From NCBI RefSeq assembly GCF_027924565.1, contig NZ_AP027041.1:186001-250000 (forward strand): DNA of 64,000 bases. Direction: 5' to 3'. The stretch is from Lysobacter auxotrophicus. Lineage in GTDB: Bacteria > Pseudomonadota > Gammaproteobacteria > Xanthomonadales > Xanthomonadaceae. Shown piece by piece: positions 1 through 64,000 of this stretch. Below the pieces are notes generated by a model, which made no database searches, had not been told where the DNA came from, and was given only the letters and a program-made list of their open reading frames with translations. Each line of letters opens with the position of its first letter. Position 1 is the stretch's first letter. Position numbers and translations under genes: made by a program.

Positions 1-659
1 CCGAAATCCAGCAGGCGCACGTCGCCGCTCGGCGTCACCAGGATATTCGACGGCTTGAGGTCGCGATGCACGATGAGGTTCGCGTGTGCGTGGCTCACCG
101 CGTCGCAGATCTGGTGGAACATGCGCAGCCGCTGCTCCAGCGGCAGCTGGTGGTTGCGGCAGTAATCGGTGATCGGCTCGCCTTCGACGTATTCCAGTGC
201 GAGGTACGGCAGGCCGTCGCTGCTGATGCCGGCGTCGAGCAGGCGCGCGATGTGCGGATGCGCCAGGCGCGCGAGGATCTGGCGTTCGCGCGAGAAGCGC
301 AGGCGCAGGTTGCTGTCCGCCAGGCCCGGACGCAGGAGCTTGAGTGCGACGCGTCGCTGGTAAAGACCGTCGGCGCGCGCGGCGAGCCACACCTGTCCCA
401 TGCCGCCTTCGCCGAGCAGGCGTTCCAGGCGATACGGCCCGACTTCGCCGCCGGCGCGCAGCGCGGAAAGCGGCGGGATCAGCGGTTCGGAGAGGAAATC
501 CTCGTGGCTTTCGTCCAGCGTGATGAGCGTCTGCAGCTCAGCGGCAAGCGCCGGATCTTCCTCGCGCAATTGCGCCAGGCGCAGCTCGCGCGCCGGCGCC
601 TCCAGTTCGAAGAGCGCGTCGAGCAGCGGGGAGATGCGTTGCCAGCGCTCGGGATCCAT
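1..659 (-). CDS. Serine/threonine protein kinase, N-terminal part (cut by window start)
   Basis: The first 219 codons, starting at ATG 659, are present; the gene runs off the left edge at the DFG motif. After about 70 acidic residues a Hanks-type kinase domain begins with the glycine loop GEGGMG (83-88), then VALKLL with the ATP-binding Lys107, HRDLKPSN at 198-205 (catalytic Asp200) and the DF of DFG at 218-219. All motifs needed for activity up to that point are intact. It lies 122 bp downstream of and in the same direction as an ECF sigma factor, so the two are probably one signalling unit in which the kinase phosphorylates and activates the sigma factor. Any C-terminal sensor or TPR domain is outside the window. 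Confidence 0.95.
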   Translation of the reverse strand, partial: MDPERWQRISPLLDALFELEAPARELRLAQLREEDPALAAELQTLITLDESHEDFLSEPLIPPLSALRAGGEVGPYRLERLLGEGGMGQVWLAARADGLYQRRVALKLLRPGLADSNLRLRFSRERQILARLAHPHIARLLDAGISSDGLPYLALEYVEGEPITDYCRNHQLPLEQRLRMFHQICDAVSHAHANLIVHRDLKPSNILVTPSGDVRLLDF

Positions 660-781
660 GGGGACTCAGGAACGGGAAAGGCGAAACGTGAGGCGGGAGG
701 CGGACGGGTGAGTCGCGGACGGGAGGACTGTCATCGCAGGCGCGCCTGCGCGGCCCCGTTCTGCCGCGCTCGCCCTCGCCG

Positions 782-1342
782 TTACTCCTTCAGCGAAGCC
801 AGCAGGAACAGCCGCGCCTTCTGCCAGTCGCGGCGGATGCTGCGCTCGGAGCGTTCCAGCAGCGCGGCGATCTCCAGTTCCGACAAACCGGCGAAGTAGC
901 GCAGCTCCACCACCTGCGCCAGGCGCGGATCGACGGCGGCGAGCTTGGTCAGCGCGGTGTCGAGGCCGAGCGTGTCTTCGTCCAGCCGCAGCCCGCCTTC
1001 GACGTCGTCGGGCAATTCGGTGACGCGATGCAGGTCGCCGCCGCGCTTCTGCGCCAGGCGCTGGCGCGCGTAATCGACCACGACGCTGCGCATCGCGGAG
1101 GCGGCATAGGCGAAGAAATGCGCGCGATCGTCGAACTGCGCCTCGCGGCGACCGATCAGCTTGAGGTACGCCTCGTGCACCAGCGCGGTCGCATCGAGCG
1201 TCTGTCCGTGCTGCCCGGCCAGTTGCCGCCGGGCCATCGTGTGGAGTTCCTGATAGAGCGTCGCCAGGACGCGGTCCAGGGCACCCCGGTCCCCTTCCCG
1301 TGCGGCATCCAGCAGCAGCGTGATATCAGCGGTATCGGCCAT
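782..1342 (-). CDS. ECF sigma factor, kinase-associated (ECF43-like)
   Basis: A 186-residue RNA polymerase sigma factor with region 2 (about residues 10-95, including LVHEAYLKLIG and RAHFFAYAASAMR) and region 4 (about 130-182, with ELRYFAGLSELEIAALLERS as the helix-turn-helix). No anti-sigma gene is adjacent; a Ser/Thr kinase gene follows instead. This gene order is known from the ECF43 group (EcfP/PknT in Vibrio, EcfK/PknS in Xanthomonas), where phosphorylation of region 2 replaces anti-sigma control. The group assignment is inferred from context and sequence style. ATG 1342 is the natural start. Confidence 0.9.
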   Translation of the reverse strand: MADTADITLLLDAAREGDRGALDRVLATLYQELHTMARRQLAGQHGQTLDATALVHEAYLKLIGRREAQFDDRAHFFAYAASAMRSVVVDYARQRLAQKRGGDLHRVTELPDDVEGGLRLDEDTLGLDTALTKLAAVDPRLAQVVELRYFAGLSELEIAALLERSERSIRRDWQKARLFLLASLKE

Positions 1343-1478
1343 GGGAAGCCCCGTGCGCAGTGCACCGGACTATACGCTTTTCCGTGACTGTCACCACGAA
1401 TTGGTCGTGTAGGGATTCGGCGCGACAGCTTTCAGTTTTTTCCGACACGCCGCCGGTGAAAGCGAGGCTGAGGCCGAC

Positions 1479-2306
1479 CTACTTCTGACAGCGGCCGCAC
1501 CAGACGGTGGTGCGCTGGCCGATCGAGGCCTGCTTCAGCGGCCGTCCGCAACGCGGGCACGGTTCGCCGCCGCGGCCGTAGGCGGACAGCTCCTGCTCGA
1601 AATAGCCCGGCGCGCCGTCGGGCGCCAGGAAATCCCGCAGCGTCGTGCCGCCGCGTTCGATCGCGTGGCCGAGGATGCGCCGGATGTCCGCAGCCAGGCG
1701 CTGGTAGCGCTCACGCGAGACCTTGCCCGCTTCGCGCAGCGGCGAAATCCCCGCGGCGAACAGCGCCTCGGCGGCGTAGATGTTCCCCACGCCGACCACC
1801 ACGCGCTGGTCCATCAGGAAGGTCTTCACGGGCGCGCTGCGACCGCGGCTCAGCGCGAACAGGTAGTCGCCGTCGAAATCGTCCGACAGCGGTTCCGGGC
1901 CGAGGCCGGCGAGCAGTTCGTGCGTTTCGCCCGGCGGCTGCCAGAGCAGGCAGCCGAACCGTCGCGGGTCGTTGAAGCGCAGCACGCGCGCGCCTTGTCG
2001 ACCGGTGGCATCGAGCGCGATGTCGACGTGGTCGTGCGTGCGCACGGGTGTGTCGGCGGGAAGCACGCGCAGGCTGCCGGACATGCCCAGGTGCAGCAGC
2101 GCGCTGCCCGCCGCGGTGTCGAGCAGCAGGTACTTGGCGCGACGGCGCACCGCCTGCACGCGCTGGCCGGGGAGCAGGCTCACGACCTCGTACGGGATCG
2201 GCCAGCGCAGGTCGGGCCGGCGCAGGACGACGCCGGACACGCGGCGGCCTTCGACATGCGGCGCCAGGCCGCGACGGGTGGTTTCGACTTCGGGCAGCTC
2301 GGGCAT
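1479..2306 (-). CDS. mutM: Formamidopyrimidine-DNA glycosylase (Fpg/MutM)
   Basis: A bifunctional base-excision repair enzyme removing 8-oxoguanine and formamidopyrimidines, with AP-lyase activity. The protein has 275 residues, normal for the family. It begins with the invariant [14 protein letters not shown], where Pro2 is the Schiff-base nucleophile and Glu3 the general acid. The RRRAKYLLL segment supplies the conserved lysine, and [13 protein letters not shown] is the H2TH motif. A C-terminal zinc finger uses Cys250, Cys253, Cys270 and Cys273. It is transcribed divergently from the CHAD gene across about 60 bp. Confidence 0.98.
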
Positions 2307-2367
2307 GGGGCGAGGGTACTATCGGGGCGCAGGCCGTCCGCTCGGATGGGCGACCGGAGTCCGATGC

Positions 2368-3237
2368 ATGGGTTCGGGAAAGGCCAACGACAAGGCCGTT
2401 CGCGCCGCGCCGCCGCCTGCGACGGGCGCCGCCCTGTGCGCCTACGCGCGCGGCGAGCTGGACCTCGCGCACGCCGCGCTCGGCGATGCCGACCTGCACG
2501 AAGGCGTCCACCACGCGCGCAAGGCGATCCGTCGCGCCCGCGCCGTCCTCGCGATGGGCGACGGCCTGCTCGGGCCGGGCGCGGGCATGATCGATCGCGA
2601 ACTGCGCGCACTGAACGACGGGCTGTCCACCCTGCGCGACGCGCACGCGCTGGTGGAAGTGATCGACCGCCTGCTCAAGCGCGAACGCCGCGACGACATG
2701 CGCGAGGTCCTGCAGCTCGCCCGCGACGCCGCCATCGTCTCGCGCACGCAGGTCGCCGACGCGGCCATGCGCTCCGACCCGGGGCTGGGTTCGCGTCGCG
2801 CGATGCTCGACGTGCTGCGCGCGGCGCTCCCGGCCCTCGACTGGGCGCGCCCGACGCCCGCCGGCCTGCGCATGGCCGTGGCCGACAGCGACCTGCGCTC
2901 GCACGAGGCACGGCTGCGCGTCTGCGACACGGGCGAGGACGAGGACTGGCATCGCTGGCGCCGACGCATCCGCCGCGCCGCGCACCAGCGCCGCGCGCTC
3001 GCCGCCGTCGGGCTGCGTGTTCCCGACGATTCCGAACGCTTCGACAGCCGCACCACGCACCGGCTCGGCGCAGCGCAGGACCTGTCGCTGCTGCTCGATC
3101 ACTGCCGGCGCGATTCCCCGTTCAGCAAGGACGTGAAGACCGCGCTTCGTGACCGGGCCCGACCGGCGTTGCAACGCGCGAGGCGGGCAATCGCGCGCCA
3201 CGTGGCTGAACGTCGCGACGCTTGCCCGACGGACTGA
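2368..3237 (+). CDS. CHAD domain-containing protein
   Basis: A 289-residue helical protein rich in Arg and His. HEGVHHARKAIRRARAVL near residues 44-61 and the later DWHRWRRRIRRAAHQ repeat are the conserved histidine-helical halves of the CHAD fold, which binds polyphosphate through a basic surface. No N-terminal CYTH phosphatase domain is attached. I start it at ATG 2368, 61 bp from mutM; an upstream in-frame extension would run into mutM on the other strand. Function beyond polyphosphate binding is unknown. Confidence 0.88.
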   Translation: MGSGKANDKAVRAAPPPATGAALCAYARGELDLAHAALGDADLHEGVHHARKAIRRARAVLAMGDGLLGPGAGMIDRELRALNDGLSTLRDAHALVEVIDRLLKRERRDDMREVLQLARDAAIVSRTQVADAAMRSDPGLGSRRAMLDVLRAALPALDWARPTPAGLRMAVADSDLRSHEARLRVCDTGEDEDWHRWRRRIRRAAHQRRALAAVGLRVPDDSERFDSRTTHRLGAAQDLSLLLDHCRRDSPFSKDVKTALRDRARPALQRARRAIARHVAERRDACPTD

Positions 3238-3372
3238 ACGACCCCATCACATAACCACGCCATACCGGCGCGAAGGGTGCCGCGCGGCTGGCATGATCCA
3301 TCAGGACCGCGCGTTGGCCGGTCGAATTCAAGCCGGATGCGCGCTGCGCCGGCGCTCGCGGAGTGGAAACGA

Positions 3373-4560
3373 ATGTCCCTGTCCCTGATCGATCTCATTT
3401 CCGGCGGCCTGATGCAGGCGGGCTGGGGTGATCTGCTGGTCTACCTGCTGGTGGTCACCCAGCTGACGATCTTCTCCGTCACGCTGTACCTGCATCGTTC
3501 GATGGCGCATCGCTCGGTGGATTTCCATCCGGTGCTCGCGCATTTCTTCCGCTTCTGGAGCTGGCTCACCACCTCGATGATCACGCGCGAGTGGGCGGCG
3601 ATCCATCGCAAGCACCACGCCAAGTGCGAGACCGAGGAAGACCCGCACAGCCCGCAGTTCAAGGGCATCGACACGGTGATGTGGCGCGGCGTGGAGCTGT
3701 ACCGCGATGCGCGCGCGCAGCGCGAGGACATCGAGAAGTACGGCAAGGGCTGCCCGGACGACTGGATCGAGCGCCACCTCTACACCCCGCACGCGACGAT
3801 GGGCCCGGTGCTGATGCTGGCGATCAACGCCGCGCTGTTCGGCCTGTGGGGCGTCGCGCTGTGGGCCGTGCAGATGCTGTGGATCCCGTTCTGGGCCGCG
3901 GGCGTCGTCAATGGCCTGGGCCACTGGTGGGGCTACCGCAACTTCGAGACCACCGACACCGCGACCAACCTCACGCCGTGGGGCTTCTGGATCGGCGGCG
4001 AGGAGCTGCACAACAACCACCATGCGTTCCCGTCGTCGGCGAAGTTCGCGCTGCGCAGGTGGGAATTCGACATCGGCTGGAGCGCGATCAAGCTGATGGA
4101 AAAGCTCGGCCTGGCGAAGGTGCTGCGCGTCGCGCCGACGCTCGACGTGCGCCCGAACATCGCCATCCCCGACGGCGAAACGCTGAAGGCGCTGCTGGCG
4201 ATCCGCTTCCAGGCGATGACCGACTACTACCGCAACGTCACGTTGCCCGCGCTGCGCGAAGCCAAGCTGAAACTGCCGCGCAACCTGCGCCAGGGCCTGG
4301 CGGACGACGGCCGCTGGCTGGACGACGACAAGCGCGCCAAGCTCCAGGCGTGGCTCGCCGAACGCCCCAAGATGGCCACGCTCGCCGAATTCCGCCAGCG
4401 CCTCGCGCAGGTGCTCGACGATCGTTCGCACGATGCGCAGGCGACGCTCGCGAAGCTGCACGCGTGGTGCACCGAGGCCGAAGCCAGCGGCATCCACGCG
4501 CTGCAGCAGTTCTCGGCCCGCCTGAAGGGCTACGCGATCGTGCCCGCGCGCATCGCCTGA
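3373..4560 (+). CDS. Acyl-CoA/fatty acid delta-9 desaturase
   Basis: A membrane di-iron desaturase of 395 residues that would introduce a cis double bond into saturated acyl chains for membrane fluidity. The three histidine boxes are complete: HRSMAH (41-46), HRKHH (78-82) and HNNHH (213-217). Hydrophobic spans lie at about 20-40, 55-70 and 135-180. The C-terminal 120 residues are a soluble helical tail, longer than in short desaturases but usual in proteobacterial DesA-like proteins. ATG 3373 is preceded by GTGGAAACGA; longer in-frame starts lack a ribosome-binding site. A terminator-like hairpin lies about 40 bp after the stop. Confidence 0.93.
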
Positions 4561-4568
4561 CATCGCCC

Positions 4569-5051
4569 ATGCGCGCGATGGATCGCAATCGCGTCACGCA
4601 AAAGCCCGCGCCGAAACGCGCGGGCTTTCTTTCGTGCGCCGTGGGCCTGGGCATCGGGCTGGCGTGTATCGGCGACGCGTCGGCGCAGTCGATTCCGTTG
4701 CGCCTGAATCGCGCGCCATCGACGACACCCGAGCCCGCACCGCAACCCGCACCGGCGCCGGTCGCCCCGCTCGGCGCGGTGGACGCCAGCACCGATTACG
4801 TCGCGCGGATGGATGCCGACCGCGACGGTCGCGTGTCGATGGCCGAATACCAGGACTGGCTCAGCTACGCCTTCACGCGCATGGACGCCAACGGCGATGG
4901 CGTGCTGTCGGCACAGGAGCTTCCCGGCGGCCGCGGCAAGCCGGTCAGCCTGGCCGACCATCGCCAGACGGTCGCCGACCGATTCACGCGGCAGGATCGC
5001 AATCGCGACGGCTTCCTCGACGCGAAGGAATTGCTGGCGCCGCCGCAGTGA
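4569..5051 (+). CDS. Exported EF-hand calcium-binding protein
   Basis: A small protein (160 residues from ATG 4569). A basic N-terminus and the hydrophobic stretch [16 protein letters not shown] ending in DASAQ make a signal peptide. A Pro/Ala-rich linker follows ([14 protein letters not shown]), then three canonical EF-hand loops: [24 protein letters not shown] and [12 protein letters not shown]. It probably binds calcium in the periplasm; partner unknown. The start lies 8 bp after the desaturase stop. The codons for residues 11-22 coincide with a 10-bp hairpin followed by a T-rich run (4601-4633). GTG 4641 is an alternative start but would remove the basic N-region of the signal peptide. 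Confidence 0.85.
4601..4633 (+). terminator. Intrinsic terminator of the desaturase, inside the EF-hand reading frame
   Basis: AAAGCCCGCG (4601-4610) pairs perfectly with CGCGGGCTTT (4619-4628) around an 8-nt loop and is followed by CTTTC. It sits 40 nt after the desaturase stop and within the first 22 codons of the EF-hand gene. Confidence 0.75.
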
Positions 5052-5057
5052 AGCCCT

Positions 5058-5134
5058 GGTAGCCCGGGTAAGCGAAGCGCACCCGGGTTTCCGACGCCCC
5101 AAGCCCCGGATGCGCTCCGCTTACCCGGGCTACC
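5058..5134. repeat. REP-like inverted pair (family A)
   Basis: GGTAGCCCGGGTAAGCG... at the left is matched by its inverted copy ...CGCTTACCCGGGCTACC at the right, separated by about 15 bp. The same unit recurs near 10707, 12251, 27186, 31922, 44384, 45272 and 52845. It lies between the EF-hand gene and the following MBL gene. Confidence 0.85.
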
Positions 5135-5230
5135 ACTGCGCTGACTGGTTCCTGCCATTCCGCACGAACTGGCGCACGCGCCGCACCGCCCGCTTCCTAG
5201 TCTGACCCCGACATCATCGAGGCCACGACC

Positions 5231-6037
5231 ATGCCCTGTTTCATCTGCGAAACCTGCGGCACCCAGTTCGCCGAAAGTGCGACGCCGCCGCCGAACTGTC
5301 CCGTCTGCGAGGACGAACGCCAGTACGTCGGCTGGAACGGCCAGCGCTGGACGACGCACGAGGAACTCGCTCGACGGTTTCGCCTGCGCATCGAGGAAGA
5401 CGCCGGCCTGCTCGGGATCGGCGTCGCCGGCGAGTTCGCGATCCCGCAGCGCGCGCTGCTGCTGCCCACCGGCGCCGGCCACCTGATGTGGGAATGCGTG
5501 AGCCTCGTCACCGACGAGGCGATCGCCGCGTTGAACGCACGTGGCGGCGTCGATCGCATCGTCATCTCGCATCCGCACTTCTACAGCGCGATGGTCGAGT
5601 GGAGCGATGCGCTCGGCGGCGTGCCGATCCTGCTGCATGAGGCCGACCGCGCGTGGGTGCAGCGACCGTCCGATCGCATCGAGTTCTGGCGCGGCGATGC
5701 GTTGCGGCTGTCCGACGACGTCACGTTGTTGCGCGTGGGCGGCCATTTCGACGGCAGCACCGCGCTGCACTGGAAGGACGGCCCGCGCGACGGCGGCGCG
5801 CTGTTCCCCGGCGACGCGCTGCAGGTCGTGCTCGACCGGCGCCACGTCACGTTCATGTACAGCTATCCGAACTACATCCCGATGAAGACGCGCGACGTGC
5901 GCGCGATGCGCGCGCTGCTGGACGGAATCGACTTCGCCGACGTGTACGGCTTCACCTGGGGCCGCAACATCATCGGCAACGGCCGCGCGGCGGTGGATGC
6001 GTCGTTCGAACGTCATCTGGCGGCGATTGCGGCGTGA
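5231..6037 (+). CDS. MBL-fold protein with N-terminal zinc ribbon
   Basis: A 268-residue protein. It opens with CFICETCGTQF...CPVC, a four-cysteine ribbon of rubredoxin type (about residues 3-26). A metallo-beta-lactamase-like domain follows. The usual HxHxDH site is replaced by HPHFYS in ISHPHFYSAMVEW, while GGHFDGS and FPGD are kept. The family is widespread but uncharacterised; whether it binds two metals is open. ATG 5231 follows GAGGCCACGACC. It is flanked by repeats on both sides and shows no obvious operon partner. Confidence 0.85.
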   Translation: MPCFICETCGTQFAESATPPPNCPVCEDERQYVGWNGQRWTTHEELARRFRLRIEEDAGLLGIGVAGEFAIPQRALLLPTGAGHLMWECVSLVTDEAIAALNARGGVDRIVISHPHFYSAMVEWSDALGGVPILLHEADRAWVQRPSDRIEFWRGDALRLSDDVTLLRVGGHFDGSTALHWKDGPRDGGALFPGDALQVVLDRRHVTFMYSYPNYIPMKTRDVRAMRALLDGIDFADVYGFTWGRNIIGNGRAAVDASFERHLAAIAA

Positions 6038-6052
6038 CGAGCAGGAAGGCAG

Positions 6053-6228
6053 CTCCCTCCCCTGCGAATGCAGGGGAGGGTTGGGGAGGGGTGAAGTGGC
6101 TCGCGGAAGCGCACGGCGCGCTTCCCCTCCGGACGTAAGAAGGAGAGCGAGATCCTTCGCACGGATGCTCGGCGCTTGCGCGCCTCTCGACCCCTCCCCA
6201 ACCCTCCCCTACAAGCAGGGGAGGGAGA
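6053..6228. repeat. Inverted pair of GGGGAGGGGTGAAG-type hairpins (family B)
   Basis: The left unit contains CTCCCCTGCGAATGCAGGGG and then GTTGGGGAGGGGTGAAG. The right unit (6190-6228) carries the inverse: CCCCTCCCCAACC, then CTCCCCTACAAGCAGGGGAG. Each unit is itself a hairpin, and they lie about 95 bp apart. The arrangement recurs at 51566-51682 and, more loosely, at 42100-42255. It separates convergent genes. Confidence 0.8.
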
Positions 6229-6244
6229 CAAGCAATGCTGCCTG

Positions 6245-7693
6245 TCACCGCCGCAACGCCTTCGCCAGCACCGCCAACCGCTCCCGGATCATCGATTCAT
6301 CCACGCACCCGATCCCGAACGCGACCCCATGCAGCGCATCCTCGCGCCGCGACAACGCGCGCAGCGGCATCGCACCCATCGCATGCTCGCGCACGCGCGG
6401 CAGCAGCACATCCGCGGCCTCCGCATCGATGAACCGCGCCGCGACGTGGATCCCCGCTTCGGAGGGAATCGCGTCGAACCATCGCGACAAGGGACCGGCC
6501 AGCATCTCGCACAACGCCGCACGCCGGCCCGCATACACGCGCCGCATGCGTCGCACGTGGCGCGCGAGATGCCCCTCGAGGATGAAGTCCGCCAGCGCGT
6601 CCTGCACCTGCGCGTTTCCGCACGTGTCCGCGCGCTCCTTCGCGGCCGCCAGCGCATCGCGCAGCCATTCCGGTGCGACCACGTAGCCCATGCGCAGCGA
6701 CGGAAACAGGCTCTTCGAAAACGTCCCGACATAGACCACGCGCCCGTCGCGATCGAGCGTCTGCAGCGCATCAAGCGGGCGCGCGCCATAGCGGAACTCG
6801 CCGTCGTAATCGTCCTCGATGATCAGCGCGTCGCGCTCGCGTGCGAAGTCGAGCAGGGCCAGGCGTCGCGCCATCGACATCGCGACGCCGGTCGGATACT
6901 GGTGCGAGGGCGTGACGTACACGATGCGTGCCTCGCGCGGCAGCGCATCCACGCGCAGGCCTTCCTCGTCCACCGGAACGGGCACCACGTCGGCGCCGGC
7001 CGCCGCCATCGCCGCGCCAGCGGTGGGATAACCCGGGTCCTCGACCGCAACGGTCGTGCGGCCCGGCACCACCAGCAATCGCGCGAGCAGGTCGAAGGCC
7101 TGCCGTGCGCCAGAGGTGACGACAACGTCCTCCGCGCGACACGCGACGGCGCGCGCGAACGACACGTGGCCCGCGATCGCCTCGCGCAGCCGCGGGCGTC
7201 CATGCGGCGGCTGATAGCCGAACGCCGCGCCGTGCCGCGGATGGAACGCACGCGTGAGCAGGCGGCGCCACACGTCGAACGGAACCTCGCGATGATCCGG
7301 CACGCCGAGCCGGAAGTTCGGCGTCCACGCATCGTCCGTCGACACCGCGCTGCTCCACGAGGGCGCCTGCCACCGCGCATGCAGCCGACCGTCGGCGAGG
7401 CGTGGCGCGCGCGCCGCGCTCCGCGTGGCGATCTCGGCGACGACGGCCTTCGCACCCGCGCGCGTGACCACGTATCCCTCGGCGACCAGCAGGTCGTAGG
7501 CGGCGATGACGGTGTTGCGCGCGATGCCGTAGGCGTTCGCGACGCGGCGCGTGGAAGGCAGCTCGGAGCCCGCACGCAGGCGACGGTCGAGGATCGCCGC
7601 GCGCAGCGCCTCATGCAGCGCGCGCGTGCGGCCGGTCGCCGCGACCGCGTCCAGGTCCAGCGGGAACTCGAAAACTGGTTCTGTGGAGGTCAT
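6245..7693 (-). CDS. MocR/PdxR-family transcriptional regulator (GntR HTH + aminotransferase-like)
   Basis: A 482-residue regulator. Residues about 20-85 form a GntR winged helix-turn-helix (AGSELPSTRRVANAYGIARN). The rest is a fold-type I aminotransferase domain with HQYPTG, EDDYDGEFRY and the PLP lysine Lys327 in GTFSKSLFPSLR. Such proteins sense amines or vitamers through PLP. It is divergent from a cupin gene across 68 bp containing repeated ACTGG elements, so that gene is its likely target along with itself. Confidence 0.92.
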   Translation of the reverse strand: MTSTEPVFEFPLDLDAVAATGRTRALHEALRAAILDRRLRAGSELPSTRRVANAYGIARNTVIAAYDLLVAEGYVVTRAGAKAVVAEIATRSAARAPRLADGRLHARWQAPSWSSAVSTDDAWTPNFRLGVPDHREVPFDVWRRLLTRAFHPRHGAAFGYQPPHGRPRLREAIAGHVSFARAVACRAEDVVVTSGARQAFDLLARLLVVPGRTTVAVEDPGYPTAGAAMAAAGADVVPVPVDEEGLRVDALPREARIVYVTPSHQYPTGVAMSMARRLALLDFARERDALIIEDDYDGEFRYGARPLDALQTLDRDGRVVYVGTFSKSLFPSLRMGYVVAPEWLRDALAAAKERADTCGNAQVQDALADFILEGHLARHVRRMRRVYAGRRAALCEMLAGPLSRWFDAIPSEAGIHVAARFIDAEAADVLLPRVREHAMGAMPLRALSRREDALHGVAFGIGCVDESMIRERLAVLAKALRR

Positions 7694-7720
7694 GGCAACT
7701 GGTCCGCCGGAGGGTCCAGT
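7674..7720. promoter_or_regulatory. Candidate MocR operator
   Basis: ACTGGTTC at 7674 and ACTGGTCC at 7698 are direct repeats 24 bp apart, and CCAGT at 7716-7720 makes an inverted partner to the second. MocR-family dimers typically bind a mixture of direct and inverted repeats of this kind near their own start. Confidence 0.45.
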
Positions 7721-7761
7721 CGAAGCCTACGGTATCGGCACGGACCCCACCAGGAACGCCC

Positions 7762-8229
7762 ATGACCGCTCGCCATCGCCCGATCGACAACTTCCTGCCC
7801 GGCCGCGTCGCCGCGGCGGCCGACACGCCGTGGATCCCGATGTCCGCCGAAAAATCCTGGAAGCCGCTGCGCTTCCTGGAAGGCGGTCGCGGCTTCGTCG
7901 AACTGCTGCGCATGGCGCCCGGCGCGATCATGCCGCTGCATCGCCACACCGGCGAGATCCACGCCTACAACCTGGCCGGCACGCGCACGTTGTGCACGGG
8001 CGAGGTCATCGGCCCGGGCGATTACGTCTACGAGCCGCCCGGCAACACCGACTGGTGGCGCGTCACCGGCGATGCGCCGATGACCGCGCTGGTCGTCGTC
8101 ATCGGCGCAGTGGAGTTCCTCGGGCCGGGCAATGTGGTCACCTCACGCGCGGACGCGCATTCGCAACGGCGCGCATACGAGGCGTGGTGCGCTGAAACCG
8201 GCCTCCCGGTGCTCGATCTGTCCGAATGA
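7762..8229 (+). CDS. Cupin-domain protein (dihydroxyacetophenone dioxygenase-like)
   Basis: A 155-residue single-cupin protein. The metal-binding motifs are LHRHTGEIHAYNLAG (His-x-His...Glu...His) near residues 53-67 and PPGNTDWW near 95-102. It resembles ChrR-type cupins and 2,4'-dihydroxyacetophenone dioxygenase-like proteins, which cleave or bind small aromatic or acidic compounds. The substrate cannot be told from the sequence. Position beside and divergent from a MocR regulator suggests inducible expression. ATG 7762 follows CAGGAACGCCC. Confidence 0.8.
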   Translation: MTARHRPIDNFLPGRVAAAADTPWIPMSAEKSWKPLRFLEGGRGFVELLRMAPGAIMPLHRHTGEIHAYNLAGTRTLCTGEVIGPGDYVYEPPGNTDWWRVTGDAPMTALVVVIGAVEFLGPGNVVTSRADAHSQRRAYEAWCAETGLPVLDLSE

Positions 8230-8320
8230 AACGCCGCCCGATGTCAACGGGTACCGCGCCGCGATGCACATTGCGACAATCGCCCCCTCCCGGATCCCCG
8301 GGCTTTGACGATTGGAAGCA

Positions 8321-10684
8321 ATGCAGCACACCCCGCAAGTCGCCGCAAAGATCGCCCGCCTCATCGCCGAGGAAATCAACGCCCAACCGCAGCAGGCGCT
8401 GTCCGCCATCGCGCTGCTCGACGAGGGCGCCACGGTTCCGTTCATCGCGCGCTATCGAAAGGAAGTCACCGGCGGCCTGGACGACACGCAGCTGCGCAAC
8501 CTCGAAACGCGCTTGACCTACCTGCGCGAACTGGAAGACCGCCGCGTCGCGGTGCTGGCCAGCATCGAGGAGCAGGGCAAGATGACCGACGCGTTGCGCG
8601 CGGACATCATCGCTGCCGACAGCAAGGCGCGCCTGGAAGACCTCTACCTGCCGTACAAGGTCAAGCGCCGCACGCGTGCGCAGATCGCGCGCGAAGCCGG
8701 CCTGGAGCCGCTCGCCGACAGCCTGCTGGCCGATCCCTCGCAGGTGCCCGAAGCCGTCGCCGCCGGGTTCGTCGATACCGAAAAGGGTGTCGCCGATGCG
8801 AAGGCCGCGCTCGACGGCGCGCGCGCGATCCTGATGGAGCGTTGGGGCGAAGACGCCACGCTCGTCGGCGAACTGCGCAACTGGCTGGGCGAGGTCGGCG
8901 TGATCCGCTCGCGCGTGGCCGAAGGCAAGGAAGCGGCGGGCGAGAAGTTCCGCGATTACTTCGACCATGCCGAACCGCTGTCGAAGATCCCGTCGCACCG
9001 CCTGCTCGCGCTGTTCCGCGGACGCCGCGAGGAGTTCCTGTTCATCGACCTGGATCCGGGCACCGATGCCGACGCCGGCCACCTGCAGGGCGAGGGCCGC
9101 GTCGCGCACCACGCCGGCATCAAGGCGCAGGGCCGTCCGGCCGACAAGTGGCTGATGGATTCGTGCCGCCTGACGTGGAAGGCGAAGCTGCACCTGCACC
9201 TCACGCTCGACCTGTTCGCGCAGGCGCGCGAGAAGGCCGAGGCCGAGGCCATCGACGTGTTCGGTGACAACCTCAAGGACCTGCTGCTGGCCGCGCCCGC
9301 CGGCCCGAAGTCCGTGCTCGGCCTCGATCCGGGCCTGCGCACCGGCGTGAAGGTCGCCGTCGTCGATCGCACCGGCAAGCTCGTCGATACCGCGACGATC
9401 TATCCGCACGAACCCAAGCGCCAGTGGGACCAGTCGCTGATGATCCTGCGCGCGCTGTGCGCGAAGCATTCGGTGGAACTGATCGCCATCGGCAACGGCA
9501 CCGCATCGCGCGAAACCGACAAGCTCGCCGGTGATCTCATCAAGCTCGCGCCCGAGCTGAAGATGCAGAAGATCGTCGTGAGCGAAGCCGGCGCGTCGGT
9601 GTACTCGGCCTCGGAATTCGCGGCGAAGGAATTCCCGGACCTCGACGTGTCGCTGCGCGGTGCGGTGTCTATCGCGCGCCGCCTGCAGGATCCGCTCGCG
9701 GAGCTGGTGAAGATCGAGCCCAAGGCGATCGGTGTCGGCCAGTACCAGCACGACGTGGACCAGTTCAAGCTCGCGCGCGCACTGGACGCGCGCGTCGAGG
9801 ACTGCGTGAACGCGGTCGGCGTCGACGTGAACACCGCGTCGGCCGCGCTGCTCACGCGCGTGTCGGGCCTGTCGTCGACGATCGCGCAGAACATCGTCGT
9901 GTATCGCGATGCGAACGGCGCGTTCAAGTCGCGCAAGGAACTGATGAAAGTGCCGCGCCTGGGCGAGAAGACGTTCGAGCAGTGCGCCGGCTTCCTGCGC
10001 ATCGCCGACGGCGACCAGCCGCTGGATGCCTCGTCGGTGCACCCGGAGGCGTATCCGGTGGTGGAGCGCATCCTCAAGCAGTGCGGTCGCGAAGTGAAGC
10101 AGCTGATCGGCGATGCATCGCTGCTGCGTTCGTTGAAGGCCGAGCAGTTCATCGATGAAACCTTCGGCGTGCCGACCGTGCGCGACATCCTGAAGGAGCT
10201 GGAAAAGCCGGGCCGCGACCCGCGTCCGGAGTTCAAGGCGGCGCGCTTCGCCGACGGCGTGGAAGACATCAAGGACCTGCGCGAAGGCATGATCCTGGAA
10301 GGCGTGGTGAGCAACGTCGCCGCGTTCGGCGCGTTCGTCGACATCGGCGTGCACCAGGACGGCCTGATCCACATTTCCGCGCTGTCGGACAAGTACGTGA
10401 AGGACCCGCGCGAAGTCGTGAAGGCCGGCGACATCGTCAAGGTGAAGGTGCTGGAGGTGGACGTCGCGCGCAAGCGCATCGCGCTGACGCGTCGCCTCGA
10501 CGACAGCGCGCCGGCGCCGCGTGGCGATCGCGACGATCGCAATGCGCCGCGTGGTGGCGCGCCACGTGGCGGCCGCGACGGTGGTCGCGACGCGCGCGGT
10601 GGTTTCAACGCCGCGCGTGCGAACACGCCGCCGCCGATGAACAACGCGCTGGCCGCGGCGTTCGCGAAGGCGAAGAAGAGCTGA
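8321..10684 (+). CDS. tex: RNA-binding transcriptional accessory protein Tex
   Basis: A 787-residue protein matching Tex throughout: an N-terminal helical domain (about 1-190), a YqgF-like RNase fold ([16 protein letters not shown], about 330-430), helix-hairpin-helix motifs ([20 protein letters not shown], about 500-560) and a C-terminal S1 RNA-binding domain ([27 protein letters not shown], split here by its length; about 655-725). A tail of about 60 residues rich in Arg, Gly and Asp follows, longer than in E. coli. Tex binds nucleic acid and affects transcription termination and recycling. I use ATG 8321 with GGAAG eight bases upstream rather than the in-frame TTG at 8312. Confidence 0.95.
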
Positions 10685-10706
10685 GTCCGCTTTCGGGCGG
10701 GCTGTT

Positions 10707-10734
10707 GCAGCCCGGGTACGCGAAGCGCGCCCGG
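10707..10734. repeat. REP-like unit (family A)
   Basis: GCAGCCCGGGTACGCGAAGC followed by GCGCCCGG. It is a single diverged copy of the unit at 5058, directly after tex. The remaining space up to the next gene (about 185 bp) shows no other recognisable element. Confidence 0.7.
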
Positions 10735-10918
10735 AGGGAAGTCGGACCACCGGCTGCGGCCTGCGGCCTGACCCGGGGGGTCAACCGCCACGTGCCTGCG
10801 CGCTCATGGCGATAACGCATGAGCATCCGCACGGATGGCATGGCTTCCGACCGCTTGCGCATCGTGCGGCAGGGCGGGTTGCCGTTAGCATCGACGGATT
10901 CCGTCCGGTGCCACCGCC

Positions 10919-12226
10919 ATGCGCAGAACCCTGCTTTCCGCCCTGATCGCCACGCTGCTCGCGCCGAGCGCCTTCGCGCAGTCCACGCCTCCCGACATCG
11001 GCGCCGCCGCGCAGGCCGTGCAGAAGGAGGTGGTCGCCTGGCGTCGCGACATCCACGAGCATCCCGAGCTCGGCAACCACGAGGTTCGCACCGCCAAGCT
11101 CGTCGCCGACCAGCTGCGAAAGCTCGGCCTGCAGGTGAAGACGGGCATCGCGCACACCGGCGTCGTCGCCGTGCTCAAGGGCGCAAAGCCCGGTCCGCGC
11201 ATCGCGCTGCGCGCCGACATGGATGCGCTGCCCGTCACCGAACAGACCGGCCTGCCGTTCGCCTCGAAGGTGAAGACGACCTACCGCGGGCAGGACGTCG
11301 GCGTGATGCACGCCTGCGGCCACGATGCGCACGTCGCGATCCTGCTCGGCGTGGCGACCGCGCTCGCCGCGCAGAAGGCGACGTTGCCGGGCGAGGTGAT
11401 GTTCGTCTTCCAGCCATCGGAGGAAGGCCCGCCCAATGCCGGCGAGAACTTCGGCGCGAAGCTGATGCTCGACGAAGGCGTGTTCCGCGACTTCAAGCCC
11501 GACGCCGTGTTCGGCCTGCACGTGTGGGCCGGTTTGCCGGTGGGGCAGGTCGGCGTGCGCAGCGGCCCGATGCTCGCCGCCGCCGACGAATGGAGCCTGA
11601 CCGTGCGCGGCGCGCAGACGCACGGCTCGCGCCCGTGGGACGGCGTGGATCCGATCACCGTCGCGGCGCAGATCCTGCTGGGCACGCAGAGCCTCATCGC
11701 GCGGCAGGTAAACGTCGCCGCGTCGCCGGCCGTGCTCACCGCCGGCCAGTTCAACGCCGGTGTGCGCTTCAACATCATTCCCGATGAAGCGAAACTCGTC
11801 GGCACGCTGCGCACGTTCGATGCCGCGCAGCGCGAGGACATCATCGCGCGCTTCCGCCGCACGGCGGAGGATTTCGCGCATGCGAGCGGCGCGACGGCGA
11901 AGCTCGACGTCGCGGCGAATGCACCGGCCACCGTCAACGATCCCGCGCTCACCGCGCGCGTGCGCCCCTCGCTGGTGCGTGCGGCTGGCGAAGGCAACGT
12001 CATCGAGATGCCGCTGGTGACGGTGGCGGAGGATTTCGCGCAGTTCGCCAACGAAGTGCCCGGCGTGTACTTCTTCGTCGGTTCCACGGCGAAGGGCACC
12101 GATCCCGCGAAGGCGCCGATCAACCATTCGCCGCAATTCCTGCTGGACGAACAGTCGCTCGACGTCGGCGTGCGCGCGATGCTCCAGGTCGCGCTGGATT
12201 ATCTGGACGGGGATCGGGCCGGGTAA
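10919..12226 (+). CDS. Exported M20-family amidohydrolase (copy 1)
   Basis: A 435-residue zinc peptidase/amidohydrolase of the IAA-amino acid hydrolase/carboxypeptidase type. A signal peptide (MRRTLLSALIATLLAPSAFA, then QS) sends it to the periplasm. Metal ligands lie in MHACGHDAHV (Cys133, His135) and FQPSEEG, and the lid/dimerisation domain spans about residues 200-310. It probably hydrolyses N-acyl amino acids or dipeptide-like amides. It is followed after 128 bp by a close paralogue in the same direction, a tandem duplication. Confidence 0.92.
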   Translation: MRRTLLSALIATLLAPSAFAQSTPPDIGAAAQAVQKEVVAWRRDIHEHPELGNHEVRTAKLVADQLRKLGLQVKTGIAHTGVVAVLKGAKPGPRIALRADMDALPVTEQTGLPFASKVKTTYRGQDVGVMHACGHDAHVAILLGVATALAAQKATLPGEVMFVFQPSEEGPPNAGENFGAKLMLDEGVFRDFKPDAVFGLHVWAGLPVGQVGVRSGPMLAAADEWSLTVRGAQTHGSRPWDGVDPITVAAQILLGTQSLIARQVNVAASPAVLTAGQFNAGVRFNIIPDEAKLVGTLRTFDAAQREDIIARFRRTAEDFAHASGATAKLDVAANAPATVNDPALTARVRPSLVRAAGEGNVIEMPLVTVAEDFAQFANEVPGVYFFVGSTAKGTDPAKAPINHSPQFLLDEQSLDVGVRAMLQVALDYLDGDRAG

Positions 12227-12250
12227 GCCACGCAAAGACGGGTGGCGCCT

Positions 12251-12279
12251 GCCCGGATGCGCTCGCTTGTCCGGGCCAC
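12251..12279. repeat. REP-like unit (family A)
   Basis: GCCCGGATGCGCTCGCTTGT followed by CCGGGCCAC. It is a diverged copy lying in the 128 bp between the two amidohydrolase genes. Confidence 0.6.
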
Positions 12280-12354
12280 AAGCCCGGGCTGGGGCCCGTT
12301 TCGGCAAGGCCGGTTCGGCTAGGATCGACGGATCACTCCGGGGAGTTTCCGTCG

Positions 12355-13671
12355 ATGCGTCTGATGCCCGCGCTGCTCGCCAGCGCCCTGCTTGCCACGC
12401 CCTTGTTCGCCCACGCGCAGTCCGCGCAGGAGCGGCCGGAAGTCGCCGCCGCGGCGAAAGCCGTGCAGAAGAACGTCGTCGCATGGCGGCGCGATTTCCA
12501 CCAGCATCCGGAACTGTCCAACCGCGAGGAGCGCACGGCGGCGAAGGTCGCCGAGCACCTGCGCGCGCTGGGCCTGAAGCCGAAGGTCGGCATCGCGCAC
12601 CACGGCGTGGTGGCGATCATCCAGGGCGGCAAGCCCGGGCCGAAGGTCGCGTTGCGCGCCGACATGGACGCGTTGCCGGTGACCGAGCAGGTGGACCTGC
12701 CGTTCGCCTCGAAGGCCACGGCGACCTTCCGCGGCGAAGCCGTCGGCGTGATGCACGCCTGCGGCCACGACGCGCACACCAGCATCCTGCTCGGCATCGC
12801 CGACGCGCTGGTGAAGATGAAGGCGGACCTGCCGGGTTCGGTGATGCTGGTGTTCCAGCCTTCCGAGGAGGGCGCGCCGGACGGTGAGGAAGGCGGCGCG
12901 TCGCTGATGCTAGAAGAAGGCCTGTTCAAGGACTTCAAGCCGGACGCGATGTTCGGCCTGCACGTGTTCTCGACCTTGCCGGTCGGGCAGATCGGCGTGC
13001 GCCAGGGCCCGCTGATGGCGGCGTCCGACAAGTTCACCATCAAGGTGAAGGGCCGCCAGACGCACGGTTCGCGACCGTGGGGCGGCATCGATCCGATCGT
13101 CGCCGCGGCCGACGTGGTCGGCACCGCGCAGACCATCGTCAGTCGCCGCACGGACATCGCCAAACTGCCCGCCGTGGTGAGCTTCGGCGCGATCAAGGGC
13201 GGCATCCGCTACAACATCATTCCCGATGAGGTGGAACTGGTCGGCACGATCCGCACCTTCGATGAAGGCATGCGGCAGAAGATCTTCGCCGACCTGAAGA
13301 ACGTGGCCGAACACGTCAGCGTCGCCAACGGCGCGACCGCCGAAGCGAGCGTTCCCGACAACGACGGCAACCCGGTGACGGTGAACGACCCCGCGCTCAC
13401 CGCGCGCATGATCCCCAGCCTGAAGGCCGTCGCCGGCGCGGACAACGTGATCGAACCGCCGTTGCAGATGGGCGCGGAAGACTTCTCGTTCTACGCGAAG
13501 GAAGTGCCGTCGATGTTCTTCTTCGTCGGCGCGACGTCGAAGGGCATCGATCCGGTGACCGCGCCGAGCAACCATTCGCCGAAGTTCACGCTCGACGAAG
13601 CCTCGCTCGACCTCGGCCTGCGCGCGCTGCTGCAGGTGACGCTGGATTACCTGCATCAATCCGAAGGGTAA
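12355..13671 (+). CDS. Exported M20-family amidohydrolase (copy 2)
   Basis: A 438-residue paralogue of the preceding gene, alike along its whole length: VVAWRRDFHQHPELSNREERTA, split here as a paired region, aligns with VVAWRRDIHEHPELGNHEVRTA. Signal peptide MRLMPALLASALLATPLFAHAQS. The same MHACGHDAHT and FQPSEEG metal motifs are present and QTHGSRPWGGIDPI is shared. It differs from copy 1 in an extra acidic insert near DGEEGGAS and one near VPDNDGNPV, so substrate ranges may have diverged. ATG 12355 follows GGGGAGTTTCCGTCG. Confidence 0.92.
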   Translation: MRLMPALLASALLATPLFAHAQSAQERPEVAAAAKAVQKNVVAWRRDFHQHPELSNREERTAAKVAEHLRALGLKPKVGIAHHGVVAIIQGGKPGPKVALRADMDALPVTEQVDLPFASKATATFRGEAVGVMHACGHDAHTSILLGIADALVKMKADLPGSVMLVFQPSEEGAPDGEEGGASLMLEEGLFKDFKPDAMFGLHVFSTLPVGQIGVRQGPLMAASDKFTIKVKGRQTHGSRPWGGIDPIVAAADVVGTAQTIVSRRTDIAKLPAVVSFGAIKGGIRYNIIPDEVELVGTIRTFDEGMRQKIFADLKNVAEHVSVANGATAEASVPDNDGNPVTVNDPALTARMIPSLKAVAGADNVIEPPLQMGAEDFSFYAKEVPSMFFFVGATSKGIDPVTAPSNHSPKFTLDEASLDLGLRALLQVTLDYLHQSEG

Positions 13672-13691
13672 CCGGGAGAGCGTGGCACGTC

Positions 13692-13724
13692 CCTGGAGCC
13701 CCCGCCTTCGCGGGGATGACGATC
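13692..13724. repeat. Family C palindrome
   Basis: GGAGCCCCCGCCTTCGCGGG followed by GATGACGATCAAG. It is a lone half-copy of the GTCATCCCGGCGAAGG-type hairpin that occurs in pairs near 56.9 and 57.6 kb. It lies between convergent genes. Confidence 0.6.
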
Positions 13725-13768
13725 AAGAGGTGAGGGCAAGCGCAACGGCTACAGCTGCAACCGCAACC

Positions 13769-14395
13769 TCACCCCTTCACCGCCTCATTGAGCGAATACG
13801 TCCCGTAGATCGCCACCTCGTCGAGCACGTGCGCGTGCATCGCGCGCTGCACGTCCTTCGCGGTGAAGCGTTCGGGGAGCTCGAGGCGTTCCACGTCCAG
13901 CGCGTACAGGCGGAAGAAATAGCGGTGCAGGCGCAGGTCGTTCGGCGGCGGGAACGGGCCGTCGTAGCCGTGCCATTCGCCGGCCAGCGAGGCGTCGCCG
14001 GCGAACCAGCCGGTGTAGTCGTTCAGGCCCTGGCGCGCGCCGCACGGGCCGGACGGGTTCTGCTTGCCGTGCGCGACCACGCCGTCGCTGCAACTGCCGG
14101 CAGCGATCTCGCGCACGTCGGCGGGGATATCCACCAGCACCCAGTGCACGAACTCGGCGCGCGGCTGGTCGGCGGGGATCTGCACGCCTTCCTTGCCGAC
14201 CATTTCCGCCACCGTCGGGACGTCGGGATCGATGCACAGCAGCGCGAAGGACTTCGTGCCCGCCGGAACGCCGTCCCACGCCAGGTGCGGGTTGCGGTTG
14301 GGCGCGAAGCCGAACCCGTCGGCGGTAGCCTGGCCCGCGGCGAATTCTGCGGGGAGGCGTTCGCGATGCTGGAAGCTGTCGCTGCGGATCTGCAT
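13769..14395 (-). CDS. YbhB/YbcL family (Raf kinase inhibitor-like) protein
   Basis: A 208-residue protein of the phosphatidylethanolamine-binding fold. Family signatures are NPHLAWDGVPAGTKSFAL, the DPDVP segment, FVHWVLVDIPADV and GYDGPFPPPNDLRLHRYFF, which build the anion-binding pocket. No signal peptide is seen, so it is probably cytoplasmic. The biochemical role of bacterial members is unclear. A start further upstream is open in frame but ATG 14395 fits the family. Confidence 0.9.
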   Translation of the reverse strand: MQIRSDSFQHRERLPAEFAAGQATADGFGFAPNRNPHLAWDGVPAGTKSFALLCIDPDVPTVAEMVGKEGVQIPADQPRAEFVHWVLVDIPADVREIAAGSCSDGVVAHGKQNPSGPCGARQGLNDYTGWFAGDASLAGEWHGYDGPFPPPNDLRLHRYFFRLYALDVERLELPERFTAKDVQRAMHAHVLDEVAIYGTYSLNEAVKG

Positions 14396-14484
14396 GGCAT
14401 TCGTCTCCAGGGGGAAAGGACGTAAACCGGATCATCGACGGACGCCGCCCACGGGACGGCGTCGCACTACGATGACCGCCGCCG

Positions 14485-16557
14485 TTACTCGGCCGGATAG
14501 CCCAGGCGCTGCGCGACCGGGGTGAGCAGGTCGAACGCGTCGCCCAGCGCCTCGCGGAAGTGGCGCCAATGCCCGGCCTCGAAACGCACCGGGCCCAGCG
14601 ACTCCTGCGGCGGAACCGCGACGCGGATCTGCAGCGCGTCGGCGATCGCCTGCGCCAGGCCGGTCGCGTCCTGCGCGATGTCGTCGAGCTTGATCACGCG
14701 ATGCGGAAACAGGTCCTGCTCGTGCAGGTCGGCGACCTGCGACAGCGTCGCCGCGAGCCAGCGCGCGCCGGCGTCCGGCGACGGCAGCGCGAACGGCACC
14801 GGCGAGCCGTGCGCCAGCCAGTCCAGCAGCATGTCGCGCGGGTCGCGCAGGGCGATCATCAGCACCGCCTCCGGCAGGTGCTGGCGAAGGCCGAGCAGCA
14901 GCGCGTTGTCCCACCACAGCAGCCAGTCGAACACGTTGCCGTCCTGGATGCCGCGCGAGGGCAGCGCCGCACGCCACAGCTGGACCATGTACGCCGGATC
15001 GAGCGAGCCGTCGATCAGGCCCGGCACGGTGGTGTAGCGCTGCAGCGGATCGTTCGGCGGCTGGTTGCCGAAGCGGTCCGTGCGCAGCGGCGCGCCGGCC
15101 TGGTTGAGGGTGATCGCCAGGTGTTCCACCAGCGAGCCCGGCGCGCCCCACAGCAGCAATACGGCGGCGGCGGGATCCGGCAGCGGGGCCAGCTCCGGCA
15201 GGCGCGGCGTGGCGCGGCTGATTTCGGGCAGCGGCAGGCGCTGGTCGACGACCTCGGCGTGCAGTTCGGCCCACGTCTCGGCCGCCGCATCGGGCTGGCC
15301 GGCGACGTCGAGGCAGCGACCCAGCAGCTGGCGCAGGGTGCGCTTGACGTTCGCGTCCGGCGCGCGGGCGATCAGGCTTTCCACGCGCTCGGCGGCCGCA
15401 TCGGGGTCGCGGCGCAGCAGGCCGTCGATCAGGCGCAGCTCGGCCTGCGTGTGGCCCGGCTGCAGTTCGGTGATGCGACGTGCGATGTCCTCGGCCGCGT
15501 CTTTCTCGCCGGCCTGGTCGTGCAGCGTGCCCTGCGCTTCCAGCGCGGGAACGAAGTCCGGCATCGCCGTGCGCCAGCGTTCGACCACGCCGCGCGCGCC
15601 GTCGCTGGCGAATTCCTCGAACAGCAGTCGCGCGCGCCACAGGTCGGCGGCTTCGGGGTGTTCTTCCAGCGCGGCGTCGAGCGTCGAGCGCGCTTCGTCC
15701 AACGAACCCTCACGACGCCAGGCTTCCAGCAGCGGCAGCACGTTGCGGCGGTCCAGCGGTTGCGCGGCGAAAGCCTGACGCAGCAGCGGCAGGGCGCGAT
15801 CGTTGCGACCGGCCTCCAGGTGCAGTTCGCCGACCATGCGCTGCATCGGTACGGTGACGTCGTTGCCGTCCAGCAACGGGGCAAGTTCGTCGGCGGCGTC
15901 ACCCGGACGGCCCTGGCGACGGAGCAGGTCGGCCACGAGCAGGCGCAGCGGACGCGAGGTCGGGTCCTGCTCCAGCTGCGTGCGGAAGGCCTGTTCGGCG
16001 AAGGCGAAATGCCCCTTCGCCAGGTACGCGAAGCCCAGCGCGTGGCGCAGCTGCGGATCGTTCGGCGCGCGTTCGGCGGCGGAACTGATCACCGACAGCG
16101 CGCGATCGACCTCGCCCTTGCGCATGGCGACGCCGCCTTCGAGCGCGGCGACGTGCGGGTGGTCGGGCGCGATGCGCGCCGCGGTGCGCGACAGGCGCGC
16201 GGCCTCGTCCAGATCGCCGCGCGCGAGTGCGAGGTGGCCCTGGATGATGTACGCGGGGAACTGGTTCGGATCCAGGCCGGTCGAGCGGGCGAGCGCCGCC
16301 TGCGCTTCGTCGAGCTGGCGCTCGTGTAGCAGCAGGCCGGCGCGCGCCAGGTGCAGGTCGGAATCCTCGGGCGCCAGGGCGATGGCCTGGTCGATCGCGG
16401 ACAGCGCGCCCTCGCGGTCGCCGCCGAGGCGAAGGGCGGCGGCGAGCAGCCGGTGCGAGGTGGCGTCCTGCGGCTGCGCGGCCACGGCCTCGCGTGCGGC
16501 GGCCAGCGCTTCGGGGGCGGCGCCGCGGCGCAGGGCATCGATGATGGGTTCGTGCAT
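14485..16557 (-). CDS. TPR-repeat protein with C-terminal sulfotransferase-like domain
   Basis: A 690-residue protein. Residues about 1-430 are consecutive tetratricopeptide units (for example DATSHRLLAAALRLGGDREGAL, split by length; SDLHLARAGLLLHERQLDEA). The last 230 residues resemble the sulfotransferase fold: LLLWGAPGSLVEHLA in the position of the 5'-phosphosulfate loop, ALRDPRDMLLDWL as the 3'-phosphate loop and a C-terminal WRHFREALGDAFDLL helix. The first loop lacks the usual RSGTT, so activity is uncertain. TPR-sulfotransferases are common in this bacterial group, substrate unknown. ATG 16557 begins MHEPIIDALRRG; the upstream open frame lacks start features. Confidence 0.88.
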   Translation of the reverse strand: MHEPIIDALRRGAAPEALAAAREAVAAQPQDATSHRLLAAALRLGGDREGALSAIDQAIALAPEDSDLHLARAGLLLHERQLDEAQAALARSTGLDPNQFPAYIIQGHLALARGDLDEAARLSRTAARIAPDHPHVAALEGGVAMRKGEVDRALSVISSAAERAPNDPQLRHALGFAYLAKGHFAFAEQAFRTQLEQDPTSRPLRLLVADLLRRQGRPGDAADELAPLLDGNDVTVPMQRMVGELHLEAGRNDRALPLLRQAFAAQPLDRRNVLPLLEAWRREGSLDEARSTLDAALEEHPEAADLWRARLLFEEFASDGARGVVERWRTAMPDFVPALEAQGTLHDQAGEKDAAEDIARRITELQPGHTQAELRLIDGLLRRDPDAAAERVESLIARAPDANVKRTLRQLLGRCLDVAGQPDAAAETWAELHAEVVDQRLPLPEISRATPRLPELAPLPDPAAAVLLLWGAPGSLVEHLAITLNQAGAPLRTDRFGNQPPNDPLQRYTTVPGLIDGSLDPAYMVQLWRAALPSRGIQDGNVFDWLLWWDNALLLGLRQHLPEAVLMIALRDPRDMLLDWLAHGSPVPFALPSPDAGARWLAATLSQVADLHEQDLFPHRVIKLDDIAQDATGLAQAIADALQIRVAVPPQESLGPVRFEAGHWRHFREALGDAFDLLTPVAQRLGYPAE

Positions 16558-16663
16558 GACTACTCGGACGCTCGACAAGGGCGAAAACGTCGATTGTAGC
16601 CGCATGCCCGGCGTGGTCCGGGCGCTCGGGATCCCCGCCGGAAACCGGCCCGAGTGGGGCCCG

Positions 16664-17143
16664 TCAGCGGACGAACGGCGCGCGCCCGCGAACGGGGGCG
16701 GCCGGCGCGGGCCCGTAGTAGCCCGGTCCGTAGACCGCCCCCGGCCCGAACACGGCGCCGTCGCTGCGGCCGACGTTGATGTCGATGTTGACGTGCTTGG
16801 TGTCGCCGTCGTCGTCGGTGTAGGTCTTGTCCAGGTTGATGTTCGCCGCCTGCCAGTTGCTGTTACCGGCGCGCTTGGAGTACCCGATGCCCGCTTCGAC
16901 CGCGCCATGCACCTGCCAGTCGTTGTCGGCGGACTTCGCGGCGTCCTCCGGCGTGATCGGCTGCCATGCGCCCGGCGGAGCGTTGCGGTAATCCACGCCC
17001 GGGTCGGTGCTCGGGAAGTGGATGCGTTCGGCCGGCACGGTGAGGTCGAGCGCCGGCGGATCGGCTTCGTCCTGGGCCATCGCGGCGGTGCTCGCCAGCA
17101 GGGCGAGGGAGACGAAGACGGCGCGGATGGCATCGCGTTTCAT
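16664..17143 (-). CDS. Exported hypothetical protein
   Basis: 159 residues with a clean signal peptide (MKRDAIRAVFVSLALLASTA then AMAQ). The mature part is acidic and polar with VEAGIGYSKRAGNSNWQAA and a repeated DDDGDTK/NIDINVG beta-like stretch. It ends in a Gly/Tyr/Pro-rich tail (GPGAVYGPGYYGPAPAAP). I do not recognise the family. It is 106 bp upstream of the TPR-sulfotransferase in the same direction and may be co-transcribed. Confidence 0.75.
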   Translation of the reverse strand: MKRDAIRAVFVSLALLASTAAMAQDEADPPALDLTVPAERIHFPSTDPGVDYRNAPPGAWQPITPEDAAKSADNDWQVHGAVEAGIGYSKRAGNSNWQAANINLDKTYTDDDGDTKHVNIDINVGRSDGAVFGPGAVYGPGYYGPAPAAPVRGRAPFVR

Positions 17144-17282
17144 GCGGAACCCCTGTGGACGCGGCGAACGGTCAAGGTCGACCCGGCGACGCTAGCAACG
17201 GCGGTTTGAACGCGGGCTGTCGCCGGCCCACCATTTTTGTGTCATCCGCGACACGCCATGACGCGCACGACACACCGGCGCC

Positions 17283-18293
17283 TCACTGCACGCGCGGCAG
17301 CTTCTCGCTGAGCCGGCCGGCGATCCAGCGCTCGGCGAAACCGTCGAGCTTCGCGCTCTGCAGGAAGCCGCAATGGCCGCCCCAGGGCGAGATTTCCAGT
17401 TCGGTATCGGCGGGCAGCTTCAGCTTGTGGAAGCCATCGACCGGGATCACCGGATCGTCGGCGGCCATCAGGATGCTCGCCGGCACCTGCAATCCGGCGA
17501 GGCGATCGCCGGCGATGGAGTAGCCGTCGAAATAGCGCTCCAGCGTGCCGAAATCGGTGTGGCGCTCGACCATCCACTGCGTGAGCGGGCGCATGCGAAG
17601 GCCCAGCACCTGGTCGTCGAAGGCATGCGTCTGCGGGAACAGCGCGCGCTTGCGCGCCAGCGAGCCGCGCCACTTGCGCTCGAAATACCACAGGTACACC
17701 GGCAGGCCCTGTTCCATCGAATCCATCGTGCGCGCCGGATCCAGCACCGGGCACACCGCGGCGACGTGTACCAGCGGCACGCCGGCGGTCGGCGCACGCA
17801 GCGCCAGTCTCAGCGCGAAGTTGCCGCCGAGCGAGTAGCCGGCCACCGCGAGCGGGCGGTCGGGATACAGGCGCGAGACCTCGCCCGCGGCGCGCACCAC
17901 TTCGTCGATGCGGTTGGAGTGGAACAGGCCTTCGTTGAGGTGGTGCGTGTCGCCGTGGTCGCGGAAGTTGAGGCGGAACACCTCGAACCCCTCGCGCAGC
18001 AGCTCCGCCGCGGTGAGGCGCATGTAGCTCGAATCGACGCTGCCTTCCCAGCCGTGCAGCAGCATCACCAGCCCGCGCGAGGGCGAGCCGGGCAGCGCGG
18101 TATGCACGCCCTGCAGGCGCACGCCGTCGCCGGCGTCGATGGTGTGGAGGGTGCTGACCGCGTTCAGCTGCGCGAGGCTGCGCTCGCCATGCCGGCGCCG
18201 CAGTGCGCTGGATCCGAGCACCGACTGCACGTGCGCGTTGCGCAGCCAGCGCGGCGGACGGTAGTCGGACGCATTCAGCATGTCGTGAGCCAT
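17283..18293 (-). CDS. YheT-like alpha/beta hydrolase
   Basis: A 336-residue hydrolase from ATG 18293. MLLHGWEGS is the oxyanion-hole region, VAGYSLGGNFALRLAL holds the nucleophilic Ser, ADDPVIPVDGFH the acid and SPWGGHCGFL the histidine. The order and the PRWLRNAHVQSVLGS opening are typical of the YheT/EMB8 family. Substrate unknown, probably an ester. An in-frame GTG nine codons upstream is possible. About 55 bp separate it from the acyltransferase upstream, so a lipid-related operon is plausible. Confidence 0.9.
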   Translation of the reverse strand: MAHDMLNASDYRPPRWLRNAHVQSVLGSSALRRRHGERSLAQLNAVSTLHTIDAGDGVRLQGVHTALPGSPSRGLVMLLHGWEGSVDSSYMRLTAAELLREGFEVFRLNFRDHGDTHHLNEGLFHSNRIDEVVRAAGEVSRLYPDRPLAVAGYSLGGNFALRLALRAPTAGVPLVHVAAVCPVLDPARTMDSMEQGLPVYLWYFERKWRGSLARKRALFPQTHAFDDQVLGLRMRPLTQWMVERHTDFGTLERYFDGYSIAGDRLAGLQVPASILMAADDPVIPVDGFHKLKLPADTELEISPWGGHCGFLQSAKLDGFAERWIAGRLSEKLPRVQ

Positions 18294-18348
18294 GGCGTCG
18301 CGGGTTCGATCTGCTCGCACGGAAGCCTTACACCTGCAAACGTGAAGT

Positions 18349-19155
18349 TCAGCTCTTCATGGCCTCGAGGATCCGCATCCGCGCGGTATCGGCGATGCGG
18401 CGGCGGCCTTCGGTCTGCGCCGGAAGGATCGGCTCGAGGAAATGCACTTCGGCCAGCCGCGGCGGTTCGCCGAGCAGGCGCAGGAAATTGGCCAGGAAAC
18501 TCTCGCCGGGCTGGAACGCGACCACGTGCTGCGCGTCGCCATGTTCGCCATAGCGCAGCGCGACCGGCTGCACCGGCACGCCGGCTTCCACCGCGGCCAG
18601 GAAGATGCGCGCGTGGAACGGGCCGATCTCGCGACCGCCGCGCGTGCCGCCTTCCGGGAACACGCCGATCGAGCGGCCTTCGCGCAGGCGCGCGAGCATC
18701 TCGTGCAGCACGCCGCCGAGCGACTCGGTGCTGCCGCGCGAATGGAAGATCGTCTCGCCGCGCGAGGCGAGCCAGCCGACGACCGGCCAGCTGGCGATCT
18801 CGCGCTTGGCGACGAAGCCCATCATGCGCTGGCTGTGCAGGGTTTCGATGTCGATCCAGCTGACGTGGTTGGCCACGAACATCGCCGCACCCGGCAGCGG
18901 CGTGCCGATGCGGCGCAGCCGGAAGCCGAAGATCCACATCAGCCCTGCCGACCACGCGCGGATCGCGCGATGGTCCAGCGGCTCGTCGCCGATGCGCACG
19001 TTCTGGGTGAGCGGGGTGGTCGTCAGCAGCGTCAGCGGCAGGTCGACGAACACGTGCCACAGCAGCAGCGGCACGCGGACGAGATAACGGAGCGCGCGCG
19101 CGGCGGGCGCCGTGGTCGGCGCCGTCGCGCCGGCGTGGGGGGACGGCGCATTCAT
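18349..19155 (-). CDS. 1-acyl-sn-glycerol-3-phosphate acyltransferase (PlsC-like)
   Basis: A 268-residue membrane-associated acyltransferase. The HX4D catalytic motif is NHVSWID (His97, Asp102) and the glycerol-phosphate motif is GVFPEGGTRGG (about 166-176). A hydrophobic N-terminal stretch (LVRVPLLLWHVFVDLPLTLL) anchors it. It would acylate lysophosphatidate in phospholipid synthesis, or a related acceptor; a PlsC paralogue specialised for other lipids cannot be excluded. The start MNAPSPHAG at 19155 is preceded by the short divergent stretch to the thioesterase. Confidence 0.9.
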   Translation of the reverse strand: MNAPSPHAGATAPTTAPAARALRYLVRVPLLLWHVFVDLPLTLLTTTPLTQNVRIGDEPLDHRAIRAWSAGLMWIFGFRLRRIGTPLPGAAMFVANHVSWIDIETLHSQRMMGFVAKREIASWPVVGWLASRGETIFHSRGSTESLGGVLHEMLARLREGRSIGVFPEGGTRGGREIGPFHARIFLAAVEAGVPVQPVALRYGEHGDAQHVVAFQPGESFLANFLRLLGEPPRLAEVHFLEPILPAQTEGRRRIADTARMRILEAMKS

Positions 19156-19271
19156 TGAACGCACGATACCGAAGCTGCGGGGCCGCCACCAGCGCCATGC
19201 GCGGAATGCGGCGTCCACTCCAGACAGGTTTCGCAATGCGCCGGCGCAAGGCGCGCCAGCGCGGCCGCCAA

Positions 19272-19709
19272 TCAGGGACGCGCGATGACCGCCAGCGTGA
19301 TGCGCGAGACGCACACCAGGCGCTGGCGTTCGTCCTCGATGCGGATCTCCCACACCTGCGTGCGCCCGCCTACGTGCAGCGGGCGCGCAGTGCCGGTGAC
19401 GGTGCCCTCGCGCACGCCGCGCAGGTGGTTGGCGTTGATCTCGATGCCGACGCAGGCTTCGTCCTCGCCGACGCACAGCATGCCGGCGCTGCTGCCGAGC
19501 GTTTCGGCCAGCAGCACCGACGCGCCGCCATGCAGCAGGCCGTACGGCTGCCGGGTGCGTTCGTCGACGGGCATGGTGGCGCGGATGAAATCGTGTCCGA
19601 TTTCGGTGAACACGATGCCCAGGGGCTCCATCGCGGTGTTGCGCGAGAGCGCGTTGAGCGTGGCGAGATCCGGTGGGGTGCGGAACGGGGAGCGCGGCGT
19701 CGTATCCAT
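19272..19709 (-). CDS. PaaI-family hotdog-fold thioesterase
   Basis: A 145-residue hotdog protein. QPYGLLHGGASVLLAETLGS carries the catalytic HGG-x-E/D region, followed by GIEINANHLRGVREGTVTG and the closing beta-strands VWEIRIEDERQRLVCVSRIT. It hydrolyses acyl-CoA thioesters, probably aromatic or medium-chain. I start it at ATG 19709; GTG 19715 is an alternative. It is in the same direction as the lipid genes downstream. Confidence 0.9.
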   Translation of the reverse strand: MDTTPRSPFRTPPDLATLNALSRNTAMEPLGIVFTEIGHDFIRATMPVDERTRQPYGLLHGGASVLLAETLGSSAGMLCVGEDEACVGIEINANHLRGVREGTVTGTARPLHVGGRTQVWEIRIEDERQRLVCVSRITLAVIARP

Positions 19710-19742
19710 GGGCACACCTTAGCGGAGCGGCACGCGAGACCC

Positions 19743-19805
19743 AAAAAAAGGGCCCGATAGTCAGTGCGTCGCTACGGAGAGAGTCCGGCGCACCGACTAC
19801 GGGCC
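19743..19805 (-). terminator. Strong intrinsic terminator after the tandem small genes
   Basis: Read on the minus strand, GGCCCGTAGTCGGTGCG pairs with CGCACTGACTATCGGGCC across a 20-nt loop with one mismatch and a bulge, and is followed by CTTTTTTT. It closes the unit containing the two small paralogues and insulates the thioesterase gene. Confidence 0.85.
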
Positions 19806-19914
19806 AGGGGGAACGGGGATGCTGATTCGGGTCGACGTGGGCGGTTCGGAGGCCTGCATGGGTCCAGTCACGAAGGAGCGCGGGTCGGGGTGGAGCACGG
19901 GCACCGCGATGGGC

Positions 19915-20097
19915 TTACGCGCAACGGAAGCGCGGCTGCATCCAGTCCTGGGCATAGCGGCGGGTGCTGGCGTAGCCGCTGCTGTTGCCGTAGCCCACGC
20001 CGAAGTCGCGTTCGCGATGGACGTGGCGCACCGGCAGCGGGACGACGTTCGCGCGCGGGGCGTTGGAGCGGGTCGGGATGGCGAAGAAAGCGTTCAT
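19915..20097 (-). CDS. Small protein of unknown function, tandem copy 2 (60 aa)
   Basis: Sixty residues from ATG 20097 with AGGACACCGCC in front. The N-terminal half (MNAFFAIPTRSNAPRANVVP) is variable; the C-terminal half HRERDFGVGYGNSSGYAS followed by TRRY closely matches its upstream neighbour. The mature-looking end is QPRFRCA and carries the only cysteine. Rich in Arg, Gly, Ser and Tyr, with no signal peptide or membrane segment. I do not recognise the family. Near-identical leader sequences (AGGA plus a CCGCC ATGAACGC start) support recent duplication. Confidence 0.7.
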   Translation of the reverse strand: MNAFFAIPTRSNAPRANVVPLPVRHVHRERDFGVGYGNSSGYASTRRYAQDWMQPRFRCA

Positions 20098-20138
20098 GGC
20101 GGTGTCCTGACGTTCGGTACTGCGTGGTGGTGCGGGAC

Positions 20139-20327
20139 TTACGCGAAGCGGAAGCGCGGCGGCGCCCACTCGGTCGTGTAGCGACGGTTGCTGGCATAGC
20201 CGCTGCTGGAGCCGTAGCCGACGCCGAAATCGCGTTCGCGATGGGTGCGGGACGGGGCGTTCATCAGGGCAAGGGGGGAAACCGGAGCGGACTTGGCGGA
20301 CGGGGCGAAAGTGGAGAGGGCGTTCAT
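20139..20327 (-). CDS. Small protein of unknown function, tandem copy 1 (62 aa)
   Basis: Sixty-two residues from ATG 20327 with AAGGATTCCGCC in front. The core HRERDFGVGYGSSSGYAS then NRRYTTEW is shared with the following gene, 41 bp downstream. Ends PPRFRFA. The conserved half is Gly/Ser/Tyr/Arg-rich and highly charged at its N side; the other half diverges, so selection seems to act on the C-terminal core. Function unknown; nucleic-acid binding or a modified peptide are guesses. The gene is preceded by a GTGTTG-N8-CAACAC palindrome. Confidence 0.72.
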   Translation of the reverse strand: MNALSTFAPSAKSAPVSPLALMNAPSRTHRERDFGVGYGSSSGYASNRRYTTEWAPPRFRFA

Positions 20328-20365
20328 GGCGGAATCCTTCGTGGGGGGTGGGGTAGTGCCTCGGT

Positions 20366-20385
20366 GTGTTGGTAAAGTACAACAC
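20366..20385. promoter_or_regulatory. Palindrome upstream of the small-protein pair
   Basis: GTGTTG (20366-20371) and CAACAC (20380-20385) form a perfect 6-bp inverted repeat around GTAAAGTA, 39 bp upstream of the first small gene. The size and position fit a repressor or activator site. The rest of the gene-free stretch 20386-20673 holds only a GC-rich hairpin near 20608-20623 (GCCCCGAGCGGGGGGC). Confidence 0.45.
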
Positions 20386-20673
20386 CAGATCTATTCCGCC
20401 ATGGGCCAGAAGTCACCCCACCGAAGACCTACCTTGGCGAGGCACGGCCGCAGCCGGAACTCGCTGATATAGATGGACATTTCGGCGCTTCCGTTGCCAT
20501 GACTGATGGCAGGGGTCCCATGGCGGGACGCACGCGCGCGCCTCCCGCTCGCCGACCGGTACGAGAGGGAGGGTGAGGACCGTCACATTCAGGAAGCTGG
20601 ATGGGGCGCCCCGAGCGGGGGGCTTTCCGGCCAGTGCGCGAAACGCGACCCGACAAGGCTTTGGGGATGCCGC

Positions 20674-22734
20674 TTAGAGGATCGGCGCGAGCCCCGCGCC
20701 GAACGCGGTGAAGATCCGCGTCGTGATCGCCTTCATGCCGACGTCGACTTCGGGGAAGTCGCCCACCGGCTGGTAGCACGCACGGAAGTTTGGATCGCTG
20801 GGCAGCAGCGGTTGCGGGCACGCGGCGCTGGCGACGAACTCGTAGCTGGTCGCGTAGCGCATCGGCCACAGGTCCAGGATCGGCATCGCCTCGAACATCT
20901 TGCCCAACGAGTAGTTGAGCCCCGAAAACACCGGCGGCTTGTCGCGCCGCGCGATCACCCACGAATTGGCCGGCGCGATGTCGCGCTTGATGCTCGCGCG
21001 CAGCGCCTGCGCGAAGTCGCGATCCTCGATCACCACCGCGCTCTCGGTGTTGTAGTGATCGCCGCGCGGATCGAAGTTGTGCGTGCCGACCACGCCGATG
21101 CGGCCATCGATCACCATCGACTTCGCATGCAACCCGATGCGGATGCCCGCGCGCTGCAGCGGCACCGGCTGGTTCGCGCGGCGCGTGCTGTAGCGCAGCG
21201 CGCTGTACTCGCGCGACAGCGCGCGCTGGTATTCCGCGCGGTCGACGCTGCTGTTGCGGTCGTACTTCCTGCGCAGTTCGCGACGGGTCTGCGCCATGTC
21301 GACCGGCGGCGTGGGCGGCTCGTCGGCGGGCTTCGTCGAGGCCGCGGTGCCGCCGCTTTCGCCGGTGAGCGCGCGCCCGGCCGAGATCGAACCCGTATCG
21401 GCGTCGGAGTCTTCGTCCTGCGTGCCGGTACCCAGGTCGGGTAGCGCGGCGCCAGTGGCTGCGATGTCGATCGGCGCATCCAGCGGAAAGGGTTTGTACT
21501 CGAAGATGTTGAAGCCGAGTTCGCGCAGGTAACGACGCTTGTACTTGTACGACAGCGCGTAGGCGATGAACGCGTCGGTCGCCGCGAGGCTGTTGGTGGA
21601 GATGATGATCTTCGGGCGCTGCTCGTACGGGCGCTCATGGAGCTTGCGGAACATGTCCTGCGCGGCGTCGGACAGCACCAGGTACGGCGTCTGCAGCACG
21701 ACTTCCTGCTGCGCCGACTCGATCAGGCCGCGAAGCGAGCCGGAAGCCACGGCCTGCTGGTCGGCGTTCTCGGCGCGGTGTTTCTCGGGCGTGTCGGAGA
21801 TGTAGCGCACCTCGCCCACGCGCATCGCGCGCGAGGCGAGGCGTTCCTCGATCAATGCGCCGTCGGCGGCGTCGCGTCGCATCGCCTCCGCGCGTTCGGG
21901 GCGTTCGAAGTGCGAGGGCGGGAGCGGCGGCACGCCGCTGGAGAGCAGGCGCCCGCCGACGTCGCTCAACTTCTCCACCGGCACGCTGCGCCGATCGTTC
22001 CAGAACAGCGCGAAGTCCTCGCGCATCACGCGGGCGACCGGACCGGCGACCAGCAGGTCGCGATCGCGGAAGTTGTACTCGTCGTCCCAGTCGTAATAGT
22101 CGTCCTGGTAGTTGCGCCCGCCGGTGATGCCGACCGCGCCGTCCACCAGCAGCAGTTTGGTGTGCATGCGCTGGTTGAGCGTGCGCCAGCAGCAGGCGGC
22201 GGCCAGCGCGTATTGCGGGTAGGTGATCTGCGCGCGGCCGAGCACGGGGCTGTACAGCTTGAGCTCGAAGTTGGCGTGCGCGCCGGCCAGCGCGGCGAGC
22301 GTGTCGACGTGCTTGAGCGCGGAAAGCTGGTCGATCAGCACGCGCACGCGCACGCCGCGTCGCGCGGCGGCGAGCAGTTCGTCGAGCACCAGCCGCCCTG
22401 CATCGTCCTCGTCGAAGATGTAGGTCTGCAGGTCGATGGCGGTGGTCGCGCTGCGGATGAGGTTAACGCGCGCGAGCAGCGCATCCGGGCCACGGTCGAG
22501 GATCAGCGCGTAGTGCGCCGGCGCCTGCGGGGTTGAGTCCGCGAACGCCCGTCCCGCAAGCGCGCGCAGCGGCGAGCGCTGGGCGCAGGCGTCCGCCTGC
22601 GTGCAGTCCAGCTGGGTAGAACGCGCGGCCACGACCTTCGCGGTGACCTGCTCGCGCTGCGCGCCGGACAGCGAGGCGCATGCGCCCAGCGCCAGCGACA
22701 GCATCGCGACGGCGAGTCGAACGGCGGGCTTCAC
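20674..22734 (-). CDS. Phospholipase D-family lipoprotein (cardiolipin synthase-like)
   Basis: A 686-residue protein starting at GTG 22734, which overlaps the yceI stop by 4 bp (GTGA). The lipobox LALGAC makes it a lipoprotein. Two HKD motifs are complete: HTKLLLVDGAVGITGGRN and HAKSMVIDGRIGVVGTHNFD. It would hydrolyse or transfer phosphatidyl groups at the envelope. Between them, about residues 440-500, is a low-complexity acidic and Thr/Pro-rich insert (GTGTQDEDSDADTGS). Related proteins are often annotated as cardiolipin synthase C; phospholipase activity is equally possible. Confidence 0.92.
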   Translation of the reverse strand: MKPAVRLAVAMLSLALGACASLSGAQREQVTAKVVAARSTQLDCTQADACAQRSPLRALAGRAFADSTPQAPAHYALILDRGPDALLARVNLIRSATTAIDLQTYIFDEDDAGRLVLDELLAAARRGVRVRVLIDQLSALKHVDTLAALAGAHANFELKLYSPVLGRAQITYPQYALAAACCWRTLNQRMHTKLLLVDGAVGITGGRNYQDDYYDWDDEYNFRDRDLLVAGPVARVMREDFALFWNDRRSVPVEKLSDVGGRLLSSGVPPLPPSHFERPERAEAMRRDAADGALIEERLASRAMRVGEVRYISDTPEKHRAENADQQAVASGSLRGLIESAQQEVVLQTPYLVLSDAAQDMFRKLHERPYEQRPKIIISTNSLAATDAFIAYALSYKYKRRYLRELGFNIFEYKPFPLDAPIDIAATGAALPDLGTGTQDEDSDADTGSISAGRALTGESGGTAASTKPADEPPTPPVDMAQTRRELRRKYDRNSSVDRAEYQRALSREYSALRYSTRRANQPVPLQRAGIRIGLHAKSMVIDGRIGVVGTHNFDPRGDHYNTESAVVIEDRDFAQALRASIKRDIAPANSWVIARRDKPPVFSGLNYSLGKMFEAMPILDLWPMRYATSYEFVASAACPQPLLPSDPNFRACYQPVGDFPEVDVGMKAITTRIFTAFGAGLAPIL

Positions 22735-23345
22735 GGTGCGGTCTCGACCAGGCGCACGCGCAGCATGAAGCGGACCCGGTCGGCGAGCGCGAACTGCCAG
22801 CCGTCCAGGCCGTAGTCGTCGCGGCTGATGCTGCCGCTGGCGATGACGTCGCAGTCGCGTCCGGGCTCGTCGCACTCCGGGCGCGACAGGGTGAAGGTTT
22901 CCATGCGCGTCACGCCGTGCATCGACAATCGGCCGCGCATGCGCCCGCCGGTGCGGACGAGGGTGTCCGGATGGGGTTCGGAAACGAACTCGATGTAGGG
23001 GTAGCGCTGTGCATCGAAGAAATTCGGCCCGCGCGCGAGCGCGGTGTAACGGTCGGAGCCGGCGACGACCACGCCGTCGGTGCGCAGGACGATGCGCACG
23101 CGGTGTCGGCCGTCGGCCAGGGTGGAGACTTCACCTTCATACTGGGGGAACACGCCCGCCACGCGCTGGCCCCAGCGGGTGCGCAGCTCGAAGCCGAAGC
23201 GGGTGTGATGCGGATCGAAGGTGCGGGATGACGCGGAAACTACGGGCGGTTCGGGAGCAGCGACCGTTTCCTGCGCCCATGCCGGCCAGAAGGCCAGCAG
23301 GCACGGCAGCAGGAAGCGGGCGGGATGCGGTCGGCGTTCCCTCAC
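22731..23345 (-). CDS. Exported YceI-like protein
   Basis: A 204-residue periplasmic protein from GTG 23345, overlapping the sixA stop by 4 bp. A signal peptide (RFLLPCLLAFWPAWAQ) precedes a lipocalin-like YceI domain: FDPHHTRFGFELRTRWGQRV, YPYIEFVSEP, LSMHGVTRMETFTL and SRDDYGLDGW. YceI proteins bind polyisoprenoid lipids. The same-operon phospholipase D suggests an envelope lipid role. Confidence 0.88.
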   Translation of the reverse strand: MRERRPHPARFLLPCLLAFWPAWAQETVAAPEPPVVSASSRTFDPHHTRFGFELRTRWGQRVAGVFPQYEGEVSTLADGRHRVRIVLRTDGVVVAGSDRYTALARGPNFFDAQRYPYIEFVSEPHPDTLVRTGGRMRGRLSMHGVTRMETFTLSRPECDEPGRDCDVIASGSISRDDYGLDGWQFALADRVRFMLRVRLVETAP

Positions 23346-23818
23346 GGCCACCAGAAGGCGCTGAGCTGCGCCACGCCGGGCTCGAGCCCGCTGTCGGCCG
23401 GCACCGACAACACCGCGATGCCTCCCGGCGGCATGCCGCGGTACTCGCCGGTCTGTCCGCTGTGCAGCAGCGCCGCCAGCCGTTCCAGCCCGGGGTTGTG
23501 GCCCACCAGCATCAGGCGTTCGGCCTCGCGATGCGTGTCGGCCAGCGAGATCAGCGTGCCGGGCGTGGCTTCATAGATCGACGGCTCGATGCGCTGGTCG
23601 ACGTAGCCGATGGCGGCGAGCACCGCTTCCAGCGTCTCGCGCGTGCGGCGCGAGGGCGAGCAGAGGATGCAGTCCGGCACCAGCTTGTTCTCCGCCAGCC
23701 AGCGCCCGGCGGCTTCGGCCTCGGCCAGGCCTTCGGCCGAGAGCGGGCGGTCCAGGTCGGCCTGTCCGTTGCCGGCGGGGTCCGCGTGGGCGTGGCGTAG
23801 CAGGATCAGTTCACGCAT
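23342..23818 (-). CDS. sixA: Phosphohistidine phosphatase SixA
   Basis: A 158-residue histidine phosphatase. The N-terminal LILLRHAHAD contains the catalytic His of the RHG family; SPSRRTRETLEA and LMLVGHNPGLERL supply the remaining pocket residues. SixA removes phosphate from phosphohistidine in phosphotransfer proteins. It leads a translationally coupled operon with yceI and a phospholipase D gene (two successive GTGA overlaps). Confidence 0.9.
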   Translation of the reverse strand: MRELILLRHAHADPAGNGQADLDRPLSAEGLAEAEAAGRWLAENKLVPDCILCSPSRRTRETLEAVLAAIGYVDQRIEPSIYEATPGTLISLADTHREAERLMLVGHNPGLERLAALLHSGQTGEYRGMPPGGIAVLSVPADSGLEPGVAQLSAFWWP

Positions 23819-23889
23819 GCGCGGGCGACTCCGGTTTGGACAGGGACGGGCAGTTCATGGGCGCCATTATCACGTAACGGCGTGATGGC

Positions 23890-24522
23890 TCAGGCTTTCC
23901 TGAGCCATTTGAGCAAAGGCTGCCAATCGTCCTGGTGATCGCGCACCTGGGCGGAGTGGTAGTCGAACAGGCTCTTCCCCAGCCCGGTGAGCACGACGTA
24001 CGCCTGACTGTCGCGCAACTGCGCCACCACCGGATACGGCCATGCGGACAACAACTCGAGCGCCTGCTGGGACGCGTTCGTCCACGGCTTGAGCTTGTTG
24101 CCCACCAACCCGACGCGCAGCTGGCCCTTGCGTACGCGCGGGTGCCTGGCGAGCGAGTCGAGGAAGGGCACGGTCGCCTCGATGTCCAGCGCCGACGGCT
24201 GCACCGGGACGACGACCGCGTCGGCCTCCTCGAGGAAGGCGTCCAGGTCGTCGGCCATCGCGCCGGCGGCGGCGTCGATCACCAGCCGCTGGGTGTCGTC
24301 GGGCAGCTGCTTGCGCCATGCCTTGCGGCGGGTGCCGTCGAGCGGGAGCACCGCGCTGTCCAGGCCGGCCCGGCGCTGCGCCCAGCGGGTCGAGGATTCC
24401 TGCGGGTCGGCATCGACCAGCGCGGTGCGCAGGCCGTCGAGCGCCGACTGCGCGGCAAGGTGCGTGGCGATCGTGGTCTTGCCCACGCCGCCCTTGGAAC
24501 TGGCCACCAGCACGGTCTTCAT
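23890..24522 (-). CDS. ParA-family ATPase
   Basis: A 210-residue deviant Walker ATPase: [18 protein letters not shown] (residues 8-25, signature lysine in KGGVGKT), DADPQESS as the A' motif and VIDAAAG for Walker B. It lacks the N-terminal DNA-binding extension of plasmid ParA and has no ParB partner nearby, so it resembles orphan ParA/MinD-like proteins that position cellular cargo. It is 71 bp upstream of sixA in the same direction and may be the first gene of that transcript. Confidence 0.9.
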
Positions 24523-24644
24523 GCGGACTCCCTCTGGATGGAAGCCGCAGCGTACACGGGGCCGGGCGACGGAACCATGCGCCGGACGGCCGCCCGCGAC
24601 GGCGATCCGGCGCGTTCGTCCGTAGGCGAACTCCGTCCGCCGCG

Positions 24645-25556
24645 TCAGGTCCCGGCGCCCCAGGCCGCCCAGAGCGGCAGGGTCGCCAGCGACAGCAGCA
24701 GGCCGTAGCCGACCATCGCCGCCGCCAGCCGGGGCGCGAGGCCATGGGCGATCGCGAGCGCCCCGGCGGTGACCATCGACGGCATCGCCGCTTCGAGCAC
24801 GGTGACGCGGGCCATCGGGCCGTGCAGGTTCAGGATCGGTACCAGCAGCAGGGCGAGCGCGGGCATGACGGCGAGCTTCAGCACGAGCCCCACCGCCAGC
24901 GGTTTGAGCTCATCGCGCGGCAGGGCAAAGCGCACCGACAGGCCGATGGTCAGCATCGCCAGCGGCAGCAGCGCGTCGGACAGTTTCTGGAGCCCGCCCG
25001 CGACCCACGCCGGCGGCTCGGCCGGCATCACCGTGAAGCCGGCGAGCAGCGCCCACAGCGGCGGGAACTTCGCGATGCGCAGCGCCATCTCGCGCGGCGA
25101 CGGCGAATACTCGCCGCCATAGCGCGCGAGCACCCACAGCCCGAAGGTCGACAGGATCACGAACGTGCCGAACTGGTCGTACACCACCGCGTACGGCAGT
25201 GCGTGGTCGCCGACCAACGCACGCGTCAGCGGATAGCCGAGGAAACTGGTGTTGCCCAGCGCGACGGTGAGCATCAGCACCGCGGTTTCGTCGCGACGGA
25301 ACCCCAGCCAGCGCGACAGCGCGCCCACGATCAGCACGGTCGCGCCGAGCAGCAGCCACGGCACGGCGATCACGCCCAGCAGCGCCGGCTCCAGGTGCAG
25401 CCGCGGCACGTAGCGCAACACCGCCGCCGGCAGGCAGACGTACAACACGACCAGGTTCAACGTGCGCGCGGCGTCGCCCGGCAGCACGCGCAACCGCTGG
25501 AAGAGATACCCCAGCGCCAGCATCGCCAGCACGAGGGCGAAGGCGTCGAAAGCCAT
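24645..25556 (-). CDS. AEC-family (auxin efflux carrier-like) transporter
   Basis: A 303-residue integral membrane protein with about ten hydrophobic spans, starting [20 protein letters not shown]. The segments [13 protein letters not shown] and [15 protein letters not shown] are typical of the AEC family, which moves organic acids or other anions. Substrate unknown. It is divergent from the AAA ATPase across about 107 bp, which probably contains both promoters, though I find no clear -10 or -35. Confidence 0.88.
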
Positions 25557-25663
25557 GCCGCATCCTGTGTTCCGGACGGCCATGGTCGCCACTGCGGCGC
25601 GCCGGCTCAAGCTCGACCATTGGGTATGATCGCCGCTCCGACACGGACGCCGCCTCGAGCCCG

Positions 25664-27151
25664 ATGACCGACCTGCAGGACCTCACCGCGCTCATCCGCG
25701 CCAACACCCCGCTCATCGTCATCGAAACGCGCGACGAAGCCCGCGTCGTCGAACTCTTCCGGCAGGCGCTGATGCACGTATGGCGCGCGCTGCACCGCTG
25801 GTCGATCACCGAAGGGCTGCGTCGCATCGACCTAGATCGCGAGGATCCGGCCGAGATCGCGCCGGATGCGTCCAACACGCTGCAGGCGATCCGCAACGCC
25901 GAACAGCGCGGCATCTACCTGTTGCTCGATTTCCATCCGTACCTGGGTTACGCCAGCACGCAGCGGCAGCTGCGCGACCTCCTGCAGCGCCGCGATTGCG
26001 AACCGCACGTGCTGGTGCTGGTCGGGCACAAGGTCGAACTGCCGGCCGAACTCGAATCGCTGGCGGTGCGCTACACACCGCGCCTGCCCGACGCCAACGC
26101 GCTGCTCAAGCTGGTGCGCGAGGAGGCGGCGAACTATGCGAAGGAACACGGCGGCCGCCGCGTCGAGGTCGACGGCGAAGCCGTGCAGCAGATCGTGCGC
26201 AACCTGCGCGGGCTCGATCCGATCGACGCACGCCGCATAGCGCGGCAGCTGATCTTCAACGACGGCGCGCTCGGCCCGGGCGACCTGCCGGAACTGGCCA
26301 AACTCAAGTTCGAACTGCTCAACCGCAGCGGCCATCTGCATTACGAGTACGACACCGCGCGCATGGACGACGTCGCCGGTGCGACGCGCTTCAAGCGCTG
26401 GGTGCAGCAGCGGCGCGACGTGTTCGTCAGCGGCGAGGCGCCGGCGGGGCTGGATCCGCCGAAGGGCGTGTTGCTGCTTGGCGTGCAGGGGTGCGGCAAG
26501 TCGATGCTCGCCAAGGCCGTCGCCGCCGGTTTCGGCGTGCCGCTGGTGCGGCTGGATTTCGGCACGCTGTACGACAAGTTCCACGGCGAAACCGAGAAGA
26601 ACCTGCGCGACGCATTGTCGTCCGCCGAACAACTCGAACCCTGCGTGCTGTGGATCGACGAGATCGAAAAGGGACTGGCCGGGGACGGCGGCGACGGCGA
26701 TGGCGGCGTGTCGCGCCGCGTGCTCGGCTACCTGCTGACGTGGATGGCCGAACGCAAGTCGCGCGTGTTCCTCGTCGCCACGGCGAACCAGATCGACGCG
26801 CTGCCGCCGGAACTGCTGCGCAAGGGCCGCTTCGACGAGATCTTCTTCGTCGATCTGCCCAGCGCAACGACGCGCGAGCAGCTGTTCGCGCTGCACCTGC
26901 GGCGCCGTTCGCTGGAGCCGGCCGCGTTCGACGTAGCCGGGCTTTCGGCCGCGAGCGAGGGGTTTTCCGGCGCGGAGATCGAGCAGGCCATCGTCGCCGC
27001 GCTGTATGCCGCGCATGCGAGCAAGTCGCCGCTCAACGATTTCATGCTGCGCGCCGAACTGAAGCAGACGCGTCCGTTGTCGGTGCTGATGGCCGAGCGC
27101 GTGCAGGAGCTGCGCGACTGGGCGCAGGGGCGGACGGTGCCGGCGGAGTGA
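25664..27151 (+). CDS. AAA+ ATPase (Ycf46-like)
   Basis: A 495-residue protein. The N-terminal 230 residues (LTALIRANTPLIVIETRDEA) form the domain seen in Ycf46-type ATPases. The AAA module has Walker A LLGVQGCGKSMLAK (Lys279), Walker B VLWIDEIEK and sensor ATANQIDALPPELLRKGRFD with the arginine finger, plus a C-terminal helical lid. A GDGGDGDGG loop follows Walker B. These proteins are related to FtsH/CDC48 but lack a protease; their client is mostly unknown. It is a single-gene unit. Confidence 0.9.
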   Translation: MTDLQDLTALIRANTPLIVIETRDEARVVELFRQALMHVWRALHRWSITEGLRRIDLDREDPAEIAPDASNTLQAIRNAEQRGIYLLLDFHPYLGYASTQRQLRDLLQRRDCEPHVLVLVGHKVELPAELESLAVRYTPRLPDANALLKLVREEAANYAKEHGGRRVEVDGEAVQQIVRNLRGLDPIDARRIARQLIFNDGALGPGDLPELAKLKFELLNRSGHLHYEYDTARMDDVAGATRFKRWVQQRRDVFVSGEAPAGLDPPKGVLLLGVQGCGKSMLAKAVAAGFGVPLVRLDFGTLYDKFHGETEKNLRDALSSAEQLEPCVLWIDEIEKGLAGDGGDGDGGVSRRVLGYLLTWMAERKSRVFLVATANQIDALPPELLRKGRFDEIFFVDLPSATTREQLFALHLRRRSLEPAAFDVAGLSAASEGFSGAEIEQAIVAALYAAHASKSPLNDFMLRAELKQTRPLSVLMAERVQELRDWAQGRTVPAE

Positions 27152-27185
27152 GGGGCGGCGCGGCGCGGCCGCCAATGCGGGCGTT

Positions 27186-27217
27186 CCCCGGGTGCGTTTC
27201 GCTTACCCCGGCTACAA
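27186..27217. repeat. REP-like unit (family A)
   Basis: CCCCGGGTGCGTTTCGCTTA then CCCCGGCTACAA. It is an inverted-orientation copy in the 169 bp between the AAA ATPase and the next gene. Confidence 0.7.
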
Positions 27218-27320
27218 GGGCGGGCATGTCGCGCGTCGACCGACCGGGGTCGTGACCTCCGGGCCACGCGGCTGACGTGCGCCGGCGCGAACATGCGCCG
27301 AGCTTTCGTGGAGCCGCGCG

Positions 27321-28463
27321 ATGAACCGCCCAATTGCCCGTTTCGGTGCTGCCGTGCTGTTCGCGGCGCTTGCCCTTCCCGCACTCGCGCACGAGGCCTC
27401 GGCGGCGTCCAGCACGCCGACGCCGCAGGACGGCTACTTCCAGACCATCACGCCGGTCGCCGAGGGCGTCTGGCTGATTGCGCAGCCGCAGCCGTTCCAC
27501 ATCCAGCCCATCGGCAATGTCGTCGTGATCGAGCAGTCCGACGGCCTGGTGCTGATCGACGCCGGCGGGTCGCCCGGTGCAGGGCGGCGCATCGTCGAAC
27601 TCGTGCGTAGCGTCAGCGCCAAACCGGTGAAGGCGGTCGCGATCACGCACTGGCATGGCGACCACGTGCTGGGCGCGACGTCCATCGTGCAGGCGTGGCC
27701 AACGGCGGAGATCATCGCGACCGACGTCACCGACGCCCACCTGCGTGGGCGGTCGATGAAGGCGTACGCGAAGGGCTCGCCCGACGCCGCGTTGCAGGCG
27801 CAGTTCGACAAACGCCTCGATGGCGCGGAAACCTTCCTGCGCGACACGCTTGCCAAGCCCGACCTGTCCACGCGCGAACGCGACGGCTTCGAAGCGTCGC
27901 AACGGCTGTTGGCGCAATACCGACGCGACACGCGGGACCTCGTGCTCGTCTTGCCGACGCGCACGTTCGTGGATTCGCTGAAACTCGACGATGCGAGGCG
28001 TCCGGTCGAACTGCGGCATCCCGGCCGCGGCAACACCGACGGTGACCTGATCGCCTGGCTGCCGCGTCAACGTGTCATGGCGACCGGCGATCTCGTCGTC
28101 GCGCCGATTCCCTTCGGCTTCAACGCGTATCCCGCCGACTGGGAGCGCACGTTGCGAGCCATGCAGGCGCAACATCCGGCCGTGTGGATCCCGGGTCATG
28201 GCGCGGCGATGCGCGACGATGCGTACGTCGGGCGGGTCGTCGATCTCATCGGCCGCACACGCGATGCGATCGCGCCGCTCGCCGCGCAGGGCGTGACGAT
28301 CGACGAGGCGAAGAAACGCGTGAACCTGTCGGGCGACCGCGCGCATTTCGTCGGCGACGATGCGTGGCTCACGCGCTGGTTCGATCGCTATTGGACGCAG
28401 CCCTTCATCGATGCGGCGTGGCGCGAGGCGAAGGGCGAGCCGATCGAACAGGGCGAAGGCTGA
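27321..28463 (+). CDS. Exported MBL-fold hydrolase
   Basis: A 380-residue periplasmic protein with signal peptide (FGAAVLFAALALPALAHEAS). The zinc site is intact: HWHGDH at residues 110-115, then GNTDGD and WIPGHG. A long helical insert lies between (about 135-205). It resembles SoxH/quinoprotein-relay type proteins and class B3-like enzymes, but no feature shows beta-lactamase activity. ATG 27321 follows GTGGAGCCGCGCG. It ends one base before the convergent TPR/oxygenase gene. Confidence 0.88.
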   Translation: MNRPIARFGAAVLFAALALPALAHEASAASSTPTPQDGYFQTITPVAEGVWLIAQPQPFHIQPIGNVVVIEQSDGLVLIDAGGSPGAGRRIVELVRSVSAKPVKAVAITHWHGDHVLGATSIVQAWPTAEIIATDVTDAHLRGRSMKAYAKGSPDAALQAQFDKRLDGAETFLRDTLAKPDLSTRERDGFEASQRLLAQYRRDTRDLVLVLPTRTFVDSLKLDDARRPVELRHPGRGNTDGDLIAWLPRQRVMATGDLVVAPIPFGFNAYPADWERTLRAMQAQHPAVWIPGHGAAMRDDAYVGRVVDLIGRTRDAIAPLAAQGVTIDEAKKRVNLSGDRAHFVGDDAWLTRWFDRYWTQPFIDAAWREAKGEPIEQGEG

Positions 28464-30104
28464 TCACACCGCCGCAAGATCGAACGAAATGCTGATGCGC
28501 TCGCCGCTGCCGGCGTATGGCAGCGTGCGATGGAACAGGTAAGACGGGAACAGCAGCAGCGTGCCGACCTTCGGGCACAGCCGGCGCAGCGCGCCTTCCG
28601 GCGGTTGCGGCAGGCTCGCGAACGGACGGCCGAACTCGATCCAGCCCGCGTGCGTCGCATCATCGTCGCGGATCGCCGGCGGCAGCTCGACGTAATACGC
28701 ACCCGACAGCCAGGAATCCTCGTGGATGTGCGTGTCGATGAAGCCACGCTCGGCCGCCTGCGTGGCCCACACGTGCACGCGGTAGCGCGTGGGCACGTTA
28801 CGCAGGAAGACGTCGCCGGCGAGCGCGTCGGCGCCACCGCGTGCGTTGCGGCTGTCCACGAGGAACGCATCGATCGCCTCGCGCAGCCGCTGCTCGAAAC
28901 CGGTGATCGCTGCGGTGTGATCGGCGAGCAGGTCACCGCTCAGGTACGCGTTGCGTGCGGCAAGTCCGGCCGGCTCCCATCGCTGCTGGCTGTGACGACG
29001 GATGTCGTCGGCGAGCGCGTCGTGGAATGCGCGCGCATCGGCGAAGCCTTCAGGCGTCGGCAGCTCCACCACGTGAACGTGGCGATGCAGGCCGAGCCAC
29101 TGCGCGGCGCGCGCGGCATCGTGCTGTGCTTCCACGACGCCGAGGTGCGCGATCGTGCGCTGGTCGTCGGGAACATGGCGCAGTGCGTCCTGCAGTTCAT
29201 CGCGCGCTGCGTCGAGCTGGCCGTCGTGCAGCAGCGCGATGCCGTGCTGGCGATGCAGCGTCGGCGACGTCACGCCCATCGCCAGCGCCTGCGCGTAGAC
29301 GTTCACCGCGTCGCGCGTGTTGCGGTTGAGCTGCAGCTGCTCGCCGAGCGTATCGATGACGTCGATGTCGCGCGGCGCGAGTTCGAGGGCGCGGCGTGCG
29401 TGCGCTTCCGCCCCGGTCGGGTCGCTGAGCTTGCGCGACAGGATCGCCGCGTTGCGGTGCGCTTCGGCGAGCGCGGGATCGAGCTGGAGCGCGCGCAGCG
29501 CATGCTGCAGGCCTTCCTGCAGCGACTGGCGATCGAACAGGTTCGATTGCAGCGCCGCAAGCGACTGGTGCGCGCTCGCGTCGTTCGGCGCCAACTGCAG
29601 CGCGTTGCGCGCGGCGGCGATGGCGGCGGCGTATTCCTGCCGCTTGCCGTGCGCGGCGGCAAGGTTGTTCCAGGCTTCGGTCCAGTCGGGTTTCAGGCGC
29701 GCTGCAGCTTCGAACGCGTCAGCCGCCGTCGCGTAATCGCCCGCATGGAACGCCGCCGTCGCATAGCGGAACGCGGCGCGCGGTTCCTGCGGGAGCCGCT
29801 GCATCGCGATCGAAAGCGATGCGAGTGCGGCGTCGATCTCGCCGGCGCCCAGCTGCAACGTGCCGAGGTCGAGCGCCGTGGCGCCATCGTCCGGCCGCAG
29901 CGACAACGCACGTTGCAGCGCATCGCGCGACGCGCGCGCATCGCCCAGCGCCTGCAGCGCCATCGCGTACAGGCGCCACGCATCGAACGACTCCGGCGCG
30001 CGTTGCAGCGCGGCTTCGCAATCGGCGCGCGCCGGCGCCGGCTGCCCCTGCCGCAACGCGGCCCATGCGCGGCGCAGCAGCGGGACGACGTCGGCGCCGG
30101 TCAT
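28464..30104 (-). CDS. TPR protein with C-terminal 2OG-Fe(II) oxygenase-like domain
   Basis: A 546-residue protein. TPR units fill residues about 1-330. The C-terminal 200 residues match putative 2OG-Fe(II) oxygenases: HIHEDSWLSGAYYVELP supplies the HxD/E pair, FPSYLFHRTLPYAGSGERISISFD the distal His and the 2-oxoglutarate Arg. It may hydroxylate a protein bound by the TPRs; substrate unknown. Its ATG lies one base after the ggt stop codon, so translation is probably coupled to ggt. Confidence 0.85.
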   Translation of the reverse strand: MTGADVVPLLRRAWAALRQGQPAPARADCEAALQRAPESFDAWRLYAMALQALGDARASRDALQRALSLRPDDGATALDLGTLQLGAGEIDAALASLSIAMQRLPQEPRAAFRYATAAFHAGDYATAADAFEAAARLKPDWTEAWNNLAAAHGKRQEYAAAIAAARNALQLAPNDASAHQSLAALQSNLFDRQSLQEGLQHALRALQLDPALAEAHRNAAILSRKLSDPTGAEAHARRALELAPRDIDVIDTLGEQLQLNRNTRDAVNVYAQALAMGVTSPTLHRQHGIALLHDGQLDAARDELQDALRHVPDDQRTIAHLGVVEAQHDAARAAQWLGLHRHVHVVELPTPEGFADARAFHDALADDIRRHSQQRWEPAGLAARNAYLSGDLLADHTAAITGFEQRLREAIDAFLVDSRNARGGADALAGDVFLRNVPTRYRVHVWATQAAERGFIDTHIHEDSWLSGAYYVELPPAIRDDDATHAGWIEFGRPFASLPQPPEGALRRLCPKVGTLLLFPSYLFHRTLPYAGSGERISISFDLAAV

Positions 30105-30105
30105 C

Positions 30106-31818
30106 TCAGTAGCCTGCGGCCTGGCCGTCCTTGCGCGATTCGCTGGCGCCGACGTAACCGCCGTTCGGATTGACCATGATTGCCTGGTAGCCGCCGAACG
30201 GGCCGTCCGCGAAACGCACGCTGTGGCCCTTTCGCATCAGCGCTCGGACGGTTTCGTACGGAAAACCCGATTCCAGGTCGAGTTCGCCGCCGTCGGCCAT
30301 CGCGGTGGCCTGGCCGGCCGGATCGGTGCTGCCATCGTGCTGGATGCGCGGCGCGTCGCCGGCTTCCTGCAGGTTCATGCCGAAGTCCACCAGGTTCATG
30401 ATGATCTGCGCATGCCCCTGCGGCTGCATCGCGCCGCCCATCACGCCGAAGCTCAGCCACGGCTTTCCGTCCTTCGTCGCGAAGGCGGGAATGATGGTGT
30501 GGAACGGCCGCTTGCCGGGCGCGAAGGAATTGGGATGGCCTTCCTTCAGCACGAACTGCTCGCCGCGATCCTGGAAGATGAAGCCGAGCCCCGGCGCCGC
30601 CATGCCGCTGCCCATGCCGCGATAGTTCGACTGGATCAGCGACACCATCATTCCGTCGGCATCGGCGACGGTCATGTAGATCGTGTCGCCTTCGTTGAGC
30701 TGCGGGATCACGCCCGGCTCCACCGCGCTCGCCGCCTTGTCCATCGAGATCAGCTTGCCGCGTTCGCGCGCATAGGGCTTGGAAATCAGCTTCGCGGTCG
30801 GCGTCTGGTAGAAATCCGGATCGGCGTACGACGCGGCGCGATCGGCGAACGCGAGCTTCTTGGCCTCGGCGAACAGGTGCACGTGCTCGGGGCTGCCGAA
30901 GCCGTAGGACGCAAGGTCGTAGGGTTCGAGCAGGTTGAGGATCTGCAGCGCCGCGATGCCCTGGCCGTTCGGCGGCAGTTCCCACACGTCGACGCCGCGG
31001 TAGTTCGTGCTGACCGGATCGACCCAGTCGCCGTGGTGCGCGGCCAGGTCCTCGTAGCTCAGGAACCCGCCATTGGCCTTGAAATACGCATCGATCGTGC
31101 GCGCGATGTCGCCCTTGTAGAACGCGTCGCGACCGCCGCTGGCGATCATCGAAAGCGTGCTGGCGAGGTTGGGGTTCTTCCACATCTCGCCGGTACGCGG
31201 GGCGCGGCGTTTGCCGTTCGCGTCGGCAACGGTGAACTGCTCGGCGAAACCCGGCCACTTGGACAGCGTCGGCACGCTGCGGCCCCAGTAGTACGCGATG
31301 ACCTCATGCACCGGGTGGCCTTCGCGCGCGTAGCGGATCGCCGGTGCGAGGTCGTCCGCGATCGGCTTGCGGCCGAAGCGTTCGTGCAGCGCGAACCAGG
31401 CGTCGACCGTGCCCGGCACCGTTACCGGCAACGGGCCGTGCGGCGGGATGTCCTTCAGGCCGCGGCGCTGGAATTCGGCCAGCGTCAGCGACTTGGGCGA
31501 GCGGCCGGAGCCGTTGTAGCCGTGCAGCTTCTTCGTCTTCGGATCCCAGACGATGGCGAACAGGTCGCCGCCGATGCCGTTGCCGGTGGGTTCCATCAGG
31601 CCGAGCGCCGCATTGGCCGCGATGGCCGCATCGACCGCGCTGCCGCCGGACTTCATCACGTCCAGCGCGATCTGCGTGGCGAGGGGATGGGACGTCGCGG
31701 CGATCGCGTGCGGGGCATAGACCTCGCTCCGCGTCGCGAACGGTTTGCCGGTGATGCGGTCGGCGCACATGGCGGTGAAGGGCAGGCTCAGCAGGACGGA
31801 GGCGAACAGCAGGCGCAT
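30106..31818 (-). CDS. ggt: Gamma-glutamyltransferase
   Basis: A 570-residue periplasmic Ntn-hydrolase. The signal peptide is MRLLFASVLLSLPFTAMC then A. The large subunit contains LMEPTGNGIGGDLFAIVWD and the substrate region YNGSGRSPK. Autoprocessing should occur before Thr379 in EGDTIYMTVAD, which aligns by distance with the usual nucleophile. The small subunit contains GGAMQPQGHAQIIMNLVDFG. It transfers or hydrolyses the gamma-glutamyl group of glutathione and related peptides. It is followed immediately by the TPR/oxygenase gene. Confidence 0.93.
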   Translation of the reverse strand: MRLLFASVLLSLPFTAMCADRITGKPFATRSEVYAPHAIAATSHPLATQIALDVMKSGGSAVDAAIAANAALGLMEPTGNGIGGDLFAIVWDPKTKKLHGYNGSGRSPKSLTLAEFQRRGLKDIPPHGPLPVTVPGTVDAWFALHERFGRKPIADDLAPAIRYAREGHPVHEVIAYYWGRSVPTLSKWPGFAEQFTVADANGKRRAPRTGEMWKNPNLASTLSMIASGGRDAFYKGDIARTIDAYFKANGGFLSYEDLAAHHGDWVDPVSTNYRGVDVWELPPNGQGIAALQILNLLEPYDLASYGFGSPEHVHLFAEAKKLAFADRAASYADPDFYQTPTAKLISKPYARERGKLISMDKAASAVEPGVIPQLNEGDTIYMTVADADGMMVSLIQSNYRGMGSGMAAPGLGFIFQDRGEQFVLKEGHPNSFAPGKRPFHTIIPAFATKDGKPWLSFGVMGGAMQPQGHAQIIMNLVDFGMNLQEAGDAPRIQHDGSTDPAGQATAMADGGELDLESGFPYETVRALMRKGHSVRFADGPFGGYQAIMVNPNGGYVGASESRKDGQAAGY

Positions 31819-31921
31819 GACGTACGGAATCCCCGGAAGCAGGTCGCATCCTAGCGCGACGGCGGGCGGGGATTGGGGCGCCTGGCGCGAAGGTCCGACA
31901 GGACCGATGGCCGTACGCTGT

Positions 31922-32003
31922 GGCCGCCCGGGCGAGCGGCGCTCACCCGGAAGCCTGCACTGACGCAGCGCAAAACCCGGGCGCGCGTCGCTTGCCCGGG
32001 CTA
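31922..32003. repeat. REP-like inverted pair (family A)
   Basis: GGCCGCCCGGGCGAGCGGCG then CTCACCCGG at the left and AACCCGGGCGCGCGTCGCTT then GCCCGGGCTAC at the right. It lies in the gap between ggt and the small exported protein gene. Confidence 0.65.
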
Positions 32004-32028
32004 CGCGTGCTGCAACTTCAGACCGACC

Positions 32029-32658
32029 TTACGGCCAGGTCGGCGGATCCTTCGACCACGCGGCCTGCACTTCGGCCAGCGCCGAGCGCTCGCTGTCGCT
32101 CCAGTCGGGCAGCAGGCTGGCGAACTTCGATGCGGTGTTCCACTGCTGCGGCTCGGTGCGGACGGCGGCGGCGTACCACTGCACGGCTTCGTCCTTGCGG
32201 CCGACCGACCACAGCGACAGCGCCAGCGTCGGCGGCATCCACGAGGCGGTGACGGCGCGCGACTCGACCAGCAGCTTCCACTGGGTGAAGGCGCCTTCGA
32301 CGTCGCCGGCGCGGTACAGGTCCCAGCCGTAGTTCCACACCACGGCGCGCCATAGGGCGTCGCTGCGGTCGATGGCGCCCAGCGCGCGGGTGTACAGCTG
32401 CCTGCCCAGGTCGGTGCGGCCGGCGGTCATCGCAAGATGCGCAAGCTGCGCGACTTCGCCCTTGGCGCGCGGATTGCGCTCGATCGCCTTTACCAGTTTT
32501 TCGGTGGCGGCGTCGCCGGTTTCGCGCACGGCGATCACCGGTTTGACGGTGTTCGCGTCGGCGTCGAAGTAGAACTCCGCCGGACGCGGCAGGCTTTGCG
32601 CCGACACGGCGCTGGAGACGGCCAGAAGGGCCGTCGCGAAAAGAGTGCGACCAAGCAT
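32029..32658 (-). CDS. Exported TPR-like hypothetical protein
   Basis: 209 residues with a signal peptide (MLGRTLFATALLAVSSAVSA then QS). The mature part is alpha-helical with spaced Trp, Ala and Leu (ALWRAVVWNYGWDLYRAGDV, PTLALSLWSVGRKDEAVQWY), consistent with three or four degenerate TPR/SEL1-like units. A periplasmic binding or scaffold role is likely, but nothing specific can be said. ATG 32658 is preceded by GGGGGATTCACAC. Confidence 0.75.
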   Translation of the reverse strand: MLGRTLFATALLAVSSAVSAQSLPRPAEFYFDADANTVKPVIAVRETGDAATEKLVKAIERNPRAKGEVAQLAHLAMTAGRTDLGRQLYTRALGAIDRSDALWRAVVWNYGWDLYRAGDVEGAFTQWKLLVESRAVTASWMPPTLALSLWSVGRKDEAVQWYAAAVRTEPQQWNTASKFASLLPDWSDSERSALAEVQAAWSKDPPTWP

Positions 32659-32816
32659 GTGTGAATCCCCCTGTGCAACGCAGCAATCCTAACCCGTACT
32701 TGGGACGGACCGCGCGCCGCCGGTGCGCCGGGCGTCCCATTCCGCGGTATCGGCACCGTGCGGCCAAGCCGCAGTGCCGGATCGGCAAGATGGGACGGGG
32801 CGCCCACTTGGCGCCC

Positions 32817-32848
32817 GCTCCGGACCGGCATAGGGCCGGCCCGGAGCC
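32817..32848 (-). terminator. Hairpin downstream of the hexosaminidase gene
   Basis: GCTCCGG-ACCGGC and GGCCGGC-CCGGAGC form a long GC-rich stem around ATAG, about 30 bp after the hexosaminidase stop. There is no long T run, so it may be a weak terminator or an mRNA-stabilising hairpin. A second hairpin GGGCGCCCACTTGGCGCCC lies at about 32799-32816. Confidence 0.5.
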
Positions 32849-32879
32849 TGGGCGGTGTGCTTCCGGACGGCTTGCCCCC

Positions 32880-35273
32880 TCAGCGCGCCGCCGGCAGCAG
32901 CGCGACCTCGTCCACGACCCACATCGGGTTGTATTCGCCCGAGGCGAAGGTGAAGCACAGGTCGTGGCGGCCTGCCTGCGTCGGCATCGGCGCCGTCAGC
33001 GTGGTCAGGCCGTCCGACTTGCGCGCCGGCGCGAGCGGCAACACGGCGATCGGCTCGCCCTCGCAGCCGTCCAGCCGCACTTCCAGCGCGCCGCCCGGGA
33101 TCTTCGCCGGGCGCGTGACGACCTTGCTGGCTTCCTTCCACAGCGCGTAGTTGTGCGGCAGCTGGCCGACGCGGACTTCCACCGTGGCGATGCCGTCCAG
33201 CTGCGCGGCGTCGTAGATCCAGCACGGATCGAACACGTCGGCCAGCAGCAGGCGGCGGTCGCCGTCCTTGCCGTCGGACGGCGCGTCGTCCTCCATGCGC
33301 AGCATCAGGTCCTTCTTGCACGAACGCAGCGCGTTGCTGGTCCGGGCACGCAGGCTGCGCACGTCGAGTTCGAACGTACGCGCGGCGGCGAGCACGCGAT
33401 CGTCGGCGAACGCGTTGGCCTTGACCGTCGTCGGCAGCGGCAGTTCCAGCGGATGCGTGTACACCGGCGAGGTCGCCGCCGGCTCGGTGCCGTCGAGCGT
33501 GTAGCGGATCGTGCCGAAACCGGACTGGCTGGTCAGCGCGAGCGAGCCCTTGCCATCGGCGATGGGCTGCGGCGTGAAGCGCACCGCGAACGCGCTATCG
33601 GATGCGTCGAAGCCGGTCAGGCGGTAGCGCTCCATCTGGAAGGCCATGCGCTGCAGGAAATCGTCCCAGTCCAGGCGCGATTCCGGCGACCACGTGACTT
33701 CGGCGAGCGCGGCGCCGCGCGGGAACATCGCACGTTCCACGCGCTCCATCGTGCGGTGGTGCTCGGTCCACAGGTTCCCCTGCGCGCCCAGCACGTGCCG
33801 CGCCTGTTCCGCGTTCAACTGCACCGGCACGACCTTGAAGCCGTACACGTCCTTGAGCGACTTCACGTCCAGGCGCCCCGGGGTTTCGTCAGCCGCGTCG
33901 CTCTGCACGTGGTTGAGGTAGAGGTCCGGCGAGGGCGACAGCACCACGTCGTGCCCGGCGCGCGCGGCTTCGATCGCGCCATCCGTGCCGCGCCACGACA
34001 TCACCGCCGCATCCGCCGGCGGGCCGCCTTCCAGGATCTCGTCCCAGCCGATCATCCGCTTGCCGTGCGCTTCGATGTACTTGCCGAGCCGGCCCATGAA
34101 CCAGCTCTGCAGCTGCATGTCGTCCTTCAGGCGCAGTTCCTTGCGCTTGGCCTGCACGGTGGCCGACTGCTCCCACTGGTCCTTCGCGGCCTCGTCGCCG
34201 CCCAGGTGGAAATAGCGGCCCGGGAACAGCGGCATCATTTCGTCGAGCACGTTCTCCAGGAACTTGAACGTGTTGTCGTCGACGTTGAACAGCCAGGTGT
34301 TGATGCCCCAGTCGGGCGACACCGGCGGCGCCGTGCCCGGCACGCCGAACTCCGGGTACGAGGCGATGGCCGCCTGCGCGTGGCCCGGCAGGTCGAATTC
34401 CGGCACGACGGTGATGTAGCGATCGGCGGCGTACTTCACGATGTCGCGGATCTCGTCCTGCGTATAGAAACCGCAATACGGCTTCGGCTTGCCCTTCGCG
34501 TCGCGTCCTGCCGCGCCGGCGGGAATGCGGCAGCCACCGACCTGCGTGAGCTTCGGATACTGCTTGATCTCCACGCGCCAGCCCTGGTCGTCGGTGAGAT
34601 GCCAGTGGAAGGTGTTGAGCTTGTGCAGCGCCATCTGGTCGAGCAGCGTCTTCACTTCGTCCGGCGTGCGGAAGTGGCGCGCGACGTCGAGCATCAGCCC
34701 GCGCCAGCCGAACCGCGGCGCATCCTCGATGCGTTGCGCGGCGATCGAGGCCTCACCCTGCGCGCCGTCGGCGAGCAGCTGCCACAGCGTCACCGCGCCG
34801 TAGAACAGGCCGGCCGGCTTGCGCGCGCTGACCTTCGTGCCTTGCGGCGTGATGTCGACGACGTACGCTTCGTCGCCTTCCGGCGCGATGTTCGCGTCGA
34901 TGGCGAACACGACGCCCGCGCCTTCGGCCGCGCCGCCGACCTGCGGCGCGAAGCCGCGTGCCGTCTGCACGCGCGCGGCGAAATCCTGCGCGATGCGCGT
35001 GGCCTCGGCATCGGTGCCTGCGACTGCAATGCGCGACTGCGGCCCGAAGGCGAAGCGCCCGTCGCGCAGTTCGACCTTCGCCGGGCGCGGAATGACTGGC
35101 GTCGCGGCGGCGCTGGCGGAAATCGTCGTCGTTGCCGTCGATGGTGTCGTATCCGCCGGCTTCGCGGCGGTGGTGCCGGTCGCGTCCGCCGCCGGCGCGT
35201 CGTCGCGCTTGCAGCCGGACAGTCCCATCGCCATCGCCACGGCGGCGAGTCCCAGAACGAGTTGCCGTTTCAT
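32880..35273 (-). CDS. GH20 beta-N-acetylhexosaminidase lipoprotein
   Basis: A 797-residue exo-enzyme releasing GlcNAc from chito-oligosaccharides. The start MKRQLVLGLAAVAMAMGLSG then C is a lipoprotein signal. Domain order: GH20b N-terminal (about 55-170), GH20 TIM barrel (about 185-540) with catalytic Asp360-Glu361 in YFHLGGDEAAKDQWEQ, and FHWHLTDDQGWR and PEFDLPGHAQA nearby. A Fn3-like stretch follows, then a C-terminal beta-rich carbohydrate-binding-like region (about 660-797). It lies downstream of the TonB receptor and kinase genes, which points to NAG utilisation. ATG 35273 follows AGGGAGTG. Confidence 0.95.
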   Translation of the reverse strand: MKRQLVLGLAAVAMAMGLSGCKRDDAPAADATGTTAAKPADTTPSTATTTISASAAATPVIPRPAKVELRDGRFAFGPQSRIAVAGTDAEATRIAQDFAARVQTARGFAPQVGGAAEGAGVVFAIDANIAPEGDEAYVVDITPQGTKVSARKPAGLFYGAVTLWQLLADGAQGEASIAAQRIEDAPRFGWRGLMLDVARHFRTPDEVKTLLDQMALHKLNTFHWHLTDDQGWRVEIKQYPKLTQVGGCRIPAGAAGRDAKGKPKPYCGFYTQDEIRDIVKYAADRYITVVPEFDLPGHAQAAIASYPEFGVPGTAPPVSPDWGINTWLFNVDDNTFKFLENVLDEMMPLFPGRYFHLGGDEAAKDQWEQSATVQAKRKELRLKDDMQLQSWFMGRLGKYIEAHGKRMIGWDEILEGGPPADAAVMSWRGTDGAIEAARAGHDVVLSPSPDLYLNHVQSDAADETPGRLDVKSLKDVYGFKVVPVQLNAEQARHVLGAQGNLWTEHHRTMERVERAMFPRGAALAEVTWSPESRLDWDDFLQRMAFQMERYRLTGFDASDSAFAVRFTPQPIADGKGSLALTSQSGFGTIRYTLDGTEPAATSPVYTHPLELPLPTTVKANAFADDRVLAAARTFELDVRSLRARTSNALRSCKKDLMLRMEDDAPSDGKDGDRRLLLADVFDPCWIYDAAQLDGIATVEVRVGQLPHNYALWKEASKVVTRPAKIPGGALEVRLDGCEGEPIAVLPLAPARKSDGLTTLTAPMPTQAGRHDLCFTFASGEYNPMWVVDEVALLPAAR

Positions 35274-35320
35274 CACTCCCTCACTCTCCTGTCGCGTGCG
35301 CCGCGTGGGCGCCGGAAACA

Positions 35321-35347
35321 AGCGGGCCCGGCATGACCGGGCCCGCT
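35321..35347 (-). terminator. Intrinsic terminator after the TonB receptor gene
   Basis: AGCGGGCCCGG (35321-35331) and CCGGGCCCGCT (35337-35347) form an 11-bp perfect stem with a 5-nt loop. On the minus strand it is followed by TGTTTCC. It lies 45 bp after the receptor stop, so transcription into the hexosaminidase gene is at least partly limited. Confidence 0.75.
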
Positions 35348-35391
35348 GTACTCGCACCAGACACCGTCCGGTGCATTTACCACTACTGCGA

Positions 35392-38046
35392 TCAGTAATT
35401 GAAGCGCAGCGTCATCGCGTAGCGGCGGCCCGTCAGGTAACGGTTGGCCGGCTGGTCCTTGGTGCCGAAGTACTGGAAGTACTCTTCATCCAGCAGGTTC
35501 TGCGCGTCGAAGCTGAGCTGCCAGTTGTCGTTGAACTTCCAGCCCAGGCTCGCGCCCAGCGAACCGTACGCGTCGACGCTCACCGGCGGTGCGCCGGCGA
35601 CGAAGCCGCCCGCCAGGTAGCTGCTGCGCCAGTCGTAGGACAGACGCGCCGACAGCGGACCCTTTTCGTAGTACGGGCTGAAGGTGATCTGGTTCTCCGA
35701 CTGGTACGGCAGGTCGTTGCCGTTCGCCGTTTCACCGTTGGCGTAGGTGTAGTTGGCGACCAGGCCGAAGCCGGTGTCGGCGAACGGCTGCTGATAACTC
35801 AGCGTGAAGCCTTCGACCGTGCCGCTGCCGGCGTTGCGCGGACGCTGGATGCTGTAATCGCAGAAGCCGTCCGCGGTGCACAGCCCGGCCGCGACCAGGT
35901 TCTGGAACTGGGTCGGGTCGGCATCGTCGCTGATCGAGTTGAACTGACGCTCGGTGAGGGCGTCGGTCTCGATGAAGTTGGCGATGTCCTTGTGGAAGAT
36001 CGTCAATGCGGCCAGCGCGCCTTCATCGAAGTAGTACTCGAGCGAGGCGTTGAAGTTCGTCGACTGGTACGCATCGAGTTCGGCATTGCCGCCCGAACCG
36101 GTCAGCGTGGTGTCGTTGAGGAACAGGTTGTTGGCCATCTGGTTGTACGGCGCCCAGGCCACGACCTTGGCAACGGCAAAGCGCAGCATCCAGTCGTTAC
36201 CCATGTCGTAGATCAGGTTGACCGAAGGCAGCCAGTAGTCGTTGTCGTTCTTGCTGGTCTGCAACCAGTCCGGCTGCGGCGGCAGCGCGATCGGATCGCC
36301 GCCCGGATTGAACGCCGTGCTCTCGATTTCCGCCTTCACGTAGCGCAGGCCGAAGTTGCCGCGCAGCGCGTCGATACCGAAGTTCGCCTGGGCGTAGAAC
36401 GCGGTGTTCGTCTGCTCGAGCGAGTAGGTGTTGTTGATGAAGCTGGCAGCGTCGGGGTTGGCGAAGTTCGGCGGTGCGTTGCGCACCCAGTTGATCACGT
36501 TGTCGCGGCCGGTGTAGATGTGGTTGCCGTGGTCGCGCGAGAAACCGGAGAAGCCGCCCATTGTGTCGGCGAAGCCGAGCGTGCCGACCTGCGAAAGGTC
36601 GCCCACCGGCGGGATGCCGTAAACGTTGAGGGAGAAGTCTTCCTTGTGCTCGTGGCGACGGACGCCGGCCAGCACCTCGTAGACCGGGCCGGTGAACTTC
36701 TTGCTGAAATCAAGCTGGCCGTAGTTGTCTTCGGACTCGGTCTGGAAGATGCCGTTGTTGCCGAAGAAGCCTTCCGCACGCCAGTTCGCCGGGTCGCGGG
36801 CAGCCGCCGGATCATCGAACGTGATGCCCTTGTTGATGTCCCAGCTGTAGCCACCGGTGAACGCCGGCTCGATGAAGTACTGGATCAGGTCGTTGTCGGC
36901 CTTGCTCTGGCCGATCTGGCCGGACAGGCCCCAACCGTCGCCCTTGTAGTCGAACGTCAGGTCCAGGCCCTTCGTGGTGGGCTCGGAGACGCGGGCGTTG
37001 TTGTCGTAGAACACGAAGCTCTCGGGGCCGGAATGGCCGCCGGTGACGATGCCGTTGGACCCTGCGGTGAGGGCGTCTACCTGATCCGCCGTCAGCGTCA
37101 GGAAGTTGTACATCGACTGGTTGTAGTTATCGAACTTTTCCTTGATGTACAGGCCGCTCAGATTGAACTGCAAGTCATCGGTCGCCTGGAACTGCAGGTT
37201 CGCGGCGAAGCTGTCGCGCTTGCGCTCCTGCTGGAACCACGCGGCGTTGATGAAGTTCGGAACCTGCGCGTCCGGGTCGATGCCGGTCACGTTCTCGAAG
37301 GTGGACGCATCGACGTAGCCGAAGATCTCGATGCCCTGGCGATCGACGTGCTCTTCGTAATGCTGGGCGGCGATGTTGAAGCCGATGGTCTCGGCATCGT
37401 TCTTCCAGCTGTACAGCAGCGAGGCGGACGGGCTGCCTTCGCTGGCCTGGTCGCTGTAGTTGTAGCCGATGCTGCCGCTGATGCTGTTGGCTTCCATGTC
37501 GAACGGCTTGCGGGTGTGCATCATCACCGTGCCGCCGAGGCTGCCCTCGGGCAGGCGGGCTTCAGGCGACTTGAACACTTCCAGTCGACCGATGATCTCC
37601 GACGCGATCTGCGTCTGGTCGAAGCCACGGCTGGGCTGCTCGCCGAACAGCCAGATCGACTGCGCGACCGGGTGTCCATCGAGGAAGGTGAGGTTCAGGC
37701 TGGGATCGGTGCCGTCGATGCTGACGCGCTCGCCCTGGCCGAAACGACGGTCGATGGTGACGCCCGGAATCTGCATCATCGCTTCGGCGACGTTGGTATT
37801 CGGGAAGTCGCCGATGTCTTCGGCCGTCAGGGCCTCGACTACCGCGTCCGCGTTGCGCTTGGTGTCGAGCGACTTCATCAGGCTGGCGCGGATGCCGGTG
37901 ACCGTGATGGTGTCGAGGTCGGTGGTTTCCTGCGAGCTCGCGGCGCTGCTCTGCGCCGTGGTGGCCTGTTCCTGAGCCGCCACATTCCCGGCGATGCTCA
38001 GCGCGAAGACGATGCTGGCCGATAGTGCTGTTTTGCGAAGCTTCAT
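35392..38046 (-). CDS. TonB-dependent receptor (TonB-Xanth-Caul type)
   Basis: An 884-residue outer-membrane transporter. Signal peptide MKLRKTALSASIVFALSIAG then NVAAQEQ. The plug starts at ITVTGIRASLMKSLDTKRNA, split here by length, with DAVVEALTAEDIGDFPNTNV next to it. The beta-barrel ends at the C-terminal MTLRFNY with terminal aromatic. Adjacent hexosaminidase and GlcNAc kinase genes suggest that it takes up chito-oligosaccharides. The 160-bp gap to the kinase gene contains a LacI-type near-palindrome. Confidence 0.93.
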   Translation of the reverse strand: MKLRKTALSASIVFALSIAGNVAAQEQATTAQSSAASSQETTDLDTITVTGIRASLMKSLDTKRNADAVVEALTAEDIGDFPNTNVAEAMMQIPGVTIDRRFGQGERVSIDGTDPSLNLTFLDGHPVAQSIWLFGEQPSRGFDQTQIASEIIGRLEVFKSPEARLPEGSLGGTVMMHTRKPFDMEANSISGSIGYNYSDQASEGSPSASLLYSWKNDAETIGFNIAAQHYEEHVDRQGIEIFGYVDASTFENVTGIDPDAQVPNFINAAWFQQERKRDSFAANLQFQATDDLQFNLSGLYIKEKFDNYNQSMYNFLTLTADQVDALTAGSNGIVTGGHSGPESFVFYDNNARVSEPTTKGLDLTFDYKGDGWGLSGQIGQSKADNDLIQYFIEPAFTGGYSWDINKGITFDDPAAARDPANWRAEGFFGNNGIFQTESEDNYGQLDFSKKFTGPVYEVLAGVRRHEHKEDFSLNVYGIPPVGDLSQVGTLGFADTMGGFSGFSRDHGNHIYTGRDNVINWVRNAPPNFANPDAASFINNTYSLEQTNTAFYAQANFGIDALRGNFGLRYVKAEIESTAFNPGGDPIALPPQPDWLQTSKNDNDYWLPSVNLIYDMGNDWMLRFAVAKVVAWAPYNQMANNLFLNDTTLTGSGGNAELDAYQSTNFNASLEYYFDEGALAALTIFHKDIANFIETDALTERQFNSISDDADPTQFQNLVAAGLCTADGFCDYSIQRPRNAGSGTVEGFTLSYQQPFADTGFGLVANYTYANGETANGNDLPYQSENQITFSPYYEKGPLSARLSYDWRSSYLAGGFVAGAPPVSVDAYGSLGASLGWKFNDNWQLSFDAQNLLDEEYFQYFGTKDQPANRYLTGRRYAMTLRFNY

Positions 38047-38197
38047 TGCTCTCCCTCCCACGGGTTGATGTACGACTCCGCAGTGCCGGTTCTTGCCTGC
38101 CGGCGTTACGGAGCCCGTTTCCTGGCCGTCGCGTTGCGCGGGGCGGCCGTATTCCTTGCGTGCTTCGCGGAGGCGCTCGCGCGCCGCCGCACTTGGA

Positions 38198-38211
38198 CGA
38201 AAACGCTTACG
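38198..38211. promoter_or_regulatory. LacI-type near-palindrome upstream of the receptor gene
   Basis: CGAAAACGCTTACG overlaps the kinase stop codon, 152 bp before the receptor start; 10 of 14 positions are symmetric and AACGCTT is typical of LacI-family sites. It differs from the TGACAACGTTGTCA sites at 39.36 kb. Confidence 0.3.
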
Positions 38212-39226
38212 ACGACGGGCTGCCTTGCAGAAATTCCAGGTACCAGCTGGCGGCGCCGATGACGCCCAGCCGGTCGTTCTCGATCAGTCGTACCGGCACG
38301 CGTTCCAGCGCGGCGTGCATCACGCCCTTGTCCAGCAGGCGCGCCTGGAACTGGCTGTGCGGCAGGAAATCCTTCAGCTGCGGCAGGATGCCGCCGGCGA
38401 TGAACGCCGACTTGGCGCTGCTCACGGTGATCAGGTCGCCGATGACGCTGCCCAGCAGGGCGCAGAACGTCAGCACGGCTTCGCGCGCGGGCGCATCGTG
38501 GCGGCGCGCGGCCTCGGTGATGGCGGCCGGTGCGCGCAGCTGCGGCTCGATGCCGTCGATGGCGCAGATCGCGTCGTACAGGTTCACCAGGCCCGGGCCG
38601 GAGACGAAGCGCTCCGTCGGGACATGCGAATACCCGCGCTGGCGGGTCCATTCGAGCATCGCGGTCTCGCGTGCGTTGCCCGGGGCGAAGGCGATGTGGC
38701 CGGCTTCGGTCGGCAGCACGACGGTGCCGCCGCGATGCGGAATGCGGACCGCCGCGCCCAGCCCGGTGCCGGGGCCGACGACGAGCACGGGGCCGGACGC
38801 CGCCGCGCTCACGCCGGGCGTGAGCAGCAGCGAATCGGCCGGGTCCATGCACTGCGCGGCGTGCGCGGCGGCCTGGAAGTCGTTGATGTAGTGCAGTTCG
38901 CTCAGGCGCAGCTCGCTGCGCAGTTCCGAGAGCGAAATGCGCCACGGCAGGTTGGCGTTGATGACCACGTCGTCCAGCACGACACCGGCGGAGGCGATGG
39001 TCACGCGGTCGATGCCGGCGCACGCGCTGTGGCTGGCGATGAATTCGGCGAGGATCGCGCCCAGGCTGGGGTAATCGGCGCACACGTACTTGTGGTGCGC
39101 CAGGACGACGACGTCGGACTCGTCCGCGCCGCCCGGCCGGACCAGGCCGACGCGGGTGTGCGTTCCGCCCACGTCGGCGGCAAGGAAGCGGGGTTCGACC
39201 TGCGTCAGCGGCGGCACGGCGCTCAT
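38207..39226 (-). CDS. glk: Glucokinase-family kinase (probable GlcNAc/glucose kinase)
   Basis: A 339-residue sugar kinase of the bacterial glucokinase family (not ROK: no CXCGXXGC zinc motif). FLAADVGGTHTRVGLV is the N-terminal phosphate loop, VINANLPWRIS and YINDFQAAAHA hold sugar-binding residues, and VLVVGPGTGLGAA and SAFIAGGILPQL complete the site. In xanthomonads paralogues of this family act as GlcNAc kinases; position beside nagP supports that. It is divergent from nagP, and the 364-bp shared region carries palindromic operators. ATG 39226 begins MSAVPPLTQVEP. Confidence 0.88.
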   Translation of the reverse strand: MSAVPPLTQVEPRFLAADVGGTHTRVGLVRPGGADESDVVVLAHHKYVCADYPSLGAILAEFIASHSACAGIDRVTIASAGVVLDDVVINANLPWRISLSELRSELRLSELHYINDFQAAAHAAQCMDPADSLLLTPGVSAAASGPVLVVGPGTGLGAAVRIPHRGGTVVLPTEAGHIAFAPGNARETAMLEWTRQRGYSHVPTERFVSGPGLVNLYDAICAIDGIEPQLRAPAAITEAARRHDAPAREAVLTFCALLGSVIGDLITVSSAKSAFIAGGILPQLKDFLPHSQFQARLLDKGVMHAALERVPVRLIENDRLGVIGAASWYLEFLQGSPSS

Positions 39227-39354
39227 CCGCGAACGACGCGCAGTCGCTGCGCGTTCGCGAGGCATGACCGGGCTGGTGCTTCCTTCGTATCCCACCGCAT
39301 GGTTCCTCCGCTCACGCCGGCTCCCAGCCGGCGCGGCCGAGATTGGCGCGCCCC

Positions 39355-39390
39355 TGACAACGTTGTCAACCGGAAGTTACAAAATTGTCA
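39355..39390. promoter_or_regulatory. Paired NagR-type operators (kinase side)
   Basis: TGACAACGTTGTCA (39355-39368) is a perfect 14-bp palindrome. TTACAAAATTGTCA (39377-39390) matches it at 11 of 14 positions, centre-to-centre 22 bp away. On the minus strand TTGACA of the first site can serve as a -35 for the kinase gene. Confidence 0.7.
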
Positions 39391-39511
39391 GAAACACCGG
39401 TGTCAGCCCCGACGAGCGGCAGGTTTCATGCTGCGCCGCAGCAGCGAAATGGCCGTGCAAGCCGCGCCACAGCGACTTTGTAGCTCTTCTCTGGCTTGCC
39501 GACAGAACTTG

Positions 39512-39525
39512 TGACAACGTTGCGC
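39512..39525. promoter_or_regulatory. Third NagR-type half-site (transporter side)
   Basis: TGACAACGTTGCGC keeps the first 11 positions of the palindrome at 39355 and lies 66 bp before the nagP start. The region between the sites (39391-39511) has no other recognisable element. Confidence 0.55.
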
Positions 39526-39590
39526 CACCGGATGGCGTACAGGTCAACCCACGTCATCCTCGACCGCATTCCTTGGGAGGGGAATCCGCA

Positions 39591-40901
39591 ATGTCCACGT
39601 CCACGCCCACCGCGTCGCGCAGCCACTACGGGTCCATCGCGATCATCGGCGCGCTGTTCTTCATCTTCGGCTTCGTCACCTGGCTCAACGGCCCGCTGAT
39701 CACCTTCGCCAAGCTCGCCTTCAACGTGAGCGAATCGGCGGCGTTCCTGATCCCGTTCGCGTTCTACATCTCGTACTTCGTGCTCGCGCTGCCCTCGTCG
39801 GTGATCCTGAAGTTCACCGGCATGAAGAAGGGCATGGCGCTGGGCCTGTTCCTGATGGCCATCGGCGCGGCGGTGTTCGGCCAGTACACGACCGCGCGCG
39901 TCTACGGCGGCGCGATCACCGGCATCTTCATCATCGGCGCGGGCCTGGCGATCCTGCAGACGGCGTCGAACCCGTACATCAGCATCCTGGGCCCGATCGA
40001 AGGCGCCGCGCAGCGCATCGCCGTGATGGGCATCTGCAACAAGGTCGCGGGCATCCTCGCGCCGCTGGTGATCGGCACGCTGGTAATGCACGGCATGGGC
40101 GACCTGTCGGCGCAGGTGGCCAACGCCGACGCGGCGACGAAGGAGCAGCTGCTCAACGAGTTCGCCGCGCGCATCCACGACCCGTACATGATGATGGCCG
40201 GCCTGCTCGCGCTGCTGGCGGTGGGCATCGTGTTCTCGCCGCTGCCGGAAATCCGCGCCGAAGACGTCAACGCTGACGGCGATGCGGGCCGCACGCGCAA
40301 GACCAGCCTGTTCCAGTTCCCGCACGTGTGGCTGGGCGCGCTGTGCATCTTCGTGTACGTGGGCGTGGAAGTGATGGCCGGCGACGCCATCGGCACCTAC
40401 GGCCAGGGCTTCGGCCTGCCGGTGGATGCGACCAAGTTCTTCACCTCGTTCACCCTGTTCGGCATGTTGCTGGGCTACGTGGTGGGCCTGATCGCGATCC
40501 CGCGCTTCATCTCGCAGGAACGCTACCTCACCTTCTCCGCCGTGCTCGGCGCGCTGCTGGCGATCGGTGCGTTCCTGACCAAGGGCTACGTGTCGGTGGG
40601 CTTCGTCGCGGCGCTGGGTTTCGCGCACGCGATGATGTGGCCGGCGATCTTCCCGCTGGCGATCCAGGGCCTGGGTCGCTTCACCGAGTACGGCTCGGCG
40701 CTGCTGATCATGGGCATCGCCGGCGGCGCCGTCATTCCGCAGCTGTTCGTGCACCTCAAGCAGGACCACGATTTCCAGCTGGTGTTCGTGCTGCTGATGG
40801 TGCCGTGCTACCTGTACATCCTGTACTTCGCGCTGCGCGGCCACAAAGCCGGGCAGCGGCACGACGTGGTGAACGGCGCGACGGCCTCGCAGCACGGCTG
40901 A
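39591..40901 (+). CDS. nagP: NagP-like N-acetylglucosamine MFS transporter
   Basis: A 436-residue FucP/GluP-type sugar:H+ symporter with twelve predicted membrane spans. The opening IAIIGALFFIFGFVTWLNG and the motifs LQTASNPYISILGP and GICNKVAGILAPLVIG mark the sugar-porter subfamily. GlcNAc specificity is inferred from the locus; other hexoses are possible. ATG 39591 has GGGAGGGGAATCCGCA in front, an excellent ribosome-binding site. Regulated with the divergent kinase through the LacI-type sites. Confidence 0.9.
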   Translation: MSTSTPTASRSHYGSIAIIGALFFIFGFVTWLNGPLITFAKLAFNVSESAAFLIPFAFYISYFVLALPSSVILKFTGMKKGMALGLFLMAIGAAVFGQYTTARVYGGAITGIFIIGAGLAILQTASNPYISILGPIEGAAQRIAVMGICNKVAGILAPLVIGTLVMHGMGDLSAQVANADAATKEQLLNEFAARIHDPYMMMAGLLALLAVGIVFSPLPEIRAEDVNADGDAGRTRKTSLFQFPHVWLGALCIFVYVGVEVMAGDAIGTYGQGFGLPVDATKFFTSFTLFGMLLGYVVGLIAIPRFISQERYLTFSAVLGALLAIGAFLTKGYVSVGFVAALGFAHAMMWPAIFPLAIQGLGRFTEYGSALLIMGIAGGAVIPQLFVHLKQDHDFQLVFVLLMVPCYLYILYFALRGHKAGQRHDVVNGATASQHG

Positions 40902-40999
40902 TCGTTCGATCAACGAACGACGCCGCGTACCAGACGCCACCGCACGTGATTCACTTCGCCGGTGGCGCTGGTTAGGCTAGTCGTTCTCATTGGACCGCC

Positions 41000-42058
41000 A
41001 TGACGACGGGACCACGCGAGGGAACGGTGCGCAGACCCACGATCAAAGACGTTGCAGAGCGCGCCGAGGTGTCGCTCAAGACCGTTTCGCGCGTCATCAA
41101 CGACGAACCCAGCGTGCAGGCACGCACGCGCGAACGCGTGCGGCAGGCGATCGCCGAACTGGGCTACCAGCCCGATCCGTCCGCACGCAGCCTGCGCAGC
41201 GCGCAGCCGTACGCGCTGGGGCTGGTGTACGACAACCCGAACCCGTACTACGTCATCGCCGTGCAGAACGGCGTGCTGTCGGTATGTCGCGAGACCGGCT
41301 ACGGCCTGCAGATCCATCCCTGCGATTCGTCGTCGCCGAACCTCGCGAACGAACTGATCGAACTGGTGCAGCACTCGCGCCTGGCCGGCCTGGTGCTCGC
41401 GCCGCCGATGTCCGAACGCAACGAGCTGGTGACCGAACTGGTCGCGCACGGCGTGAACCTGGTGCGCATCGTGTCGGCCGCCGCCGACCCGCAGGACGGC
41501 AGCGCATGCGTTTACGTCGACGACCGCGACGCCGCCTACGACATCACCGAACACCTGATCCAGCTGGGCCATAGCCGCATCGGCTTCCTGTGGGGCGGCA
41601 AGTCGCACGGCTCGTCGTGGGAGCGCTACAAGGGTTACGAGGACGCGCTGCGCGAATACGGCATCCCGCTCGACGCGGACCTGGTGGTGGAAGGCGATTA
41701 CTCCTTCGACGACGGCTTCCGCGGCGCGCGTCGCCTGCTCGCATTGCCGGACCGCCCGACGGCGATTTTCGGCAGCAACGACGAGATCGCGGCGGGCGTG
41801 CTCGCGGCCGCCAAGTCCAGCGGGATGAACGTGCCGTACGACCTGTCCATCGCCGGCTTCGAGGACAGCCCGTTCTCCAAGCAGAGCTGGCCGGCGTTGA
41901 CCACGGCGAAGCAGGCGACGCAGGACATCGCGCGCCACGCCGCGCACCGGTTGCTGCAGGAAATCCGCGAGCACGCCCCCAAGGCGTCGCCGAACGAAGG
42001 CTTCAGCCCGGAGCTGGTGGTGCGCGGGTCGACGGCGCCGCCTCGGCCGAAGGCATAG
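41000..42058 (+). CDS. nagR: LacI-family regulator (NagR-like)
   Basis: A 352-residue repressor. The DNA-binding domain is TIKDVAERAEVSLKTVSRVI (about residues 14-33) followed by the hinge YQPDPSARSLRS. The periplasmic-binding-like effector domain contains GLVYDNPNPYYV and FGSNDEIAAGVLAAA. Its likely sites are the TGACAACGTTGTCA palindromes upstream of nagP. The effector would be GlcNAc or its 6-phosphate. The 98-bp gap to nagP carries a CGCCACCG/CGGTGGCG hairpin (about 40934-40966), possibly the nagP terminator. Confidence 0.85.
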   Translation: MTTGPREGTVRRPTIKDVAERAEVSLKTVSRVINDEPSVQARTRERVRQAIAELGYQPDPSARSLRSAQPYALGLVYDNPNPYYVIAVQNGVLSVCRETGYGLQIHPCDSSSPNLANELIELVQHSRLAGLVLAPPMSERNELVTELVAHGVNLVRIVSAAADPQDGSACVYVDDRDAAYDITEHLIQLGHSRIGFLWGGKSHGSSWERYKGYEDALREYGIPLDADLVVEGDYSFDDGFRGARRLLALPDRPTAIFGSNDEIAAGVLAAAKSSGMNVPYDLSIAGFEDSPFSKQSWPALTTAKQATQDIARHAAHRLLQEIREHAPKASPNEGFSPELVVRGSTAPPRPKA

Positions 42059-42099
42059 AAGCTGTTCCTTGGGAGAGGCGGCCCGAAGGCGATGGCGCT

Positions 42100-42255
42100 T
42101 TTTCCCTTCTCCCATCGGGAGAAGGTGCCCGGAGGGCGGATGAGGGGTAACGAAGACCGATCGCTGGCGCTCGCAGCGCGGTGCCGCGCTGGTTGTTTGG
42201 CATTCGCGCTCCGTTTCCCCTCACCCCAACCCCTCTCCCGATGGGAGAGGGGCTA
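42100..42255. repeat. Inverted hairpin pair (family B variant)
   Basis: The left unit contains CTTCTCCCATCGGGAGAAGG and GGGCGGATGAGGGG; the right one CCCCTCACCCCAACCCCTCT followed by CCCGATGGGAGAGGGG. They fill most of the 294-bp gap after the LacI gene. Confidence 0.7.
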
Positions 42256-42352
42256 TGCCCCAAAGCCCTAGCCGAAAGGTGCCCGAATCTCACGGCCGCG
42301 AAACGATCCGGGTGCTCTGCTATCCGACCGGGCGCATCGATCGGGGCCGACC

Positions 42353-43669
42353 ATGAACGCGAGTCCGCAGTTCGCTTCCGTGCTGGACGAGCCGGGGATC
42401 GCCCGGTTGCTGGAACAGGACCGCGCGCTGGTCGCGCTGGGGCGCCAGGTCTGCGTGCTCAAGGCGATTGGCTGGCCCGCGTCGCTGGAGACGACGTTCC
42501 TCGAACAATGGCGCCAGGGCCGGCCGGAACTCCCGCAGCCGACCACGGCGCCGGTCGACCTGTCCGTCACCATCGACGGGCTGCGCGCGCTCATGCGCGG
42601 GATCGACCGCCGGCATCCCATCGGCCGCTGGCTCTACAAGACGGCGTGGAGCTACAACGTCGCCGCGCAGATGCTCGGCGCGATCGGCTCGCCGGAGTTC
42701 ACGCGCTGCTCGGCGCTGCTCTACGGGCGGCCGGACTTCCGCTATCGCAGCCAGGACATCACCAACGTCGACAGCGCGCGCGAAGTGCTGGCGATCACCG
42801 ACGAGCTGATCGACAGCCGCCTGCTGCCCGACGTGCCAGCGGACATTCCCGCCGAGGATTTCGCGCGGCAGCTGCGCGAGCACATCAACCCGTTCTTCCA
42901 CCACGACAAGGTCGAGGTCGTGCTCGATCCGGAACTGCCGTCGAAAGCCACCGCCGGCAGCCGGCGCATCAAGCTGCGCTCCAGCGCGATGTTCTCCGAA
43001 CGCGATCTGCACCAGCTGGTCGAGCACGAGGCGTTCATCCACACCGCCACGCTGCTCAACGGCATCCATCAGCCGCACGTGCATTCGCTCGGCATCGGCG
43101 CGCCGCGCACCACGCGCGTGCAGGAGGGGCTGGCGACGTTCTCCGAGATCGTCACCGGCGCGCTCGACATCGCGCGCCTGCGCCGCATCGCGCTGCGCGT
43201 GGTGATGGTGAAGCAGGCGCTGGACGGCGCGGATTTCATCGAGGTGTTCAAGGGTTTCCTCGACGCCGGGCAGAGCGAGAAGGAAAGCTTCTGCAGCGCC
43301 GCGCGCGTGTTCCGCGGCGGCGACGTGCGCGGCCGCGTGTGCTTCACCAAGGACGGCGCGTACCTGGAAGGCGTGATGCTGGTGCACGTGTTCGTGCGCA
43401 AGGCGCTGCAGGAAGGTCGTGGCGACCTGCTTCCGATGCTGTTCGCCGGGCGCCTCACCACGGCGGACGTGATCGAACTGGCGCCGTATCGGCAGAGCGG
43501 CCTGATCTCGCCGCCGCTGTACGTGCCGCCGTGGGCGCGCGACCCGCAGCGCGTGCTGGCGACGATGGCGTTTTCCACCGCGATGCAGCGGCTGCGCCTG
43601 GACCGGCTGGACCTGCAACGGTTCGTCGAGTTCGAGGACGAGCTGATCGAGGAATCCGGATTGGCGTAG
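42353..43669 (+). CDS. QEGLA-motif zinc-protease-like protein (DUF1704)
   Basis: A 438-residue protein of the family named for its QEGLA motif, sometimes called flavohemoglobin expression-modulating. EHEAFIHT places His225-Glu226 and His230 in an HExxxH arrangement, and RVQEGLATFSE holds Gln257-Glu258-Gly259. The eukaryotic relatives (MATCAP-type) are metalloproteases that remove tubulin's C-terminal tyrosine, so peptidase activity is likely but unproven here. ATG 42353 follows GGGGCCGACC. It is inside the NAG locus without obvious metabolic fit. Confidence 0.85.
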   Translation: MNASPQFASVLDEPGIARLLEQDRALVALGRQVCVLKAIGWPASLETTFLEQWRQGRPELPQPTTAPVDLSVTIDGLRALMRGIDRRHPIGRWLYKTAWSYNVAAQMLGAIGSPEFTRCSALLYGRPDFRYRSQDITNVDSAREVLAITDELIDSRLLPDVPADIPAEDFARQLREHINPFFHHDKVEVVLDPELPSKATAGSRRIKLRSSAMFSERDLHQLVEHEAFIHTATLLNGIHQPHVHSLGIGAPRTTRVQEGLATFSEIVTGALDIARLRRIALRVVMVKQALDGADFIEVFKGFLDAGQSEKESFCSAARVFRGGDVRGRVCFTKDGAYLEGVMLVHVFVRKALQEGRGDLLPMLFAGRLTTADVIELAPYRQSGLISPPLYVPPWARDPQRVLATMAFSTAMQRLRLDRLDLQRFVEFEDELIEESGLA

Positions 43670-43971
43670 ATCGTTACGCGACATCGTTGCGTGGTTTACG
43701 CCAGCGACAGCCCATCGATGGCCGGGCAGGGCGACCCGAGCCTCGGCGTAGCGCCGTGGATGGCAGGGACGACCCGGTCGAATCCGATTCCGGCTCGTCC
43801 GCCTAATACGGCCGGTCGCGCACACGGCCCGCGTTCCCCTCCAAGCCCGCACGGCCACCCGACCCGCGCGGGGATTGCCTCGTCGGGCCTTCTGGCGAGC
43901 GCCCGACGGCCACTCCCCCGATCCCGTACAGCCGGACGCCCCCGCTCGCCATGAGCAGGGAGGTTCCAAAG
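43670..43971. other. Gene-free stretch with one hairpin
   Basis: No supported gene. CGTCGGGC (43881-43888) and GCCCGACG (43901-43908) form a perfect 8-bp stem with a 12-nt loop about 210 bp after the QEGLA gene. There is no T run. An 87-codon open frame here has no ribosome-binding site and low-complexity composition, so I do not call it. Confidence 0.5.
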
Positions 43972-44334
43972 ATGAAACGCCTCACCCCGCTGTGCGCCGC
44001 GCTATGCGCGCTGGCGCTGCCCGCACTCGCCCCCGCGCAGGACCTGGTGCAGACCGCCGGCAAGAACGCGAAGGTCGTCCTCGACAATGCCGATGTGCGC
44101 GTCATCGAACTGAACATGCCGCCGGGTTCGAGCACCGGCATGCACGAGCACAAGACCGACCAGCTGGTCGTCTTCCTCACCGGCGGCACCGCGAAACAGA
44201 CCACGGCCGACGGTCAGACCAAGGAACTCACGCGCAAGGCGGGCGACGTCGCATGGAGCGCGCCGGTCGCCCACGACACGACGAATCAGAGCAAGACCGC
44301 GGTGCGGACGCTGGTGATCGAGTTGAAGAAGTAG
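43972..44334 (+). CDS. Small exported cupin protein
   Basis: 120 residues from ATG 43972, preceded by GGGAGGTTCCAAAG. Signal peptide RLTPLCAALCALALPALAPAQ. A single cupin fold follows with SSTGMHEHKTDQLVVFLTGG (metal-binding His-x-His) and GDVAWSAPVAHDTTN. A periplasmic sugar- or metal-binding role is possible; I cannot assign a reaction. It is convergent with eda, separated by a long repeat. Confidence 0.82.
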   Translation: MKRLTPLCAALCALALPALAPAQDLVQTAGKNAKVVLDNADVRVIELNMPPGSSTGMHEHKTDQLVVFLTGGTAKQTTADGQTKELTRKAGDVAWSAPVAHDTTNQSKTAVRTLVIELKK

Positions 44335-44383
44335 TGCTCGAAGGTCTTGGCGAAGGCAGGGATGCCTTCGCGCTCAGCCGCTG

Positions 44384-44535
44384 TTGTAGCCCGGGTAAGC
44401 GAAGCGCACCCGGGGTTGACGCGATCGATCCGCAAGCAGCTGCACATCACCGTTGCTACGCGCTGCGGCGCGCTCATCGCTACCGCATGTAAGTTGGCCC
44501 GGGGGCGCGGTGCGCTTCGCTTACCCGGGCTACAA
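44384..44535 (+). repeat. 152-bp composite repeat, copy 1 (downstream of eda)
   Basis: The ends TTGTAGCCCGGGTAAGCG and CGCTTACCCGGGCTACAA are inverted REP units. The middle (GGGGTTGACGCGATCGATCC ... ACCGCATGTAAGTTGGCCC) is nearly identical to the copy at 45272. Together they look like a small non-autonomous mobile element. It lies 86 bp after the eda stop. Confidence 0.9.
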
Positions 44536-44620
44536 CAGCCACGTCGATGCAAACGTGTCAGCGCCATCCGTGGCCGGGCGTTCGCCGGGCCACGCGGCAA
44601 TGCCGCGCAGGCGGCCCGAC

Positions 44621-45247
44621 TCACCCGCGCAAGAGCGTCGCCGCGCGCGCCAGCGCTTCGATCGCGCCCCACTCCTCCGCCGCCACCAGGCGCGAAGGCG
44701 TCAGCCACGAGCCGCCGACGCAGGCGACGTTCGGCGTGGCGAGGTAATCGCGCGCGTTGTGCGCGCCGATGCCGCCGGTCGCGCAGAAGCGGATCTCCGG
44801 CAGCGGACCGTGCAGCGAACGCAGCGCGGGCGCGCCGCCGGCGGCTTCGGCCGGGAAGAACTTCTGGAAGATGAAGCCGTGCTCGGACAGCGTCATCGCC
44901 TCGCTCGCGGTGCCGGCGCCGGGCAGCCACGGCAGCGCGGAATCCTTCGCCGCCGCGATTAGGTCCGGCGTCGCGCCCGGCGACACGGCGAAACGCGCAC
45001 CGGCGGATTCGGCGTCCTTCAGGTCCTGCGGCTTGCGCACGGTGCCGACGCCGACGATCGCACCGTCGACCTCATTGGCGATCGCGCGCACCGCATCGAG
45101 CGCGGCGCGCGTGCGCAGCGTGATCTCGATGGCGGGAATGCCGCCGGCCACCAGCGCGCGCGCCAGCGAGACGGCGTGCTTGGCATCTTCGATCACCACC
45201 ACCGGCATCACCGGGGCGACGTGCAGTACGGATTCGAGCAGGCCCAT
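44621..45247 (-). CDS. eda: KDPG/KHG aldolase
   Basis: A 208-residue class I aldolase cleaving 2-keto-3-deoxy-6-phosphogluconate to pyruvate and glyceraldehyde-3-phosphate, the last Entner-Doudoroff step. The catalytic Lys lies in [14 protein letters not shown]; the Glu in [12 protein letters not shown] and the GVGTV and FCATGGIG segments complete the site. ATG 45247 begins [10 protein letters not shown]. It is transcribed after edd, with the second composite repeat between them. Confidence 0.95.
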
Positions 45248-45271
45248 CTTGTTCTCCGAATGAAACTGTTT

Positions 45272-45425
45272 TTGTAGCCCGGGTAAGCGCAAGCGCACCC
45301 GGGGTTGACGCGATCGATCCGCTAGCAGCTGCACATCACCGTTGCCACGCGCTGCGGCGCGTTCACCGCTACCGCATGTAAGTTGGCCCGGGGGCGCGGT
45401 GCGCTGCGCTTACCCGGTCTACCAA
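45272..45425 (+). repeat. 154-bp composite repeat, copy 2 (between edd and eda)
   Basis: A copy of the 44384 element in the same orientation, with scattered substitutions and small indels (for example AAGCGCAAGCGCACC instead of AAGCGAAGCGCACC). It fills nearly the whole 183-bp edd-eda gap. Direct copies therefore flank eda. Confidence 0.9.
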
Positions 45426-45430
45426 GAGCG

Positions 45431-47257
45431 TCAGCTCGTGGGATTGAAAATCCCGCCGCCCAGGTGCGCCGGCGCGGCCGCGTTGCGGAACACCGCGAAC
45501 AGCTCGCGTCCCATGCCGAAGTGGCTGGGCGTGAGGTCCGTCGTCGCGTTCTCGCGCGCGTTCCATTCCTCCGGCGCCACGTCCACCTGCAGCGTGCCCG
45601 CAACCGCATCGACGCGAATGACGTCGCCGTCGCGCACCTTGGCCAGCGGTCCGCCGACGGCGGCTTCCGGGCTGATGTGGATCGCCGCCGGCACCTGGCC
45701 CGACGCGCCCGACATGCGGCCGTCGGTCACCAGCGCGACGCGATGGCCGCGCTTCTGCAGCACGCTCAGGGTCGGCGTGAGCTGGTGGAGTTCCGGCATG
45801 CCGTTCGCGTGCGGTCCCTGGAAGCGCACCACCACGACGACGTCGCGATCCAGTTCGCCGCGGTCGAACGCCGCCTTGACCTGCGACTGGTCGGAGAACA
45901 CGCGCGCCGGCGCTTCGACGATCCAGCGATCCTCCGGCACCGCAGAGACCTTGATCGCCGCCGTGCCGAGCGGGCCGTGCAGCACGCGCAGGCCGCCGTC
46001 GGGGCGGAACGGCTCGGCCACCGGACGCAGGACCGTGGGATCGCCGCTGCGTCCGGCAGCCGGGACGTACTCGATGCGCTGCTCCGGCGCGAGGCGCGCT
46101 TCGACGCGGTAACGCGCCAGGCCCGGGCCGGCGATGGTTTCGACGTCGCCATGCAGCAGCCCGGCGTCGAGCAGTTCGCCGATCATGAACGCCAGGCCGC
46201 CCGCGGCGTGGAAATGGTTCACGTCGGCGCTGCCGTTGGGATACACGCGCGCCAGCAGCGGCACGATCGACGACAACGCGTCGAAATCCTCCAGGCGCAG
46301 CTCGATGCCCGCGGCGGCGGCGATCGCGATCAGATGCAGCAGGTGGTTCGTCGAACCGCCCGTGGCGTGCAGCCCGACCACGCCGTTGACGATCGCGCGC
46401 TCGTCGATGATGCGGCCGACGGGGCGGTAATCGTCGCCCAGCGCGGTGATCTCGGCAGCGCGGCGTGCGGCTTCGGCGGTGAGCGCATCGCGCAGCGGAT
46501 TGTCGGGGTTGATGAAGCTCGAGCCCGGCAGGTGCAGGCCCATCAGCTCCATCAGCATCTGGTTGGAATTGGCCGTGCCGTAGAACGTGCACGTGCCCGG
46601 GCCGTGGTAGCTCTGCGCCTCGGCTTCCAGCAACTCCTCACGCGTGGCTTCACCCACCGCGTAACGCTGGCGCACGCGCGATTTCTCGTCGTTCGGCAGG
46701 CCGGACGTCATCGGCCCGGCGGGTACGAAGATCGCCGGCAGGTGGCCGAAACTCAGCGCGCCGATCAGCAACCCCGGCACGATCTTGTCGCACACGCCCA
46801 GGTACAGCGCGGCGTCGAACATGTCGTGCGAGAGCGACACCGCCGTGGACAGCGCGATGACTTCGCGCGAGAACAGCGACAGCTCCATGCCCGCGCGGCC
46901 CTGCGTCACGCCGTCGCACATCGCCGGCACGCCGCCGGCGACCTGCGCGGTCGCGCCGACGCTGCGCGCGGCGTTCTTGATCAGGAACGGGAAACGCTCC
47001 AGCGGCTGGTGCGCCGAGAGCATGTCGTTGTACGCATTGACGATCGCGAGGTTCGGCGACACGCCGCCGCGCAGCGCGGACTTGTCGGCGCCGCACGCGG
47101 CGAAGCCGTGCGCGAGGTTGCCGCAGGAGAGCGTCGCGCGATGCGGGCCGCGGCCGCACGCGGCGTCGATGCGCGCCAGGTACGCGGCGCGACGTTCGGC
47201 GCTGCGCTCGCGGATGCGCTGCGTGACTTCGGCGAGGACGGGATGCAGGTTCGACAT
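45431..47257 (-). CDS. edd: 6-phosphogluconate dehydratase
   Basis: A 608-residue [4Fe-4S] dehydratase of the IlvD/Edd family. The cluster region includes [20 protein letters not shown] and [40 protein letters not shown] and [20 protein letters not shown] are family signatures. It turns 6-phosphogluconate into KDPG. It follows pgl after 5 bp and precedes eda. Length is normal. Confidence 0.96.
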
Positions 47258-47262
47258 TTCGA

Positions 47263-48018
47263 CTACGGACTCCAGTACAGCATCGGCGTGGCCGGCGCGC
47301 CGGACAGCACCGAGCGGATCGGCAAGGTCGAGCGCGGATCGCGCGCGGCGTTGTCGAGCACTTCGCGCTTCTTCGCGCCTTCGATATGCAGGTACAGCGA
47401 CGGCGCGGTGAAGATCGCGCTCAGCGTGAGCGTCATGCGCGGCTCCGGCTGCGATGCGGTGCGGATCGCGAGCACCGGCGCGCGACCGCGCGGTTGCAGG
47501 CCGATGTCGCGACGCACCAGGTCGGGGAAGAGCGAGGCGACGTGTCCGTCATCGCCCATGCCCAGCACCACCACGTCCAGCGGCAGCGCTTCGTTCGCGA
47601 CCTGCGTGAGCACCGGCAGCAGCGCGGCTTCCGGCGTGGCGGTCGGGCGACGCAGCGGCAGCAGCTGCGCCTGTGCGGCGGCGCCCTGGAAGAGCGTTTC
47701 GCGCAGCAGGCGTTCGTTCGAACGCGGGTGGTCCGGCGCGACCCAGCGATCGTCCACCGGCACCACCGTCACGTGCGCCCAGTCGAGCGTCTGTTTGGAC
47801 AGTTCGATCAGGAACGCGCGCGGCGTGGAGCCGCCGGACAGTGCCAGGCGCGCCACGCCACGACGCGCGATGGCGCCGCGCAGATCGGCCGCGACGGCTT
47901 TCGCCAGCGCGCTCGCCAGCTGCGTCTTGTCGTCGAACAGATGCTCGCGCACGGGCAACGGATCGGGTGTCAGCACGGTCAATCGCTCCGCCAGAGAGTT
48001 TTTAGACTGCATCCTCAT
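47263..48018 (-). CDS. pgl: 6-phosphogluconolactonase
   Basis: A 251-residue DevB/NagB-fold lactonase that hydrolyses 6-phosphogluconolactone. [16 protein letters not shown] is the phosphate loop, [20 protein letters not shown] and [15 protein letters not shown] the active site. ATG 48018 overlaps the zwf coding end by 17 bp and has GGAAGGACGTGGC in front, so I prefer it to ATG 48012. Confidence 0.94.
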
Positions 48019-49471
48019 GCCACGTCCTTCCGTCGCGTTCGATCAGGGCCACGGCCGCGCTGGGACCCCAGCTGCCCGCGGTGTATGCCTTCGGGGATTC
48101 GTTGCTCGACTGCCACGCGGCGAGGATCGGATCGATCCATGCCCACGCCGCTTCGACTTCGTCGCGACGCATGAACAGCATCGGATTGCCGCGCACGACG
48201 TCCATCAGCAGGCGCTCGTAGGCTTCCGGCTGGCGGCCGCCGAAGGTCTCGGCGAAGCTCAGGTCCATCGGCACGCGGCGCAGGCGCAGGCCGCCCGGTC
48301 CGGGAATCTTGTTGACGATCCACAGCTTCACGCCCTCGTCGGGCTGCAGGCGGATCACCAGCTGGTTCTGCGCAACGGGTTCGTCGCCGAAGATCGAATG
48401 CGGCACCTTGCGGAAGGTCAGCACGATCTCCGACATGCGATCGGCCAGGCGCTTGCCGGTGCGCAGGTAGAACGGCACGCCGGCCCAGCGCCAGTTGCTG
48501 ACTTCGGCCTTCAGCGCGACGAAGGTTTCGGTGCGCGAGGTGTTGCTGCCCAGTTCTTCCAGGTAGCCCGGCACCGGCCGGCCTTCCACCGCGCCGGCGC
48601 GGTACTGGCCGCGCACGGTGACGTGCGAGGTCGCGCCGTCTGCGATCGGCTTGAGCGAATGCAGCACCTTGAGCTTCTCGTCGCGGATCGCGTCGGCGGC
48701 GAGCGAGGACGGCGGCTCCATCGCGACCAGGCACAGCAGCTGCAACATGTGGTTCTGCACCATGTCGCGCAGCGCGCCGGACTTGTCGTAGTAGCTCGCG
48801 CGACGCTCCAGGCCGACGGTTTCGGCCACGGTGATCTGCACGTGGTCGATGTGCTCGGCGCGCCACAGCGGCTCGAACAGCGCGTTGCCGAAGCGCAGCG
48901 CGGTCAGGTTCTGGACCGTTTCCTTGCCCAGGTAATGATCGATGCGATAGATCTGCGATTCGGCGAACACCTGCCCGAGCGCGTCGTTGATCGCCGCGGC
49001 GCTGGCGCGATCGTGGCCGATGGGCTTCTCAACGACGACGCGGGTGTTCGAACCGGTCAGGCCGTGCGCCTGCAGCCGCGCGCCGACGCTGCCGAACAGG
49101 TCGGGGCCGACGGCGAGGTAGAACACGCGAACGCGCGATTCGTCGGCCAGTTCGCCGGCCAGCTCGCCCCAGCCTTCCTCGGCCTGCAGGTCGATGCGGC
49201 GGTACGACAGCAGCTGCAGGAACGTCTCGAGCATCGCCGGCGCGCGCAGGTCGAAGGCGAGGTGCTTCTGCAGCGCCTCGCGGACGCGTTCGCGATACGC
49301 GTCGTCCGTCTGCGTGTCGCGGGCGAGGCCGAAGATGCGCGTGCCGGCGACGATCTGCCCGTCGACGTAGCGGTGGAACAGGGCTGGCAGCAGCTTGCGC
49401 AGGGCCAGGTCGCCCGTGCCGCCGAAGATGATCAGGTCGAAAGGCGCCATCGGCGCGATGGGGGCGGTCAC
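48002..49471 (-). CDS. zwf: Glucose-6-phosphate 1-dehydrogenase
   Basis: A 489-residue NADP(H)-linked dehydrogenase. FDLIIFGGTGDLALRKLLPA is the nucleotide loop and YRIDHYLGKETVQNL the catalytic signature. GTG 49471 with GGAGCGCCCC in front is the best start; the longer open frame runs through the promoter. It leads zwf-pgl-edd-eda, the oxidative entry to the Entner-Doudoroff pathway. The promoter contains TGGTATC-type direct repeats shared with the divergent GntR gene. Confidence 0.95.
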   Translation of the reverse strand: MTAPIAPMAPFDLIIFGGTGDLALRKLLPALFHRYVDGQIVAGTRIFGLARDTQTDDAYRERVREALQKHLAFDLRAPAMLETFLQLLSYRRIDLQAEEGWGELAGELADESRVRVFYLAVGPDLFGSVGARLQAHGLTGSNTRVVVEKPIGHDRASAAAINDALGQVFAESQIYRIDHYLGKETVQNLTALRFGNALFEPLWRAEHIDHVQITVAETVGLERRASYYDKSGALRDMVQNHMLQLLCLVAMEPPSSLAADAIRDEKLKVLHSLKPIADGATSHVTVRGQYRAGAVEGRPVPGYLEELGSNTSRTETFVALKAEVSNWRWAGVPFYLRTGKRLADRMSEIVLTFRKVPHSIFGDEPVAQNQLVIRLQPDEGVKLWIVNKIPGPGGLRLRRVPMDLSFAETFGGRQPEAYERLLMDVVRGNPMLFMRRDEVEAAWAWIDPILAAWQSSNESPKAYTAGSWGPSAAVALIERDGRTWHEDAV

Positions 49472-49509
49472 GGGGCGCTCCAGCGGAATGAGGTTTTGAA
49501 GACCACAGG

Positions 49510-49548
49510 CATACCAGTGAAGATACCAGTCAGATACCACTGGTGCAA
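49510..49548 (-). promoter_or_regulatory. zwf promoter with NagQ-type boxes
   Basis: On the minus strand -35 TTGCAC (49548-49543) and -10 TATCTT (49525-49520) are 17 bp apart. Between and beyond them TGGTATC occurs twice with TGAC as spacer (49539-49522), and a third TGGTATG follows five bases on. The operator therefore overlaps the core promoter, fitting repression. Confidence 0.7.
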
Positions 49549-49730
49549 ACCCGGCGGATCGGAGCCGGCCGCAGGGCGAGGGCAACGGGTTTCTGCAGGC
49601 CGGTCCTGCAATTTCAGCGACTTGGGGTTATGCGGGCGCGAAATCGGGCCCGGGATCCCCCGAAGCGCGGGGTGATTCGACTTTCGTCGCATGCGGCCCG
49701 CCTACCGCGCCTCCCGCCGGTCGGTCCGGT

Positions 49731-49768
49731 TTGCCCGAACTGGTATCTGACTGGTATTCTCCACCGGA
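49731..49768 (+). promoter_or_regulatory. GntR-gene promoter with NagQ-type box, possibly leaderless
   Basis: TTGCCC (49731-49736) and TATTCT (49755-49760) are 18 bp apart. TGGTATC-TGAC-TGGTATT occupies 49741-49758, between and over them. The predicted transcription start falls at or next to ATG 49768, and no Shine-Dalgarno is present. Confidence 0.65.
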
Positions 49769-50511
49769 TGCAGGACTATCTGGTCAACGAGTTCCGCCGA
49801 CAGGCCGACGCGCGCCGCGCGCCGGCCTACCAGCACCTGCGCCGGACGCTCCAGCACGCCATCGAGAACGGCGAACTCACGCCGGGCCAGGCGCTGCCGA
49901 GCGAGCGCGAGCTGACCAAGCTGCTCGACCTGTCCCGCGTCACGGTGCGCAAGGCCATCTCCGGCCTCGTCGCCGACGGCCTGCTGATGCAGCGCCAGGG
50001 CTCGGGCACGTTCGTCTCCGAGCGCATCGTCAAGTCATTCTCCAAGCTCACCAGCTTCACCGACGACCTGCGCGCGCGCGGGCTCGATCCCAAGTCGCGC
50101 TTCATCGAACGCGGCATCGGCGAAGTCACGCCCGACGAGGCGATGGCGCTGAACCTCTCGCCCGGCGCGCAGGTGGTGCGCTACTACCGGCTGCGCATCG
50201 CCGACGACATGGCGCTCGCGCTGGAGCGCACCGTCGTGCCGCAGACCGTGCTGGCCGATCCGTCGCTGGTCGAGAACTCGCTGTACGAGACGTTCCAGAA
50301 AATGGGCCTTCGCCCGACGCGCGCACTACAGCGCCTGCGCGCCATCGCCTTCGACGCCGAGCAGGCGCGCCTGATGAACCTGCCCGAAGGCAGCCCGGGG
50401 CTGTTCATCGAACGCCGCACCTTCCTCGACGACGGCCGCGTCGTCGAATACACCCGATCCTTCTATCGCGGCGATGCCTACGACTTCGTCGCCGAACTCC
50501 AGAGCGAGTAA
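49768..50511 (+). CDS. nagQ: GntR/HutC-family regulator (NagQ-like)
   Basis: A 247-residue regulator. The winged helix covers about residues 15-80 (ALPSERELTKLLDLSRVTVR) and the UTRA effector domain 95-240 (VVRYYRLRIADDMALALERT, IERRTFLDDGRVVEYTRSFY). Such proteins bind GlcNAc-6-P or GlcN-6-P and repress nag genes. It is followed after 4 bp by nagB-II and then nagA. TGGTATC-type boxes in its own promoter and in that of zwf make both likely targets. Confidence 0.9.
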   Translation: MQDYLVNEFRRQADARRAPAYQHLRRTLQHAIENGELTPGQALPSERELTKLLDLSRVTVRKAISGLVADGLLMQRQGSGTFVSERIVKSFSKLTSFTDDLRARGLDPKSRFIERGIGEVTPDEAMALNLSPGAQVVRYYRLRIADDMALALERTVVPQTVLADPSLVENSLYETFQKMGLRPTRALQRLRAIAFDAEQARLMNLPEGSPGLFIERRTFLDDGRVVEYTRSFYRGDAYDFVAELQSE

Positions 50512-50515
50512 TCCC

Positions 50516-51559
50516 TTGAGCGAAACCCTCGTCGCCACCGCCACGCGCATGCATGCCGAAGCGGCCGAAACCGCCGACGCCGTCGCGCGCCAGTTCGAAG
50601 CGAACGCGCCAATCATCGACGCGCTCGTGCAGCGCCTGAAGGCGCAGCCGCCGGCGTTCATCGTCACCTGCGCGCGCGGCAGCTCCGACCACGCGGCCAC
50701 CTACGGCAAGTACCTGTTCGAGACGACGCTTGGGCTGGTGACCGCGTCGGCATCGCCGTCGGTCGGCTCGGTCTACGCGGTGCGCCCGCACCTGCGCGGC
50801 GCGCTGTTCGTCGCGATCTCGCAGTCGGGAAAGAGCCCGGACCTGGTGCGCAACGCGGAGATCGCGCGCGCCGCCGGTGCGCTGGTTGTGGCGCTGGTGA
50901 ACGTCGAGGACTCGCCGCTGGCGCAGATCGCCGACACCGTGATTCCGCTGCGCGCCGGCCCGGAAAAGAGCGTCGCCGCGACGAAGAGCTACCTGTGCTC
51001 GCTCGCCGCGCTGCTGCAACTGACCGCGCGCTGGAGCGGCGACGCGAAACTGCTCGCCGCGGTCGACGCACTGCCTGACGCGCTGCGCGAAGCGTGGAAG
51101 ACCGACTGGACGCCGGTCGTCGAAGGCCTGAAGGACGCACGCAACCTGTTCGTCGTCGGTCGCGGCCTGGGCCTGGGCGCGGCGCAGGAAGCGGCGCTGA
51201 AGTTCAAGGAAACCTGCGGCCTGCACGCCGAAGCGTTCTCGTCGGCGGAAGTGAAGCACGGCCCGATGGCGATCGTCGGCCCGGGCTTCCCGGTGCTCGC
51301 CTTCGCGCAGGACGACGACACGTGCGCGAGCACGATGTCGGTCGCCGAGGAATTCCACCAGCGCGGCGCGCCGGTGTGGATCGCGCTGCCCGGCGCGCAG
51401 GGCGAAGGCGTGCTGCCGATGCCGGCCTCGCCGCACCCGGCCTGCACGCCGCTGCTCACCGTGCAGTGTTTCTACAAGGCGGTGAACGCGCTGGCCGTCG
51501 CGCGCGGGCACAACCCGGACGTGCCGCCGCATCTGAACAAGGTGACCGAGACGGTTTGA
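50516..51559 (+). CDS. nagB-II: SIS-domain glucosamine-6-phosphate deaminase (NagB-II)
   Basis: A 347-residue protein with two SIS domains, as in the isomerase half of GlmS but without glutaminase. FIVTCARGSSDHAATYGKYL, SQSGKSPDLVRN, SVAATKSYLCSL and FVVGRGLGLGAAQEAALKFK, followed by EAFSSAEVKHGPM, form the sugar-phosphate site. It converts GlcN-6-P to fructose-6-P and ammonia. I start it at TTG 50516, just after the regulator's stop, with GAGCGAG upstream; ATG 50549 is an alternative. Confidence 0.9.
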   Translation: MSETLVATATRMHAEAAETADAVARQFEANAPIIDALVQRLKAQPPAFIVTCARGSSDHAATYGKYLFETTLGLVTASASPSVGSVYAVRPHLRGALFVAISQSGKSPDLVRNAEIARAAGALVVALVNVEDSPLAQIADTVIPLRAGPEKSVAATKSYLCSLAALLQLTARWSGDAKLLAAVDALPDALREAWKTDWTPVVEGLKDARNLFVVGRGLGLGAAQEAALKFKETCGLHAEAFSSAEVKHGPMAIVGPGFPVLAFAQDDDTCASTMSVAEEFHQRGAPVWIALPGAQGEGVLPMPASPHPACTPLLTVQCFYKAVNALAVARGHNPDVPPHLNKVTETV

Positions 51560-51565
51560 TGCTTT

Positions 51566-51682
51566 GGCCCCTTCCCCTGCGAAGGCAGGGGGAGGCTGGG
51601 AGGGGGTGAAGTGGGCGCCATCAAGCGCGACCGCAACTGACTTCACCCCTCCCCAACCCTCCCCTGCAAGCAGGGGTGGGAG
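51566..51682. repeat. Inverted hairpin pair (family B)
   Basis: CCCCTTCCCCTGCGAAGGCA then GGGGGAGGCTGGGAGGGG at the left, with the inverse CACCCCTCCCCAACCCTCCC then CTGCAAGCAGGGG at the right. It fills the nagB-II to nagA gap and could influence the transcript between them. Confidence 0.75.
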
Positions 51683-51703
51683 TTCACTCACAAGGTTCCT
51701 TCC

Positions 51704-52840
51704 ATGACCACGCTTGCCTTCACCAACGGCCGCATCCTCACTGACAACGGCTTCGAGACGAACGTCAGCGTGCTCGTCGAGGACGGCCACATCGTCGCCG
51801 TCGTGCCGGGCGAGCCGCCGCAGCGCGCCGAGGTCGTCGACCTCGCGGGCCGCTATCTGGTGCCCGGTTTCATCGACACGCAGGTGAACGGCGGCGGCGA
51901 CGTGCTGTTCAACGACGAGCCGACGGCCGATGGCCTGCGCCGCATCGCCAGCGCGCATCGCAAGTACGGCACCACGGGCATGCTGCCGACGCTGATCAGC
52001 GACGACGTCGACGTGATGCGCCGCGCGATCGACGCCACGCGCGAAGCGCTCGCGCAACACACCCCGGGCGTGCTCGGCGTGCATCTGGAAGGGCCGTACC
52101 TCAACGCCGCGCGCAAGGGCGTGCACGATCCGTCCAAGTTCCACACGCCCGACGCGGCCGAGCTCGACCTGGTCGCATCGCTCGGCCAGGCCGGTGTCAC
52201 GCTCGTGACGCTGGCACCGGAGCGTTTCGACCCCACCACGCTGCGCGCGCTGGCCGAACGCGGCGTCATCCTCGCCGCCGGCCACACCGCGGCCACGTAC
52301 GAACAGCTGCGCGAGGGCTTCGCCAACGGCATCACCGGCATCACCCACCTGTTCAACGCGATGACGCCGATGAACTCGCGCGAGCCGGGCGCGGTCGGCG
52401 CGGCGCTGGAAAACCCCGACGCGTGGTGCGGGCTCATCGTCGACGGCTACCACGTGCACGACGCATCGCTCCGCGTCGCGATCGCCGCACGTCGGCGCGG
52501 CAAGATGATGCTGGTGACCGATGCGATGCCGCCGGTCGGTGGCGAGCGCGAGGCGTTCTCGCTCTACGGCGTCGAGATGATCTGCCGCGACGGCCAGTGC
52601 ACGACGGCGGACGGCACGCTCGCCGGCTCCGCGCTCGACATGGCCTCGGCCGTGCGCAACACCGTGCAGCGCCTCGGCCTGCCGCTGGATGAAGCCTGCC
52701 GCATGGCGTCGCAATACCCGGCCGACTTCATCGGCCTGGGCGGCGAACTGGGGCGAATCGCGCCAAGGTATCGCGCCGATCTGGTCGTGCTCGACGACGC
52801 ATTGAACGTGCAGGGTACCTGGATCGCCGGCAAACCCTGA
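51704..52840 (+). CDS. nagA: N-acetylglucosamine-6-phosphate deacetylase
   Basis: A 378-residue amidohydrolase-superfamily enzyme. Metal and substrate motifs: FIDTQVNGGGDVLFND, GVHLEGPYLN, AAGHTAATY, THLFNAMTPMNSREPGAVGA and LVTDAMPPVGG (catalytic Asp). It removes acetate from GlcNAc-6-P to give GlcN-6-P for NagB-II. ATG 51704 follows AAGGTTCCTTCC. A repeat pair follows the stop. Confidence 0.95.
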   Translation: MTTLAFTNGRILTDNGFETNVSVLVEDGHIVAVVPGEPPQRAEVVDLAGRYLVPGFIDTQVNGGGDVLFNDEPTADGLRRIASAHRKYGTTGMLPTLISDDVDVMRRAIDATREALAQHTPGVLGVHLEGPYLNAARKGVHDPSKFHTPDAAELDLVASLGQAGVTLVTLAPERFDPTTLRALAERGVILAAGHTAATYEQLREGFANGITGITHLFNAMTPMNSREPGAVGAALENPDAWCGLIVDGYHVHDASLRVAIAARRRGKMMLVTDAMPPVGGEREAFSLYGVEMICRDGQCTTADGTLAGSALDMASAVRNTVQRLGLPLDEACRMASQYPADFIGLGGELGRIAPRYRADLVVLDDALNVQGTWIAGKP

Positions 52841-52844
52841 GCCG

Positions 52845-52927
52845 TTGTAGCCCGGGTAAGCGCAGCGCACCCGGGAAACGTTGTGGGGCCCCGTCCCGGG
52901 CGGCTCCGCCTTGCCCGGGCGACAACA
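52845..52927. repeat. REP-like inverted pair (family A)
   Basis: TTGTAGCCCGGGTAAGCGCA then GCGCACCCGGG, matched by CCCGGGCGGCTCCGCCTTGC then CCGGGCGACAAC. It lies directly after nagA and may end its transcript. Confidence 0.75.
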
Positions 52928-53006
52928 GCGCCTGGCTGAATAGCCTCCCGCGTCACCTCCCGCCCTCCGCCGGCACCCGCCGGCCGGCCGAACCGTGCCC
53001 AACTGC

Positions 53007-53061
53007 TACAATTCCGAGTCTTTGCTCGGGATTCCGACCTCGCGGCCCTTCGGCCGTGAGG
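53007..53061 (+). promoter_or_regulatory. Promoter and hairpin leader of the ferredoxin oxidoreductase gene
   Basis: TACAAT at 53007-53012 is a good -10; no clear -35 is seen. ATTCCGAG/CTCGGGAT (53011-53033) and CCTCGCGGCC/GGCCGTGAGG (53038-53061, CTTC loop) are two adjacent stems at the start of a leader of about 100 nt. Confidence 0.5.
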
Positions 53062-53117
53062 CGTGATGCCGGGCGTCCGCAGCCACCCCCGCGACCCCCG
53101 TCGCGCCGGAGCCACGC

Positions 53118-56100
53118 ATGACCAGCACCGCCGAACTCAGCTCGCCGTCCTCGGCGAACACCGCGCTCACCAATTCGGTGCTCGACACCGACTACTCGCT
53201 GGAGCACAAGTACAGCCGCGAGAAGGGCCGCATCTACCTGTCGGGCGTGCAGGCGCTGGTGCGACTGCCGCTGATGCAGCGCCTGCGCGACGAAGCCGCC
53301 GGGCTGAACACCGCCGGCTTCATCTCCGGCTATCGCGGTTCGCCGCTGGGCGGGTTCGACCTGGAACTGTGGCGCGCGCGCAAGTTCCTCGAGAACGCCG
53401 GCGTGAAGTTCACGCCCGGCCTCAACGAGGACCTCGGCGCGACGATGGTCTGGGGCACGCAGCAGACCAACCTGTTCCCCGGCGCGAAAGTGCAGGGCGT
53501 CTACGGCATGTGGTACGGCAAGGGCCCGGGCGTGGACCGCACCGGCGACGTGTTCAAGCACGCCAACGCCGCCGGCACCTCGCAATACGGCGGCGTGCTC
53601 GCGCTGGCGGCCGACGACCACGCCTGCCGTTCCTCGACGCTGCCGCACGGTTCGGAAGACGAATTCGTCAGCGCGATGATGCCGATCCTCAACCCGGCCG
53701 GCGTGCAGGACATCCTCGACATGGGCCTGGTCGGCTGGGCGATGTCGCGTTACACCGGCCGCTGGGTCGGCTTCAAGACGATCGCCGAGACGGTGGAATC
53801 CTCCGCATCGGTCGACGTCGATCCGATGGCCACGCGCATCGTGCTGCCGGAGGATTTCGAGATGCCGGAAGGCGGGCTCAACATCCGCTGGCCCGATCCG
53901 CCGATGAACCAGGAAATGCGCCTGCACAAGTACGCCGTGAAGGCGGCGCAGGCGTTCGCACGCGCAAACCACCTCGACCGCGTGGTCATCGACTCGCCGC
54001 GCGCGCGGCTGGGCATCGTCACCACCGGCAAGTCGTACCTCGACGTGCTGCAGGCGCTGGAATACCTCGGCCTGGACGAGCAGGCCTGCGCGGACCTGGG
54101 CATCCGCGTCTACAAGGTCGGCATGACCTGGCCGCTGGAGCCGGTGGGCATCACGCGTTTCGCGCAGGGCCTGGAAGACATCGTCGTCGTCGAGGAAAAG
54201 CGCGCCTTCATCGAGCGGCAGATGAAGGAAACCATGTACAACTGGAGCGGCCAGCGCCCGTCCATCGTCGGCAAATACGACGAGAACGGCGAGTGGATCC
54301 TGCCGTCCACGGGCGAACTCACACCGGCCACCATCGCCGGTGTCATCGGCCGCCGCATCCAGCGTTTCCACGACAGCGAACACATCCGCAACGTCATGGC
54401 GTGGATGGCGGAGAAGGAATCCGAACTCGCGCTGCCGCGCGCCGTGTTCCCGCGCGTGCCGCATTACTGCTCGGGCTGCCCGCACAACACCTCGACCGTC
54501 GTGCCGGAAGGTTCGCGCGCGCTGGGCGGCATCGGCTGCCATTACATGGTCACGTGGATGGACCGCAGCACCGACACCTTCACCCACATGGGCGGCGAAG
54601 GCGTCACGTGGTCGGGGCAGGCGGCGTTCACCGAAACGCCGCACGTGTTCCAGAACCTGGGCGACGGCACGTACTTCCACTCCGGTTCGCTGGCGATCCG
54701 CCAGTCGGTCGCCACCGGCGTGAACATCACCTACAAGATCCTCTACAACGACGCCGTCGCGATGACCGGCGGCCAGCCCGTCGACGGCACGTTGAGCGTT
54801 CCGCAGATCGCGCACCAGGTGCGCAGCGAAGGCGTGCAGACGATCATCCTGGTCTCCGACGACATCGCGAAGTGGAGCAAGCGCGAGATCTTCCCCAGCG
54901 ACATGGAATTCCATGACCGCAAGGAGCTCGACACCATCCAGAAGCGCCTGCGCGAAACGAAGGGCACGTCGGTGCTCATCTACGACCAGACCTGCGCGAC
55001 CGAGAAGCGCCGTCGTCGCAAGCGCGGCAAGATGGTCGATCCGGCCAAGCGCGTGATGGTCAATTCGCTGGTGTGCGAAGGCTGCGGCGATTGCGGCAAG
55101 AAGTCGTTCTGCGTGTCCGTGCTGCCGAAGGAAACCGAGTTCGGCCGCAAGCGCGAGATCGACCAGTCCAACTGCAACAAGGACTACTCATGCGTCAACG
55201 GCTTCTGCCCGAGCTTCGTGACGGTGGAAGGCGGTGGCCTGCGCAAGAAGAAGGGCAGCAGCGCGAAGGATCGCCTTGCCGATCTTCCGATGCCGAAGAT
55301 CGCCAGCGACCTGTCGCAGCCCTGGAACATCCTCATCACCGGCGTCGGCGGCACGGGCGTGGTGACCATCGGCGCGCTGCTCGGCATGGCCGGTCATCTG
55401 GAAGGCAAGGGCGCGACGGTGCTCGACCAGACGGGCCTGGCGCAGAAGGGCGGCGCGGTGACCACGCACATCCGCATCGCACGTAACCCGGCGGACATCC
55501 ACGCCGTGCGCATCGCTGCCGGTGAAGCCGACCTCGTGCTCGGCTGCGACATGGTGGTCGTCAACGATTACTGGGCGCTGTCGAAGGTGCGCGCCGGCCG
55601 CTCCAACGTCGTGCTCAACAGCTACGAAGCGATGCCGGGCACGTTCACCACGCGTCCGGACATGCAGTTCCCGGCGGCGGACATCATCTCGGCGGTGAAG
55701 GTCGCGCTCGGCGGCAGCGATCCGCACGTCGTCGACGCGACGCAGCTCGCCACCGCGCTGATGGGCGATGCGATCGCGACGAACCTGTTCATCCTCGGCT
55801 ACGCGTGGCAGCACGGCCTGGTGCCGCTGTCGATGGAATCGCTGATGCGCGCCATCGAACTCAACGGCGCGGCGATCGAGATGAACAAGACCGCGTTCGC
55901 GTGGGGCCGTCTTGCGGTGATCGATCCCACGGCCGTGATGGAAGCGGCGGGCCTGATCCGCAACGCGCCGACGCTCGCCGAAGCGACGCCGGGCGCGCTG
56001 CCGATGCTGTCGCCCGGCGCGTGGGAAGGCAACGAGTGGGGCGCGACGTCTGCGCCGCGCAACACGCGCCGCGAGGACGAGCTTCGCCACGTACCGGCGC

Positions 56101-56804
56101 ACGGCGGCGACAACGTCGCGTTCATGCCGCTGGATGACGAACGCCTGTCGCGTTCGCTGGACGAGATCGTCGAGCGTCGCGTGAAGTTCCTCACCGATTA
56201 CCAGGATGCGAAGTACGCCCGGCGTTACAGCGATCTCGTCGCCAAGGTGCACGCGGCCGAGCGCAACGTCGCCGGCACGACCGACCTCACCGAGGCCGTC
56301 GCGCGTTACGCGTTCAAGCTGATGGCGTACAAGGACGAGTACGAAGTCGCGCGCCTGTACACCAGCGGCGAATTCCAGCGTCGCCTGGAGCAGCAGTTCG
56401 ACGGCGACTACAAACTGAAGTTCCACCTCGCGCCGCCGCTGCTGGCGAAGAAGGACGCGCAGGGCCGTCTGATCAAGCAGGAATTCGGCCCGTGGGTGTT
56501 CACCGCGTTCAAGTGGATGGCGAAGCTGCGCTTCCTGCGCGGCGGCGCGTTCGACATCTTCGGCAAGACCGAAGAGCGGAAGATGGAGCGCCAGCTGATC
56601 GAGGAATACTTCCGCACGATCGACGGCCTGCTCGGCAAGCTGGACCGTTCGAACGTCGACCTCGCGGCGGAAATCGCGAGCATCCCGGAACACATCCGCG
56701 GCTACGGCCACGTCAAGGAAGACCACCTCCACAAGGCGAAGGCCCGCGAGGCCGAGCTGCTGAAGGAGTGGAGCAATCCGCTGCGGATCGTGAAGGTGGC
56801 TTGA
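53118..56804 (+). CDS. Indolepyruvate ferredoxin oxidoreductase family protein
   Basis: A fused alpha/gamma enzyme of 1228 residues. The N-terminal part holds the pyrimidine-binding and TPP domains (ISGYRGSPLGGFD; PHYCSGCPHNTSTVVPEGSR; MGGEGVTWSGQAAF), with a ferredoxin-like cysteine cluster CEGCGDCGKKSFC and SCVNGFCPSF near residues 650-700, and the C-terminal gamma domain (ITGVGGTGVVTIGALLGMAG, about 740-930). It oxidatively decarboxylates aryl or branched 2-oxo acids, reducing ferredoxin. It needs no partner gene. ATG 53118 follows GCCGGAGCCACGC. A terminator follows. Confidence 0.92.
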   Translation: MTSTAELSSPSSANTALTNSVLDTDYSLEHKYSREKGRIYLSGVQALVRLPLMQRLRDEAAGLNTAGFISGYRGSPLGGFDLELWRARKFLENAGVKFTPGLNEDLGATMVWGTQQTNLFPGAKVQGVYGMWYGKGPGVDRTGDVFKHANAAGTSQYGGVLALAADDHACRSSTLPHGSEDEFVSAMMPILNPAGVQDILDMGLVGWAMSRYTGRWVGFKTIAETVESSASVDVDPMATRIVLPEDFEMPEGGLNIRWPDPPMNQEMRLHKYAVKAAQAFARANHLDRVVIDSPRARLGIVTTGKSYLDVLQALEYLGLDEQACADLGIRVYKVGMTWPLEPVGITRFAQGLEDIVVVEEKRAFIERQMKETMYNWSGQRPSIVGKYDENGEWILPSTGELTPATIAGVIGRRIQRFHDSEHIRNVMAWMAEKESELALPRAVFPRVPHYCSGCPHNTSTVVPEGSRALGGIGCHYMVTWMDRSTDTFTHMGGEGVTWSGQAAFTETPHVFQNLGDGTYFHSGSLAIRQSVATGVNITYKILYNDAVAMTGGQPVDGTLSVPQIAHQVRSEGVQTIILVSDDIAKWSKREIFPSDMEFHDRKELDTIQKRLRETKGTSVLIYDQTCATEKRRRRKRGKMVDPAKRVMVNSLVCEGCGDCGKKSFCVSVLPKETEFGRKREIDQSNCNKDYSCVNGFCPSFVTVEGGGLRKKKGSSAKDRLADLPMPKIASDLSQPWNILITGVGGTGVVTIGALLGMAGHLEGKGATVLDQTGLAQKGGAVTTHIRIARNPADIHAVRIAAGEADLVLGCDMVVVNDYWALSKVRAGRSNVVLNSYEAMPGTFTTRPDMQFPAADIISAVKVALGGSDPHVVDATQLATALMGDAIATNLFILGYAWQHGLVPLSMESLMRAIELNGAAIEMNKTAFAWGRLAVIDPTAVMEAAGLIRNAPTLAEATPGALPMLSPGAWEGNEWGATSAPRNTRREDELRHVPAHGGDNVAFMPLDDERLSRSLDEIVERRVKFLTDYQDAKYARRYSDLVAKVHAAERNVAGTTDLTEAVARYAFKLMAYKDEYEVARLYTSGEFQRRLEQQFDGDYKLKFHLAPPLLAKKDAQGRLIKQEFGPWVFTAFKWMAKLRFLRGGAFDIFGKTEERKMERQLIEEYFRTIDGLLGKLDRSNVDLAAEIASIPEHIRGYGHVKEDHLHKAKAREAELLKEWSNPLRIVKVA

Positions 56805-56845
56805 GCGATGGTGTGAGTGCGACGGCGGTCGTGTCGCGAGCATCG

Positions 56846-56879
56846 AGGAACGCCGCTTCGGCGGGGTTCCTTGTTCTTG
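56846..56879 (+). terminator. Intrinsic terminator of the oxidoreductase gene
   Basis: GGAACGCCGC-TTCG-GCGGGGTTCC forms a stable stem with a TTCG loop, followed by TTGTTCTT, about 42 bp after the stop. Confidence 0.85.
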
Positions 56880-56940
56880 CAGGTCGGCGGCCGAAGGAGG
56901 TCGGCGCAAGGTCGTCGCCGGCCAACCGTTCCACCGTCTC

Positions 56941-57043
56941 GCCGTCATCCCGGCGAAGGCCGGGACCCGGCCTGTTACGCACGGGAACTCCATTCAACGG
57001 CCAAACCAACCCACCGTCATTCCGGCCTTCGCGGGAATGACGA
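56941..57043. repeat. Inverted pair of family C palindromes
   Basis: GCCGTCATCCCGGCGAAGGC then CGGGACCCGG at the left and CACCGTCATTCCGGCCTTCG then CGGGAATGACG at the right, about 40 bp apart. With the terminator this accounts for the gene-free stretch 56805-57133. Confidence 0.75.
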
Positions 57044-57133
57044 TCAAAAACGACCGCTGTCATGCTGGGCGATTACAGAGAGCACGCAACCTGCTGACAG
57101 CCCGCTGGCAGCAGCCCGCGCGACAATGCGCGC

Positions 57134-57511
57134 ATGGACACCGCGCGCCTCAAACGCTACTGCGCCGCCTTTCCCGCCGCCCAGGAAGTGCTGCACGGCG
57201 AGCCATCGAACATCCTCGTCTACTCGGTCGGCGGGAAGACCTTCGCGTACTTCAAGACCAGCGAGCCGGAGCGCTGGCGTTTCAGTTTCCGGACGACGCC
57301 GGAGCGCTTCGTCGAACTGACCGACCAGCCGGGGATCAAGCCGGCGCGATGGATGGGGCGCTGGTACTGGGTGACGGTCGTCGATGTCCGCCGCATGCCG
57401 GAGGACTACCTGCGCGAACTGGTGACATGGTCGTATCGGCGAGCGCTGGGGACGCTGAGCGGGAAACGGCGCCGTGAGCTGGTGGGGGATGAGGCGTTCG
57501 TTGCGCGCTAG
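57134..57511 (+). CDS. MmcQ/YjbR-family DNA-binding-like protein
   Basis: A 125-residue protein of the MmcQ/YjbR fold: MDTARLKRYCAAFPAAQEVL, the VGGKTFAYF strand, RFSFRTTPERFVELTDQPGI and GRWYWVTVVDVRRMP are family features, with a closing basic helix (SGKRRRELVG). The fold resembles bacterial DNA-binding domains but members are uncharacterised. It stands alone between repeats. Confidence 0.85.
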   Translation: MDTARLKRYCAAFPAAQEVLHGEPSNILVYSVGGKTFAYFKTSEPERWRFSFRTTPERFVELTDQPGIKPARWMGRWYWVTVVDVRRMPEDYLRELVTWSYRRALGTLSGKRRRELVGDEAFVAR

Positions 57512-57551
57512 AACGCAAGCGTGGAACGTTCATGCGGCCCCCATGCGCGTC

Positions 57552-57774
57552 TCACCGTCATCCCGGCGAAGGCCGGGACCCAGGCCGTCACCATGTCCGA
57601 TAGTGATGTCCCGGTCTCATCATTCCAATGACAGCCGGATCCATCTGCGTCGCGATGTGCTCAGCGGAACGAAGATCAAGATGGGTTCCAGCTTTCGCTG
57701 GAATGACGAAGCGCAAGCACCGCGGTCGGATGCCATGACAGCCTGGGTCCCGGCCTTCGCCGGGATGACCGTGA
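57552..57774. repeat. 223-bp element with 38-bp inverted ends (family C)
   Basis: TCACCGTCATCCCGGCGAAG then GCCGGGACCCAGGC-GTCA at the left and its near-exact inverse (TGACAGCCTGGGTCCCGGCC then TTCGCCGGGATGACCGTGA) at the right. The middle includes a third hairpin, TTCCAGCTTTCGCTGGAA. It occupies most of the gene-free stretch 57512-57910; I see no gene in it. Confidence 0.8.
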
Positions 57775-57825
57775 AGCAGGTGAAGCGGATGGAACGTCTC
57801 GCGTCGCGATCAACGTCGACGTCTT

Positions 57826-57860
57826 AAAAACAACAACGCCGGCGCAAGGCCGGCGTTGTT
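57826..57860 (-). terminator. Intrinsic terminator of the MHS symporter gene
   Basis: AACAACGCCGGC (57832-57843) pairs perfectly with GCCGGCGTTGTT (57849-57860). On the minus strand it is followed by GTTTTTAAG. It lies about 50 bp after the symporter stop. Confidence 0.9.
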
Positions 57861-57910
57861 GCATGAAACATCAAACCTCTATCGGGCGATCAATCCCGAT
57901 GGAACTTCCG

Positions 57911-59575
57911 TCAATCGTACGCCGTGATATCCACGTCCTTCGTCTCGCGCAGGAACAGCGAGCCGATCACGAAGGTCATCAGCGCGATGATGATCGGGTA
58001 CCACAGGCCGTAGTACATGTTGCCCGTGGCCGCGACCAGCGCGAAGGCGATCGTCGGGAGGAAGCCGCCGAACCAGCCGTTGCCGATGTGGTACGGCAGC
58101 GACATCGACGTGTAGCGGATGCGCGTGGGGAACAGTTCCACCAGCCAGGCGGCGATCGGGCCGTACACCATCGTCACGTAGATGACGAGGATGGTGAGGA
58201 TCAACAGCACCATCGGCTTGTTGATGCGCTCCGGATCGGCCTTCTCGGGATAGCCGCCCGCGGTCAGCGCCTTCTTCAGTTCACCCGTGAACGCGTCGCC
58301 CTTCGCCTTGCTGTCGTCCTTCGACAGGCCCGCGCCTTCGAAACTCTGCACTTCCACGTCGCCCACCGTCACGCGCGCGACGCTGCCCGGAGGAGCCGCC
58401 TGGATCGTGTACGGGATACCGGCCTTGGCCAGCGCGGCGGTCGCGATATCGCACGAGTTGGTGAACACCTTCTTGCCCACCGGGTCGAACTGGAACGAAC
58501 ACGTACGCGGATCGGCGTGCACCACGGCCGGCGCGTTGGCGCTGGCTTCGGCGATGGCCGGGTTGGCGTAGTGCGTAAGCGCCTTGAACAGCGGGAAGTA
58601 CGTCAGCGCGGCGATCAGGCAGCCGGCCATGACGATCTTCTTGCGGCCGATCTTGTCGCTCAACCAGCCGAAGAAGATGAAGAACGGCGTGCCGATGGCG
58701 AGCGCGGCGGCGATCAGCAGCCACGTCGTCGTCGCGTCGACTTTCAGCGACTGCGTGAGGAAGTACATCGCGTAGAACTGGCCCGCGTACCACACGACGG
58801 CCTGGCCGGCGGTCGCGCCCAGCAGCGCGAGCAGCACGATCTTGCCGTTCTTGGTGAAGAAGCTTTCGGTGATCGGCGCCTTGGACTGCTTGCCCTCGGC
58901 CTTCATCTGCTGGAACAGCGGCGACTCGTTGAGCTGCATGCGGATCCACACCGACACGCCCAGCAGCACGATCGACAGCAGGAACGGAATGCGCCAGCCC
59001 CACGCCTCGAACGCCTCGGTGCCCAGGTACGTGCGCACGCCCAGGATCACCAGCAGCGACAGGAACAGGCCGATCGTCGCGGTGGTCTGGATGAAGCTCG
59101 TGTACAGGCCGCGCTTGCCGTGCGGGGCGTGCTCGGCCACGTACGTCGCCGCGCCGCCGTATTCACCGCCCAGCGCCAGGCCCTGCAGCAATCGCAGGAT
59201 GATCAAAATCGCCGGTGCCGCGAAGCCGATCGACGCGTAGTTCGGCAGGATGCCGACGAGGAACGTCGACAGGCCCATGATCACGATGGTGACCAGGAAC
59301 GTGTACTTGCGGCCGATCATGTCGCCGAGGCGGCCGAACACGATCGCGCCGAACGGACGCACCGCGAAGCCGGCGGCGAACGCGAGCAGCGCGAAGATGA
59401 AGGCGCTGGTTTCGTTCAACCCGCTGAAGAACTGCTTGGCGATGATCGCCGCGAGCGACCCGTACAGATAGAAGTCGTACCACTCGAACACGGTGCCCAG
59501 GCTGGAGGCGAAGATGACCTTCTTGTGCCCCTGGCTGAGGGTGCCCTCTTTCGTATTTGCGGTGATGGTGGACAC
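57911..59575 (-). CDS. MFS metabolite:H+ symporter (MHS family) with periplasmic insert
   Basis: A 554-residue transporter from GTG 59575 (GGGGCGAG upstream). MHS-family marks are SSLGTVFEWYDFYLYG, RPFGAIVFGRLGDMIGRKYT and LQGLALGGEYGGAATYVAEH. Twelve spans are expected. About 115 extra residues lie between spans 9 and 10 (about 335-450), predicted periplasmic, with two cysteines (DPRTCSFQF, TNSCDIA) that could pair. Substrate is likely a carboxylate: the gene is 11 bp after the DcaP-like porin and near acs. KgtP/ShiA-like relatives carry other acids, so specificity is uncertain. Confidence 0.9.
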   Translation of the reverse strand: MSTITANTKEGTLSQGHKKVIFASSLGTVFEWYDFYLYGSLAAIIAKQFFSGLNETSAFIFALLAFAAGFAVRPFGAIVFGRLGDMIGRKYTFLVTIVIMGLSTFLVGILPNYASIGFAAPAILIILRLLQGLALGGEYGGAATYVAEHAPHGKRGLYTSFIQTTATIGLFLSLLVILGVRTYLGTEAFEAWGWRIPFLLSIVLLGVSVWIRMQLNESPLFQQMKAEGKQSKAPITESFFTKNGKIVLLALLGATAGQAVVWYAGQFYAMYFLTQSLKVDATTTWLLIAAALAIGTPFFIFFGWLSDKIGRKKIVMAGCLIAALTYFPLFKALTHYANPAIAEASANAPAVVHADPRTCSFQFDPVGKKVFTNSCDIATAALAKAGIPYTIQAAPPGSVARVTVGDVEVQSFEGAGLSKDDSKAKGDAFTGELKKALTAGGYPEKADPERINKPMVLLILTILVIYVTMVYGPIAAWLVELFPTRIRYTSMSLPYHIGNGWFGGFLPTIAFALVAATGNMYYGLWYPIIIALMTFVIGSLFLRETKDVDITAYD

Positions 59576-59586
59576 GTTCTCGCCCC

Positions 59587-61053
59587 TTAGAAGTTGTACT
59601 TCACATGCGTCTGCAGGCGGTTGAGCTCGCCGCGGTCGCCGTTCTCGAGTTCACGCTGGCCCCAGATCAGTTCCGCGCCGAGGTCGAGCTTGGGAAGCGG
59701 CGTGTAGATCAGGTTAACGTGCGCGGATTGCGCGCCCTTGGTGATGCCAAGGCCGGTGAAGTCCACGTTCTGGTCGTAGTCGGCGCGCGAATAGAACACG
59801 TTCGTGCGCAGCTTCGGACTGAACACGTGGCGCCAGCCGACGAAGCCGGCGATGACGTCGATGTTGTCCAGGTCGCCGGTGGAATCGAGCACCGCGTCGT
59901 TGTTCAACGCCAGGCCGATGTAGCGGCCGATGCCGCTGCCGCCGGTGACCATGTAGCGGATGTCGTCGTTCTTGCCGAGGTTGAACTTGCCCGACACGCT
60001 GAGGCCGTAGCCGGTGGTGTCGTCTTCCACCGCCGGACGCGCCGGCGCGGTCGGCGTGGCCGGCACGCCCGCGGTCTGGTACTTCAGTTGGCGCACCAGG
60101 CCGGCGATGCCGAAGTGGCCCCAGTCGCCCTTGAACGTGTAGCGGCCGGTCAGGTCGGGCATCGGGCCGTCGTCGCCGGCGATCTGCGCCATGTTGCCGT
60201 TGAACGGCGTGTACACCGTCTCCGGGTTCTCCATCGAGAACGACCACGGGCCGTTGGTGTAGCGCAACTGCGCCTGGCGCACGAACACGGTGCCTTCGGT
60301 CGGGCCGAGGAAGTCGACTGTGTCCGGCAGCGCGGCGGTGTCCTGGAAGTTCGTCCAGGTCTGGCCGGCCAGCCAGTTGTTCCACTGCACGTAGGCCTGT
60401 CGCAGCGTGAGCGCGTAGGTGTTGGTCGCGACCTCGTTGCCGGTGAAGGCCGTGCTGCCGCCACCGAACAGATCGAACTCCAGGTACGCCTTCAGCTTGT
60501 CGTCGTTCTGGGTGACGCTGTCGACACCGAACCAGAAGCGCGAGAAGTTCGTGCCCATGTCGGTATCGGTGCCGCCTTCGCGCAGGTGGCCCTGTCCGAC
60601 GGGAATGGCCTTGGGCACGTAGAACAGGCGGCCGACGGTGCCATCGGGGATGTCGCCGTCGTTGGTCGAGGTGACGGACGCATCGAGCTTGATGAAGCCG
60701 CCGTAGTAGAACGTCGAGTTCGGATTGGCGGTCGGCGTGATCGTCGTGCCCTGGATCGGCGAGACCTTTGGCGCTCCGGCCGTGGCCGTTGCCGGTGCCG
60801 CAGCGGCCGGCGCCGCGGGCGCGGTGGCCTGCGCGGTCTTCACCTCGCTGATCTGGGTCTGTTGCTGCTGCTGTTGCGCCACCAATTGCTGCACCATCGC
60901 TTCGAGCTGGGCGACGCGGGCCTCCAGCTCCTTCTCCTTCGCGGTCTGCGCGAAGGCCATCCCCGGCAGCGCCAGCGCGATGAGCAATGCGGCGGCGAGC
61001 GGGCGGCGACGCACGGTCGCGGCCTTCGACGTCGAGGCAATGCTTGCGGACAT
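59587..61053 (-). CDS. DcaP-like trimeric outer-membrane porin
   Basis: A 488-residue outer-membrane protein. Signal peptide ending ALPGMAFAQT. A coiled-coil (KEKELEARVAQLEAMVQQL, residues about 38-65) with a run of glutamines precedes a 16-strand-like barrel starting at STFYYGGFIKLDASVTS and ending with HVKYNF. The coiled coil plus DcaP-type barrel is typical of dicarboxylate-permeable porins. It is the first gene of a unit with the MHS symporter. ATG 61053 follows GGGAGGGAATC. Confidence 0.88.
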   Translation of the reverse strand: MSASIASTSKAATVRRRPLAAALLIALALPGMAFAQTAKEKELEARVAQLEAMVQQLVAQQQQQQTQISEVKTAQATAPAAPAAAAPATATAGAPKVSPIQGTTITPTANPNSTFYYGGFIKLDASVTSTNDGDIPDGTVGRLFYVPKAIPVGQGHLREGGTDTDMGTNFSRFWFGVDSVTQNDDKLKAYLEFDLFGGGSTAFTGNEVATNTYALTLRQAYVQWNNWLAGQTWTNFQDTAALPDTVDFLGPTEGTVFVRQAQLRYTNGPWSFSMENPETVYTPFNGNMAQIAGDDGPMPDLTGRYTFKGDWGHFGIAGLVRQLKYQTAGVPATPTAPARPAVEDDTTGYGLSVSGKFNLGKNDDIRYMVTGGSGIGRYIGLALNNDAVLDSTGDLDNIDVIAGFVGWRHVFSPKLRTNVFYSRADYDQNVDFTGLGITKGAQSAHVNLIYTPLPKLDLGAELIWGQRELENGDRGELNRLQTHVKYNF

Positions 61054-61138
61054 GATTCCCTCCCACGGAAAACGCCGGACGCCATGCCCGACATGCCCCG
61101 AGCCTGCGGCGCCATCGCGCTGCACAACCATTCCCCAT

Positions 61139-61166
61139 TGGTCGTAAGCGGACGCGACTACGACCA
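61139..61166. promoter_or_regulatory. Operator-like palindrome between porin and acs
   Basis: TGGTCGTA (61139-61146) and TACGACCA (61159-61166) are perfect 8-bp arms around a 12-bp spacer, 86 bp from the porin start and 108 bp from acs. Its size suits a LuxR-type response regulator dimer, and one is encoded after acs. Confidence 0.65.
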
Positions 61167-61273
61167 TCGTCTAAACCAGCGCGGATGAGGCCCGACAGCG
61201 AATGCGGCACACTGGCGGTTCCGGCCGTCCACGACCGCCGAATGCCTTCCGCCAAGCCGTTCCGGAGCCCGCC

Positions 61274-63226
<1,953 letters not shown>

Positions 63227-63241
63227 CGCGAAGCCGCACGC

Positions 63242-63910
63242 ATGCCCACGCTCCTCATCGCCGACGACCACCCGCTGTTCCGCGAAGCACTGCGTGGCGC
63301 GGTCGCGCGCGTGCTTCCCGACGCGCAGCTGCGCGAGGCCGACAGCGTCGAAGCGCTGTACACGCTGGTCGAAGCCGAACCCGACGCCGACCTGCTGCTG
63401 CTCGATCTCAACATGCCGGGCGCGCAGGGTTTCAGCGCGCTGGTGCACCTGCGCGCGTTGCATCCGCAGTTGCCGATCGTCGTCGTCTCGGCGCGCGAGG
63501 AGCCCACGGTGATGCGGCGCGCCCTCGACCACGGCGCCGTCGGCTTCATCCCGAAATCCGCCGACGCCGCGACGCTGGGCGAGGCGATCACGCGCGTGCT
63601 CGACGGCGATCGCTGGGCGCCCGCGGTCGCGCTTTCGGCTCCGGCCGCGCACGCCGACGAACACGATGCGGCGCAGCGGCTTCGCGACCTCACGCCGCAG
63701 CAGTTCCGCGTGCTGCAGATGCTGGGCGCGGGCCTGCTCAACAAGCAGATTGGGTACGAACTCGGCGTGTCGGAAGCCACGGTGAAGGCGCACGTCACCG
63801 CGATCCTGCGAAAGCTCGGCGCCAGCAACCGCACGCAGGCCGTGCTGATCGCTGGCCGCCTCGCGCTCGACCCCGGCGCGTTCGTGCCGCCGCCGGAAGA
63901 GGCGGACTAA
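63242..63910 (+). CDS. LuxR-type response regulator
   Basis: A 222-residue NarL/FixJ-type regulator. Receiver: acidic pocket Asp8-Asp9, phospho-acceptor Asp55 in LLLLDLNMPG, Lys in GFIPKSAD. The HTH at about 150-205 contains RDLTPQQFRVLQMLGAGLLN, NKQIGYELGVSEATVKAHVT. It starts 15 bp after acs, so it is co-transcribed. In other proteobacteria regulators of this kind control acs and acetate or alcohol use; here the TGGTCGTA palindrome upstream of acs is the likely site. No sensor kinase is in the window. Confidence 0.92.
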   Translation: MPTLLIADDHPLFREALRGAVARVLPDAQLREADSVEALYTLVEAEPDADLLLLDLNMPGAQGFSALVHLRALHPQLPIVVVSAREEPTVMRRALDHGAVGFIPKSADAATLGEAITRVLDGDRWAPAVALSAPAAHADEHDAAQRLRDLTPQQFRVLQMLGAGLLNKQIGYELGVSEATVKAHVTAILRKLGASNRTQAVLIAGRLALDPGAFVPPPEEAD

Positions 63911-63949
63911 GGTTCAATCGAGCGGCGGGCTGAACCGCTGCATCGCCGA

Positions 63950-64000
63950 TCACGCCTGTTCCACGCCATCGGGTGCGTACTGCTGCGACGTCCCGCCGCG
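63950..64000 (-). CDS. Possible C-terminal end of a gene entering from the right edge
   Basis: On the minus strand the first 17 codons from the window end read RGGTSQQYAPDGVEQA and then stop (TGA at 63950-63952, approximately). The text is protein-like, but this is far too short to identify and other frames are open too. Confidence 0.25.
   Translation of the reverse strand, partial: RGGTSQQYAPDGVEQA

Follow-up and report, generated by a model that had tools for sequence, protein, structure and literature searches.

What do two tiny paralogous genes on the minus strand of the Lysobacter auxotrophicus chromosome encode, and what controls them? Both lie in the window, the whole stretch of 64,000 nucleotides that was analysed, and an earlier note made from its letters alone had described them as tandem paralogues with a conserved core in a regulated unit of their own.

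The two-gene unit and its protein family

Both open reading frames are present on the minus strand and are backed by homologues and a codon comparison. ORF 1, the first gene of the unit, encodes a tag protein of 62 aa (20139..20327) and ORF 2 its paralogue of 60 aa (19915..20097), the two being 54% identical (BLASTP, E = 7e-20). The shared core HRERDFGVGYG(S/N)SSGYAS and the following RRY were correctly marked in the earlier note, but the similarity is longer than given there and runs on to the C-terminus (W..PRFR.A). Its statement that the N-terminal halves are not shared holds largely, yet these halves are weakly alike and both start with MNA. As described before, each gene has its own ribosome-binding site, AAGGA for ORF 1 (20335..20339, minus strand) and AGGA for ORF 2 (20105..20108, minus strand), within similar leaders, AAGGATTCCGCC-ATG and AGGACACCGCC-ATG. 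The very strong terminator proposed downstream was recovered by folding as a long hairpin with a T run (19744..19805, minus strand); the hairpin itself (about 19751-19805, with the T run after it) reaches -39 kcal/mol with z = -5.1 against 200 shuffles, and a simple pattern scan missed it, probably because the stem is interrupted. Judged from this layout, the ORF pair is one transcription unit with a strong terminator at its end.

The earlier note had proposed a profile search with the core and had named a lack of homologues as the result that would speak against it; homologues with conserved cores were found in most members of the same bacterial family. They occur in 41 of 59 related genomes if weak matches are counted. 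A profile search matched 196 of 297 genomes from the family and 42 of 54 genera, where some of the matches may represent the tagged DUF1232 protein alone (see below). In the remainder of the order only four genomes from two other families were matched, and a class-wide sample of 369 genomes gave a clear match in the own genome only, together with one weak partial match; a gene counted as absent is one that these searches, at their sensitivity, did not find. A DNA pattern restricted in its codons proved unsuitable for the core because its serines are encoded by AGC. The named loci come from Lysobacter, Luteimonas, Thermomonas, Arenimonas and Vulcaniibacterium, with one copy per locus in most, two in many and three in some, and the tag is present in 133 distinct small proteins. 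No family in Pfam or NCBIfam covers these proteins, none of 62 members matches known phage protein families in the PHROGs profiles, an Rfam search of the region and of 14 related loci found no RNA family, and nothing relevant on the core sequence, on DUF1232 or on small proteins of Lysobacter turned up in the literature searched. The small proteins are an undescribed family. The same tag, promoter and gene order recur in homologues throughout the bacterial family, so the features of the unit are not due to chance.

A tag protein is also found at 600-850 of a 1547-bp record with 71% GC that is filed as cyanophage DNA (GenBank DQ115827.1, 'Cyanobacteria phage AS-1 contig_20'). It is preceded by a full two-box promoter with the operator GGTGTTTTACATTACCAACACACC at 614, and the record is almost surely contaminating DNA from a Lysobacterales-type bacterium.

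The promoter and its probable YtrA-type regulator

The small genes of 72 distinct loci have a two-box promoter in common, TGACTTCYGGCMCATG followed after 28-30 nt by GGTGTTGTACTTTACCAACACACC, which bears out the idea of a regulated unit. The second of these elements is a putative YtrA-type operator of 24 bp, GGTGTTGTACTTTACCAACACACC (GGTG-N16-CACC; 20363..20386, minus strand), identified by promoter comparison and a matrix, and its length is fixed in 72 of 72 sites. The palindrome GTGTTG-N8-CAACAC (20366-20385, minus strand) reported earlier does exist, but it is the core of this 24-bp site and not a full unit. The other conserved box, GGTGACTTCTGGCCCATG (20400..20417, minus strand), precedes the operator at a distance of 28-30 nt in 68 of the 72 homologous promoters. 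TACTTT within the operator (20374..20379, minus strand) is the probable -10 element, as suggested by the analogous TATAGT at -10 in ytrA operon promoters, and in nearly all homologous promoters a TANNNT -10 lies inside the operator. No conserved -35 (TTGAC) was detected at the small-gene promoters, and no sigma-54, ECF or sigma-70 -35 elements are conserved there at the right spacing (sigma-54 and ECF judged by eye); the ytrA operon promoters carry TTGAC or TTGCA at -35 in 20 of 20 cases.

Two other interpretations of this region were rejected. An upstream ORF starting from an ATG or GTG of box 1 is incompatible with the distance of 28-30 nt between box and operator, which breaks any frame, and a variable spacing of the palindrome, deduced from translated leaders, was a reading-frame artefact as the 72 sites are of equal length.

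Of 25 genomes tested, 24 have a ytrA gene, the own one among them; the own regulator (G000:C1:1686885-1687205) is a short GntR protein of 122 aa matching 3tqn and the C. glutamicum YtrA-type structures 2du9/2ek5. Its operon encodes an ABC ATPase and an ABC-2 type permease (the permease matches being below the Pfam cut-off), and the promoters of ytrA operons contain GGTGTTATAGTTN3-4TACAACACC. The operator of the YtrA subfamily is typically 24 bp long (PMC6746942), and the same paper, cited here second-hand for this motif, gives GGTG-N16-CACC for a YtrA-like regulator from X. citri. With a matrix built from the ytrA-operon operators of 23 genomes only, excluding all small-gene sites, the scan of the 64-kb window scored the site at 20363 with 18.9 bits and the runner-up with -2.7. 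Genome-wide, where operator counts are pattern searches, exactly two such sites were found in the own genome, one at the small-gene unit and one at the ytrA-ABC-transporter operon, with no control hits, and the site count never exceeded one per genome in a 35-genome panel. Among 21 genomes that showed no small gene or a mere trace of one in the first gene scans, the palindrome (with up to two mismatches) occurs in one only, where it sits before a divergent tag gene. In a further genome (G035) the same two-box promoter drives an operon whose first genes encode a small exported protein and a YtrA-type GntR regulator.

The palindrome might instead be read by another regulator, its likeness to the ytrA operator being coincidental or ancestral only. 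Indeed the right half-site of the small-gene operator (CAACACACC) deviates from the ytrA operon consensus (TACAACACC), the ytrA operators score 36-43 on the matrix and thereby far above the 18.9 of the small-gene site, and the bare GGTG-N16-CACC occurs four times in the window and is not specific. However, the longer form GGTGT-N14-ACACC occurs there only once, the gap between 18.9 and -2.7 bits is wide, the genome holds just the two sites, and ytrA of G035 is preceded by nearly the same sequence, so that we regard a different regulator as quite improbable. The unit combines a 24-bp GGTG-N16-CACC site, a match to the operator of the regulator's own operon, weaker in its right half-site, and a short YtrA-subfamily GntR regulator in the same genome, and is very probably controlled by this YtrA-type regulator. 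A bare palindrome can thus be traced to a specific regulator by promoter comparison across genomes.

In B. subtilis, YtrA shows a response to antibiotics that act on the cell wall (PMC6746942, PMC12772383). The link to stress, which the earlier note had raised as one possibility, gains support from this response and the YtrA-type operator, and the unit is probably linked to envelope stress by the same analogy. HpaR1 of X. campestris, a member of the same subfamily and likely the orthologue of the regulator found here, represses its own gene and regulates many processes, but at gumB it acts as an activator on a different dyad (PMC4730234); therefore the sign of regulation could also differ here.

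Two side observations concern these promoters. The product of the first gene in the own ytrA operon (L285, 7213-7680) is a small exported protein with the C-terminus MPYFSFA, a tail that is kept throughout the family; a relationship between this tail and the tag was considered and rejected (hhalign probability 0.5%). A weaker copy of the two-box promoter precedes the gene for an RND-efflux periplasmic protein in genome G020 (L227, G020:C1:255603), which has a tagged DUF1232 protein and in which the small gene was not found.

The C-terminal tag and the DUF1232 protein

In a codon comparison over 15 loci, the C-terminal 35 residues of both genes had dN/dS values of 0.31-0.33, against 0.8-1.1 in their N-terminal halves. 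This contrast indicates that the frame is under protein-level selection with the constraint mainly in the tail (about 0.32), whereas the N-terminal half changes almost freely, in agreement with the variable N-terminal half and conserved core described before. The tag of ORF 1 lies at 20142..20246 and that of ORF 2 at 19918..20022 (both minus strand), as delimited by alignment, codon comparison and profile comparison. AlphaFold2 predicted no fold for the small protein (pLDDT 61, pTM 0.13).

One way to read a Gly/Ser/Tyr/Arg tag is as a low-complexity segment of the sticker type that binds RNA or enters condensates under stress. The GYGxSSGY composition with Arg-rich flanks, the missing fold and an occasional internal GYGRSSGY duplication (L121, L143) fit such a role, but the tag is kept position by position over 35 residues, including its non-low-complexity end RRY..W..P.FRF, whereas sticker-type regions usually conserve composition instead of order. 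It contains no RGG repeats, is normally present in one copy only and does not show the composition without positional conservation that marks RGG/low-complexity RNA-binding segments, which makes this reading unlikely. The duplications, of a GYGRSSGY or GIGYFGIRYG block inside the tag (L121, 2923-3120; L143, 3131-3328), suggest slippage within the tag.

A protein with a DUF1232 domain (PF06803, match confirmed), 203-233 aa long, also has these 35 residues at its C-terminal end; the comparison of the small-protein tag with this tail gave an hhalign probability of 99% and E = 2.8e-18, and AlphaFold2 likewise predicted the tail of the tagged DUF1232 protein to be disordered. Within the own family the DUF1232 orthologue is tagged in 20 of 20 genomes, whereas in other families of the order it is tagged in 0 of 19; this split counts as one evolutionary event and not as 39 independent ones. 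Outside the family the untagged DUF1232 proteins end in a short Arg/Gly/Ser stretch with FKFR or SLF at its end. Since two other families of the order have small tag genes and yet untagged DUF1232, it is probable that the tag originated in the small genes and that a neighbouring DUF1232 gene captured it a single time. Proteins of 80-92 aa (L047-L049 and L089) represent a third architecture ending in the tag. They have a conserved N-terminal part, LMDLVSSTGLFAP, and in some Lysobacter genomes their gene occupies a locus of its own, where the upstream region differs.

Small gene and DUF1232 gene are close neighbours in 13 of 58 named loci, always on one strand, and in the own genome the DUF1232 gene lies away from the unit (G000:C1:2326804). 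As several genomes have small genes with no close DUF1232 orthologue (for example G015, G022, G023, G024 and G031) and in a few a tagged DUF1232 is present with no small gene found, the two are not obligate partners. The shared tag nevertheless ties the small proteins to DUF1232, for which the literature search gave no functional account.

These 13 loci are ordered as PLD-like protein, small gene(s), DUF1232, thioesterase and acyltransferase, or with DUF1232 after the thioesterase, and the window shows this order minus DUF1232. The upstream neighbour is a two-domain phospholipase-D-like protein (20674..22875, start approximate, minus strand; in 44 of 58 named loci) and the downstream one a 4HBT thioesterase (19272..19715, minus strand; in 49 of 58). 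These lipid-type neighbours together with the acyltransferase fit an envelope role but prove nothing. Over the 58 named loci the conserved neighbourhood contains no maturation or modifying enzyme, dedicated transporter, protease or adaptor, consistent with the earlier observation that no modification enzyme is adjacent.

This neighbourhood bears on two further readings. If the small proteins were matured into a modified peptide of ribosomal origin, the precursor having a variable leader and a conserved core, their size, the tandem paralogues and the Ser/Tyr-rich core would be expected. Compared with usual precursors the order is however reversed, with a free leader and a core that is conserved from genus to genus. 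Their conserved neighbourhood has no maturation enzyme, transporter or protease, and the segment also forms the end of a 203-233 aa protein, which leaves this reading very improbable. The tag might also be a signal for degradation (a C-terminal degron) or for a modifying enzyme acting on a Tyr/Ser motif, with the small proteins saturating or sensing that machinery. Its strictly C-terminal position in all architectures, its portability between unrelated N-termini and its near-invariant Gly, Tyr and Ser would suit such a signal, but 35 residues are long for a degron and neither a protease or adaptor nor a modifying enzyme is among the conserved neighbours; we consider this reading doubtful.

Proposed mechanism and known systems

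The explanation that we favour, and think rather probable, is that the unit is a second target of a YtrA/HpaR1-type regulator and encodes disordered carriers of a docking tag which act with the DUF1232 protein or compete against it. Regulation by the YtrA-type regulator is well supported by the promoter comparison, while we infer what the tag does, the binding of the regulator to the predicted operator, the sign of regulation and the inducing signal, the docking role being the most tentative of these proposals. The regulator would sit on the operator over the -10 region and keep the unit off, repression being expected because the operator covers this element. A -35 hexamer is not conserved, and an activator would probably bind the second upstream box. 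Once the regulator is relieved the unit would be expressed along with the ytrA-ABC-transporter operon, and by analogy with B. subtilis the inducing signal may be antibiotics against lipid-linked wall precursors. The products would be small intrinsically disordered proteins with the N-terminal half as mere carrier and the C-terminal 35-residue tag as the active part, which would be a docking motif that is portable. Through their tags, the small proteins and the helical DUF1232 protein would most likely bind one common partner, as suggested by the fusion of the same tag to DUF1232 and the frequent encoding of both in one locus, so that the small proteins could act alongside the DUF1232 protein or compete with it. 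It is conceivable, though more speculative, that the Lysobacterales use the tag as a dedicated docking code inside the cell and that a YtrA-type envelope-stress regulator frees tag peptides competing with or bridging the DUF1232 tail at a shared partner. The stress signal would then consist of a flood of peptides that copy the tail of another protein.

With these results an undescribed protein family, which about two thirds of the genomes sampled from its bacterial family possess (196 of 297), gains a very likely regulator and a first testable context. PEP-CTERM and ssrA are C-terminal sorting or recognition tags, and like them the tag is strictly C-terminal, portable and conserved on unrelated N-termini. 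In contrast to these it has no hydrophobic segment, is longer than ssrA, is genome-encoded on very few proteins and has no match in Pfam, NCBIfam or PHROGs, and we know of no enzyme that recognises it. The DUF1232/YkvA family (PF06803) has a tagged member in the same bacterial family, often adjoining the small genes, but the small proteins themselves show no PF06803 match above the curated score and orthologues outside the family have no tag.

Among the closest known systems are also the YtrA regulons, namely ytrGABCDEF and ywoBCD of B. subtilis, YtrASa of S. acidocaldarius with two targets, YtrA of X. citri and HpaR1 of X. campestris. Like these, the system described here has a GntR regulator of about 120 aa, a 24-bp operator with distant half-sites, very few predicted targets and an operon of the regulator itself with an ABC transporter and a small exported or membrane protein, whose layout resembles ytrGABC of B. 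subtilis (PMC12772383). It differs from them in the small-gene promoter, which contains one more conserved box and lacks a -35 consensus, and in its second target, which encodes small soluble-looking tag proteins and not membrane proteins. The function of the YtrA system is debated even in B. subtilis (PMC12772383), and a second, non-transport YtrA target with a conserved tag would offer a clean handle on the purpose of the regulon.
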